From Marchantia polymorpha subsp. ruderalis (lineage: Eukaryota > Streptophyta > Marchantiopsida > Marchantiales > Marchantiaceae), in NCBI GenBank assembly GCA_037833965.1, contig AP031356.1:11306501-11370500 (forward strand): 64,000 nucleotides of DNA, given 5' to 3'. Positions 1 to 64,000 of the stretch are shown in pieces. The notes under the pieces were generated by a model. The model was given only the letters and a program-made list of their open reading frames with translations, was not told the DNA's origin and did no database searches. Within the stretch, counting starts at the first letter, position 1. Each line of letters opens with the position of its first letter. A program made the translations under genes and the position numbers.

Positions 1-1980
1 TTGCTAACAACGTGAGAAGCTGGTTTTATTCCAGGGCTGCCAACTCTCCGACAGTGGTCAAAAGCATCGTCATTACGGGATGGCCCACATGAGATGACCT
101 GCAACTGCATTCGTTCTACTCTTGTATCTAAATGATGTTGGTCTGGACGATACACGTTTTACTATGATTGAAGCACTTACCTATTAATCGTGATAGTGAG
201 TACAAAAATGGAGGTAATAGCAAAATAAGGTTAAGCATTTCAAGTGACGGATATTTTTTTGCATGGTAATCATGATTGATAAGAATGTTAAAAATCAAGG
301 AGGTGAGTATAATCATTGAACATGTCAAACGATAATAAAATGTCTTGTGGAATCAAATGACTAAATATACACTAATCGTAGTAGAAATTAAAGAATTTTT
401 ATACCTTTCATCGATTTTTTTGTGGATATTGCCTTAGAAGTAGATGTGTTATATAAAATGCATTCTGGTCTTCTTAATAAAGAATGCAACCTTATGAGAA
501 ATCCAAAATTCCAACCACGGAGGGAGATGCATCGCAGCAAGTGATACGGTCGTAATCAGCGAAATATCAAACCTTAACTTGTATTGCCCTTATCGAGCAT
601 ATTTGTTACACATCATCATTGATAATCGACTATGGACCCTAACTTTTAAATCTTCAATATGTCTAGTCGCTTCCAATAGTTTCGCTTGTGCAGAACTAAG
701 TAACCAAGATATATTTCTTCATATTCTTTGCCAAATGTTACTCACACAGGTGATTTTTCATTATTAGTTAAATCAAATGTTGACACTTTCAAAACTGAGA
801 ATTTATTGTTGCAGAATGCATTGTAAACTATGCATATTCAACGACATCAAAGAGAAAATTATATCAAAGCGAAGAAAAAACAAAAACAACTTGATACTAG
901 GTGGATACTATTAGTCGAAATTTCTCGTGAGGATATGTCTGGATACAGAAAATAAATTTTTTTTGAAAATCAAATTATACAAACATCTAATATATTGAAA
1001 AAATTTTGGTTTAAAGATTTCTACTTGGTGCTCCCTATTCCTTTATAAATCATTATTATTGTGTGCTTCCTCAATCCTTCCTATTTTGAGCTTCTTAAAC
1101 TCGACTGCTGGTGTCTTCAAAAACCTCGCGAAATTTCTGCCTTTGGTGGTGAAGATCATCAAAAGAGGATAGACGGAGACACACGTCCTTATTCGAACTC
1201 TACTCCAAACTCGACTGCTTGTTTGTGGCACTGAGTTGCTGAGGCAGGCAATAAGCATCGCGCATGGCCTCAATTGATCAGGTCATCTGGTTATAGCGAG
1301 ACGATACGAATATTGTGCTGGTTTGTTTGAAGTACTCGTGTGTGGATCCGGCAGAAGATTCTCTTGTGGACACACACATCGAAGGTTCCCACACGTGCCA
1401 ACTCAATCGAAAGCTCGTTCGATTAGCATGTGATGTGTTTAGGTGATGCTGCTGCTGCTACTCTCAGCACGGATCGCAAAAAGATCGCTGCACTCATAAC
1501 CAGGTTGTAGCTGAGAATGATTTAGCCTCGGGCTTGCATCAGTAAGAAAGATGTTTTTCAACTCAAGGGCGGACTGGTATAAAAGCATACAAAATTCAGC
1601 TTGTCGTATACAGGACCTCTTCGTCCCACACTTTGGGAGGGCGAGCAAGGAAGTCTCGTAAATAGAAATAATCGATAATAAAATATAAACCGCATAAAAT
1701 ATTCCCAAAATCCTGGCCCAGCCCAGTCGAGGGAGGCTTCCGCCAGGTAAGGCCTCTGAAATTCCTGAGCGTCGGACCGGCCCGAAGGAGGGGGGGGGGG
1801 CCTCCTCGTCCGCAGGGGCCTCAGCAGCGAGGAGAGGATGGTAGAAGGGGTATTATTACCTCGGGCGCCCGTGACTGGCGACCAGCAGACATTGTATGTC
1901 GCCCGGGGTAGAAAATCCTTTCCGCAGAGCAGAAACTGACAGGCGACTGAAATCGGGATTGGCTGGCGCTGAGGCGAGCA
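1..1980. other. Upstream intergenic DNA, no gene recognised
   Basis: About the first 1.0 kb is AT-rich and has only short open frames without recognisable domains. Composition becomes GC-richer from roughly 1.7 kb towards the DREB gene, with a G run near 1790-1800. I see no RNA gene or mobile-element terminus here. Confidence 0.5.
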
Positions 1981-1988
1981 TGACGTCA
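1981..1988. promoter_or_regulatory. TGACGTCA palindrome (bZIP/TGA-type site)
   Basis: A perfect TGACGTCA palindrome lies about 900 bases upstream of the DREB start codon. This is the classic binding core of plant TGA/bZIP factors. The same 8-mer also occurs at 8036-8043, 18419-18426 and 20129-20136, so it is not specific to this promoter and its role is inference. Confidence 0.3.
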
Positions 1989-2282
1989 TGGTGCATTATG
2001 TTGGGATGGATGATTTTGCCCTCATGTTACATGGATCTCTAATGAAAGCATCTGTCTTGAATACGTCCTCCAATTCCCTCGGGCATCGGACGGCATCCGC
2101 ACGTTGTTGCAATCTGCAACCGGATCCAAGATGTACGTGTGTGCAGAAGGGTATCAAAGAATGGTTCCCGTGGGACGGTGCCAACATAATCCGAGTGCAT
2201 GCACGCGTGTGCTTCCAACTCGAGTCGACTTGGCTGGGTCCTGGGTCCGGGCTCCGAAGGGCAAGGCAGGCCTTCGCGTTCT

Positions 2283-2289
2283 ATATAAG
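2283..2289 (+). promoter_or_regulatory. Candidate TATA box for the DREB gene
   Basis: The sequence CTATATAAGT is a good TATA box in GC-balanced DNA. It would place transcription initiation near 2310-2320 and give a 5' leader of about 570 bases. A weaker alternative, CTATAAAGC, lies at 2549-2557 and would give a leader of about 300 bases. Both are inferred from motif and position only. Confidence 0.35.
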
Positions 2290-2720
2290 TCTCCGGCTTC
2301 GGGTACCACACCTACCATTGCATTGTCTCCTCCGATTCATCAAATTTTCGTCAAGTCTGTATCTTGTCTTTGGTGCAGCTACCCCCCGAGTCCGATTCCG
2401 AGTCCCCCGTGCCCCCAGCGCACAAGGTCAAGTACACAACACTATTATTATCTCGTCCCTCAGCCAAGGAGCAAGTGTCCCCTCGCCGGCGACCACTCGA
2501 GCTCGGGTCCGAGACTCCGAGTCATGTAGGTTGTCAAATAATTCCCGACTATAAAGCAGACGCATTGTGGTAACCACGGGTTTCCTTAAGATTTTCCTCG
2601 GCGGCCAAGCCTGCGCTGGGCAGCACGGACGTACTCGACGACTACTTACTTACACGAGCGATTTGAGGAAGACGGAGTAAAGTAAGACACGGAGAGATTG
2701 CGAGTGAGAGTGAGTGATTG

Positions 2721-2758
2721 TGAGAGAGAGACTGAGAGAGAGAGAGAGAGAGAGAGAG
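2721..2758 (+). repeat. GA microsatellite in the DREB 5' leader
   Basis: A nearly uninterrupted GA tract with one ACT interruption lies about 130 bases upstream of the start codon. GA/CT tracts are common in plant 5' untranslated regions and can bind GAGA-type factors (BBR/BPC). It is probably transcribed. Confidence 0.6.
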
Positions 2759-2887
2759 CTGCCGTCATGCGATCTCGCTCGGCCGTGGGCAGCAGGCAGG
2801 TATAGAAAGAATCAATCAATCGAGCATTCGGCAGGGGGAACTCATTAGCACCAGGAGCGGAGAGCTCTCGGCACCACACCACCCACG

Positions 2888-4303
2888 ATGGTGGAGAAGG
2901 CGGCGTCGTCGCTGGCTGTCCGCCGCAGCGCTGCGCTGCTCTTCCTGCTCTCGGCTCGCAATTCCTCGGCCACAGCGGCGGCATCGTCGTCCTCCACCGG
3001 CAGCTGCAAGGCCTCGACGCTGAACCATCAGTCGCCCAACGGAGCGCATGCTCCTCTGTCGCCTCTCTCGCCCCTCTCACCGTGCTCTCGCCCGTGCCTT
3101 CCGCTGTCCTTCTCCGCGTCGCCGTCGCCGTCTCCTCCAGCGCGTCACTCCAGAAGTTTTTCGTGCCTCACGTCGGAATCTGATCAGGCCTCGCCCCTCA
3201 GCGACGGCGCCTCTGGGTTCCCCAATGCCACCTTCGAATGGAGCCCGCGCATTCTCAAGGACGATGGTGATTCTCAACAGACGAATTCCGGATCCGACCA
3301 CGATGCCGAATTGCAGAAGATTGTCAGCCACGTCGAAGATGCCCCTCCGCCCACGGCCGAGAGCCGCAAGCGCGCTCGTAGAAAACCTCAGGAAGATACT
3401 CGCCATCCTATTTACAGAGGCGTTCGTCGACGAAGCTGGGGTAAGTGGGTGTCTGAGATCCGCGAGCCCAGGAAGAAGTCTCGAATCTGGCTCGGATCGT
3501 TTGCCACCCCTGAGATGGCAGCTCGGGCCTACGATGTGGCGGCACTGAGTCTCCGAGGTTCTGCTGCTCTTCTCAACTTCCCTGAGAGCGTCCCTTCCCT
3601 TCCACGACCCACAGTCATGTCCCCCAAAGCCATCCAGGCCGCTGCAGCAGCTGCAGCCTTCTCCTTGCCCGTGCCTATGGCTGAACCTTCTCCGGACAGC
3701 AGCAAGTGCAGCACCAGCTGCTGTCGATCAGGTCCATGCACCCCGAAGCTGAGCTCCATGTCCAGACCCACGGCGCCACCTTCTCCTATCTCTCCTATTT
3801 CTCGCATGCGTTCATTCACCCAGTCTCAAAATTCTAGCACCAAACCTAGACCTACTGTGTCCTCGATATCGAGCAACGGAGGCCAACAACAACAACATCA
3901 CCATCAACAACTACAACAGCAGCAGCAGCAGCAGAAGCAACACCATCAGCCGCAGGAGCAACACCATCAGCCCCAGCCCATCCGCTCACAACCCACGTCC
4001 TTCAATAGATGCAGCACCACGGAAAGCTCTTTCATGGATTCCCGAAGAATGGCTGCAGCAGCCCCAACCCCCGTATCGTACCACTGCTCGCAGGCTGCTA
4101 TGATCAACGAACCAGACGACTCATACTTGGATGAGGACTTACTATTTGACATGCCGAGTGTGCTGTCTAGTATGGCCCAAGCGATGCTTCTACCCTCTCC
4201 AGTCATGGAAGAGCAACAACAAACGCTTACGCCGACGATGATGACCTACTTCGATGACCAGGATGGCAACCTGGTGTGGGAATCTGACCTCTGGAGTCTG
4301 TGA
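2888..4303 (+). CDS. DREB-subfamily AP2/ERF transcription factor, A-4 (TINY/HARDY)-like
   Basis: Predicted 471-residue nuclear DNA-binding protein. The single AP2 domain spans about residues 176-232 and contains [19 protein letters not shown] followed by the RIWLGSF and [10 protein letters not shown] blocks. Val188 and Glu193 are the two positions (14 and 19 of the domain) that mark DREB proteins, which bind DRE/CRT elements (core CCGAC). The [16 protein letters not shown] stretch and the LNFPE ending match group A-4. A basic cluster, KRARRK (161-166), just before the domain is a likely nuclear localisation signal. The N-terminus is long and rich in Ser and Pro. An Ala run lies at 251-257 and a Gln/His tract at about 333-362. 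An acidic-hydrophobic segment (411-438) and the C-terminal DLWSL resemble A-4 activation motifs. No intron is needed, as is usual for DREBs. The start has a good context, with an in-frame reading from the first ATG after the leader. The exact orthologue is unknown. Confidence 0.93.
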
Positions 4304-5024
4304 TTCTGTCAAATATATGTCTGGTAAGGGGGTTTTCTGTGTGGCCGATCGAAGGGACGGATCTCATGCACGCGGGGTGAACCTTGGGTACGCCTGTCCT
4401 TCAAGCGGAATTTATTCCCCGACCAACTGCGTATCCAAGCATCTTGCAAACCACTGGCAAGGAGCTCGAGCAACAGCATGATCAAGGGCTTGGAAAGAAG
4501 AGAAGGAATTGGCTGTTGCGAGTCCTGACTTGGTTTCAGTGGCATCACAAGGTCCATAACAAGGTTCACAAGCCTGCAGCAACCGACATGGAGCTGCAGA
4601 GGCTTTTCTTGTAATAATATGAGGTCCATGTCGACCAGTTCCATCGGAGTCGCCATGTTTTTTGCAAGTTTCCAACTTGGGGATCCAGATCACTCTGGTC
4701 CACGTCATTCAGGTCAGTGGTTTCTCAACAGCAGCAGCCACTCCAAGGCGAACAACCAAGAGTACATTGATGAGGCAAGAGGAAGAACACGACCAGGCCA
4801 CGACTCAACATATCCTGGCGTCTCTCGAGTGCCTTGGTTCTCGACCATTATGTGAGCTTCTGCGGACGAATAATTCCAGTCTGCCACTTCTTAAGCGGAC
4901 TTGGGTCCCATGTAAACACATGTCACATCTGTCATCTGAGAAGCGAAGATGGATCCGCGTTGTACGATGTGAAACATTAGATTTGGTTCATCAAGACGTA
5001 GCTTGTTTGTACAGAAGAAATAAA
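4304..5024 (+). other. Probable 3' untranslated region of the DREB gene with poly(A) signal
   Basis: After the TGA stop the sequence has no conserved coding potential. A canonical AATAAA lies at 5019-5024 in a T-rich setting, about 720 bases after the stop. This is a plausible end for the DREB transcript; the extent is inferred. Confidence 0.4.
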
Positions 5025-7170
5025 CGCTCTTGTTCTTGCTTGGAGCCAAGCCTCAGCGTCGGTAGAAAGTAGAATGGGAGAGAAGGCAGTTTTAGCAGTG
5101 AAACCCCATTGAAGAGTTTTAGAGAGTTCGAAGCGGGATGTCATTTTCTATGTGAAATCCGGAAGAGAATACAAGATTGCGTTTTACTTTCCACCCTTAC
5201 AAGTTCGTGTGGATGACGAATTCTGATTTTTGTTAAGTTTGTGGTGTTCAAGTTTGACATCCTTCCTTCCGACGGCCTCAACGGCTTTGCTTCTCTGTGC
5301 TTGCTCACAAAACCACCACATGCATGAATTTTCATGTTCGAGCCTCGTACGTCCGTGTTTTGTCGGTAATTTGTACGAAGCGAAGATACAGCAGAAGATA
5401 TTTTAACTATTCACAGAGTGATACAGCTCCTCCATTTGGGATGCATGTCTGCTTACCTCCATGTTTCCTAGATTGAACTTAACCTTACTTCCTTCCCATA
5501 TACATGCTCTGAACACTGTCTAAGAGGCAGGTCCTGATTCCTGGTCAGTAGCCTTCGCTTCAGCACGTTCTCCTTCATGCAGACGAGCATTGCACCGAGT
5601 TCTGACAGAGACCTGCGTTCGAGTTCAATTTCAAGGTCAACTGGTCATTGTTAAGTTGGGATTCTTCACTCTGGAGCTCCAGCAGATTGAAGTTCGGTCA
5701 CCGAAGGCAGGTTAACTGGATTAGTTATCAATGCTGCAAGCCCCCATCTTCCGAGGAAAGTGCAATATTTTAAGGGCAGGATAGCCTTTCTCATCCAACA
5801 TTGACATCCTTCATATCAATCTCCTCACAGTCAGAAGTTGTAGAAGACGAAAACAGTGCTCTGACCTCGTGCTAGGTGAGAAAATAGAGGGCTGAGCGCG
5901 TATGGTTATAATTTCTGTACTAGTTATACTGTATGCAGTACTTTTAGTCCTAGAGTATTGTTATAGTTCGAGTCCCAGTCCTGGGTTCTCAAGTGCTCTG
6001 ATAATGCTTGGGAGTGAGCAAGCATTCACTGTTGCCACTCATGAGCGAAGACTTCGAGCAAGAAAAATGGTGGATAGTCCAAGCTCGTACGTCTTCTGTC
6101 ATTGACTTGCTTGTCTGTCTTTGTTGTTTGCTGTATTTCTTATCATGATCGTCTCTGTACCATCGCTCAGCAGCAAGAGGAACTTACATTATGTCTGATG
6201 TGATCATGAAGTTCTTCACAATTGAGGCATTATCGCTTCGCAATGCCCTCTTCAAGTCCAACCTCGAGGCTGATGCCCTTGGCAAGTCTACAGTGATGAA
6301 GTGCTCGCGGATCATTATCTTCCATTGAGACATGTGCCGTGATCGCTGGACCTATGGTCGACTGAATTTACTTCTAAGGACTACCTCAGCTCGTGGCTCC
6401 GAATTTGGTCTCTCGTGACAGCCACGTTGAGGGTCACTATGTTACCTGTGAGTTCCTTGACTTGCATGTTCTGATTTGACTAGAACCGAGTGGAAGCTCT
6501 TCAGCCGGAGTTAAGGTGGATGTTGCTCGTGCCGTAGACTAGTCTTGTGTTACTCACGTTGATTTGCATTACATTTTGAAACTCTCTCAACCTCGAGGTA
6601 AAAGTCTCTTTCTTCCTGGGAGCGAATGAGACACCCAAACATTCCAATGGAGAGAAAATGGATGAGAGTGGTAGCCAAACCGTGAGTACATTTTCAATGT
6701 CGACAGCATCACTGGTTACTTGAAAACCAGCACGCCAAAAGCCTGCCCACCTTTTCACGGATTGCGTTTTGATCACTGCCGCAGTCACTAAGATTCAAAC
6801 TCAAGGTCATTTGGGATCGTCTCCGAGAAGTTTTCTGCGCATTCTTGTCTCCCATGGCATCTTTATAAAACATACTCGTTTCGAGTCAGAAGTCAATTAA
6901 GTGGAAAAAGGATCTAAACTTGTGCTGGACGCTGGTACGGATCTTTACCTTGGACTGAGAGATTGTCTCTATCATGACCTCTAAGCCACCTTCCTGTCTG
7001 TTGTATCTTTTAATTACCTTCACAACTTGGAGAACGGATGACAAGGCATTCGCGGAGCAAAGCAGATTTTGTTTATGATTTCTTGCTGCCGTAGACAGAC
7101 AACGATCCTCCTCTGTCGTTCAGCAAGAATGATTCATAAAAACTCGATGTTCCCCCGCCACTGCAAGGAC

Positions 7171-7543
7171 TCAGTTTCTTGTCTGGACGACTGGCACTTT
7201 CTTCGTGATGACTGCGGCAGAAGTGACCGTAAACTGCAGGTTATACGGAGGGCATTTACAACTAGAGATCATTGCGAAACGTGCTCGTCGAGCACTCCCC
7301 ATGCACAAAAGCGTATGGCATTGCACTGGTTCCACAGTTCGTTCAATGACGAGGCCATACAGTACTGAGAAAGTCTTGACGAGCTTTCCATTTTGATACA
7401 CTGCTTCTGCTACCGAGAAGCAGGAGGTCATATTTCCGCGATCCTCGGTGTTATATGGGTCTGGAATCTGTATTTGATTTGGTGGAATGTACGCGCGAGC
7501 ATCTGCTCGATGGTTTCTGAGCTTCCCATAAATAGTATACTAT
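7171..7543 (-). CDS. Open frame of unknown function, possible exon
   Basis: On the minus strand a frame stays open from just after a stop near 7543 down to 7171, about 120 codons. The first ATG is at 7431. It is Cys-containing (a CxxxxC spacing, then CKC) and ends shortly after the stretch TVTSAAVITKK. A second minus-strand frame at 6501-6788 begins with the similar stretch VTAAVIKT, which may hint at a duplicated unit. I recognise no domain, see no signal peptide, and cannot define splice sites with confidence. It may be chance or pseudogenic. Confidence 0.18.
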
Positions 7544-9169
7544 ATACAAGGAGTACGCTGACGATGGTGGCTTCGTTATAAGAGCAAAAGTTCGTGACCT
7601 GATTCTGTCTGGCTGCAGATGATACGCATGATGGTCTTGAGGAACATCACAAAAGCGGTGGTCACCCTTGCTGCCCGGGCTGTCAATACGCGGAAGCGAG
7701 GCAATCTGTATCTGTATGGGGCCTTGATACAGATTACAGCCTTACATCGGGCTTTGCATCATTTACGGATGCTCGCACTTCATTGCTCGGGACTTCACCT
7801 AAGCACGAATCTTGTCATGTGCACTCGATAGGATAATAAGGATCGGGCGACAATGTATGTCATCATCGGGAACCCATGGCTTTAATTTTCCGAGCTTCAG
7901 CCGTCGATACGGGTGCCAGATAGAGCTGCGGAAAAGTGACTGAAACCAGACCGGGCCAGAAGAGGAGACGTCTGGAGGACGTCAAAAGAGCACCACCGTA
8001 TCAGCTATCAAGCGTTTGCGGGCACGGCGTCAGCCTGACGTCACGGCCATCACTCCCGAAGACTCAACGTTGAAATGGCCGAGAAATTCCTAAATGGGGA
8101 AGCCCAGCCGCTGACTTTTTTCTTCGAAAGCTCTAATCCAAACTTGACAAGCGCCAAAGGCTTGACGACTCTGATGCCCGAGCGAGCTGCGCTGAGCGCA
8201 TTGCGGCACCTTCGACAAGGAGAATGCACCTATGCGGCGACGTTTCTGCGGACCTAGGTCAAGCATAACGTCCCCTCTGACACTCTGCTCAAATCATGCG
8301 CAGGTCATGGCCCACTCAGCCCCCCAGCCTCCCCCCCTTCTCCAATAATCCCATAATCCCATGCTCCCGCCCCCGTTTCAAACCGTCGCATACTTCTCCA
8401 TCCCTTTCCCTTTCCTTCTCCTTTTCCCTCCTTCCTTGCTTCGCCTTGTACATCAGCCTGCGGCGTCGGCACTAATTTCACCTGAGTTGCCTGCCCGCCC
8501 GCCACCTCTGCGCCGTCAACCACGAGGCATCCGTGTCCACTGGAAGTGGCCACGTTGAGTACCCAGTCGGACCTATAGCTCCACGCGCCAGAACCACGTC
8601 GCGAGCTCACGAGACAGTGTCACTGTGTCTTGACTTTCGTTCTAAGCACAGCAGCTTGGCCTCGATTCGAGTTTCCCCGTTCCCCTGCCTGAGTCGAAGT
8701 AGGTGGATCCGGCGGAGTTGAGTAGGCGATTCTTGCCTTCCGCAGCGCAGCTGTCGACTCGTCGGGCGCCGCAAGATCTGCCTTTCGTCTCTTGTTCTGG
8801 AAACGCGTGGAGAATCGAAGACGACGCTGCAGGGATTGCATGGACGTAATTTCGGCCGTTTCGGAGACTCTCAGATCAAGCGAGCATTCTGTTCCTTCCC
8901 TTCAGAGCTAAAAGGTTTCATGGACGTTCTTTGATCCTTCGTGAAAGCCTGGTGGAAGTTCTGACCGGCACCCCGACTGCACGGCATATCTCAGAGCGAG
9001 TGGAACTAGGAATCGTCACTTCCCCAAGGCTTCGTTAGACAAATAACTCGCACGCGAATGTCGGTTCGGAGAGGTCGTTAGCGCCGAGGAAGTTCGTGAG
9101 AGTAGAGGTCGTATATGGGCTAGGGCCGGCCGCGCCCACAAGATCGTCAGTCGGAGCCACGACGCCAAG

Positions 9170-9268
9170 TACGTCTTCGAGTCGAGTTGTCTCCAAGACG
9201 CATCCATGACGCCAAACCGAACAGCGATGTACGTCTTCGAGTCGAGTTGTCTCCAGGACGCATCCATG
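9170..9268. repeat. Two direct copies of a 39-bp unit, period 60 bp
   Basis: The segment beginning TACGTCTTCGAGTCGAGTTG at 9170-9208 recurs at 9230-9268 with one difference (A to G). GACGCCAA also precedes or follows the units. Because the period is a multiple of three, the minus strand repeats the peptide MDASWRQLDSKTY, but no gene is otherwise supported there. Confidence 0.85.
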
Positions 9269-10070
9269 CTGCATCTGCTGTCAGCAATTTGGACAAAGGA
9301 AACAGGCTTCTGGATATAGACCATTACGTAACATCTGTCGACTTCTCGTCAGATGTAGGATCGTAACGTTTTCAGCTGACGCTTGCTCACAAGTAGAACA
9401 TCCGAGATCGGGTCGAGGCTGCAAACGCCAGGGGCTGGTGAAGTCACCCATCTACGTGCGTCCTAACAAAACGTCGAAGTACCTTTCGTCCGCAGACCTT
9501 GCTGATGCTCAATCTAGGTGGAGCCACCCTCGACACCATAAGCTTCCAACCAGGAAATCTGTTGAAGACTGATCATGACCATCGTCCATAAAGACGATGG
9601 AGGGGCCTAGATTCTCCTTGCGGACAGTCGGTCTGAGCTCCCACAACTTTAGACGAAAGGAATCTTGAAAAGATTCTCTTCGTCTTCGTCACAGTCAAAC
9701 CGCGCAGCGAGGCGGACTCAGAAAACAGCAGGCCTCGTCGAGAATGCCACCGAACGAAATTCTGAACCGAACCGATATCAGAATTTGCGATTTCCTTGGA
9801 GTTTTGCTTTCGCAACAAATTGCACGTTGGCCTTCTGTACTGAAGTTCGTGAACAACCTCTTTCAACTGTCAACGTACGCATGCAGTTATAGAGAATCTA
9901 ATTATGTGGAGCGGACACCCTGTCCCCGACTCTCGCACCTCTCCCGTTCAATTGCGCTGACGTGCCCTATCTCTAAGCCTCAGTCTTAAGCAAAATTTCT
10001 AATTGTACACAGCCAGGACCATCGACACCAATCAACTAGCAAACCAATAATTCAAAGCCAATTTGGAGAA

Positions 10071-13000
10071 AGGTGAGTAGAGTAAACTATTCCTTCGTAC
10101 ATAATATAGTAGAGTGAATAGAAAATGAGTAGATTCTTAAAAAAAGTATCTACCAAAAGTTACACCTCTTAGAATTCTTTTATTACTTTTGAAATCTGGA
10201 AGACGGTTTGTGTATTGATTGTTCCAATATTGTGATATTCATCTTTTGCTGTATCAGAAGCAAGGTCAAAACTAAACTTGAGGAGATTTGTTCTCTTTGT
10301 GCAACCCTCATGAAATACTTGAAACACTTGAGTAGTTTGTTGTGTGATACACTATGTGTCATGCATCATCGTTTCTTTAATTCACAAGCGTCACAACTAC
10401 GTGAGTTTATGAGATGCAGAGAAACAAAATGAAAACACAGAAATTTTCACAAAGAGAACAAAAAGAGCTTCAGTTTCTTGTCTAATTTTTCATTGTATAT
10501 TGATTCGATGTATATCGATCGAATGTATGGATGTATACTGATGTACATTCCAATTAAAATATGTTTCAGTTCTTCTAGTCATCATGTTTCATTCCACATT
10601 TCAACCCTTTTTTTTGTATTCTGTGATAATGAAAATTGGATATACTTCTTTCTTACATTAATGATAATTTTTTCTAACCTTTTAAAATAGTTACTTGAAA
10701 AAGTTAGTTTCTCAATTATATGAAAAAATACGTGTAATACATGTTATTTTATTAAAATTAAGTATTCTTTCAGATATAAAACCACTTCTAATTCCATAAT
10801 AATAGAAATTAAATTAAAATTTAGTTCATCCACTTGATAGATCTTTTTTTTTTTATTGCAACAATGTAACATACTGATGCATATTTTGAAGTTTACTAAT
10901 TTGCACAAATTTCCATTTTATTCAATCTGTATTCCTATCAACTGCATGCAGTCTTTCTTATATGGTTCAAATCTAAGTAAAAGTTTTTTGGAGCATAAGT
11001 TAAAGAAAATGTGGCTAGATTAATTTTTTATTTCAAATCATCACGACCTTAAAGAAGTTAGAAAAAACTGTACATGATCATGATTGATGTTTGAAATTTT
11101 TTTCCAAAACAATAATAATATTATATTCATAAGATCATGAATATATCCCAAAATTAATCTCAAGATGTAATACTTTGTTTTTTTGGCACATATTTGATGA
11201 AGGTTTGCAATAAAAAGATGCAAACCAATTGCTGTCAAAAAAATTATTTTGATGAGCCAGTTAAATCATAGTTATTAAATTCATATCTAAAATAATTATT
11301 CTTTATTTCTATCAAAGAACTTATATGATAAGGCTGTAAGATGATGTTGGCAGGCACATTATCAAATTCAATAAATTGATCTTAATATAGTTCACATATA
11401 AATAAACATTGAGAATTTTTTAATATAATGTCATCTGTATTCATTTCTAAATGGCTCAAGTACAAAACAATTTTTTTTATCAAATTTTAATTTTCCATGC
11501 TCAGTTATTCATATAGTTCTGTTTTATTTCATACTTAATTTTTTTATATTATTCAATATTTTCATACTTAGGAATTGTTGTTTAGTTGTTTACTACTAAT
11601 AAACTTGAAATCTAGATACTCAAATAAGTTTATTTGCTATGATTTTTATGTTAAGGTTAACTCCAATTAACAAGTAACCTCGGTCGTTTGGACTGGGGAT
11701 AAATACCTGAGGATTTACCTTGTGCAGAGAGTCTTTATGACAAGACCTGGAGTAAAGTAAAGAGAGTTCTGGGTGGACGTAGTCCTCTGGATGAGGCTGA
11801 ACCACGTTATTGCATTGTCGTTGTGTCTCTGGTTTTACCGTTTACATTTTTTGTAGTGCTTGACTATTTTCAACTTTTGATTTTATTCATTATGTGTTAA
11901 TTTTTTGTTAAATTATGCATTTAAATATTTGATATGTATTTTTTAACCTATATCAATATTTATTTTGTGTTCATGAAATTCAACATGTCAAATTATGAGA
12001 AAATTTTTCATACATTGAAATCTATGTATGACATGGATTCATGGACCCTGAATTTTAAAAGCGTATTTGAATACAAATTCCAATACTTCTTAGAGATCAT
12101 TTATGTGCAATATATTTTTGAATGTAGTGTGTATACATGATATTTTATAAATTTTAATACTCTTAAATGGCATTTGATATACAGTACTTCACTTTTATCA
12201 TGCTTGTCAATCTTTCAAATATCACTTTGGAATATTTTTTATCCAGATTTGTATCATTGATGAAAAAATCATCAACATCTTTATGACTATATAAAATCTT
12301 ATAATTTTTAATCCGTCATAAATAATTTGAATTAAAAACATGTCAAGTTTAAATTTTTTTGGTAGAGACGTAAGCATGATAAAAATGTAAAAACATATAC
12401 ACTATTTGTGGCTTGCTCAAAATATAGATGTGGAGAATTTCTATTCTTTATTACAGTTTGTTCCTTTTGATTTAGGTTGTTATATTAGGGATATCATTAG
12501 TTAACAATCTAGTGTTCTTGGCATCAGTTAGGAATTGATTTTTGAGATCTTTTTACTTGTTTGTGGTTTTTCGGTTGTATTGTGTTTTTTAGCCTTTTGA
12601 TCCTTTGGGTCCTAAGGCTTGATCTAATACCATTAACCATTTTGGCTAATTGTGAAAGTTTTGCATCTTGTATCATGATTTGCTGTATTATAGAGAAATA
12701 TTTTTTATATCTATCACATTCGTGAAATTTTTTAAATATGAAATATTCTACTAATCCAAGAGATATTATGAATTCAAAAGTAAAAAGCAAGCTAGGTTTT
12801 TTCTTGCAATCAATAAATTGAAAATCTACAGTACACTGTACTTCATCATCAATTAAGTAAGTTTGTAACTATGCTAAAATTTTTTGCCATTTTTTTTACC
12901 ATGTTACATGATTTTTCAAAACTTGTATTTGCATTTGAATCTTGATTTCAACATACATTAGATATTATTACTTTCATTTGTCATTCTGCCAGTAACATTG

Positions 13001-14165
13001 ACTTTTGTTTTGGTTTATCTCATGTATTTTCATCCCAAATGTGAAGATAAAACTGTGATATTTCTTTGAATGAAATTTGTTCTCACAACTTGTTGCCCTC
13101 TTGAAAATCTAAAAAATATTCTGATATTATAAACTTGGAGTTAGTTAAAAGTTTGTTAAACTATAAAAAATAACAACTTATGATGTCATTGCCTATACGT
13201 AATGAATACTGAAAATGATAATGGATGCATCATCATCTTCAATAGTGTTATCGAATTTGTTTTGATGTGATTAATACATCACATACAGACATACATTGTA
13301 AAATTTAACTCAAATCTTATATTCATTTTCAAGGTACCAGGTTAATTATGTAAAATGACGACATATTACTATATTACATGAAATATAGCTGATATATAAA
13401 CTTATTAGATTTGAAATCAATGATTCAGGACAAAATACCTTCTTCAAATTTAATGCTGTGGACCATTATCTAATATAAACTTAAAATCATATTAAACCAT
13501 AAACATTCAATAAAGTTATTTTCTTGAGACAACGCTTAATCTCATATCATAAGTGTATATCTCTCTTTCGATTTTTTTTGAAAATATTTCAAGTTTGGTT
13601 TTAAAATATTCAAGTGATCTGGTTTAATTTTTCAAGAGTAATATAATGATGATTAGATATATGATTATGGTACATTAGAGGAATTATAAATCTATAGGTT
13701 TTGTTAGCAATTGCATTGATTGACGGGGCATTTCACTCCCTCTGGTGTATTTATCTTTTGTTTTTAAACTCAACATTCTCAACATTCAGATGGGTGCCCG
13801 ATACCATTTACAAGCTCGTCAACGTGTGAAAGAACTGAAACTTGTACAGGTAACAGCAACTCGTAGCTGGTACTTTATAGCTGATTGTACATGGCTTAGG
13901 ATTCCGGAACCGTGTCAGAAAGATGCTCACATGACGACTATTATGCCTTAGTTCCAGTGCTGTATTATTCCGTACGTACATAATTCTTCTACAGATCAAC
14001 TAGACATCTGCCCTTGATTACATGAAGAAATGCATTAACGTGGAATTTGATCGCAATCTAATAATTGAATGCGACTGGAGCTATTTCTGAGTGTTCGTAT
14101 TTATAGCTGTTGTGGGTTACTGTACAGTGCAGAGCAAAAGAACTATGTATGTTACAGCATTGTAT
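10071..14165. other. AT-rich intergenic region
   Basis: About 4 kb of strongly AT-rich DNA with many homopolymer runs and no convincing gene. The one recognisable feature is a solo copia LTR at 11649-11846. Confidence 0.6.
11649..11846 (+). mobile_element. Solo copia LTR relic
   Basis: The start TGTTAAGGTTAACTCC aligns with the LTR start TGTTGAGGTTAACTCT at 28244. The later block GTGGACGTAG...GAACCACGTTAT aligns with the 3' half of the copia LTRs in this window. The segment ends GTTTTACCGTTTACA. There is no primer binding site or coding region next to it, so it is best read as a solo LTR left by recombination between two LTRs. Flanking pentamers TTTTA and TTTTT agree at four of five positions. 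Confidence 0.6.
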
Positions 14166-14173
14166 AGTTAAAG

Positions 14174-15159
14174 CAGGCCTCTCTATGTAGGGCACTTTCC
14201 GAATGTTTCGTATTACAACAAAAGAATGAATGCATGGAGTATACGGAGTTTAGTCTAAATCTCTTATGTTTTTTTCAATAATGTCCGAATTTGACTGCAA
14301 TGTAGTACACCTTTGAGATATGGGTGTTATTTTTTATATGTGAAGATCGTTTTCTCATTTCAGCATTTAAAAATCACTTTGTAACGTTTGGGCTGGTGTT
14401 TGGAAATGGACAGGTTAATCCTCCAAAGATCTCCATGAGTTAAGAAATATTTGATGTTTCACTAAAATCTGGTGTGTGAAACGAAGTCACACACCAGATG
14501 TGTTCTTGTGTTCTTCCACTATTTGATAATGTCATTTTGTTGCCAAGAAACCACCCAAGTATCTTGATATTTCAGAACTAGTTGAATAATATCCTGTGTT
14601 TTCAAAGTAGCAAGCTCATGAGATAAGCAAGGAGACAAAATGTAGAAAACTCTCCTGGTTGAACTCATCACGTGTTGGTTAGACCTTGTTTAGATTGCAA
14701 ACTGCTTCAAAACAAGATCACAAATGCATGCAGAACTTCAAATATTGACTCTAGTTCCAATTGTGCCAACGATTGGGTGCCAAAGAGACTTGATCTTCAA
14801 GTATTTCAATCCATTTTAACAAGTTATTCACGTCCAAAACAGATGTTTTGGTGAAAATGGATATTTTTGAGCTCCAACTTTGTATGGTCGTGGGTTAAGC
14901 AAAATCAGGCAACAAATGAGCAACCCTGGATTCAAAATTAAATAATGTCAACACTGACTTTTAAATCCAAACAACTATTCAAGAGCTTTGAACAAAAGTA
15001 AACGGTGTGAAGGAACTAGAATGTCAAATTTTTATCACTCTCTAGTTGCATCACGCATATGGAAAAAATAATTTCTTTGTTGAAATACGGAAATTCTTGA
15101 AAACTAAATATGGAATATACGGAACTCCATTGACGGATTCCCGTATTTAGAGAGGCCGG
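14174..15159 (+). mobile_element. Non-autonomous hAT-type element, copy A (986 bp)
   Basis: The left end CAGGCCTCTCTATGTAGGG and the inverted right end CCGGCCTCTCTAAATACGGG form terminal inverted repeats. The flanking octamers are AGTTAAAG (14166-14173) and AATTAAAG (15160-15167), an 8-bp target duplication with one mismatch. CAG-type ends and 8-bp duplications are hAT characteristics. It has no coding capacity. It is collinear with the element at 25539-26548 in inverse orientation; for example both carry a CCGAATTTGACTGCAATGTA-like block and CATTTCAGCATT.AAAAATCAC. Confidence 0.82.
14467..14499. repeat. Perfect 13-bp hairpin inside miniature element copy A
   Basis: ATCTGGTGTGTGA at 14467-14479 pairs perfectly with TCACACACCAGAT at 14487-14499 around a 7-base loop. 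It is internal to the miniature element. Confidence 0.9.
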
Positions 15160-15554
15160 AATTAAAGTCACGCCAGTCTCAGTCACAACGTGTTTAACCC
15201 TGACTAAGATCTTACTTCGGTTAGAAGGATGGATGCACGCATGGTTAAATTTAGTCATTACCCTGTTAAAGTTCAGTTAAGTCACACGAGCAAGCGCAAT
15301 TGCAAGTTCTGGCAAACGAAAAAAGGTCATAACTCTGTGAAAATATTCCCAATGAGAAACTTGCAGGATAGAATTCAAACTTACGAAAAGAAGACCCCAT
15401 TAAGTCCTACAAATAAAGACACCAAGTGCACAGGCAACAATCAGCTAAGCGTTGTGATAACATAACTGGCATCGAGTTTCTAACACAAACTTGGAGTTTG
15501 CGTCTATGTTCTTTTGCGCCAAATCGCTGATGGCAAACGCAACTTGATGTCTAG

Positions 15555-15990
15555 CGAATTAAACCTAAAACTCTCCTATACCAAGTTCCTTTCATCTAAT
15601 GTAAAGATAGATTGCAAGCAAACGTAGGCCAAAAAATAAATCTGATTCCTTCTTTTCTTTGGCTATGCATGTATTAAGCTATATTATTTGACTTTTAAAA
15701 CCCTTTTTTATTTGAAGATAAGAAATAAATATAGAAAGAAATATATTTCTTGAAAAAGAATTTTTATGTAATTTTCAATATCTATCGAATTAAGCCTAAA
15801 ACTCTCATATATCAAGTTCCTTTCATCTAATGTAAAGATAGACTTCAAGAAAACGTAGGCTATAAAATAATTTTGATTCCTTCTTTTCTTCACTATGTAT
15901 GTATTAAACAATATTATTTGACTTGGAGAACCCTTTTTTATTTGAGATTAAAATATATTTCTTGAAACAACAATGATATTTTGCATATAT
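15555..15990. repeat. Tandem duplication, about 231-bp period
   Basis: Two diverged copies start at 15555 and 15786 with CGAATTAA(A/G)CCTAAAACTCTC. They run collinearly through CAAGTTCCTTTCATCTAATG, AACGTAGGC, GATTCCTTCTTTTCTT and CCCTTTTTTATTTGA. The repeat is AT-rich and non-coding. It may be a degraded element, but I found no termini. Confidence 0.8.
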
Positions 15991-18235
15991 TTTTTGAACA
16001 CAGGTAGCCTCAAAACATGAACTTCTCGTGCACGTAGTGCAAGCGAAAGTTTGATAGCTTTGAAACGTAGATGTTGCTGTCCGCGGCCACCGGCTTCATG
16101 AGGAGTTTAATGTGGAATGTTCTTAACCATTCAAGTTAATAAGACTATTCTGGAGTTCAGTTTCCACTCTGTTATGCAGCTTGTTCCACCACGCCAACTC
16201 CATAGTCTTGATCACTCATTTCCTAGTAAGAATTGTTGAAACCTGAGGTCTTTTTTCGACTTAATATCAGATCATCCAGAACTTCCAAAATATGTTGCCT
16301 ACGGTAACCTCTGACTATGATAATCATATGGGGCACAATCATAAATGAATTTCATACTCGTATATAACTATCTCCTAAATTTTTTTATAAAAAATAATTA
16401 TCTGAATTTTTAGTTGTTTCTGAATTCCATGAGCAAAGAAATATAGAAAAGTCCTTATCGTTATGATTGCTAAGTCAAACGATTTTGGGAAAGTCGACTT
16501 GTCCTTCAACTCGTAGACTGAATTTCATTTACTAGCTTCCAATATATTCCAATCGTAATGGCAAGATCAATCGTCCGGCATTCTTACAATGCAATGTTTG
16601 ACCAAAATAGATGCTTTCAGCTGTACTACTCGGTCCTTGCTCCCACCTCCTCAATGCATGGGTCGAAGTCTTTTCAAGAATTCGAGTGGTCAATGATGCA
16701 TTATAATCAGAAGCATGTACATTTAGAACTTACACAGCCTTAATTTCGAATCTCGTCATTCTTATCCAGTTGTGACAAGCAAAAAGAACCTAGAGCATTG
16801 ACGACTAGAAGATTCAGGGTGCGACATGAGTCCGAGGATTTAGTTGTCGCACCACCATTAAGATATTTCATCGAGGAATGTCCTCGCTTTCATCTGACCC
16901 TCCACTCATTTCATTCCTGTTGTTGTAAGTCAGTTGCTCAAGTGCCTATGTCTGTAGCACTAATTTCCTCTGCTCGCGAGAGAGCATACGGTGTACTACA
17001 ATACATAAATGAAAATTCAACCACCTCCGGGTTGAAACTCCAAAAGCCGTCAATAGACTATTCGCCTAGTAGTTTGATTGTTTGTTCAATCATGGTCACG
17101 TTGATTGCCTGGAGAAAAACTATAAAAAAAATGTTGAGATACTTCACTCCATTCTGACATGACTGCATAGCGACAACGTAAAGAACATCTCATAATACTC
17201 CATGTGAACCGAAAAGTGTGAAATGACCGCTTTTTGATGTAAATGAAACGCTGTAGAAATTATCTTTACACAATGGGAACATTAGTGCAGGTTATATATT
17301 TATACTTACGTATGTATGTAAATCAAAATTCTTTCTAGTCATCATTTTGCTTTTCTTTTATTGGTGTTTATTTCATGAAGCTCTTGTAGAACAAAAATAG
17401 ACTCGGGTACATTTTTACGTTTAACGAATATGAATCATTTATGTTTAATTTCTATCTATTCAAATGAAGAATATTTTGTTGACATTAATACGTAATAGAA
17501 AGCACGTAGTATATATTCTACGTGTTGGACGTACCAGCGGTCTCAATCTACTAACCAAAGCTGTATTAAAAACTTGGGACCCATCATTGAATCTCTCGCA
17601 CTTCCGATACTTTTCAAGGAAAGTCTTCGGGTTTGACTGTAAAAACATTCCGAAACAAGTGAATTCTATACCATACGTCGAAGTTTAGATAGTGGAATCT
17701 CCAATATGCTCAATCTAAAATCAATTGAATACAACCTAACCCTATGGGTATTTAGTAAAGAGATTCAGAACTAGTATGCTTTGAATTGCTTCAACTGCAG
17801 TTTTTCTCACACTTCAATTGCAAATTCCGCTATCACTGCACCATCGTAAGAAGAGAGAACTCGCGTTGCTACTGATTGTATTTGGAGGTCTCCATCAAGA
17901 AGGACAACAACAAGAGGTTAGAGATAATGCAGTTAACATGTGCGGTTTCAATAGTTATCCAAGGGTTGTCATACATAAAATGTTCATACATAAAATGAAC
18001 ATATGAACATTTGTGTATAGGATGCATGTAGTCCTCGACCGACTATCATCGTATGAAACGACCACAATACTAGCCGACTATAGCGTTGGCCTCCTTTGTT
18101 CAGCACTGCCCAGCACGTTGTATATTGACGTCCTCCAAACGTACAACGAGCAAAATCTGAAAAGACGCTGTGGTCAGTGAAAACCTTGAGGTTCTAAGCT
18201 CTAACTTCAGAGTTGATTATTAGTCCAGTAGGATG

Positions 18236-18712
18236 TCATATATTCAGTGTCGAAAAGGTGAAACACCTGCAATAGAAGCTGATCGCAACAGAGGTCTGCC
18301 CAATAGAGACAATCATATCATCTAGACCACAATAAAGTGGTTCTTGTGGTATGCAAACTTTTCTTAGCTTTGAAATATGAAAGTCTTTCACTGTTGTATA
18401 TACTTGGATATTTCCCAGTGACGTCAGCGTTTCGCCATGCTCGAGCAAGGTAGATTTGAGTGTTGCAAAATGAGGTATGGTGATGCCTTTCCACCTAGAC
18501 TTATCAGATCTCGTAGTAAATCCAACGAACCGAAGCGAGGATCTTGTCAAGCGTTTGCCAAATCTACACCCTTTGTTCCCAAAAGGTGCAGCTTGTTCGC
18601 TTCTCAAGTTCCCAAGAGTTGTGGGTAAGGCTACGATAGCGGCTACAATCGACTTCATCTTAGCGTTCCTGTACTTTGATAGTCGTTCTCTGTAGCATCT
18701 ACCGTACATCAA
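18236..18712 (-). CDS. Hypothetical open frame, possible first exon
   Basis: A minus-strand frame of up to 158 codons. An internal Met at 18658 gives a 140-residue form starting MKSIVAAIVALPTTLG, a hydrophobic, Ser/Thr/Arg-bearing start that could be a signal or organelle-targeting sequence. The rest is basic, then mixed, with no motif I recognise. A possible donor (AAGTATAT) lies within the frame, so only the first part might be coding. No homologue comes to mind; treat as unconfirmed. Confidence 0.2.
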   Translation of the reverse strand: MMYGRCYRERLSKYRNAKMKSIVAAIVALPTTLGNLRSEQAAPFGNKGCRFGKRLTRSSLRFVGFTTRSDKSRWKGITIPHFATLKSTLLEHGETLTSLGNIQVYTTVKDFHISKLRKVCIPQEPLYCGLDDMIVSIGQTSVAISFYCRCFTFSTLNI

Positions 18713-20786
18713 ACCTTCGACTTCTGTCTTTTCTCCAATGACATTCAGGTCTTAATTTGACAGACAGGAAGTGGCGACCATACCGTTGAAGCTTCACCCA
18801 CTACGCAGAATACCCTTAAAATTTTCAAGGAATTAGATTGCAAATAGCCGTGACTGCGGGATGTCCAGCTCAGACCAGACACAGTTCGTACTAAATGCTT
18901 ACGTTTCACTCTCATCACTTGCATTCACAAGGTTTCATTAACATATACTTTCATTTAACACTGTATTGGACCTGCCTGTATATATCAACATTTTCACCGA
19001 ATGTATATGTAAATATGTTGCTCCTCGAGTTTTTCTTGAAGTATCAACACCACGTTTGGTGAAAGCATGAAAAAGAACCCATGGATGGATTCTTACACAA
19101 ATAATAAATAACATATTTTCAAGACAGACATAGAACGAGAGGGATGAGGTCGAAAGAATCGGAACACGAGCGGATAATTCTCATGACGTATCGACTCTAA
19201 TATATACATTAAACAGCTCTGCAGAAAAGAACTGAATTAGGACAAGGCAGAGCATAGAATTGTCCTGATGTGAAACACATGTTATTATTTTAGTAGAAAG
19301 GTGTCTTAGTATAAAGTGGAAAAATGAAACAAATCTGATACATCAGAAATGTGATGAAGATATAGTTTAGACCAAGGGCATTCCAGTTGGCCAGGTACAA
19401 CAGTTGCATGGCTGTCGTTAGATTTTTTGTGTTAGAAATTCGATTGGGCATAACACGCGGCAGTTCCCGGTGTGACCTGAATCAGGACCCTACTTCTTCT
19501 ATTCAGGGTTGGAACGCATGTGATAGGGAAGGTCTCGGGGCCTGCGTTTGGAAACAATAATCTAAATTAGAATATCGTTTAGGGGCTGGGCATTGAAACG
19601 AATCAGGTTCGATGAGATGCAAATGTGAGGAATAAAGCATCCCGAAGAAGGAACACTTGAAATCACGACAAGACACTGAGGGCATGCAAGAGTACGAGCC
19701 CTAAGGCCAAACTACCTACACCTGTGACAAGGGTGGCGTACAGAAGAAATCGACCATTCTGAATAAGGCGATCATGACCTAAGAAGGCGAACAGCAAAGG
19801 AAAGGAAAGCAGGAAGATACCAGGGCTGGTGACGAGAGGCTTACCTCAAGCTTTACCACAGGGCCAACTTTTCCCAGACGGAATGTAAGGGGAAAGAAGT
19901 TGGAAGAGTGGACGGGGGAAGAGGCAGATCACGCCCTGACCGGAACTGACCTGACCAGGCCTGCATGGGGATCGAGTGCATCGTTTGCTTACGCCGGAGA
20001 ACGGGTGGCGAAGTGCGTTATCCCCGGCTGCAGCTGCAGCTGCTCGCCTTCCCGGATACTGCACACCGCGCAGTGTCAGAATCCTCTTGTGCGTGCTGTA
20101 CCACGGATAGTCCTGCCGCGGTACTCCGTGACGTCATGGACTCGTCACGACATGTCCGGAAGCATCTATTCCTCCAGCACCGTGACATGCTGCTGAGATC
20201 ACCGGAATCGGATGCATCTCACGGTCTCCAGCCCGCAATTGGACTTGCCAGGCCTGCCCCATCATCAGGCTGTGCTCCGTCTTCCCTCTGTGGTGACTGG
20301 GCGCTTCCACACTCGGCCCAGGCACAATAACGACCGAACTTTTAACCTGCCCGAGTCCCAGGCCGAGGATCTCGATCTGCCGCCGTGACATGTGTCCCTG
20401 ACGCAGGGTCCAGTCGCGCCAGCCCTCCACTCAGGCCTAATACTATTAAAATCGCAATTGGTTTGAAAATGACGATGGAGAGGAAATCAAGGGGTGGTGT
20501 CAGACGGGCCCTGAGCGGACCCTGGCACGATCGGGCGGTCCGCCAAAGGGGTGCTGCCCGCGATCTTTCGCAAGTCCGAGAGACCTTGGCAAGGATTTGC
20601 CAGAGCCCCGAGTCCCCACAGATCTTTTGTTGTGCGCTCGAGCTCGAGCTCGAGCTCGCACGTTACGGATCGGCATGGCAAGGGACGGCCAGTGGGCGTA
20701 CACAGTCCTCGCCCATGATGTCGCCTGTGATAATCAGAAGGCATTTATAGACGAGATGTGCGGCCCTAGGCCCTCGGGCTTGGGCT

Positions 20787-20847
20787 AATCCTACAATGGG
20801 CTAAGGCCCATTGTAGGATTGGCGGCTTGCCATTTGTTGGGCAAGCC
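20787..20847. promoter_or_regulatory. Twin perfect hairpins with TGGGCT/GGCCCA (site II-like) motifs
   Basis: AATCCTACAATGGGC (20787-20801) pairs with its exact complement at 20806-20820 around TAAG. Directly after, GGCTTGCC (20824-20831) pairs with GGCAAGCC (20840-20847). The first palindrome and the adjacent TGGGCT at about 20781 provide several TGGGCT/GGCCCA cores, which are known in plants as TCP-bound site II promoter elements. No gene could be assigned on either side, so a promoter role is inference. A processed hairpin RNA or a transposon end is an alternative. Confidence 0.4.
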
Positions 20848-23176
20848 TAGAAGACCCTGGTCGAGGGGAAGGTGCAGCTCACAGAGTCTGGTGATTGCTC
20901 ACAATCATGTCGAGCGCGATTAAAAAGTGGTAGAGTCCAGGCAGCGGCAAGGGCAGGCAGATCACAAGGTTCGCTCTTTCCGAATGCGTTCGCGCGCCGC
21001 GGTCATGCTGCCGTCACCGCTAGTCTACCATAAAGCACGATTGCGCCGACACTCGGCCCGTCCCGCGCCTCGGCTCGGTGGAATGGAAGTTGAATCGAGA
21101 TCGTTCCGCGGCTTCCGTTCCGTTCTTTTACCGAGCCCCGAGGCGGTACATCGAAGTATACAATAAAATGTTTGGTGTCAGACTGCGACAGAAATCCTTT
21201 GTCTGTCTGAGGATCCACTGGCTCGGCCGTCGTCATGCACCAACGTCTTCGATTCTTCTCGAGGCCTGTACAACACCGAGCGCGGTACGAGCACCCTTCG
21301 GGCGTCACCCACGAGACGAGCGTGGGCGCGCTCTCGTCGTGTCGACCGATTCGGAGCCATGGCCGCGACAAGTTTAGGGCCGGTTCACGTCTCGTCGACG
21401 TTGCCCGTTTTAGGAATGTCCTCGCGGAAAGCTCCTCTCCAGTCCCCGTGACAGTTCCCTCTTCTGCTCATCCTGCTGCCTTCCAGGCCGAGAAAACATC
21501 GGCCCAAGTTCTTGCGCGCCCAGCGATGCCGATGTTGCTCGCTTTCGATTTTCTCCTCGGCTTTCGTGCTCGCACCTGAAATATCGCGTCTGTCTTACGG
21601 GAAGAATCTGGCTATCCCACGCGGAAAAAGGGTAAGTTTACTCCGCGCACCTTCGCAGTAAATGCTCGCGATATTGCTTCTCGACGTTCGTTTCTACAGC
21701 GACATTCGCTTCCGACATTCCTTCCATTATCAGTTCAAGATTCGAGCCATATCGATACCCTCCGTTCACAACGAACTTGGTGAAGCACTTACTCATTCAT
21801 TCGAGCATCTTCAAAGGGAATCGAGGATAGCTTTCCAAAATCATTACCGACAGACATTATTGGGTACGTTCATCAGGGCCACGATTAACGTGCATGCGAG
21901 TTTCACGCTACACACCACTCTCATCTTTTCCTCCGGGCGAGATCACGTTTAGCACCGAAATCAGCCTTTCAGGCAATCACAGGAGGGATACCTTGCCAGC
22001 TGCACCCCGAAGCCTAGCCCATCGTCGTGCTCGCATTGATCACTTCAATCCGAATCATAACTCCTTAGGTCAGCTAGAATGCACCGGATGCGAATGATTG
22101 GGGATACCGCGGTGACAAGGAAGAGGCTCAGTTACACGGCCCTCGCTCTCGCCCTCGCTGTAAGGTTGTTGACATGGCCCCATGTGGACAATATGGGGTG
22201 TGCAGTCAAGGACCAGGTTCATCGCGTCGATTGCAGGAAGAACGATCCTCGCAGTTCACGACGCGACGGTGACTTGTGCAGACTCTATGACATGGCTGTC
22301 TGCTCTCATGTTTTCTGTCCTCTTCCATCGAGTCGGTTTCTTCTTCTGTATATTTCTCTGATCGCGGAAGCTTTACCGTCTGGTCTTCAACTCGATGTCA
22401 CACAAGCGTCGTGGGCGAAGACTGTGAAATGCACTTTAATGTGTGTGGTGACGGCGGGTCCGATTCAGCCCTGGAGGTCTGGAATAGTCCAAGGAGGTTT
22501 GTATTATAAGCAGATGGTCAGCCCGAAGCGGCTCGAACGTCCAGGTCTAAACCTTCGATCGGCACTTGACAGCTCTACGATGTTTCACGTGCACGAGCAG
22601 TTTAGGCCGATTAATAATACTCCACAGGCGACGGTCCTCGACGAATACGAGTTCGCTTTTCCTCCGAGAGGGGTCAAGGTGCGCTGCAGCGTGTCACCTT
22701 CCTTCCTCTAGGGACTTCAGTGAGATGCTTAATGTCATCATCCTGGAGGGAAGCCATGGGCGAACGCCGCCGGACCCACTTACTGCACGTGTCCACTTCG
22801 ATAACAACACGATTTCAAATTTCTACAAATCACCTGGAACCGTTTGATAAAAGCTCGCTCGCAGCGATAAGGTCAAATAAATATTGGTCCTTCGTGCTTT
22901 CATTTACCTGGTAACCAGAAACGCAGTAAGAAATATAGTTTCTACACTTGAAGCAGAGTACTGCCAACATCCGAAGCCTCTTCGCTTTTTCTGCGAAGCT
23001 TTGTACACCAAGTTTGGCCACCGGTCCGCCCCCTCGTACAACATGCTGCGCTCAGTTCAGCTCCGAGGAGAATTCCCTTCGGCCACAATCGCAGCCCCGG
23101 GACGCCACCTATTTTTTAAAGAGTATCTTACGGCTCGAAGACACTCTCTCTGACCGCCATGCCGCCAGTCTGCGCC

Positions 23177-23212
23177 GATAAGACTCGGACACAAGCGGGT
23201 CCGAGTCTTATC
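23177..23212. repeat. Perfect 14-bp hairpin
   Basis: GATAAGACTCGGAC at 23177-23190 pairs with GTCCGAGTCTTATC at 23199-23212 around an 8-base loop. A smaller palindrome, CAGGAGTATGTACTCCTG, lies at 23515-23532. No associated gene is recognised. Confidence 0.85.
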
Positions 23213-25538
23213 ACAAACCAGCGCTGGTGCCTCGACTGTGACTCGGAACACAGAATCCAGTTCAGGTGCAAGGAGAGCTGTTTCGGAACGGTTTTTCATG
23301 AAAATTCTTTTCCATGCGGGGACAGATACGGTGCGAAAACGTACAGTCTGTGACATGCAAGAGAATGCGAAGACAGATCCACAGAGGGTAATGATATACT
23401 TCCCAATGCTTTTCGGCACAGCGATGAATCTTAGGGATAGACGAGGCGGACTCTCAGTCTTCAAGTTGGTACAGTACTGGTCGCGCCTTGGCATTGAAGT
23501 CTACTAATGTTGCTCAGGAGTATGTACTCCTGAATTGAGCTCGCTTGCAATGAATGAAGTGAATGGAAAGTTTCAGTCTTCTGGGATCCGTGGGCCTCCG
23601 ATGCTTAGAAACAACTGTAGAAACGCAACGTCCGATCCGAATTTAGGACATCCAGGTCGAAACTAGTCAATCATGCAAGCGAGGTTGGCGAACGAGGTTT
23701 CTCTGGATCATCACCGGATGATGTGTTATGCTCGCTGCTGGAAGTTTTCATGGCGCCGACTCGAACGTTACGAAATAAGAAATGTACTAACCGGGAGAAA
23801 TAGAAGCAATTGGTGTCGTTTCGCATGGTATTACAGGCTGCTGCCGGATCGCATGGCATGTTATATGGACTGACTCGTCGCATGATTTGCCTCATGAACT
23901 TCGACTTCATGAGTGACAGGCTATTCATTTGTTTGTCTGTTTCAGAGCAGTTCTGTGCATACTCCGCAACTATGGAATCTGGACTTCCCTTGAGTCATCG
24001 GTGAAGAATTATGTACGCTTTAGCGCTCGCCTCGCCGCAGAAGAATCTTGTCAGGAACAAATATCAGCCGGTTCATAATCTAAACACAACGATCCGTTAG
24101 TCGGTTGAATGCACCACAGTCACGGTGTACGTACAGACAATAGAATAAGGAGTATTCTATATTTGGTCCAGACGAATCACTTCACTTCAGCAGCACGGAC
24201 ATGTCGAGACACTCACGAAACCACGAGGTATTCGTTGGCCCGTCGACGGGAATCGACAGTCGAGTATACTCTCAACTCTTGCTTATACATAACGGCACCT
24301 CCACGGACTTTGTATCGACTCTCACATCGTTCGCCCGGGGTGATAATAGATTGCATAGACCTATAGCTAGAACGAGTACATTCTGTTCAGATCTCACTTA
24401 CAAAAGCGCGGTCCGTTCTAGCGTTGAACACCTCCGATAACTCTGAGGTTGCCTTCTGCGGTGAAGATCGAGCATCGCCGAGCGATCGGGGCGGTGTATT
24501 GTTATATATTCAGCACGCCAATGTACTGAACGAAGGTGGTGTTGACGAACTGCTGGTCCGTGAAGGAGATCGTTTCTCGGCATGCGTAGCCATTCCAAAT
24601 TCCGGTAGCTGCAGCTCACTAGAGCCTCCAGTCAGAATGTAGATAGCTCTCCTCCTTCCTCGCACAAGCGGAAACTGCCCGAGTACTGACAGAAACAGGC
24701 ATAACCACCAACTGTTAGCTACTCTAGGTCGAGACTAGAGAGCTTGCTCGCCCTAGAACAGAGGCAGCACAAGGACGACATGTACTTGGGCTAGTATGAT
24801 ACCATCATCCATGACGAGTTAGGTTCTACTACTTCTACTACACCTGATGATTTGCTGAAGTTGATGACAAAGAGAAGTGCGCGAATTTGTGTCAGGATCA
24901 ATAAATTAATGACATGTTAAGTCCACAAAGAACACATGCCGGTAACATGGACCAGTCAACGTCTCGGTCCCCTTGTCGACAAATTCTTTATTTTTGTAGA
25001 AAGTGCTCCTCGTTGGAAACCACCGCCAGCCTACTCGGCTTCATTGGCCTCCCCTACCCCTACCCTTCCCCTTGTTGAGTCTGAACTCTAGGGAATTTTC
25101 AGCTAGCCCAAGAATCATGGAACATCCCAACGATGGCAGCCTCTTCCACTACAACGATTGTAGCCTCCTCCATGGTTTTGTTGGTTCCCACCTGGACATA
25201 CGCCCGTAGGATCCAACATTGATAAGTGCAGTGCCTCCGTCAAAACCCCAGTCATTCTTTTTTACGTAATATTCAAACATTTTGATTGAACATATATTTT
25301 GATTGAACATATATTGCATTTGGTAATGTTCGATATAATAAAAACTATGGAATCCCCGGGATTCCAAATCGACAACAGCTCACTGACTTATTGAGGAATG
25401 GCTTGCCTCAGTTACTGCATTTATCGTACTTGGCTTGCAATCATCAAATTTCACCAGAGTTTCAGTAATGCAATTCCATGGGTTTGCTACCTCTCTGATT
25501 CTCATTATAGGCCCTGCTGACGAGGCTTTGTTTATAAC

Positions 25539-26548
25539 CAGCCTCTCTAAATACGGAAAATACGTAAGCCGATTGCCGATTGAGAGTATTTCGTTTAACT
25601 AGAGAAACGAAGGAAGTCATTCAGCTAAAACTTTGAGGTGACATCTGATACATTCAACCAGGCAAGTTTTAGTAATTTGTCTCCTTGATTACCCAACTAA
25701 AACTTTGCGCTAAAACTTTGAGGTGACATCTGATACATTCAACCAGGCAAGTTTTAGTAATTTGTCTCCTTGATTACCCAACTAAAACTTTGCGCTGACA
25801 CCTAATGAATTCTACCAGGCAATTTTAGTATTTTGTCTCCTTTTAGTTTTGAAAACACTTAGAATTATTTGATATCTTTGTTAGATCTAGGTGACTTCCT
25901 AGAGAAACTAACTGAAATACTCAGCTAAAACTTTGCGATGACACCTGATGAATTCAACCAGGCAAGTTTTAGTATTTTGTCTCCTTGATTACTCAACTAA
26001 AACTTTGCGCTGACACCTAATGAATTCTACCAGGCAAGTTTTAGCATTTTGTCTCCTTGATTACCTCATTACATTTTTAGTTTTGAAAACACGGAAAATT
26101 TAACTAGTTCTAAAATATCAAGAATTTCTCAAACTTTCTTCGGAGCTAAAAGGACATAGAATAAATAATGAAAGAACACAAACAGCTTTTGGTTTTTGTA
26201 AAACTATAACATTACCAAGTCGATGTTCTTTGTTCACAAAAAACTATCGACCTAACAATCTGATTCCAAGTATTAAGAATAAATTTATTCAACTCATGCA
26301 GTGTTTCGGAGGATTAGTTTGACCATTTTAGAACACTGCAAAGGTGTGGAGAGTGATTTTTCAATGCTGAAATGGAAAAAGTCTATTCACACATAACAAC
26401 CATCTCTCTCTAAGATATATTACATTGCCGTCAAATTCCGCCAAAAACATAGAGAGATTTCTGTCAAGTTCCGTATATTCTGTATTTTGATTTGAGAATT
26501 GTCCTTATTTTGTTGAGATACGAAATCCGCCCTACATAGAGAGGCCTG
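25539..26548 (-). mobile_element. Non-autonomous hAT-type element, copy B (1010 bp)
   Basis: The ends are CAGCCTCTCTAAATACGG on the left and, inverted, CAGGCCTCTCTATGTAGGG on the right. Flanking octamers TTTATAAC (25531-25538) and TTCATAAC (26549-26556) give an 8-bp duplication with one mismatch. The minus strand is collinear with copy A at 14174-15159 over most of its length, apart from the internal minisatellite. No protein is encoded. The CAGGCCTC start is shared with the larger hAT element at 29152. Confidence 0.82.
25625..26069. repeat. Minisatellite with hairpin-forming units inside copy B
   Basis: Units beginning CTAAAACTTTG start at 25625, 25710, 25782, 25925 and 25997. The first 85-bp unit (25625-25709) is followed by an exact copy (25710-25794). 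Each unit has ACTAAAACTT or a close variant near one end and AAGTTTTAGT or a variant (CAATTTTAGT in the third) about 40 bases later, so most units can fold into a stem. A partial higher-order repeat is suggested by similar spacer sequences (AGAGAAAC...) before units 1 and 4. Confidence 0.85.
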
Positions 26549-26556
26549 TTCATAAC

Positions 26557-27965
26557 CCGTCCTTCTTGTTTCTGGAGAGTCTACCCCACACACCGTACTC
26601 CGCTGCACTTTTCTTTCTCTGATTCAATACGGTGCGGGGCACCTTTAGAATTTTTTTGGCCCGTAATAATTTTCTCATGCTCCACTGACCAATCTACTCT
26701 TCTTCTAGTACCTTCTGTTAGTAATTCTGTTCTCTGGCATCGTAACCTTCGGCCGGCCTGTATTCTCCGATCTCTTTACTTCAGTGCCGATCGATTCCTC
26801 AACAACCTTCAAAAGTTAGCCAATCAAGTCTAGCATTTCTTTACATACTCCAGGCACTCAGATCCGAGAGACGTGAGCTCTTCTTCTACAGACCGTATTT
26901 TTTGCACCGCAACCGTTGTGTCTTAATATACTATCTATTAGCTAAACAAACAAACGAGCCCTGTTTGTGAACTACTCAGTTGACGTCCCTGCGGTAGGTA
27001 GGCTAGAGGTGTTGTTGATAGTTTTCAGCCATTTTCAATCAGAATTTGTATATTAATTGAAAAGATATTTATTTTATTTCTTTTGGAAAATCTTGAAATA
27101 TGTACTCAGTTCTTAAAACAAGTAATCAAATCAATCCAGTTAAACTACGACAGGTTGATAGAGATCAAATGAAAAGACCTTTGAAATTGTTGTATATGTT
27201 TTCATACTTTACCATAGATTCTAGTGTTAAAAGTAGAGATAATTGCTTGATGGGATCACTAGGAAACTGAAATTACTTGATGTGACCCAATAGGTTTCAT
27301 TTTACCCGATGGGACCTACTGAACCACACATTGTCAGCGATGTTCCAATATTACAAGTTACACCATTGTGGATCCGTCGTTGGGCAAGAAGGAGTGCTCC
27401 TAGTGACGAGATTTACGTTGTCATTCATTCTGCATAACAGCGCAGAGAGACCAGACATGGTGGAGTTTATGAATGTTCTCACGGAGTCCCTTCTAATGGA
27501 AGACAAAATTGTAGAGCATCGGTAACACGCTGCTCACCCAACTGTCCCATACTCTGGGCAACTGAAGCTCAGAGGCTTTTACACCTACTTCTGACTTTTA
27601 CACATCGTCTAAGATTGACACTCATTCACCTTGGAACACAGACCAGATAGATATATCTTGCAGGGCAACGGATGTTAATCGATCTGTTGAGGCTGAGATT
27701 CCATATGTGATTGGCTTCAATTCAGATCTTAGCTCCAATTGTGATAGAAAACTTTTTTATATTATTATAATATTCAACTTTCAATGAGATCACATTGATT
27801 AGATCAAACAATGCTTTAAATTTTGCTCTATCTTCAATTCAATCCCTAATATTCAAATCAACTTAAATAAATTTAAGTTGATTTGAAAATTAAGATATTT
27901 GAAAAAATAATTGATTAACATTCAATAATCCTAAACTTCACATTCAACTGAGAATTTAGAATACT
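26557..27965. other. Intergenic DNA, no gene recognised
   Basis: AT-rich to mixed sequence with only short open frames, the longest of which (27331-27525, +) has no recognisable domain. No element ends were found. Confidence 0.45.
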
Positions 27966-27982
27966 AAAGATTGGGCGCAAAT

Positions 27983-28243
27983 CAGTCAAGACCTTTACTG
28001 GGCAATGAGCCGAAACTGAAATTGCAACGGAGCGCAAAGCAATCAAGACCTTGAGCGAGTGTTTCAGGGTAAGAGACAGCATGAGACGCTGAAAGTCCTA
28101 GTGGCATAGAGGAGCGCAAAGCAATCAAGACCTTGAGCGAGTGTTTCAGGGTAAGAGACAGCATGAGACGCTGAAAGTCCTAGTGGCATAGAGGTCCACT
28201 TGCGGCCCAAAGCAAAAACAGTCAAGACCTTTTTGGGGCAATC
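27983..28243. repeat. Satellite-like repeat, left of the copia insertion
   Basis: CAGTCAAGACCTTT(A/T)(C/T)TGGGCAA-like sequence recurs at 27983 and 28219. Inside lies a perfect 82-bp tandem duplication (28029-28110 and 28111-28192, starting GGAGCGCAAAGCAATCAAG). The right flank of the copia (43803 onwards) continues the repeat: CAATGAGTCAAAACTGGG, GCAAAGCAATCAAGA, GAGTGTTTTGGGG, ATAGAGGCC. Without the 82-bp duplication the basic unit is about 154 bp. Confidence 0.75.
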
Positions 28244-28490
28244 TGTTGAGGTTAACTCTGGTTAAGGAATAACCTCAGATTATAGCTATTTATGGCGTAT
28301 GTGTATATATATATATATATATATATCTTATATATATGTGCTTCTACTCTGAGTATGAGTTGTATTCAGTTGTCAGTAAACTCTCTCGCATGTTTCAGCC
28401 GTGGATGTAGTTCTTGAGGGTGAACCACATTATACGAGTGTCTATTGTGTTCATGCTTGACTTGGATGTGTTTCTTGGTTTTACGTTCAA
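28244..28490 (+). repeat. 5' LTR of the outer (+) copia
   Basis: Starts TGTTGAGGTTAACTCTGG and ends GTTTTACGTTCA(A). It includes an (AT)n microsatellite at about 28303-28336 that the 3' partner lacks. The exact 3' boundary is uncertain by one or two A residues. Confidence 0.85.
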
Positions 28491-28493
28491 AAT

Positions 28494-28505
28494 TGGTATC
28501 AGAGC
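28494..28505 (+). other. Primer binding site (initiator tRNA-Met)
   Basis: TGGTATCAGAGC, four bases after the LTR, is the standard plant copia primer binding site complementary to the 3' end of initiator tRNA-Met. Confidence 0.9.
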
Positions 28506-29151
28506 ATTTTTTTGATTTGGATTTTGAGATCGTTCTGATTTTGAGCTTTTGACAGTGCGTTGTGTTTGGGAGAGTTGTGATGAAAACTTTTGACAAATTT
28601 TAAGAGGTGACAGAAATCTGATGTTGCCATGTTTTTTGACGGAATTCTGTCACTGACGGTTTTTTGGAAGGTGTTTTTGATTGTAACAAGTTTTCTTTTG
28701 GTGACAGGTCTTTGAAAGTTTGTTCATATAATATGTCCAGGTTTTGGTTTGGTGTTTTTTCACTATAAATTTGCGAGCCCCTCTCAATGAATGCCTTATT
28801 GCATTACATTACACTTAGTCGCTTGGCATTCTGTCTACAGCGCATAAGAGTCTACGAGTAAAGAGTGATCGAGTGCAGAGATTTGCGCATAGATTGCGAG
28901 TAAAAGTCTACGAGTCTAGATTTCTGTGCAAGTAAGATCTCTGTTGCAAGCAAGAGTCTGCAAATGCAAGTGTAGATTGCATGTAACTGTCTTCGTGTGT
29001 ATTTATGTCTGTGTTTTTTTCACTTACACTGATTATACTGAAAGAGCAAGGATTACTTTGAAACAAGTTACAAGAAAGTTTGAAGTTGGGAAATCGAGCG
29101 GCTGCTCTTAGGGCTTTCCACGCAGCGGTGCAGGAGTGTTAGGGTTTAAAC

Positions 29152-31744
29152 CAGGCCTCATAAGTTTGTACATTTTCTAAAAATAGCTTTACATTTATAC
29201 AAATGAAGCTCCAAAAAATGTACAAACTAAGGTAGAGTGCGGTGAAGAGTCCTATAGAGAGTTAGACACATATGTGCTCCAATGCTAATATTCTGTAACG
29301 TCTGTCACGATCTTCGCCATGGATAAATTAAGTTAAAAACTGAATCCTGTCATTCATTCTTTTCAACGTCTCTTTCTCTCTTTCACTCTCACTCTGTCTT
29401 TCTTGGCCTTCTTGCGCTTCGTTTGCACTCCGTGGCCGTTGACTTAGATGTCTCACAAGAAGGCCTCTGCGCCGTTTCAGGCGTCGCACTCCTTAGAATT
29501 CGATGTTAAGGTGATTGCAAAGGATGCCCACGGCAAGGTGACATCCTGTCGATGCAAGTTTTGCGTCTTTGAAGGGCAAGACAAGGTGGAGACGAGTCCC
29601 AATTCCAATTCCACGCGCAAGCGCAAAAAACATTTTGATATAAAATATTGGTAGTCCTCGTTCATGTGTCATAAGTACCGCAATCATCACTCTACCCAAC
29701 ATCAAGAAAGCTGGCAACGCTATCAAAATCTGTGTGCCAAAGAGAAGATTACGTTCTTTGACGACAAGATCAAGATCCTCAACACTTTGCATTGATACAT
29801 GGACACTAAGAGCGACGTGGTGACGTGGCAGATCAATTCCAGTATCGTGGAGACGATCATTGGCGAGACGAGAGGCTCTTTCCAATGTCGATATCACGAT
29901 GACGATACTGATCCAGTCAATGTCATTCGTAAGGCGGCTGCGAAGAAGCAAAAGGAGAAGGAGAATGCGATGAAAATGTTCGTCAAGAAGCCGGCGGATG
30001 AAACCGCTGTGTACACGGTGGCCATCAATAACATTACGTGCTTCTGTTTGGCCCTAGATCATGTTTCGTCTTGCATGTCTTTTAGCCAAACAGCACACGC
30101 CATTCAGCACGCGAAGGATTGTACCAAGTCGGCCAAGTTGACTGGCATCAATGATCACATCGCGGGACAATACGTGCGCGTGATGGTCGCTACTTCTCTG
30201 CAGGAAATTTGTACCATGGTCAGTGACGATTTGGTCTAGGCCTTCTCCATGGCAGGTGACGGCAACACTCACCGAGGCCAGCCTTTCTTCAACTTACGCA
30301 TGTGCTTGTGTTTCCACGTTTTATTGATGAATCTTCACCTCGTCGTTGTTCCTTCCTTTGATCGCCACATTGCCGAAAACATGTTCATCAAGATCGTCAA
30401 GTTCATGGATGCATTGTATCCTGCATGGCGCTCCAAGTTGATCATGTCGACTGATGGCGAGAATATGATGACGGGACGACATTCAGGTCTTGTGACCCGC
30501 ATTGTGGCGCAGGCCAAGAACGAGGTGCTCCGCATATGGTGTGCTCCTCATCAAATCGACATCGTCGCAAAATTGACGGCTGGAGATATTGACGGTGGCG
30601 ATTGGATCAAATTCACATACTCCCTCTCAGTATTCCTCCACGCGCAAACCAACTTGATCATCAGCATGGGCCTGAAATGCCCCAAAAAGACAATTCGTTG
30701 GGTGCATCTAGGTCGGGTGCTGACGTTCTTCAAGTCCTATCGTCATTTGATCGTTGCCTACATCCAGAGTGATCAGCACATGCCGAGTGATGAGTGGTGG
30801 ATAATGACGTACGCGGTGTTGTCGACGATTGATGCTATCAACGTCATGTTTGCCCTATTACAGAGCAGGTCCTTGCTGATCGCGCAGCAAGAACAACACA
30901 TTCAGTCGCTTATCGGATCCCTCATTAGCATGTTCGCCATCGAGATCGTGGAACTCAACGTTGAGATAGACAAAGCCAACTTTGTCTCGCACAAATCGAT
31001 GCGCATAAGTTCCGATGAGATCGTCTCCCACGTTCTTGACCCAGGATCATTTTCTGATCAATGCTATGATCGCCTAACCGACCAAGGCAAGATCAAGATT
31101 GTGAAAGAGATCGGCAACTATGTGATGACCCTCGTGATGGATCTAATGAACGTCAAGGCTAAGCGTGACAATCAAAATTGAGCTCTAAATCGGGATGCAC
31201 CTCCAGTGGCCTCACTCCAACTCGTCAAAGTGCACCCCTTTGTGTTCATCAAGGAGATGCTCGACCTCTACCGCTCTCATCTTGATCTGTTCTGGAACCC
31301 TGAGAAAATTGACGACGTCGAGAAGGAGCATCGCGAGCTCTACAGCTTGTATGTGTTGGACGTCGCTGTCTGCCGTTCCATTGACAACACCAGTGTCACA
31401 TCATCATTTGATGATGCTTGGGATATCCTACCAAGCAGATTTTGCAACCTGCGTTGCTTCTCCGGTGGATTAGCGACGGTCTTCGCCAACAATACGTCCG
31501 TTGAGAGCGATTGCTCCATCTTAAAATGGGAGATGGATGAGTTCCGAACCTCTCTTATGCACTTGTCACTGGAGGAATCTTCCAAACTTAGTAACGCGAC
31601 CGGTTGGGCCTGAGTATAGATGCTTAAACGATCCAATACAAAATAGACATTCATCCTCACACATTGTACAAATGAGCCTTGGTTGTGTGCACAAACTAAG
31701 CTACTTTTGCTAATTTGTACAAATGTACAAACTTATGAGGTCTG
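29152..31744 (+). mobile_element. hAT-superfamily DNA transposon (2593 bp), decayed
   Basis: Terminal inverted repeats start CAG(G/A)CCTCATAAGTTTG and match at 23 of 24 positions. They are flanked by a perfect 8-bp duplication GTTTAAAC (29144-29151 and 31745-31752). CAG ends and an 8-bp duplication are typical of hAT elements. Internal TGTACAAATG repeats lie near both ends. The element sits in the leader of the outer copia and carries one transposase-like frame. Confidence 0.92.
29448..31613 (+). pseudogene. hAT-like transposase, one frame with four premature stops
   Basis: From the ATG at 29448 a single reading frame of about 720 codons runs to 31613 with no frameshift. It is interrupted by stops at 29652-29654 (TAG), 29793-29795 (TGA), 30237-30239 (TAG) and 31179-31181 (TGA). 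Each stop is one C-to-T or G-to-A transition from a sense codon. The N-terminal CxxC (CRCKFC) followed by CHKYRNHH suggests a BED-type zinc finger. The core contains STDGENMMTGRHSG, with a likely catalytic Asp, and WCAPHQID. The C-terminal region SVESDCSILKWEMDEFRTSL resembles the hAT dimerisation segment. From memory the closest relatives are hAT-like proteins described in oomycetes and some plants; this needs a search. It would have excised and inserted the element when intact. Confidence 0.8.
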
Positions 31745-31752
31745 GTTTAAAC

Positions 31753-32455
31753 CCTCCCCCCGCGCAGATTGCAAAGGTCACGGCCAAGGTCGCAAAGCGA
31801 ATCTCCGAGCGGCGAGTATCAACCCCCATTAGAGTAGTAACCTCGAGCGGAGTAGATCCATCATCCCCCAGCCCCCAAATCACCTTGTACGCAAGTCTTC
31901 TTTCCGACTTTGGATCTACTAGATTGTGCAGTTAGAATCTTCCGGCAAAGAACGGCGGCCTTTTCGCGGAGTCAATAGTGCCCTTTCCTCCCCACCCTGC
32001 GGAGTCAGGTGACTTCGCGCAGTGTTTTTTTGACGTGATCACATTGTACCACACTCAATGCGACGTGGTTGCAATCGACTTGATAGTAGTCAGTCGTGGT
32101 TACTGTCAACGTGGTAGCAGTCAGACGTGATCAGTGTGTACCACAGTTGCTGTCGACGTGGTAGCAGTCGTGGCGGACGTGATCAAGACTCACGCAGTCG
32201 CGGTTTTTGTGAACGTGGTCGGTGCATACGTGATCCAAGCAAACGCAGTTGTGATAAGTAGAAACTTGGTCCACTGTGGTCTTGACGGTGACGGCCCTAA
32301 CGGTAACGGTATAGGTCGCCGGCGACGGTGGTCACGGACAACGTTAATTGCGGATGACGGATATTGCCGTCAAGGACGACGGTGGTTGCGGGCGGAATTC
32401 AAGCACATGCGTGCAGTTCAAGCTTGACTGATTTTGTCTTGAAGCTTGTGATTCT
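31753..32455 (+). other. Leader segment of the outer (+) copia with ACGTGG/ACGTGA repeats
   Basis: Non-coding segment between the hAT and the inverted copia. It parallels the leader of the inverted copia (reverse strand of about 37740-37960). ACGTGG occurs at 32063, 32109, 32156 and 32213, and ACGTGA at about 32125, 32177 and 32228, within GACGTGGTAGCAGTC-like repeats. Confidence 0.55.
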
Positions 32456-32718
32456 TGTAACGCTAAAACTTAGGAGCACTCATCATTCAGTCACACCGAC
32501 ATCAGAGTATAACGTGGTTCACCCTCAAGGGCTACGTCCACGGAGAAAATAGCACTAGAGAATTTACTGCTTGAATGCTTGAAGTGATAATCTTCTGATC
32601 ACCCTCAAGATATATATACCCGAGGTAGTCAACTACTTTAAGCTATTAATAGCTACATATGTGGTTAACCTTAGTATAATAACCTCAGTTAACTTTGTAA
32701 CTAGAGTTAACTTCAACA
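32456..32718 (-). repeat. 3' LTR of the inverted copia
   Basis: On the minus strand it starts TGTTGAAGTTAACTCTAG and ends GTTTTAGCGTTACA. It is preceded by the purine tract TAAGGGGAAGAT (32719-32730). Confidence 0.9.
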
Positions 32719-32754
32719 ATCTTCCCCTTAACTCGTGTTAAGGAGTCTCAGTAA

Positions 32755-33460
32755 CCTCTCTAACCTATATTATTACTCAGCGGAAAGTTCTAGACAGGAT
32801 TCTGACTGAAGGTCTCTCTTTAGAACCAGAGTTAACTAGAACTAATCCGTAGCCATTACAGGATAGAGTAATAATATATAGAGGTAATTCAACAATTTCA
32901 CCTTAATTCACGTCAAGGAATTTCAGTCACCTCTCTAACCTATATTATTACTCTCATATCAAGACAGAGTAATAATATATAGAGGTAACTCAACAATCTC
33001 ACATTAACTACCGTCAAGGAATTTCAGTCATCTCTCTAACCTACATTATTACTCTCATATCAAGATAAAGTAATAATATACATAAGTAACTCAACAATCT
33101 CACCTTAACTCATGTCAAGGAATTTTAGTCACCTCTCTCACCTATATTATTACTTTCATACAAAGATAGAGTAATAATATACAGAGATAACTCAACAACC
33201 TCACCTTAACTCATGTCAAGGAATTTTAGTCACCTCTCTAACCTATATTATTACTTTCATACGAAGATAGAGTAATAATATACAGAGATAACTCAACAAC
33301 CTCACCTTAACTCATGTTAAGGAATTTCAGTCAACTCTCTAAACCTATATTGTTACTCCGCGGGAAGTTCTAGATGGAAGCCTATCACAAGGTCCCTTTT
33401 TATACGAGAGTTAACTAAAACTAAGCTGTTGCCATACGAGGATAGAGTAACATTATACAG
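32755..33460 (-). repeat. Tandem array with stem-forming units upstream of the 3' LTR
   Basis: CCTCTCTAACC-type starts occur at 32755, 32930, 33031, 33132, 33233 and 33334; the last four intervals are exactly 101 bp. Most units contain TATATTATTACTCT or a close variant and its complement AGAGTAATAATATA about 11 bases apart. The first and last units are longer and enclose a core with GTTCTAGA and AACTAA(T/G)C. The outer + copia has two long-type units at the equivalent place (about 43250-43510), so the short units look like internally deleted, amplified derivatives. Confidence 0.85.
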
Positions 33461-33466
33461 AGGTAA

Positions 33467-36400
33467 CTAAGAATCATATCTCTTGTGCTCCCTATGCACA
33501 ACTTGCATAGTAGCACAGTGTCGCCTGAAACTCTCCAAAGGAATAAGTTTGGTCAATGCATCAGCTGGATTGATTTTAACGTCAATCTTGACTAGCTCAA
33601 TTGTTTTATCAGACACTGCTTGTCTAATAAAGTGATACCTGATGTCGATGTGCTTCACTCTGCTGTCCATGACTTGGTTCGCAGCCAAATGTAACGCACT
33701 CTGGCTATCACAATGAAGATTGACCATGCCTTGTGTTAGTCCCATCTTCATGATAAGTTTATCCAACCAAATAGCTTCCTTTGCCGCTTCAGCTGCTGTC
33801 ACGTACTCAGCTTCTGTTGTTAACTGAGCTACACACTTCTGCAAGGTAGATCTCCAACTGATGCTTCCGCCGCCAAGTGTAAACACATATCCAGTTGTAG
33901 ATCTCCTTTTGTCTAAAACTTGTCCATAGTCAGCATCAACGTAGCCAAACAAGGACTTGGCATTGTCTAACAAACCATCAAACAATAAGTCATAATCCAC
34001 AGTACTCTTCAGATATCTTAGAATCCATTTCACTACTTCCCAGTGAACTTTCCATGGATTTGAAATGTACCTGCTCAACTTTCCCATTGCTAGAGCAATA
34101 TCAGGCCTAGTGCACACTATTAAATACATGAGGCTGCCTACAGCTTGTTCATAGGGAACACATGACATTCTTCCCTATTTCACAGCATTTGTAGGACATT
34201 GGGCTACGGAGAGTTTAAAATGTGCCGGCAGAGGAGTCCATACTCCTTTCGAATCGGCCATGTTGAACCTATCAAGTATACAGCGAACATACTTGCCCTG
34301 ACTCAGCCATAACTTCTTCTGTTCAAAATTTCTATAAATATCCATGCATAGTATCCTTCTTGACTCCCCCATATCCTTCATCTTAAATGCAAACTTCAGC
34401 TGGCTCTTGCATTCATCGATATCGGATTGGTTTTTTGCCAAGATAAGCATGTCGTCAATGTAGAAAACTTAAATGATGAGATTGAAAGTCTCATCGTTCA
34501 CCTTCTTCATATAGACACAAGGATCATACATGCTTCGTAGAAAATCTTGTGCCTTCAAAAACTCATCAAAACGTGTATTTCACTGCCTAGGAGCTTGCTT
34601 TAGTCCATACAATGATTTCAATAATCTACAGACCCACCTCTGCTGGCCTTTGACCTCAAAGCCAATTGGTTGTCTCATGTAGATCTCCTCCTCTAAATAT
34701 CCATAAAGAAAAGCTATAACCACATACATCTGATCCATAACAAGACTCAATGTTGCGGCCAGTGCACATACCAGACGAATTGTAGCGTATTCTGCTACAG
34801 GCAAAAAAACTTCGTTATAATCCACACCCTTTTCTTGTGTGAAACCTCTATCCACCAATCTAGCTTTGAAGATTCTTGCCTCATCTCCTGTTGGATTGTC
34901 TTTAAGCTTGTACAGCCACTTGGAGTCAATCACTGTCTGATCTTTAGGAAGCTCAACCAACTCCCAAGTCTTCTTGTCAATTAGTGACTGCATCTCCCGC
35001 TCCATAGCAGCATTCCATTCAAGCTTGTTGACCAAAGTTTGAGCTTCTCTATATGAAGAAGGTTCACCTTCTTCCAAGATCAACGCCATACCATCCTCAT
35101 CTTCAAAATCAAGGTCACGATCTTTGAGAATAGATGAGTTGGACCATACACCAAATCTCTCAAGCGCTATACTAGATAGTTGTGATCTCCTAGTAAACGT
35201 TTCCATTTGATCTCTCTCGTCTAATATTGTTGCAATATGCTCATCAACAATAGCCTGCTCTTTTAGTTCTTGTTCCTCAAGAACTTGCTCCACATGTATC
35301 GGTGCTTCTTCATGTGACGGATCATAAGTGATAGAATGATCAAACTCCTCCACAACAATATCCGTGAGTAAAGATTTTCCCTTGTTAGCCTCCACATTCT
35401 CCCCCTCTTTCAATAAGCCAGGCTCATTGAAATAAACATCTCTACTAACAACCACCTTCCTAGCAACTGGATCCCATAGCCTGTAACCTTTCACGCCGCT
35501 AGCATATCCAAGAAAACAACATTTCTTGGATGTAGGATCTAATTTTGTCCTTTGCTCCTTAGGTTTAAGAGGATAAGCAGTACAATCAAAAATTCTCAAG
35601 CGACTATAATCTGCCATCCGTTTATGGTTCAGTTCAAACGGTGTTGAGAAATTGATTGCACTAGAAGGAGAAAAGTTTACCAAATAAATTGCGGTGTTGA
35701 CAGCTTCGGCCTAAAATTCTCCTAGTAAACCGGATTCGCTTAGCATACTCCACACCTTCTCCAACATTGTGCGATTGAGTCGTCTAGAAACAACATTTTG
35801 TTGCGGAGTATAAACCGTCGTGAAATGGCGAGTAATCCCCTACTTTGTACAATACCTATGAAATTCTTCACTAGTATACTCGCCACCATTATCGGATTGC
35901 AAATGTTTCACTTTGTGTCCAGTCTGAGTCTCAACTTGTATGCGTCAACTTTTGAAGGTTGAAAACACCTCAGACTTGTGGGTAAGAAATTATACCCACA
36001 CATACCTGGAGTAATCATCTATAAAGGGGACATAGTACAACTTTCCTGACTGTGAGGCAACAGGAGAGGGTCCCCACACGTCACTATGTACATACTCCAG
36101 TATCTCCTTGGAACTATGAGTTCCAACACCAAAAGTTTTCCTATGTTGTTTTTCCATTATGTAATGTTCACAAAATGACATGTCAACTTTACCCAAACCG
36201 GGTAATACCTTTTTCTCATCAAGAAGAGACATGTATCGATCAATCATATGGTCTAATCTGGAATGCCATACATGAGACATCTCATTGCGAGATTTGGTTA
36301 AGTGAACTTCGCCACAAATAGTGATGCCCTCTAACAAGTACAGATTATTATGCTTGTATCCCCGAAGAATAACCTTCTTATCACATGATCTGACATCTAA

Positions 36401-36711
36401 CACGCCTGTCTAGAACTCCATTCTAAGCCGTGTGAGTTCAACACTCCAAAAGAGATCAAGTTCTTTCTCATGTTAGGTATAAATCTAACATGGTTCAACG
36501 TACGGTTGACACCATCAAACATGCGGATCTTTACAGATCCAACACCCTCAATTCTATAGGGTTGGTCATTCCCCATAATAACTGAACCGTTTGATACAGA
36601 GAAAGTACAAATGAACTCTCTAATGTAACAAATGTGATAAGAACAAACAATGTCCAGAATCCATACATCACCAACAACTTGCGGTGAATTGCAGAGCGCA
36701 TACCTCTAGCC
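33467..36711 (-). pseudogene. copia pol relic (protease, integrase, RT, RNase H) with several stops
   Basis: Reading from 36711 down: a protease region (DVWILD type), then the GAG-pre-integrase and integrase finger with WHSRLDH and FCEHY. The latter has Tyr where a zinc-binding Cys is expected. Next are VHSDVWGP and FIDDYSRY, two integrase acidic positions. A 367-codon frame (34580-35683) carries the integrase C-terminus and reverse transcriptase up to LLKSLYGLKQAPRQ, where the expected Trp codon is a stop. The RT motif YIDDM follows near 34460, also after a stop. RNase H (33467-34168) retains DADY, TEAEYV and LHCDSQSALHLA. At least four stops or shifts interrupt pol, so the element cannot make a complete polyprotein. 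Confidence 0.9.
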
Positions 36712-37527
36712 TCATAGACCATCCGTGTACAAGTCGTTCGCCTCAGTATCAAGATGTTCAGCAACGTTCGTCATTGAAGGAGAGGTTGTACTTGTCATCC
36801 GACAAAACTTCATGATGTGGCCTTTCTTATCACAGCTCCAACAAACAACACTCTTCTTGTCAAAAGGTTGAGCCATAAATTGTACCTTCCTTTTGTTAGG
36901 AGATTTGGATCTCTGCCTCTTCAGGCCTGGACGCCGTGAATCATGGGAATCTCTCGGTTGGAATGGACCTCGGGCCATAATAAGTGCTGACTCATAAGTG
37001 GATGGGACGGAAGGGGATAACAAATCCTGCTCAACCGCATTTGTCAAAAGGGCACTTACGACCTCGTTGTAAGTGACTGCTGTGTTCTGACGATGAAGAA
37101 GAATCTTTGACAATGTCTGATAACTAGACGGAAATGAGTGGAGAAGATGCATTGCCTTCTTTGTGTCAGTAAGCTCCTCCCTCATATTCCGAAGATCCAC
37201 CAATAGATTTCCATATGCGTGAATGTGGTCTTGTATGCGCGTGTCGGGCTTCATAGTAAACCGTAACAATCGCATGTAAGTGTTCATCACAATCGTCAAA
37301 TTCTTCTGATGGAACCGTTGCCAAAGCGCATCAAGCAACTTGGAAACTTCAGAGTATTCCTCAACCTGCTTGAGTATGGAAGGGTCTAGATATGCCAAGA
37401 CCGTGCAAATTGCCTGGTCTTGAGCTATAGTCCATTCAATGTCATTTGTGCTAGAAGGTTTTTCTCCCAAGCATATAGTGAGACCCATGGATCGTAATTT
37501 TACCTTTACTTGGTTTTCCCAAAGCAA
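36712..37527 (-). CDS. copia gag-like nucleocapsid protein (UBN2-type), largely intact frame
   Basis: A 271-codon frame with the retrotransposon gag core: a YLDPSILKQV...LWQRFHQK segment, LHSFPSSYQTL and the nucleocapsid zinc knuckle CWSCDKKGHIMKFC (C-x2-C-x4-H-x4-C), preceded by a basic stretch rich in Arg and Lys. It would form the virus-like particle and bind the element RNA. The familiar gag start FDGHGDYLLW lies in frame upstream of the first Met at 37527, so the annotated start is probably internal and the original start is lost or upstream. It ends before the protease region. Related broken gags occur at 39690-40446 and about 57090-57760. Confidence 0.85.
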   Translation of the reverse strand: MLWENQVKVKLRSMGLTICLGEKPSSTNDIEWTIAQDQAICTVLAYLDPSILKQVEEYSEVSKLLDALWQRFHQKNLTIVMNTYMRLLRFTMKPDTRIQDHIHAYGNLLVDLRNMREELTDTKKAMHLLHSFPSSYQTLSKILLHRQNTAVTYNEVVSALLTNAVEQDLLSPSVPSTYESALIMARGPFQPRDSHDSRRPGLKRQRSKSPNKRKVQFMAQPFDKKSVVCWSCDKKGHIMKFCRMTSTTSPSMTNVAEHLDTEANDLYTDGL

Positions 37528-37945
37528 ATAATCACCATGGCCATCAAAATGTATGATGTTATATCCAAAATTTCCACCGACATGTCGTCCTTCCGACTCT
37601 GCACGTCAAAAATGAGAGACAATGGCAGCTTCATAGTCAATATCCTCCTTTTGGGTCATTGTTCAGTGCCTGAAAAGTGTCCAAATGCTTTAGTCGTGTC
37701 GAGAGCTTTTCAACGATACCCAATTTGACTAGTTTCCGATGAAAAAATATTTCCAAGAAATATTTATGACGGAATATTCCTGTATCGTCGGTCCGACTGT
37801 CACCGTTGGATTTTTGCCGTCACCGTTACCGCTGATTGGCCGTTGACTGCGTTCACCCGCCGACCACGTTTGACCTCCGACCACGATTGCAACCACGTTC
37901 AATCTGACCACGTCGACTATAACCACGGTTGGTCCAACCACAACT

Positions 37946-38200
37946 AGCTCCTCCTCAAAAAAAACCCTCCGCTCCTCCTACCCTAACCGCGCGGGGGGAG
38001 GGGGAGCTCCTCCTCAAAAAAGGCCCTCCGCTCCTCTTACCCTAACCGCGCGGGCGGCGGGGCTGGAGAGGGGGAAGCTTCTCCTCCAACAAAAAAAAAA
38101 AAAGGCCCTCCGCTCCTCCTGGCCTAACCGCGCAGGCGGGTGGGGGGAGCTCTTCCACCACCGCATGCGGGGTGGGGGTATTTGTGCATGTAAGTAAATC
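37946..38200 (-). repeat. GC-rich minisatellite in the inverted copia leader
   Basis: Four units beginning AGCT(C/T)CTCCTC or AGCTCTTCC start at 37946, 38005, 38076 and 38148. Most contain CCCTCCGCTCCTC and CCTAACCGCGC. The copia leader (about 37600-39179) is otherwise non-coding. Confidence 0.75.
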
Positions 38201-39179
38201 CCTAAATCCGCTCCGCTCCTTTGCTTGTCCGTGGGGGATAAATCCGTGGTGGGTAGGGAGGGGGGAGATAAATCCGCTACTCTCTTACCGCTCCGCTGTT
38301 TGCACCGCCTCCGTTCAGTTCCTCAATGTTGCCGCAGGCCTGTCTTGCCTACGGCCCTAATCGCACGGAGGGTAAATCCACTCCCCTGCTCCTCTCCGAC
38401 CGCTCCGCTATTGGCCTTCGAGAGAGGGGGTGGTTTGGAAGAGAGGGGCTCCTAACCGCACGGGGAGGGGGTAAATTCACTCCTCCACTCCTCTCTGACC
38501 GCTTCTGCCCTACCTACCCTGACTTCTCAGGCTCTTAAAAAAACACTATTCCAGCGTCAGATTTCTTGTTCTAGCTCTTCTTTCCTTTTCCGATCTAATC
38601 CCACTCCTCTTCGAAGACCAAGCAAACAAGCCTTCGCCGTCCTGACTCCAGGCCTTCGTTGATCTACTTCCAAGTCCCAACTCACCACGACGCTGGCGCA
38701 CGGTGCACAGGAATTTCAAGCCATGCTGCTCCCATGAATATGACTCCAAGAAGGCGACCGTCTTGTCAATTCCACCAAGAGATGGATCACTTGCTCTTCC
38801 GTTGCGCCTTTCCTTCCGTGCTTGGCCTGCAGTCCGAAGAATCTCGACCGAAGAAGAGACCCACGAGAAAAAATTGTTGAAAAATTTACGGTGAAAATTT
38901 TGGCGTTTCGTGCACCCGATTAAAATCTCCTCGACAGATTCTCAAACCAAATCTCAAACTTCAACAATCGGACAGAACTTCTCTGATTGTCATCTCGTGA
39001 CAAATCTGTTTACAACTGCAAACACATTCAAACTCACTTTCAAAAAATTGTCAACAAATTCTGTCACTGAAAACCTGTTAGGAAACCTTCACGGTAAGAA
39101 ATTTCAACCCGACAAAAACCCTCCGACACCTAGTCCAAACCGACAAAAGTTCCTGAGACACTAAGTCCGAACCGAATCA

Positions 39180-39191
39180 GCTCTAATACCA
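39180..39191 (-). other. Primer binding site of the inverted copia
   Basis: On the minus strand TGGTATTAGAGC, two bases downstream of the 5' LTR, matches initiator tRNA-Met with one change from the usual sequence. Confidence 0.85.
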
Positions 39192-39193
39192 AT

Positions 39194-39456
39194 TGTAACG
39201 CTAAAACTCAAGAGCACTCATCATTCAGTCACAGCGACACCAGAGTATAACGTGGTTCACCCTCAAGGACTACGTCCACGGAGAGAAGAGCACTAGAGAG
39301 TTTACTGCTTGAGTGCTTGAAGTGATAATCTTCTGATCAACCTCAAGGTATATATACCCGAGGTAGTCAACTACTCAAAGCTTTAAATAGCTACATATGC
39401 GGTTAACCTTAGTTAACTAACCTCAGTTAACTCTTTAACTAGAGTTGACTTCAACA
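39194..39456 (-). repeat. 5' LTR of the inverted copia
   Basis: On the minus strand it starts TGTTGAAGTCAACTCTAG and ends GTTTTAGCGTTACA, next to the primer binding site. It is the partner of 32456-32718. Confidence 0.9.
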
Positions 39457-39689
39457 GTCTTCAAGAAGATTTTGTCTTGTAAGAGAAATAATCTATTTGT
39501 TTGAAACACTCTCTGTTGCAATATAGGCAAATTGGGTATCGTTGAAAAGCTTTTGGCGCAACTAATGCATCTTAATACTTTTCAGAAGCTAAAAATGCAC
39601 CTAAAGTACAAAATTGACGTAGAACAGATATTGTATCTAGATTTTATCGAATTGAGATGACATAGAGACAATTTGGAGGATGAGGATAC

Positions 39690-40446
39690 AACATCATTCC
39701 TTTTAATGGCCAAGGTGATTAGCTGCTTTGGGAAAAGCAGATGAAATGCAAGATGAGATCTATGGATCTCGCTAATGTACTTAGAGACAAACCAATGCAC
39801 ATTAGCGACATTGAGTGGAAGAATTCACAAGAATAGGCAATCCACGTTGTGATTGGCCATCTAAATCCTTTGATTATGAAGCAAGTTAAGGAGTATTCTG
39901 AGGTTACACAGCTTTTTGATGTCCTACAAAGACGGTTTCATCAAAATGAATTATCATATGTGATGAACAACTACATGAGGTTATTGAACTTCAAGATGCG
40001 GTCAAGGCAAGACTTCAGGATCACGCCTACAAAGATTTGTTTGTAGAACTTCAAAGTATGGGAGAGGAGCTTTCTGACATAAAAAAAGCTATGCATCTAC
40101 TTCACTCCTTGACTTCCTCCTGCTAGACGCTATCAAAGATTTTCTTTCATTGTGATAACAAGGCTGTAACATACAACGAGGTTGTTAGTGCTCTACTGGC
40201 GGACGAGGTAGAACAGGTGATGTTGTCAATCTCTCGGCCACTCACTTCAAATACTACACAAATTGTGATCTAGCGTCGATAAAAAACGTCGGTTTTAGAA
40301 AATTTGCAGCGTACAGGATTCAAGCAGTAGATATCCAAATCCCTTGAGCGCAAGAGAGTTCAGTTTCGGGTCCAATTCTTTGATAAAAGGAACTTGATGT
40401 GTTGGAGATGTGGCAAGAATGGTCACATCAGGAAGAATTGCTGCTA
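39690..40446 (+). pseudogene. gag relic of the outer (+) copia
   Basis: A broken version of the gag at 36712-37527. It retains an FDGQGD-like start with a stop, HLNPLIMKQVKEYSEV, RRFHQNE and an intact zinc knuckle CWRCGKNGHIRKNC near 40400-40441. Several stops and frameshifts prevent translation. Confidence 0.8.
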
Positions 40447-40479
40447 AAAATAGGAGATACAAATTTTTCTCCAGTATTG

Positions 40480-43200
40480 AATGATGCGGCATATCTACAC
40501 TCCAAAGAGGAGGACGTGTTTGCCAACAGTTGTATGTATGTATGCCCGAGGTATGACTTCTATATGTCACCAAAAGTTGTTCGTGATGTATGGATTTTGG
40601 ATAGTGCTTGTTCTTATAACATTTTTTTCATTAGGAGTTCTTCTGACTTTTTCGAGATCAAACGATTTAATTCTTATGAAAAATGACTAACCTTGTAGAA
40701 TTGAGGATGTTGGATCTGTGAAGATCCGCATGTTTGATGATGTTATTCGTACGCTACCACACGTTAGGTTTTTACCTAACATGAGAAAGAACTTGATCTC
40801 TCTTGGAGTATTAGACTCACACGGCTTAGAGTGGAGCTCTAGGTAGAACGTGTTAGATGTCAAATCGAATGATAAGAAGGTTATACTTAGAGGATACAAG
40901 CATTATAATCTGTACTTATTAGTGAGCATCACTATTTGTGAAGAAGTCAACTTTACCACATCTCGCGTAGAGATGTCTCATGTATGGCATTCCAAAGTAG
41001 CTCATATGAGTGATATGTATCTGTCTCTACTTGATGAGAAAGAAATGTTATCATGTTAGGGTAAAGTTGACTTGGCATTTTGTGAACATTGCATCATGAG
41101 CAAAAAGCATATGCAGGCTTTTAGTGTTGGAACTTATAGTTCCACGAAGATACTAGAGTATGTACATAGTGACGTGTGAGACATATCTCCTATTGACTCT
41201 CTCAAGAAAGCTCTACTATGTATCTTTTATAGGTGATTACTCCATGTATATGTGGGTATATTTTTTATCCACAAGTCGTAGATGTTTTCCATCTTCAAAA
41301 CTTCGCTCATACAAGTTGAGACTAAGATTGATCACAGGGTGAAATATTTGCAACCAGATCATAGCAGCAAATGCACTTCTCATGAGTATTGAGGAGGAGA
41401 TTACTCGACATATCACGACAATTTACACTCCACAACAAAATGTTGTTTTTGAGAGACTCAACAAAACAGTGTTGGAGTCGGTGCAAAGTGTGCTAAGCAA
41501 ATCCAATTTACGAGGAGAATTTTGGATCGAAGCCGTCAACACTGTAGTTTATTTGGTAAACTTTTCTCCTTCAAGTGCAATCAATTTTTCCACATCATTT
41601 GAACTCAGGATGGCGGATTACAATCGCTTGAAAGTTACAAGGAAGCTCAAGCTTTGATCAATAAGCTTGAGTGAAATGCTGCTATGGAGCGTGAGATGAA
41701 ATCCCCCATTGACAATAAGACTTGTGAGCTTGTTGAACTTTCTACGGATCATACGCTGATTGACTCCAAGTGGGTGTACAAGCTGAAGGACAATCCAACA
41801 GGCGAGAATCTTCAAAGTTAGGCTGATGGCTAGAGGTTTCACACAAGAAAAGGGTGTGGACTAAAACAAAGTGTTCTCACATATAACTAAATATGGTATA
41901 ATTCGTTTGGTATGTGCACTGGCCACAATATTTGGTCTTGTTATGGATCAGATGTATGTGGTTACAACCTTCCTCTATAGGTATTTAGTGGAGGAAATCT
42001 CCATGACACAACCTGTTGGCTTTGAGATCAAAGACAAAGAGAGGTTAGTTTGTAGATTGTTCAAATCATTGTATGGACTGAAGCAAGCTCATAGACAGTG
42101 AAACATGTAATTTGATGAGTTCATGAAGGCACAAGGTTTTTTACGGAGCTTGTATGATCCTTGTGTTTACATGAAGAAGGCAAATGATGAGACGTTCAAT
42201 CTCATCATTATAGTACTCTACTTTGACGACATGCTCATCTTCGCAAAAAACCAATACGATGTTGATGAATGCAAGAGTAAGTTGAAGTCTGCATTTAAGA
42301 TGAAGGATATGGGGGAGTCGAAGAGAATATTAGGCTTGGAGATTAATAGGGATTTTGAACAGAAGAGGCTATGGTTGAGTCAGGGCAAGTATGTTCGTCG
42401 TATACTTTAAAGGTTCAACATGGTCAATTCTAGAGGAGTATGAACTTTTTTGGCATCACATTTCAAACTCTTTGCAGCTCAATGTGCTACCAATGTTGAG
42501 GAGAAAAAAAAATGTCATGTGTTACCAATGAACAAGCTGTATGCAATCTCATGTATTTGATGGTGTGCACTAGGCTGTACATTGCTTTTGCGATGGGCAA
42601 GGTGAGCAAGTACATGTCAAATCCAAAAAAAAAGTTCATTGAAAAGCAATGAAATAGATTATGAGATATTTGAAGAGTACTTTGGATTATGGCTTACTCT
42701 TTGATGATCTATTAAACAATGCCAAATCCTTGTTTGGTTATGTTGATGCTGACTACATGCAGTATCTAGTTAAAATGATAGCTACAACTTGCTATGTGTT
42801 TACACTTGGAGGTGCAAGCATTAGTTGGAGGTCTATCCTGCAGAATTGCGTAGCTCAGTCAACAACAAAATCTGAGTACGTGATGGCAGTAGCAAAAGCA
42901 GCAAATGAAGCTATTTGGTTTGATAGGCTTATCATGAAAATGAGATTGAAGCAAGACGTGGTTAATCTTCATTGTGATAGCTAGAGTGTTTTACATTTGG
43001 CTGCAAACCAAGTCATGGATAGCAGAGTGAAGCACATTAACATCAAGTACCACTTTATTAGACAAGCAGTGTTTGATGAAACGTTTGAGCTAGTCAATAT
43101 CAACGATAAATTCAACACAACTGATGTTTTGATCAAAATCATTACTTTGGAGAGTTTTAGGCGACACTATGCTACCAAGCAAGTTGTGTATGGGGAGTAG
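40480..43200 (+). pseudogene. pol relic of the outer (+) copia
   Basis: Fragments in order: protease region (VWILDSACSYNI near 40588), pre-integrase (40850-41059), integrase pieces (41160-41657, including VNFSPSSAINFST), reverse transcriptase (41871-42101 with LFKSLYGLKQA; 42123-42410 with YFDDM) and RNase H (42661-43200 with DADY, LHCDS and HLAANQVMDSRVKHI). Stops and frame changes separate almost every block. It is more decayed than the inverted relative, in line with being the host of that insertion. Confidence 0.85.
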
Positions 43201-43548
43201 AAGTAGAATTTGCTAGCATAGTAGCTTGAGTTATTTCTTTATATACTTACTCTATCTTGTGATGGCTACGGTTTAGTTCTAATTAGTTCTTGTGTAAAGA
43301 GGGAGCTTGTATTAAGTTTCTTTCTAGAACTTCCCGTAGAGTAATTATATAGATTACGAGATCTTTGTTCCCTCTATGCTAGCAAGTTTCTTAATTAGCT
43401 CTTTATGTTATTACCCTATCTAGTTATGGTTACGGTTTAGTTCTAGTTAACTTTCGTCTAAAGAAGGGCTTTGTGTTAGGTTTTTGTCTTGAGTAATAAT
43501 GTAGGTAACAGAGGTGATTGTTTCCGCGACACAAGTTAAGGGGAAAGT

Positions 43549-43802
43549 TATGGAGGTTAATTCCGGTTAAATAATAGCCTCAGGTTATAGCTATTTATAA
43601 TTATAACTTACTAGGTGTATCGCTAGCTTTGGGTATATATATACCCCAAGGCTTCTACTCGGAGTGTGAGTTGTATTCAGTTGTTAGTAAACTCTCTCAC
43701 CTGTTTCACCCGTGGACCTAGCGCTTGAGAGTGAACCACATTATACAAGTGTCTCTTATGTTCATGCTTGACTTCGATGTGATTCTTGATTTTACATTCA
43801 AA
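43549..43802 (+). repeat. 3' LTR of the outer (+) copia
   Basis: Preceded by the purine tract TTAAGGGGAAAG (about 43536-43547). Starts TATGGAGGTTAATTCCGG, the diverged counterpart of TGTTGAGGTTAACTCTGG, and ends TTTTACATTCA(AA). CAATG follows as the target copy. Confidence 0.8.
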
Positions 43803-43807
43803 CAATG

Positions 43808-46800
43808 AGTCAAAACTGGGACGGGGTGCAAAGCAATCAAGAACTTTGAGCCAGCCAAATAAAATGTATTTTTTATTTGCGCTCTGAGTCGCTCTAGGAG
43901 AGAATTATTTTCTTATCAGAGCCCATGCGCGAGTGTTTTGGGGAGCAAGAGATAGCGTAAGAAGCTAAAAGTCTCAATCTCATAGAGGCCAACTTGAGCT
44001 CCGAGTTAAAAAAAATCAAGATCTTTTCAAGGGGATATAATCTAAAAATAATGACAAATTTCTTTTAGTTCAAAGTATTATATCAATATTTGAAGGATAA
44101 ATGAATCTTAATCTCATTAAACGATAACAATATTTGTATGTATACTTAGTTATTAATCATAAATTATAAGATTATGAAATTCAATTTAAAATTTTTAAAA
44201 TTTTAATAATAATTTCTAAAACTATATTTTTTAATTAAATAATTTTTTTATATTCTCCTGAGACATAAATTATCCTATAAAAATAGTAAATTATTGTAAA
44301 AAAATATTTCAAATTGTATTCTTGGATAATATAAAATTCCAAAACTAAAACATGTATAAAAATTGTATATTTATTTTATTTATTTTTTTATATTTTTGTA
44401 AGATTTTAAAATCATTATTTATTATATTTTTTGTGATAAACAATTATTTTTAGAAATTTATAATATTTTTTCAATTGATACAATGGGTTGCTTTATCCAA
44501 TATGACTTGGGTTTTTTTGCTGCGCTAATTAGGATTATTTAGTGACAAATAGAGTGTCTTTGAGGTGGCTAGATTATGCTACACGTTAAATTTACAAAAC
44601 TCTCTAAATGAAACTTATACTCCTAAAATAATCATTAGAAATCAAGATTAGAGTTTTGAGAGGAAAAGTTTTTTTACTTGCAAAGGCTAGAAGTTTGCCA
44701 AGATAACTTAAATTATCCGCTGAGGGCTAAAATGTGCTTGAGAAACTACTTTATCGAGCCCCTACTATAACTTTTTTGCAAAACACTATTCCACTCATTT
44801 ATATAAGAATCGGAGTCAACATCCACAAATGTAGATTTGTGCATTAATGAAAAGATCCGATGGCTAGAAGCCATTTGAGTCCAACATAATAACCGGAGTT
44901 TCATTCGCATGTACTTGAGCTGGCATTGTTGCTAGTAACTAAGTACACATCTGAGTACATGCTTGTGTTGGAGTTTACTATCATGGTGTTGATTTGGAAT
45001 TTAGGTGTGAAGTCATCAATTGTTCTAGATTTAGGTAATTATTTTGATCTCGATTTGGTGAAATCATCTTTTCAATCATAGACTTCATCATATTTTTAAA
45101 ACTATTGTTCGCTTGGACCTCATACAAGATTCTTTAAAACATGATGTAGTCTATGATTGAACATGCGAGGTAGTTTGCTTCGACTGCATGGTAGATATTG
45201 AGCATCAAGGCATTACTATCATAATTTTGTACTTTTGAAAACCAGGCCATAGACTGACTTCAATGATATGTAGAAAAAAAATTTCTTCTTAGAAAAAGTT
45301 ATTAAAAATTCTTACAATGCATTTGTGCACATAAAAAGTCAAAATTTAAATGATACTTATTTTTAATATTCAAATATAATACATGAAGCTTAAAACTGTA
45401 TATGTTTTGACTTTTTTGAAGCTTAAAATATTATAAAATATTCATAAATAATAAATTTTTAAAAAATTTTTATTTTTAAAATGATAAAACTATTATTTTG
45501 CTAATACTTTTTAAAATAAAAAAAATATAAATTATAAATTATAAATCCGAAAGTTTGAAAAAATTCAACTTATAATGCTTAAAGGGAAGAATAGACCAGT
45601 AAAAAAAGATTGTCTTTAATTCTCTAAAAATAAAAATTTTAACATGAAAATTGATAATATATGATTAAATTATTTAAATTTATGAAAATTAATCATTTAA
45701 AATTAATAATTATAAAATTATATTTCATGTATATAACAGCATTATCTTAAAATTACAATATTTATTTTTTTATCATATGATATGCATGTTTATTAAAATT
45801 TAATTGAATGTATGAAGTTTTGAACTATTGAAATTTATGATGAAATTTATTGTATTTGAAGTTGATAGTTTAACTTATTTTTTCATTTGAATATATTGAA
45901 ATTTGTATTGTTTTTTAAATATAAAAAATAAAAAATATTTTTAAAATTCATGATACTCAATCTGAAATTACTTTTGTGTCACAGGCGCATGCATGGAAAG
46001 ATAAGTATAAGGCTTCGTGACACGGCCGCATGCATGGAAAAGTAAGTACAAGCTGCAGACATCTTGCCAGTGTAGCCACGCCTTGATTTCTCAATGGCTC
46101 AAAGACTTCTTTACAACTGAACACTCTAGTCATTTTTTATTTCAAAGCAAATTCATTAAGCTCAATTGTTTTGACTAATTCATTCTAGCTCATAAAGTCA
46201 TGTTTAATATTTTTTCAAAATTTCATTGATAAATTTATAACTAATAAAAGACATATTTCATAAGTATCTAGAATTATTAATTCATAAAAAATTGAATTTT
46301 ATATAATTTGAAGCACTTTGATCATACTTAAAATTAAAATGAAATAATAATTTTCCTTTTGTCCTATTTTTTTTCTTGTTGTCATAACAAATAGCACAAT
46401 AGGGTGAATTTAACAACACCCTTTTACAATTTTTGTATTATCAAATTTTCACTTTAAATAACATTCTTGTTTCCATCAAGATTGATTACTTTTTTAATTA
46501 TTAAACTTTCTCATTTGATGTTATTGAGATAATTTTTTAATCATCAAAAATAATGTAAGGTATTATAAATTTTTTGAATAATTAATTATAATTAAATTAT
46601 TTATAATACTTAAAAATAAAAAATATCAGTATATTAGTGAATATCGGGTATTAATATCGCTAAATAAACACATAAATATTCAACTAAAATCATATTGAAT
46701 CATTTCATGTTTTGAAATATTTTCAAATTTGAAGACTTAAAAATGTGTTGTGAATAATTTTAAGACTATCAAACCAACCATAAAAAATAATTCCGAAAAT

Positions 46801-48781
46801 CACTAAAGTTCACAAATTTATGGTTATCAATTACTGTTTTATAAAAGTTTTAAAATATTATATTTGAATGCAAATTTAAAATATATCGTAAAAATGTTTT
46901 CAATATTTGCTTGGAGGAAGATACAAACAATATTAAATTATCAAATAAATTCAAGCAAAATGTGTATGTATCAAAATGGTTTTTTAAAAAAATATTGTAA
47001 AAATTAATTAAAATTAGCACAATATTTTAAAAAAAATTAAACTAAAACTAGTAGTTTAATAGTAGTATCGTAGAAAAAAGTTCATTTATTTCACAATTCA
47101 TATACAAATTTCAATTTTAATGATTAAGAATTGAAATTAACATGATAATGTTTTTTGTAAAAACTAAAATTTTCAATAAATAAAGTACATAATTTGTTAA
47201 ATACAAAGTTGTCATAATTATTATTCTACATTTTCATTCACGATCATCTAAATAACTAAAAACATTTGCTTTATGTTCTAATTATTCATATGTTTAAAGT
47301 GAAATTATGATAATTATTTTTTCCCTAAGTTTCATAAAAAATTATATTTCATTTCAAAAGATATTTTTCATTATTTATTATATATTTCTTAACAATATAA
47401 TTTTTATTTATTTAGATTTTATTGATCAAAATTTAGATTAAAATTTTAATTTATTGATTTTTAAAACTACTAAGAGTTTTCAATAGATTCAATATTTTTA
47501 TTAGAATAATTAATATTGATAAAATAAGAAAAATTATTAAAGTAAAAAATATATAATCAAAATGGAATGCAGGAACAAAACTGGTCACTAATGCATGAAT
47601 TGTGTACCATCTTTTCAAACAAACTTATTGTTGGAGAAAAAAATATATTTATTATTGCAAGAATTAAGCTTCAAACTTTGATTGTTAAGGATTTTTAATA
47701 TATAATTTTTGTGACCTTGTGGATAAGTTCAAAACGTAAACAATTGAAAAAGAATGAATAAATTATTTAAAAATTGTGAATGCTATTATGTTATGCTAGA
47801 ATTATGCAAAAAAAAGCAATTTTTAATTTAGACTATTTGCAAAAAGTTGTGTTTGATTTGAAAAATAAGAGTCATGAATATGATCATGAATCTTTTGTGA
47901 TAAATAAAATCTTTGAATAAAAAAATTCAATTCAATATGAAATTGTTTAAACTACAAGAGCTAAAATCCTTTAATAATGATAAGGTACATCTAACCAAAC
48001 ATTGTTTTTCAAAAGATATTCTAATCAAATTAAATTATTTTTTTAGACTTCAATGAAAAAGATGTATAATCATATTAAAAACAATAAAAAAAACAGATTA
48101 TAAAGATGATTTAATGACAACTTGTTGAGATAAAATATCATTCAAAAAACTTTGAATGATGGTATAACGTTTACATTAATTGAGATTGATCTTGATTTTT
48201 TTGTTTATTTCAAATGTATAATACCAAAAAATATCAATCAAATGAAATTTCAAATTTCTTTCTGGTTTTTAAATTGAACAAAGAATACTTCAACTATGAA
48301 ACGAAATAGATGGAATTGATCATTTCTTCAAAAATAGCTTTAATATTGGATCAATGTCAAATTTGACTTTCGATTGCAAAATCACCGTGATGACAATAAA
48401 GAATATGTATTATGTAAATTAGACTCAGTATCAAGAGCTACATTTCGAAGTTTAAATGATCTTTACCAACGATAAAAATCACAAACGATATTTTACAAGA
48501 TATTGTGTGGCTTATATTTTCAGTGTTGCATGTGTGATGAATAAAATACTTTTGTGAATAATACATGTATCAACCATTCTGTGATTTGTTCAGCCATAAA
48601 ATATATTTTTATGTCATGGATAAAATTTTTTTTATCATTTAAAGATGTTTGAAGTGATTTTATCATTTTTTATTTTGATCATCAACACAAACAAATATGT
48701 TTTTTTATCATTATAGGATACATTCACACAAAAATTGGTTTATTATTATGAAAAAAAAGTAAATTTAACATCGGAAATTTT
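43808..48781. other. Very AT-rich gene desert
   Basis: About 5 kb of highly AT-rich sequence without open frames of note, after a short remnant of the satellite (to about 44040). The only clear structure is the small direct repeat at 45976-46059. It continues beyond the mobile element at 48787-53668 as the same kind of DNA. Confidence 0.7.
45976..46059. repeat. Two direct copies of a 42-bp unit
   Basis: GTGTCACAGGCGCATGCATG at 45976 and GTGACACGGCCGCATGCATG at 46018 begin two adjacent similar units containing GGAAA.ATAAGTA or a variant. They are a small GC-richer island in the AT desert. Confidence 0.7.
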
Positions 48782-48945
48782 GTCATTGTAATAACCCACC
48801 AAAGGCTAAAACTGCAGTATGGTGGTAAAAAGATCGAACCCACAGGGACAGAGGCAACACACAGAGTAAAAGTGTCACGTTTAACAGACTTTTGTAGAGT
48901 TTGAATTCTAGGCGACTGTCACTCCCAGAAATACTGCAGTGCTCG

Positions 48946-49020
48946 ACTCGGAGGTTCGACTCGGAGGAGGATCTCAACTCGGAGGATGCTCGGAGGATGC
49001 ACAGTACAGCGTGGTCACTC

Positions 49021-49053
<33 letters not shown>

Positions 49054-49081
49054 GAAACGGGCAAAAAGCACAACTCGGAGG
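48946..49081 (-). repeat. Subterminal ACTCGGAGG cluster and AC microsatellite
   Basis: ACTCGGAGG occurs at 48946, 48959, 48977 and 49073, with GCTCGGAGG at 48988. An (AC)15 tract lies at 49022-49051. The cluster is about 160-295 bases from the element end, where transposons often carry protein-binding repeats; that role is inference. Confidence 0.8.
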
Positions 49082-49755
49082 TCGGTCAGGACCTCCGCTT
49101 CGGATTTCAGGAGGAAAGTGTCTCACCAGTTCACTCAGAGGTTCTGCAGGTAGTGCCTCCCACTCCGGCTTTTACTGCCCTTCCGCCAGGAACTAGCGGG
49201 GGTACCCGGACTGGACTTCCCACTTCGGAACGAAGCCTCTACATACGCCGTGGACGTCACCCTCGACTATCACACCAAACGCAGGGAGTGCAGACCCGAC
49301 TGAGAACTTACTGAAAACACGATCCAGTAACACACACACAACCTGAATTACAAACCAAGGTTTACACGAAGTAATGAAACTTCACATTGGCATTCAGGGG
49401 AAACTTCCCGTAGGAGTACAATCAGGATATGTCACTCGAAGGAGTAAGGGGGAACTGTTCAAGTATCTAACTCGCAGCCGGCTCTGAGCATCAGAAATCA
49501 CCCGCAGGTGCAGATCCGCACTACTCAAGTCTCTAACCGGGTGCTAGCTCTGAACATTCAGCCGAAGGCCTTCAACTACAACATACGGTAACTTCGCTAT
49601 GCTGCAGCTTCTCTACGTGGTGCCAGGACCAAAATGCACAAACACGCCAAGAAAGTGAGTTCCTGATCTGCACTTCCGAAACTGGAAGAGTCCCAAGGCA
49701 AAACGCCTTGAACTACTTTATACTCTCAAAAGATCCTAACTAGCACTACGCTATC

Positions 49756-52311
49756 CTATCTACCACTCGCAGCATCTGCGCGAAACCAAACTACTCTACT
49801 GCAATCAGCAGATCCGGTGCTGCGCCTCCTGCGCGCCGGACTGCTCCGCTTACTGTCTCTACCGTGCCGGTCTTCCGACCGGCTGCGTAACCCCAGGCGT
49901 CGGAGCGCTGTGGTGACTTCCGACTGCAAGTGCGCCATAGTGTCGCGCGCACCCGACAAGAAGGTTTCTAATTTTCTCGCCACTCGCCGCCGACTCCGAC
50001 TGTCATCCTCCGTCAATGCCGCCGCCCGAAGCTCAAACTCCCGGAGTGTAATCCTCTCTTGAGCTGCCACCTCCCAATGGGCGTATCCTTTTAGACAACG
50101 AGTCACCTGTGCCGCCAACTCTCCTCGCGCCCTGCAGCTGCTCTCCACCTCGGCCAGCTGCAATTCTAATCCCGCACGTTGTGCCCTCAAATCCGAGCAC
50201 TCGGATTGCAAGTTGCACAACAACTCCTCATCCTCCTTGCGGGCTCTTTGACTTTCTTCTAAGGCGCGCGTCTGGCGCGCAAGCTCGGCTGCTAGGACTT
50301 GGTTCTGTCTCCGTTCCTCCTGCAATTCTGACTCGATCTTTGCCCGTATTAATTCGGCATCCGCCTGACTTTTCGTCGCCGCATCCTCCTTCTGCTGCTG
50401 CAAGGCTTGGTATAGCTTCTGGGTGACCGCCAGGTGTTGTCGGAGGGCGGTGTTCCTATCCACATATACTTGGCAACTAGAGGCCCACTTTGCCACCTTG
50501 ATCCTCGTCCTTCGCCTGATAGTCTCCACATAAGACTGCGGTTTTAAGGCACTTGCGTATTTGGATGTCTTGCGATCCAGATATCGCAGGAGTGGAACTA
50601 TCTGTTCGCACAGCACCCCTGTTGGCGTTTTCTGCACCGAATCTGCTTCCTGCTCTTCCGAGCTCGTATCATCCTCAGTCTCGAGGATTTCAGTCGCCAC
50701 CGAATCCCTTGGCGACTCCCTGGAACTGTGGCGCGCAGCAGCTTCCGCTGCGACTGCTGCTCCACTGCCTGCTAAAATATCCAGGGCAGTGGGAGATCCC
50801 ACTGTTTGAGCCCCTGTTCCGGCTCGATCTTCGGTTTGTGAAGGGGTCGACGCCGCAGTGACTTTTGTCACTCTTGAACCGCCCGCTTCTGCTGCCTGTC
50901 CTTCCGGCGCAATCTGCGCGGAAGGTGTCCTTGTTGAGGGTGCGTCCGCCGAAGGCGTCCGCACACTGGTCGTTGGCCCCATCTGTCTCGCAGTCGGCGA
51001 ATCCGGCCGACTCTCTGTTGTCCGACTCGCAGTCGGCCGACCAGCAGTTGTCCGACTGGGAGTCGGATACACTCTGCGCGTCTTGACTCCACTTGGCCTG
51101 CTTGCTGGTGGCGTTCTTCTAGAAGTGCCTTCCGCCGAAGACGACCCTCTGAGGATTGTTGGCTCGTCAGCCAAACTCTCTTCTGCTTCCGGCCTGCTGT
51201 CCGGTTCAACGCGCCGTTCAGTTGGCCTTCCTTCCGCTTGTCGACCTTCAGTCATCCGACTCGCAGTCGGCCGGCTGTCAGTCCGTCCATCTCCTCCCGA
51301 AGGCCGTGGTGCCTTCTGTGCAGAGGTATCTGCCGTTTTCCCTAGAATCTGAGCGATTATCTCTTCCTGTGTGAGATTCCGCCGGGTCGGAGTTCGCCTG
51401 GTCTCCTCAGTACAAGTTGGCGTTTTGCGTGCCCTCTGTTTTGGTCGACTGTGAGGCTCGGGGGTGGGCCGACCACGAGTCGGCGCAGCTGGCACTTCCG
51501 GCTGCCTGTCCTCAGGTCTCTCATCCCACTTCCGCTTTCGCGGAATGCGCTCACTTCGACGTTCTTCTGCTGCTCTTGCTGGAGCCGGAGCCGGAGGCGT
51601 ACTAGCAGGTTCCTCGTCCGGATCCGTGTCTACTTCGGCCTCCCTTGAATATCTACCTGGATAAGTCCGGGTCAGCTGTGGAAACCGTGTTTTCTCAGCA
51701 TTTGTCAAACATCCCATCGCCCGGTAAAACACGATTAAGTAAGGCGATAGATGATTGAGGGTTCCTCCCTTCTCTTCTTGCGCATGTTGGCGCGTCACCT
51801 TCCACAGGAGCCGTGCCCAATGCACCGGAGCTCCTGACAACACTAGCTCCACAAACTCTACCTGCCAACCATGCATGTAAGCGGTCTTGGTCGGCTGCAA
51901 TATCTGCAGCAATGCCGTCGCGACATTTCTCCGCAATCGATCCTTGTAATCCCGTGTCCGGAAACCGTTCTTGGGATGTCTGGCAACTTTGAAGAGCTCA
52001 TTGTAAGAGACTTCTTCCTCCTGGGACACCTTCACGCTATCGGCCTCGAAGAGGAGATCCCCTTCCTCGCCGGCACACCTGCCCAACACCTGCGCCCAAT
52101 TGCAAATGTCCCATCTCTCTGGGTGTGGGCGAAATCCGCGAGAAGGCTTGTGTCTCTCCTGCAGATACTCGCGCACCATCTCCGGACATGTCCAGTTCCA
52201 CCCCCATAGGAGAAAATCGAGCTTCAGCCTCAGCAGCACATCTTGAAATGCGCGTAGACCGATCTGCGGCACCCTGAGTGGAGACACTCGCAGCTGGGGA
52301 ACCTTCGACAT
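49756..52311 (-). CDS. Element-encoded coiled-coil protein of unknown function (851 aa), intact
   Basis: The frame is open from 52401, but copies 2 and 3 begin their similarity at MAP(S/K)K..KV, which aligns with MSKVPQL here, so the start at 52311 is preferred. Residues 1-210 form a conserved Trp-rich domain with LDFLLWGWNW (31-40), VLGRCAG (75-81), GWQVEF (148-153) and VHWAR (163-167). Residues about 220-560 are disordered, rich in Arg, Pro, Thr and Ser, with repeated RPTASR. A second conserved block (571-605) has LLRYLDRKTSKY and SYVETIRRRT. Residues about 625-735 are predicted coiled coil (long Glu/Gln/Arg/Leu helix). CLKGYAHW (739-746) begins a third conserved block, and the tail is Arg/Ser-rich and basic. 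No DDE, RT, protease or zinc finger is visible. A gag-like structural or DNA-binding role is conceivable but unproven; I do not recognise the family. Confidence 0.8.
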   Translation of the reverse strand: MSKVPQLRVSPLRVPQIGLRAFQDVLLRLKLDFLLWGWNWTCPEMVREYLQERHKPSRGFRPHPERWDICNWAQVLGRCAGEEGDLLFEADSVKVSQEEEVSYNELFKVARHPKNGFRTRDYKDRLRRNVATALLQILQPTKTAYMHGWQVEFVELVLSGAPVHWARLLWKVTRQHAQEEKGGTLNHLSPYLIVFYRAMGCLTNAEKTRFPQLTRTYPGRYSREAEVDTDPDEEPASTPPAPAPARAAEERRSERIPRKRKWDERPEDRQPEVPAAPTRGRPTPEPHSRPKQRARKTPTCTEETRRTPTRRNLTQEEIIAQILGKTADTSAQKAPRPSGGDGRTDSRPTASRMTEGRQAEGRPTERRVEPDSRPEAEESLADEPTILRGSSSAEGTSRRTPPASRPSGVKTRRVYPTPSRTTAGRPTASRTTESRPDSPTARQMGPTTSVRTPSADAPSTRTPSAQIAPEGQAAEAGGSRVTKVTAASTPSQTEDRAGTGAQTVGSPTALDILAGSGAAVAAEAAARHSSRESPRDSVATEILETEDDTSSEEQEADSVQKTPTGVLCEQIVPLLRYLDRKTSKYASALKPQSYVETIRRRTRIKVAKWASSCQVYVDRNTALRQHLAVTQKLYQALQQQKEDAATKSQADAELIRAKIESELQEERRQNQVLAAELARQTRALEESQRARKEDEELLCNLQSECSDLRAQRAGLELQLAEVESSCRARGELAAQVTRCLKGYAHWEVAAQERITLREFELRAAALTEDDSRSRRRVARKLETFLSGARDTMAHLQSEVTTALRRLGLRSRSEDRHGRDSKRSSPARRRRSTGSADCSRVVWFRADAASGR

Positions 52312-53668
52312 TGCGTTGCCTGCACACACAAACGTTCTCCCTTTCGCTCGCTCTCTCACAATCGCCACTGCGCGTCGGCCACTCAAGCACTGACTGCTCA
52401 CTCTCTCTGCGCTCGTTCAAGATCGCTACTCGCAATTCTTTCAAGGTCCGCCAAGATCCTTGCGCAACTTGTCTCCGCACTCTCTTCTCTCACTGCAGGT
52501 CGCTCCGCCCTTGCGCGTAATCTTGGAAACTGGAAATCGCAAAGTCAAGAATGAGAGAATGAGACTGGAGCGCAGTCTTTTCTTCTCCGATTTCAAGAAC
52601 GTCCAACGTTCTTACTGGTTGCAACGTACGCAGCCGGCTATACGGCTTAACGGTTCGCCCTTTGCATGCGCGAATTCACGTCTCCGCACTGCGCGCATTC
52701 GCATGCTTAAACGTTGAATTCTCCCGCCGCCGCCACCTTCCGGACTCGAGTCCGCTGCCGGGTATACGTCGGCCCTGTTGTCTTTTCCTAACCCGTCCCT
52801 CACCGGAGGCGTGTCGCCGCTGGTGCGTTCATTATCCGTCGGCGCCTTGCTGGAGGCGCACATCCAGTCGGAGCGAATTACGCCGGCGCGCAGTCGTACC
52901 GCCTATTTTGTCCTTTATGCCTCATCCGTTGCTGCCGGCGCATATCCGTCAGCGCAACTCATGCCAGCGCATCCGGCCGTCAGCGCCACGTCGGAGGCGT
53001 ACATCCGACCGGCGCTTTCCTTCCATGAACAGCCGCCAAAGGCGCTTCCGACTCTGAGTTGGTTTCCTCCTATGAGCGCATGATTCCGCCGAAGGCGCAT
53101 CGCTGAGGGCGTACGGGAATCCTTTCCGGCTGTGAACCCTAGCGCGAACGGCGCATGTCCGGCTACGAGTTTTCCGACGCTCATAACTTCTCCATTCCTG
53201 ATCCATCTCCGACGCTCTTGGACTCGTTAGAACGAGCGTCCCGAGCTCTTTCTAATGCAACTTCAACCAACTGGATCTACCGTGTATCCCGATTGTTATG
53301 AAGGTTTCCCCTTTCCGCGCTAGCGGCGCTTCGCCGAAGGCGCACTCATGGTCGGACGCCTTTAGAGGTCCGGGCCCTTCTTCTGACGTCTTTAGCAAAA
53401 CCTCCTCCTGAGGTGTCTGCGCCGGAAACGTAGCTTCCTTATACGCTGGAGGCGCGTGAGTAGAGACACCTGAGAAAAGGAGCTTTTGCTGAAGGCGCCG
53501 AAGACGTTGGCGTTGGTACATCCGACTACGTGATTCTTTGTGCCCTCGTGACGATCTCATCAATCCACTCTATTTAGCGTACCCTTCTCTAGCTACAAAC
53601 ACTGCTTTGGTACTAGTTTTCTAAAATTGTTTAAATTCTGCAAAAAAAACAAAAAGTGTGTTACCACA
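52312..53668 (-). other. Leader and upstream region of copy 1
   Basis: About 1.35 kb between the coding start and the element end. It is rich in irregular GGCGC, CCG and GAAGGCGC-like repeats, with a T-rich/A-rich terminal 90 bases (CTTTTTG/TTTTTTTTG next to the end). Copies 2 and 3 have a comparable leader in which CCGAAG/CTTCGG motifs recur. It presumably holds the promoter. Confidence 0.5.
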
Positions 53669-53673
53669 GTCAT

Positions 53674-55299
53674 ATTCTCAATAGATTATTATCTTACTTT
53701 TTTTTGAAAAGTATTTCAGATGGATGTGATTTAAGGTCTGAATTTTTTACAATGTTTGTCATATTGTAACTTTTATAATATTTGAAAGATCATTAAGCCG
53801 TATCACGTGAAGTATGATATTATCTTGTTTTTTTTGTAATTCATCAATCAGCAAAAGCAACTTAAAAATTTTTTAATTGATTGTCTGCTTATTTTGATGA
53901 AATAAAACAGCTGATAGTAATTGATTCAAAGCAACTAGTGGCTTTAATAGATTTATGATATTATTTATAACATTTTTTCTCAATAAGATTTTAACTATAA
54001 ATCACTAGATCATCAAAGACATCAAGGTGATCTTAAATTTCTGTATCAAATCTTTTAATTTGAAATATGTCAACTTTTAAAAAACTTACAACATGTTTCA
54101 TAATTTTTGCGATGAAATTACCTCTTAAAATCTTCAAAAAATTGTCACACTTCAACAAATTTTCTAAAAAAAGTTTGTTAATGTAGTATTAAAATATTCA
54201 CAAAATAAGTTTAAAATTTTTTCTAGTTTTTATCGTTAAAAATGAAGGATTTAGGCTTCAACATCTTTTTCAAATCCGTAGCCTTCAACTTGCTCTTGAT
54301 TTGATTCTTTTTTAGCAGATTATCACCACGTACATCATATTTGACTATGTCATATTTAGTTTTTCCAAGACTCATGGGAGTGATCTCATTTGATCAAAAA
54401 TTGACATGTCCTTGTATAGTTTTTTCATTTTTTATGATGGGTAAAACAATCTTTTAAAATTTTATGTTTTATTTCATCACTTTGTATTAAGAAAAAATAC
54501 TTCAATTATTTAAAAGCGATTTGATTTGATTATTTGAGATTTATATTCATGCAAGTTTTTTATCTTAAAATTGGATTATATTGTTGATTCTTTTTTTAAT
54601 TCAATATGATTCATCTTATTTTTAATTCAAGATTAGCATAAAAAACATAAATTCAAAATATCTACATAATAAAAATGCATTATTCAAACTTTCAACAATA
54701 GATTTAAATATATCACAAAACAAGTCAATGAACACATAATGTAAGCATTATTTTTTCACTGATTTTTTTCTTCATTCACTTGATTCCTCACAAAAGGGTG
54801 TCAAAGCCAAACTTTTTTATGCATCAAAACAACAACATGGACATATAAAAGTATTCTTCAAATTTTCACATTTTGATTAACTATTCATGATAGCTATTAA
54901 TTGACAATTAGAATGGCTAGCAAGGTGAGATATTTAAAACACTTAAATGATCAAAAGAGTCAAGGTTACATCATTGTCACTTGCAAGTATTGATTCCTTG
55001 CAACATTAATTTCATGCACATAATGAGATTGAGTGTGGAATATCACACTAGAATATTTTTATATTAGTTCATTTTTTCATGATTATGCTAGATCTCAAAT
55101 CTATAACTTGCACATGCAACTTAACAAATGTTGATGACTTGACCTAACATAAATCTTTTCATCTTATGCATCATTTTTTTAAAACATTCAGGATCTTGCT
55201 TGAAGTTTCAACGAAATTCAACGGAGTTTAGAGCTTTTTCAAATCAAGCTTTTTAATTATACCTCGTTCAAACCTACCTTTGATAGTTAGTTATATTTC
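53674..55299. other. AT-rich intergenic DNA
   Basis: Continuation of the desert interrupted by copy 1. Only A/T-rich low-complexity sequence and no coding potential is seen. Confidence 0.65.
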
Positions 55300-57811
55300 A
55301 AGTTTGATTGAGGATTTGAATAAACTAGGTATAATATTTTGCTTTGAACTATAGAGGAGGGTGAATTGTAGCTTATTCTATACATTGTCTTAGGATTTTT
55401 GACATTAAACTCTTATGTTTTTGTGCCATAATCAAAGACAAATCACGTTCTTGTTGGCATCAAATCTGCGTGTTTTGTGCGACGATCTATGTAATTATTG
55501 TTTGTTTTTTTAAATTAAAAATGGTATTAGAGCTATGTGAAACAAAGTTTGAAATCAAAAAGGACAAAAGGATGAGCATAGCAATGCCGGTAGGGAGTCA
55601 CAAAAGGACAAAAAAGGTTAAGAATTGAAAGACGAGATCTCAACTGAGTCTAAGAGTTTTGAACCAACATCCTGTGATCCTCTATATTACACATTTTTAA
55701 GATACAACAAAAATTAGCATCAATGATGAAAGCAAAAGTGATTGAACACTAGATCATACCTAGTTGTCTTGTAGCACAATCATCCATTTGTCTTCTATTT
55801 TGTATTGAAGTATCAATGATCATTGTAGTTAAACAGGCTACATCCTAGAGCTTTAAACTTTATGCTTCATCAAACAATATTCTCACATCTTTTAATTTTC
55901 ATCATAGAATGTTCACATTGCATAAACTTAACAAAGTAGTTCTTTGATCATTTATCTGTACTAGAATTGTTGAATCAAAAGAGATCCAACTGTTGTGAGT
56001 GAAATTAAAATAATAAATGTTTGTGTTTTCAAATTCAGATGTATCTCTCATATGTGTTACTCTGTTTGTAGTTCTGGAGCTTTCACTATCTATCAACAAT
56101 AATAGCGCATCTATAAAACTTGTGATTACAATCAAGTTACTTTGATCATGACATGTTAGATACAAATCAAATTCCTTTTAATATTATAGAGATTTATGTC
56201 ATTTCAATTGGTGCAAGCGAGTTAATCACACAATTTGTTGTACAAAGTTGTGATTTTTTTGGACCTACTCAATTTTTTTGCGTTGCTAACGTGAAAAGTC
56301 CGAACAAGAATTAGGATCAGGGCAATGAAAATATTATGTTGTTGATATGACTCGCTATTCAAATTTTCAGTGCTTATATGGACAAAATCAGCAAGCGTTA
56401 GTCTAGCCTACTTGACTTTGATGCTAATTTTACATCCTAATGCAAATGCATTGGCGGCTATTTTTGTAGCAAAAAAAAGAAAAAATGCTAATAGAAGAAA
56501 AGATGCATGTGTATGATAATCACAATTAGCCTACCAAAATTTCAAAAAATCTCAGGGCTGAGAGATGTTATCAATCTCGGTAAAGTTTGATCATATACAT
56601 GACTTGATACGGGAATTTTTGTCTATGGACTGCAAAACTGTCATTGAATTTTTTTCCTTTCAATGATATTTGCTAATATTGCTTGTGTTTTGGCAAAAAA
56701 AACATAGGAGCAGGAAAAACGAATGATCAAATGAAATCTATGAAATGTCCATGGACTTTGACACGATCTTGCATAAATGTACCAATGAAAACAAAAATTA
56801 GACTTGTGATTCTTATTTGAAGGGATTGATTGTTTAAAATTTTAAAGTAGGTAAAGAAAGTATGCAACAATAGATTTTTTGTTATTAAGGAATATGAAGA
56901 GTTACACATGAGTATAAAAGAAGATTTTTTCATTCAAACAATACAAGACGTAACTACAAATGTTTGACAAAAGGAGATGGTGGTCACAAAGTTTGGCATA
57001 ACACTAGTGACCTAATCAAATATGATAGATAATGTGGTTATCTTTGGAATAGACAAGTCAAGATCAACTTGGAGACAAAATACTTCCACTTACAACAATG
57101 AGCATTGGCTATATCTTCAAAAACATGTTATAAATATTATCATATCGTATTTACAACCTTTAATTTTAAAGCAAATGGATGAATATGACAACTCTAATTT
57201 GTGATTTGAGGCTCTTGATTCATAGTTTTATTGCAAAGAGTTGTCAAACAGATTGTATGCTTTTTTGAAGTTGATGGTTTTAAGATGGAAAATTTTGAAA
57301 CAAAAATTCAAGATCACATTGATATATTTGGTGATTTTGTCAATGATTTTTAAAATTTTGAAGAATAGATAAGTGATGAGAGCAAAATTCTTTATTTCTT
57401 GAGTCTATTGCTTGTTTACTATCAATCATTATTACGTTTGTTTCATTGTAATAGGCAAACAATATTAACAACAAAGCTGTAAATGCTTCATTAATTGATA
57501 ATTTATAACAATTAATATTTTACATCAAATGATGTTATCATTTTTTTCATTTTTTTTAATAAGACATTGAATGTGATTTGAGTTTGATCATTCATGGATT
57601 AACAGAAATGGCAAGTGTTTTGGATCAAAAAGTAGAGCCAAATCTATGAACAAACTTCTAGAAAGAGACACAGCGATATGTTCAAAATATGACAAGAGTG
57701 ATCATGTCAAGAAGTACGTTTGTATAAAGATCAAAGGTGTTGATCATACTTTAGGTAATGTGATTTAATAGTTGGATTTCAATGAGTATGATTTGTTAGA
57801 GTATAACTTAT
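55300..57811 (+). pseudogene. Decayed copia: LTR end, primer site, leader and gag relic
   Basis: TGGTATTAGAGC at 55522-55533 is a copia primer binding site. The preceding about 220 bases, with GAGGGTGAATTGTAG, look like a decayed LTR. From about 57090 the frame YLQPLILKQMDEYDNSNL corresponds to the gag core, and near 57675-57720 a zinc knuckle survives with one Cys changed to Tyr and a Gly changed to Asp. The relic is interrupted after the knuckle by copy 2. Its protease-like continuation (GATGTTTGGATTTTA) appears at about 61385 beyond the insertion. Confidence 0.6.
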
Positions 57812-60800
57812 TGTGATAGCCAACAAATACCAAAATGGAGCATAATGGTATAGATTCGTTCCCACAGAGACAGATGCAACATTAAAAGTCACGATTTGTC
57901 ACGTATTAACATTCTATTGAAGAGTTTTACTTCTTAGACCAATGTCACTCCCAGAATACACTGCTCGATTACAGCCGAAGGCCCGAAGAGCAGAGTATAA
58001 TCATATTCACAACCTGAAACTTTTCCAATCGTCACCTGCGAGAATCGCTTGTGATCCCACACTCAGATTTCACGGAGAAACTTCCCCAGAATTGCATACT
58101 CCCGACTCATTGACCCAAATATCCAGATCCAAATTTGCTTCAATACCGAAGAGCCCCTACTATTCTGAACATTCAAGCTGGATACTCACAACTCCTGATG
58201 CGTTAGCTTTGACAAACTGGAGGGCATTGTGCTCGGCGGCAGGATCACACACCAGCTCATAAACACACAGTGGATACAGATTGACAGTCAAGACAGCCAA
58301 TTGACAGAAAAGCCCCCAAGCCTTTGGCCTCTTTATTCACTCTGATGTCTTAGGAATCTCAACCGCTTGAGGTGAACTACTCTCAGGTGCGGTGCCATCC
58401 GACGCAGCGGTTACATCGTACTCTAAACTTACGTCTGCTTTTAACCTACAAAAGACGATTAGTATCTCTAACTCTACATTCTCTTGCGCCTCTACCAATT
58501 CCTTAGAAAAAGAATTGACTAATTCTACTAACTACTTGTGCGCCGCGGATCCGCTGGTCTTTGCACTCATCAAACGCCGCTCGAACATATCTAGCTTCAA
58601 CCACTTAATCGATTGCAATTTCCACAATGCAAATCCATACAAACACTTCTCAACTCCCACTCGCAATTCGTCAATTGTCTCGTCCCGCAACTTGGGGTGC
58701 GCTGCCTCTGCCTTTTTCGCTCTCCTTTGCAACTCTTCCGATCTCAAGGCAATCCTCTCCAACTGATAGCGTGACCGTCTGCGTTCCAATTAGATCTTTA
58801 ATCTACATTCGACCTCCGAAGATCTGGTCGCTTCGCAATCTGCCAATTTCTTGGTCCAATCCGTCAATTCTCCTTCGTGCTTCCGGGATTCCTCAGCTAG
58901 ACTTGCCGTAAGCTCCTCCGGGCGCTTGAATTCCTTGTCATGATCACCCGTGAGCTCCGCGATCTTACTACGAAGTTCTTCTTCTTTCGTCTTCGCCGCC
59001 GCAATTTGTCCCCAAAGATCTTTGGCAATTCATGCTTCTTCGGCTCTTCGCCCCTCCGCCTTAGCTAATTCTTCGGCGTGCAACTGATCCCGTTTCCCTG
59101 CAGCTGCAATCAATCTCTCCGCACATTGCACTGCCGCTTCGTAAGCTTCCTTTGACGTCTCCAATCTCCCACACAAGTCCACAGTCACCTTCTGTACAAT
59201 CTCATTGGCGGTAGAAAGACTACTACAATCTTGCTCTAACTCTACGCAACAATCATACTCCTTCACCAAGTTCAATCGCAACACCTCGCACTCCATCGCT
59301 TCGCCCGAAGTCGGTCTTCTTGTTCTTACAATGTCGCCTTTGTGGTTGCACACTCGGTTGTCAAGCTTGCAACTCGTTCCTTTGCCGTCGCAGTTGCAGA
59401 ATCCCACTCCTTCTTCACTGCCACTGCACTCTTGAGCTTTGTTCTATGCCTGATAAGCTCCACATAAGATCCTGATTCCCTTCTCACAGTATACTTTTCC
59501 CTCTTCTTGTCTAAGTACTTCAATGAAGGTACTACGCTATCCTGCAAGAAATCAAGGAAGGCAATCTCTAACGCCTTCGTTCTTTCCTCCGAAGTCTTCT
59601 CCACTACTTCAGATCTCACTTCCTCCTCAGGTGGTGGTGGCACTGGAATCTCCGTGATGTCTCCTACCGTCCCGCCAACTTGTGCAACGATTTGCTCAAG
59701 TATTGCTTCACTCAACGTGAGCTCCTTCGCTAACTCTTCACTGGTCTTTAGTTAAGGTATGTCTTCACTCCTCACAGATTGCATATGCTACGAAGATACA
59801 AAACTCGGACTAGCTGTCTCCGTACTCTCCTCCAAAGGTTCCACTGCTACGTCTGTTGGAACTTCAACTTATACCGCCGAAGGTCTTTCCTCCAACACAT
59901 GAAGTGTTGGTTCGTTAGTCTTGTTTTTGGCTGCTACAACCGTCTTCTCCACACTGTTGTCTGAAAATTTGGTCACAATCATCCTGCAATTTGCCTTCTT
60001 CTTCGGCCTAGCTCGAGTCCTTGATTGCCGAATTCCCGTTATCTCAGTTTCTGCCATTCGCGATTCCAGCGGTGGATCTTTCTCATCATCTGCCATTACT
60101 TTCCGCCTCTTAGCCAGTCGACTTTCTGACCGCACTCGTGTTGGCAAAACGTCCACCTGTACGGGTCCGCGCGCCTTTGTTTGAGATGGCACTCTCGGTT
60201 GGCCATTGTCTTCTTCCTAAGTCTCTTTGTTGGACTCGATCGCCAAAATTTTCCATTTCTTCGGAAATCGCTTTACCTCTACCTTCATGAGTAGTCCCAT
60301 CCCACCATAGAAATTCACGATGTAAGGGGTTAGTTGGTTCACCAATGGTCCTTCCCATCGGGCACTCGCATTGATTCAAACCAGATTATAAAAGATCCTC
60401 GCCCAATGTACCTGATTTCCCTTCATCATCCGCTCAAAGAACCCGACCTGCCAAGCTGTGACATACGTCGTGCGCTGCGATCGCAAGATGTGCATGACGT
60501 CCAATGCAATCGCACGTCTCATCGGATCCTTGTAATATGCAGTCTTCTACTCATTCGTTCCTGATCGCGTGTTTTTGAAGAGTGGGGCAAAAGTGAATTC
60601 TTCCGCGCACATTATCTTCACACTATCTTTCTCAAACATAAAATCTTCTTCGCTTCCTGCACACCGCCCCAGCACGCTCATCCAATGCTCAATTTTCCAC
60701 AGCATCCGATTGCTCCGGAGATCCTCCCCCTCATTCCGGTTCTTGTCCATGATCTCCTTACAAATACTCGCCAATATGCCGTTCCAATTCCACAAGAGGA

Positions 60801-61335
60801 AATCTAGATGCAATTCGCTGAGCTTCCGCCTATAGGGTCGCAATTCCTTGTAAGGTACCTTCAGCGGGACCAATTTTTGCACCTTGGCCGTCTTGGATGG
60901 CGCCATGTCTTCAATTCGCGTCTTCGCCGCTAGCAAGGTCGATTGATTCTGCTCTCTCTCACTCTCGCTTGTTCTCGCTCATTATCACAATGTCGGCGCG
61001 AATGTCCTCGTTCTACCCTTACTCTCGATAACCTAACATTCTTCTCACGCGCGCGAATTGGTACCCTCGGCGCGTGCAAACATTGTCCGATCCTTCGTGA
61101 ATTTACATTGATCTTTCGGTCTTCGCCGAAGACCCGACTATTGCATCCTCTAAAATGACAGCGCCGAAGGTCCGAAGATCCAAAGGTCTTGGGCCGAAGA
61201 CGAATCCGACTTTCTAACTAACTTTCCCATAATTCTTCTAACTTCTACCACTTAGGACTTATACGTCTACATTCTAAGACAAATATGTTTATGTTTTTGT
61301 TAATTTTGTAAAAAACAAAAAAACTAAGCACCACA
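57812..61335 (-). mobile_element. TGT...ACA element, copy 2 (3524 bp), with 5-bp target duplication
   Basis: The left end is TGTGATAGCCAACAAAT and the right end, inverted, is TGTGGTGCTTAG. Perfect duplications CTTAT lie at 57807-57811 and 61336-61340. The terminal sequences align with copy 1 at the trailer end (CCCACAGAGACAGATGCAACA; GTCACTCCCAGAA). The leader end contains AAAATTAACAAAAACATAAA, which is identical in copy 3. It interrupts an old copia between the gag zinc knuckle and the protease. Confidence 0.85.
58532..60906 (-). pseudogene. Broken copy of the element-encoded coiled-coil protein
   Basis: The start MAPSKTAKVQKLVPLKVPY at 60906 opens the conserved N-domain (LDFLLWNWN, VLGRCAG, FMFEKDSVKI) until a stop near 60547. 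There copy 3 has a Trp codon. The domain continues with YKDPMRRAIAL and AWQVGFFERMM, then a basic linker (LAKRRKVMADD). The second block (SLKYLDKKREKY, SYVELIRHRT) lies at 59326-59715, the coiled coil at 59030-59407 and the third block (CLYGFALW) at 58532-58789. Several stops and frameshifts mean no full protein. The same block order as copy 1 confirms the family. Confidence 0.8.
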
Positions 61336-61340
61336 CTTAT

Positions 61341-61619
61341 GATGACAAAGATGTCTCCTATGCAGTTTACAAAGAGATTTTGATGATGTTTGGATTTTAG
61401 GGTTGTTTGATCTTATCACATTTATTACATTATCTTACACTCATCACGATGTAGGGCAGTGAATGTTGGAAGGTGAGTTGCTAATGACTGCACCGAAACT
61501 AAGACTAAATACTATGTACGACGGTGTAGGTTGCTGCACAGTGGAGCTCAAAATAAGCAAAAAGAAAATTTTTTGTAGTACCTTGCTAATCAGGCAAGGC
61601 ACCTGTGTATCAAAACATG
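61341..61619 (+). other. Remainder of the interrupted + copia and junction DNA
   Basis: The first about 110 bases continue the + copia relic with a protease-like DVWIL stretch and stops. The rest up to about 61619 is non-coding and may include LTR sequence of the minus-strand copia that follows; a TGGTATTAACATG start on the minus strand near 61630 is a candidate LTR boundary. Confidence 0.35.
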
Positions 61620-61629
61620 TTAATACCAA

Positions 61630-62675
61630 CTTCCATTCCATTCTATATCACCCCTTGCTCCCAATTCCTTCACATTGATTCTACTGTCATGGCGAACCGT
61701 CATGATCTTCAAGTTGTTTTTGTCAAGTTGAGAGGCTGGAGGCGAAGTTGTTGAACAAAATCTTGTGCTTTGCTGGAGGAAGAGGCTTGGTAAGACCATC
61801 TTTAATCTCATCTGCAGATCTCACATACTGTAGTCGTAGATTGCCCTTTGCAAACTACTCACGAATATAGTGATATTTTACTACAATGTGCTTTCTCTTC
61901 TGATGCAACTCAGGGTTCTCGGAAACTTTGAGACAACCTTGGTTGTCAACCAAAAGCAGTGGAGATTGGACACTCTTGTCGATGTAACCCAAGTCCTTGA
62001 GGATATATCGAAACCAAGTAGCTTCTTGAGATGCCATAGTTGCGGCAACGTACTCAGCTTCAGTTGTGAACAAGGTAACACAGTCTTGGCGCTTTGATCT
62101 GGCATTTGCAATACCTTCAAAGAACAACCAGCAATATCTGGTTGTCGAACGATAGGTTGCAAGACATCCCGCAAAATTTGTATCTGTATATCCATGGAAT
62201 TGACCGTATGTATGATCGTATTCACCATCGTAGATAATTGCTAAATAGACAGTGACTCTCAGGTAATGAAACACTCTCTTGGCTGCAAACATTTGGTCTT
62301 TGGACGGATTGACTAAGAGTCTTGACAGTACACCACACATGTACAAGATATCTGGTCGAGTGTGAATGGCGAGATACATCAATGATCCAACCATTGACTG
62401 ATACAATTGGATCTCATGCTTTGAGGCTTGAGCAATATTGGAAACCATCTTTTCTTCATACCACAATTCATTGGAGAATCCACAAGACAAGCCTTGGACA
62501 TGACAAATTTGTCCAGTATCTTCAAGATATAGGCATCCTCGCAGAGTGAAATAGTGCCTTTGCTCCAATCACGTGTAATACGCACTCCAAGAAAGTACTT
62601 AGCAGGATCCATGTCATCGACTTCAAATTCAAGTGCGAGCTTGGCTTTGAGATCTTCAATAGCCTTCATTGAGGT
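61630..62675 (-). pseudogene. copia RT/RNase H C-terminal relic, different family
   Basis: Minus-strand frames contain the end of reverse transcriptase (FEVDDMDPAKYFLGVRI), MVGSLMYLAIHTRPDI, and RNase H with YTDTNFAG, TTEAEYVAA, LLVDNQGC and the YHYIRE ending, then GLTKPLPPAKH. Short frames (61855-62568 and 62379-62705) overlap with a shift. The sequence differs clearly from the two larger copias. It stops abruptly at 62675/62676, where copy 3 begins inside reverse transcriptase. Confidence 0.85.
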
Positions 62676-64000
62676 TGTGGGGCATACTTTTTCGTTTTTC
62701 TTCAAAAATTAACAAAAACATAAACATATGTGTGTAGAAGATAGTTATATGAGTTGGAAAGAGTAGATTTATAGGAGTTATGATAGTATTAATTAGAATT
62801 CGTCTACGTCCGAAGATCTTCGGATCTTCGTGTCTTCGACGTAGTCTTTCAAGGACGTACGAAGAGCTGCGTCTTTGGCGAAGACATCGGAATCAATTTC
62901 AAATCATGCAACGGGGCCGGACAATGTTCGCATGCGTCGAAAGTTCAACGAGGTGCGGGAGAAGGCAATGTAAGGGCTTCAAGGGTGAAGGGAGTACGAG
63001 TAGACTTCGCGCCGACATTGCGATATCAAGCAAGAACAAGCGAGAGAGAGAGAGGAATTGCAATTGAGCCAATTCGCGACTAGCAAAACGCAAATTGACG
63101 ACATGGCGCCCAAGAAGAGTGAGAAGGTGAGGAAATTGGTTCCCTTGAAGGTGCCTTACAAGGAATTGAGACCCTTCAGACATGAGTTGAGGGAACTACG
63201 GCTTGAATTCCTTTTGTGGAATTGGAATTGCGTCTCAGCGAGTATCTGCAAGGAAGTTATGGACTAGAGCACAGTCGAAGGCGAGGAGCTCCGCAATAAT
63301 CCCATGCTGTGGACTATCAAACATTGGACGACGGTATAGGGACCATGTGCGGGCAGCGAAGGAGACTTGCTATTTGAGAAGAATAGCGTAGGACTTACGC
63401 GCGGCGAGGAATTCTCTTATGGGCCTCTCTTCAAGACTGGAAAACAGGGAACGAATGGATGGAAGACTATCGATTATAAAGATCCGAAGAGAAGGGCGAT
63501 CGCGTTAGGGATCATGCACATCTTACGGCCGGCGCGCACGACTTATGTGACGGCCTGGCAAGTAGAATTCTTTGAACGCAATTTGAAGGGAATGTACTTG
63601 CGTACATTTGGCAAGGATCTTTTACAATCTTGTCTGGGTGAATGCGTCTGATCAATGGACGGGATCTATGACCAATCATCTTACCCCCTTTCTGGTGAAT
63701 TTCTATCGAGGAATGGGATTGCTTACGAGCGATTAGGAGAAGCGATTTCTGAGAAAGCGGGAAATCCTAACGGTTGAATCCAATGAAGGGACTGAAGACG
63801 AGAACCGACCTCCTTCAATTCCAACACACACAACCGCTCGAGGACCAGTGCAGGTGGACGTGGTTCAAAGGCAGGAGCAGCCAAAGAGACGATTGGCAAA
63901 GAGAAGGAAGGTCGTGAGTGATGACGAGGAGGAATTGGCCCACGTGGTAAGAAGGATAGATATGGATGTAAGTGGAGCCAGACAGGACAGAGCTCGCGCA
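62676..64000 (+). mobile_element. TGT... element, copy 3 (partial, runs off the window)
   Basis: Begins TGTGGGGCATAC, followed by AAAATTAACAAAAACATAAA, as in the leader end of copy 2. It interrupts a copia RT codon run in minus-strand orientation (Thr-Ser-Met-Lys after the junction). The adjacent pentamer GAGGT (62671-62675) is the predicted target duplication. The other end lies beyond the window. Confidence 0.75.
63103..64000 (+). pseudogene. Partial, broken copy of the coiled-coil protein gene
   Basis: Starts MAPKKSEKVRKLVPLKVPY at 63103 and follows the N-terminal domain: LEFLLWNWN, stop after ICKEVMD (63265), then CAGSEGDLLFEKNS, YKDPKRRAIAL, AWQVEFFERN and NFYRGMGLL. At least two stops and a frameshift near 63640 interrupt it. 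The frame after about 63700 carries ARGPVQVDV and LAKRRKVVSDDEE, matching copy 2. The rest is outside the window. Confidence 0.75.

Follow-up and report, generated by a model that had tools for sequence, protein, structure and literature searches.

The window examined here is a 64,000-nucleotide stretch of the Marchantia polymorpha subsp. ruderalis genome (contig AP031356.1, positions 11,306,501 to 11,370,500). It holds three related repeat copies, two of them complete (Table 1). Copies 1 and 2 have exact TGT...ACA termini in the window sequence, and each lies between perfect 5-bp duplications. Copies 2 and 3 share 69% identity over 1277 bp. Copy 2 is related to copy 1 at 38% amino acid identity over 178 codons (tblastx), and what it retains of the long open reading frame (ORF) of copy 1 lies in two pieces (60550-60906 and 60379-60522). 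A long direct repeat was looked for inside the window copies and none was found, which fits copies that each consist of one long terminal repeat (LTR). An earlier note on this DNA had pointed out the exact ends with perfect but differing pentamers, the kinship of copy 3 through its leader end, the lack of long direct repeats within the copies, and the 851-residue frame as their only gene. These descriptions were all confirmed, and the gene reads from an ATG and is intact in copy 1.

Table 1. Features of the three repeat copies, in window positions (position 1 is the first nucleotide of the 64,000).
Feature	Position	Strand	Basis
Left target-site duplication of copy 1, GTCAT	48782..48786	.	sequence
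Copy 1, solo LTR of family A, 4882 bp	48787..53668	- (element sense is the minus strand)	LTR identity to full-length relative
Sole TATAAA box of the family A LTR, 33 nt beyond the ORF stop codon	49717..49722	-	sequence
LTR-encoded ORF, 851 aa plus stop (stop codon 49756-49758)	49756..52311	-	translation from ATG
Right target-site duplication of copy 1, GTCAT	53669..53673	.	sequence
Left target-site duplication of copy 2, CTTAT	57807..57811	.	sequence
Copy 2 (3524 bp), taken as solo LTR from a related family; holds a decayed, stop-containing relative of the LTR ORF	57812..61335	-	homology to copy 1
TATA-like AATAAAG in copy 2, 526 nt from the R-U5 end	58331..58337	-	suggestive only
Right target-site duplication of copy 2, CTTAT	61336..61340	.	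sequence
Copy 3, start of another related LTR in opposite orientation, running off the window end	62676..64000	+	sequence comparison

Copy 1 has many close relatives in the genome. When its first 314 bp were used as query, 39 other scored full-length places matched at 94-99% identity, and some of these matches lie ~10.67 kb apart on one strand, a spacing that suggests LTR pairs. For the first 313 bp of copy 2 the best other match in the genome is 91%. A full-length element was found at G000:C6:25016600-25032135, where a 4.88-kb LTR (L017), a 5789-bp internal region (L018) and a second LTR (L019) follow one another, the two LTRs being 98.0 and 97.7% identical to copy 1 over its length. Within this pair, 9 transitions are the only differences over 4865 sites, which marks the insertion as young.

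Three long frames lie in the internal region of this element and run in the direction of the LTR gene. In Pfam searches the first (636 aa) matched Retrotrans_gag (1.4e-13) together with zinc knuckles (zf-CCHC), and the second (286 aa) gave a weak match to Asp_protease_2 (2.3e-05), just above the cut-off. Gag and protease are fused as a single 942-aa frame in another copy (L020). The third frame, of 941 aa, contains RVT_1 (125-284), RT_RNaseH (348-477) and rve (653-752), and its closest PDB match is Ty3 Gag-Pol (2.7e-84). Chromovirus membership was considered and rejected, as no Chromo match was obtained for a chromodomain at the integrase C-terminus of this frame at E up to 0.1; that C-terminus may be of the Tat/Athila/Retand type. 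The purine tract GAGGAGGGGGGCA directly abuts the 3' LTR.

Copy 1 thus belongs to a Ty3/gypsy LTR retrotransposon, with LTR pair, gag-pol order, duplications, primer site and purine tract. The likeness to Ty3/gypsy elements (Metaviridae) extends to the order gag, protease, reverse transcriptase, RNase H and integrase, to the TG...CA LTRs, to the tRNA primer site and to the purine tract. Duplications of 5 bp are usual in plants (PMC11963269). What sets the Marchantia elements apart is that their LTRs, of 4.9-5.4 kb, carry a large conserved sense ORF.

The earlier note was right to read the ends and 5-bp duplications as the mark of a retroviral-type integrase, which the full-length relatives encode. 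Its impression that the family has no recognisable mobility enzyme was mistaken, since those relatives have two LTRs and a Ty3/gypsy gag-pol, and its view that no named family matches gave way once a longer relative with an integrase had been sought and found to be Ty3/gypsy, an outcome of the kind that the note itself had named as its refutation. Its alternative of a DNA-transposon-like or trans-mobilised family, Ginger-like or unrecognised and without an enzyme of its own, would account for the TG...CA ends, the 5-bp duplications and the enzyme-less window copies, but it is refuted for copy 1 and deserves practically no credence, as the full-length relatives combine two LTRs with a Ty3/gypsy gag-pol that includes reverse transcriptase, a purine tract and a primer site, whereas a Ginger-type DNA transposon would bring an integrase-like gene of its own in a single unit that lacks paired LTRs.

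Copy 1 is a solo LTR: one full LTR, with internal sequence absent and with matching duplications on its two sides. We read copy 2, from its ends, its duplication and its homology to the family A LTR, as a solo LTR belonging to a related family. Solo LTRs of Ty3/gypsy elements are entirely ordinary, and they appear to be abundant here. The 26 loci fetched for comparison of flanks (L017-L042) contain 16 family A LTRs complete at both ends. Seven of the 16 adjoin internal sequence and were left out, and the nine with non-internal sequence on both flanks were kept. Identical 5-bp flanks were found for eight of these nine solo-type LTRs, compared with 0 of 72 mismatched pairings, so that the duplications noted in the window recur in further copies. 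L033 is the one LTR of the nine without matching flanks, and among the eight that match, L025 is weak evidence, as its duplication (TGTGT) sits in a TG repeat.

Counts of LTR ends point in the same direction. The 18-base LTR end has 2345 exact copies genome-wide, 505 of which continue into 7 bases of internal sequence. With 505 internal junctions, at most ~1010 of the 2345 ends can belong to LTR pairs, and over half therefore look solo or detached, a share that would fall if internal starts differ in those 7 bases. Relaxed patterns gave 6099 LTR ends and 1342 internal junctions, the same ratio (22%) as with exact patterns, in a set that will take in related families.

It could be argued that copy 1 and others of its kind did not arise by recombination but inserted as non-autonomous elements, with full-length relatives supplying the mobility, since the insertion of a single LTR would leave a site indistinguishable from that of a solo LTR. 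We know of no route for packaging and integrating a single LTR that lacks primer site and purine tract, which counts against such insertions. In addition, LTR pairs, LTR-internal arrays and unpaired LTRs coexist in this genome, as recombination predicts; an LTR-internal-LTR-internal-LTR array on C5, for example, fits what LTR recombination makes. We consider the non-autonomous origin to be highly improbable.

The earlier note had also singled out the 851-residue protein as odd. This was borne out, and the protein remains the interesting part of the locus. Its gene has the same orientation as gag-pol. A conserved N-terminal part of ~230 residues is followed by a low-complexity middle rich in Pro, Ser, Thr, Ala, Arg and Gly, and in the C-terminal part a crude count picks out a heptad-like stretch near residues 772-812. 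Searches with the copy 1 protein gave no Pfam match at E up to 0.1, nor up to 1, and no PDB chain at E up to 1. Ten homologues gave scattered Pfam matches, none of them in more than two members, the best being SKG6 (E 0.0016) and Cu_amine_oxidN3 (E 0.0037) in one member each. The protein-database searches, each of which scored only the ~7,990 candidates with the most words in common, listed 10, 35 and 50 matches; among these, all homologues that bear a name belong to M. polymorpha subsp. ruderalis, and the rest are nameless entries. AlphaFold2 gave no usable model of the N-terminal 237 aa (mean pLDDT 50.2 with 35 sequences and 45.7 with 17). A gag origin of the protein was also considered and rejected, the profile comparison being negative (probability 0.2%, with very shallow profiles).

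The LTR ORF is conserved and evolves under purifying selection. Of 17 complete LTRs, the 16 from the fetched loci and the window copy, 12 have it intact, with a length of 851-853 aa. In a genome search with the protein as query, all 53 scored matches span the 851 codons and 44 are stop-free, the count being limited to the places with the highest scores. The fetched copies were likewise picked from the top matches, and some belong to a common element or array (L017/L019; L021/L022), which biases intactness upward and means that not all copies are independent. Rates of substitution were compared among 11 ungapped copies (55 pairs, one of them without a value in the true frame). The median dN/dS of the ORF is 0.26 (range 0.14-0.45, 54 pairs), against medians of 1.24 and 1.41 in the other two sense frames. 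The antisense frames gave 1.15, 0.34 and 1.79, and the low value among them probably reflects shared third positions. Variable sites number 57, 44 and 128 at codon positions 1, 2 and 3, and 42, 31 and 90 outside CpG.

One possibility is that the frame is open by chance, the LTR being rich in GC, and that it has no product. Long chance ORFs are commoner in GC-rich DNA, 18 of 20 LTR segments (up to 250 bp) have 51-62% GC, and the LTR protein has no known domain. Against this stand the dN/dS values in all 54 pairs, set beside medians above 1 in both other sense frames, the excess of third-position changes that holds outside CpG, and a frame that stays open across 831 codons aligned with a second family. 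A chance origin is thus very unlikely.

This second family, B (L036, L038 and L041), provides a view of the age of the gene. Its LTR is 5412 bp long (L038:2094-7505) and has a frame of 1046-1051 aa at the same place as the family A ORF. The LTR proteins of the two families share 49% amino acid identity over ~830 codons, with an open frame throughout. The identity is 66% for Gag and 89% for pol, both with saturation of synonymous sites along their full length, so that the LTR protein has diverged more than pol between the families. Of three A-B comparisons of the LTR ORF, two gave a dN/dS (0.20 and 0.16) and the third no computable dS; dS is near or past saturation throughout. The presence of a homologous ORF at the same place in both families indicates that the LTR gene predates their split.

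Whether the gene lies in U3 or in R-U5 determines how it would be transcribed with respect to gag-pol. The sole TATAAA of the family B LTR is 36 nt past the ORF stop codon, and family A has its own in the corresponding position (Table 1). A TATA box just after the stop codon would place the ORF in U3 and leave ~0.9 kb for R-U5. It is thus probable that the ORF lies wholly in U3, with ~4 kb of LTR upstream of the start indicated by the one TATA box per family.

The main competitor to this placement is that the ORF lies in R-U5, that is, in the 5' leader of the element RNA, and is an extra ORF translated before gag. A precedent exists in rice, where the passages of PMC3485330 on Retrosat2, RIRE3 and RIRE8 describe an extra ORF upstream of gag-pol. 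These elements resemble those of Marchantia in having LTRs of ~3 kb or more and in the fast evolution of the extra ORF; ORF0 of Retrosat2 is described there as upstream of gag-pol, without being assigned to the LTR, and this description sets it apart from the Marchantia ORF. The 1.36 kb of LTR upstream of the ORF could also hold a TATA-less promoter. However, the only TATAAA comes after the stop codon in both families, 33 nt in A and 36 nt in B, despite the 49% identity of the proteins. In addition, blastn aligned the TATA and R-U5 side of L038 with copy 1 at ~73% identity but gave nothing longer than 150 bp for the 1.36 kb upstream of the ORF. We therefore regard a position in R-U5 as unlikely, while leaving it an appreciable chance.

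Taken together, the window copies are best explained as solo LTRs of a Marchantia Ty3/gypsy lineage whose U3 carries a sense gene, with a presumed accessory role, and we give this reading a probability of about 0.92. Full elements would be copied by their own reverse transcriptase and inserted by their own integrase, which would leave the 5-bp duplications. Recombination between the two LTRs would then have removed the internal region, leaving one LTR between the original duplications. The U3 gene would be a 3' cistron, transcribed behind pol and the purine tract as the last in the element RNA, and reverse transcription would copy it into both LTRs at each insertion. The gene could in this way outlast the formation of a solo LTR. 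The LTR protein may be expressed and may serve an accessory role. With regard to mobility, the puzzle of the window copies dissolves, because a solo LTR is the ordinary reason for TG...CA ends, 5-bp duplications and the lack of an enzyme. What the Marchantia case leaves is a coding LTR, in a part of the element that is normally treated as regulatory DNA.

Additional ORFs are known from other plant LTR retrotransposons. According to the sections of PMC7264820 concerned with them, Athila and Bagy2 (sense) and Grande, RIRE2 and Retand (antisense) have an additional ORF, mostly between pol and the 3' LTR, in the internal region. Like the Marchantia gene, these ORFs are downstream of pol, conserved across copies and described there with no assigned function; unlike it, they are internal, whereas the Marchantia ORF is inside the LTR. 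Passages of a paper on a liverwort genome report Ty3/Gypsy bursts, without detail of this sort (PMC9985172). In the open-licence PMC literature we found no description of a U3-encoded gene in a plant element, and one may exist elsewhere. Solo LTRs and extra ORFs in plant LTR retrotransposons are thus known, and a conserved gene inside a plant LTR, of which we found no description, may be new.

The closest parallel in layout is the sag gene of MMTV, also a sense ORF in U3 and hence duplicated in both LTRs, the U3 placement in Marchantia being the probable one argued above. Sag can be driven by its own U3 promoter, as stated in the part of PMC9412291 that concerns it. Host and virus family differ, the likeness is one of layout only, and the Marchantia gene is known from sequence. 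A conserved U3 gene would have three consequences: a protein family of a model plant would be going unseen in annotation based on LTRs, solo LTRs would retain coding capacity, and plants would have come independently to an arrangement known from some animal retroviruses, with an accessory gene in U3. A bolder and tentative proposal, towards which we lean less than away from it, is that the lineage moved an accessory gene from the env position into U3. Each insertion would then bring two copies and each solo LTR would retain one, so that the free-standing LTRs, in their thousands, would amount to a gene family scattered over the genome and still intact in part. Its product could act in trans, either on the element or on its host, and the gene would be the plant equivalent of U3 genes of the nef/sag type.

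A smaller peculiarity of the Marchantia elements, and a further difference from Ty3/gypsy elements, is the distance of the primer site from the LTR end. The family A site, TGGCGCCGCTGCCGG, lies 22 nt past the end of the 5' LTR, and that of family B is 23 nt past the LTR end. The family B site matches a tRNA-like 3' arm better than does the site of family A. This complementary arm accounts for 29 of the 31 pattern matches in the genome and is presumably that of a tRNA-Arg.

Beside one full-length element of family A (Ty3/gypsy retrotransposons with the LTR type of copy 1), at G000:C6:25016600-25032135 in the searched M. polymorpha genome, 6 nt (TAAGGA in the sense orientation) lie on one side between the LTR end and the GTGAC duplication. 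These nucleotides match the sequence immediately inside the 5' LTR. This looks like trimming, 6 nt short of the usual CA, of the 22-nt spacer that separates the LTR end from the tRNA primer-binding site. Both flanks of this element share 9 bp (GTGACTCCT), however, and alternatives to spacer trimming are therefore possible.

Family-A LTRs are also found broken by sequence of family B, a second, related family. Both sides of the break are visible at L039:1161-9901, and one side in each of four further loci (L023, L036, L038 and L041). Some B insertions are thus younger than the A insertions that they interrupt.

Within the window, the frame with an AP2 domain is a probable host gene. Ty1/copia-type fragments occur as well. 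Judged by eye, a stretch between the LTRs of copies 2 and 3 resembles the last part of a copia RNase H frame; Pfam matched nothing there at E values of 0.01 or below.

Features in the window and at the element with extra nucleotides
Feature	Position	Strand	Basis
471-aa frame with AP2 domain (E 2.2e-15)	window 2888-4303	+	Pfam
Ty1/copia-type fragments	window 34580-37527	-	Pfam domain matches
RVT_2 and SH3-like domains, copia-type fragment	window 34583-35683	-	Pfam
Copia-type gag	window 36715-37527	-	Pfam
RNase H-like frame end	window 61855-62568	-	by eye
Flanks of the element with the extra 6 nt on one side	L017:190-200 and right flank of L019 (the element's two LTRs)		flank sequence comparison

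On contig C1 (5.59 Mb), which looks like the female sex chromosome, one spacing pattern of LTR ends was seen three times (near 2260230, 2653694 and 3019775, separated by ~393 and ~366 kb), which suggests large segmental repeats. Three LTR-internal junctions on contig C3 (17733766, 17736953 and 17740141), spaced by ~3187 bp, form a short-period tandem array with an LTR end in it.
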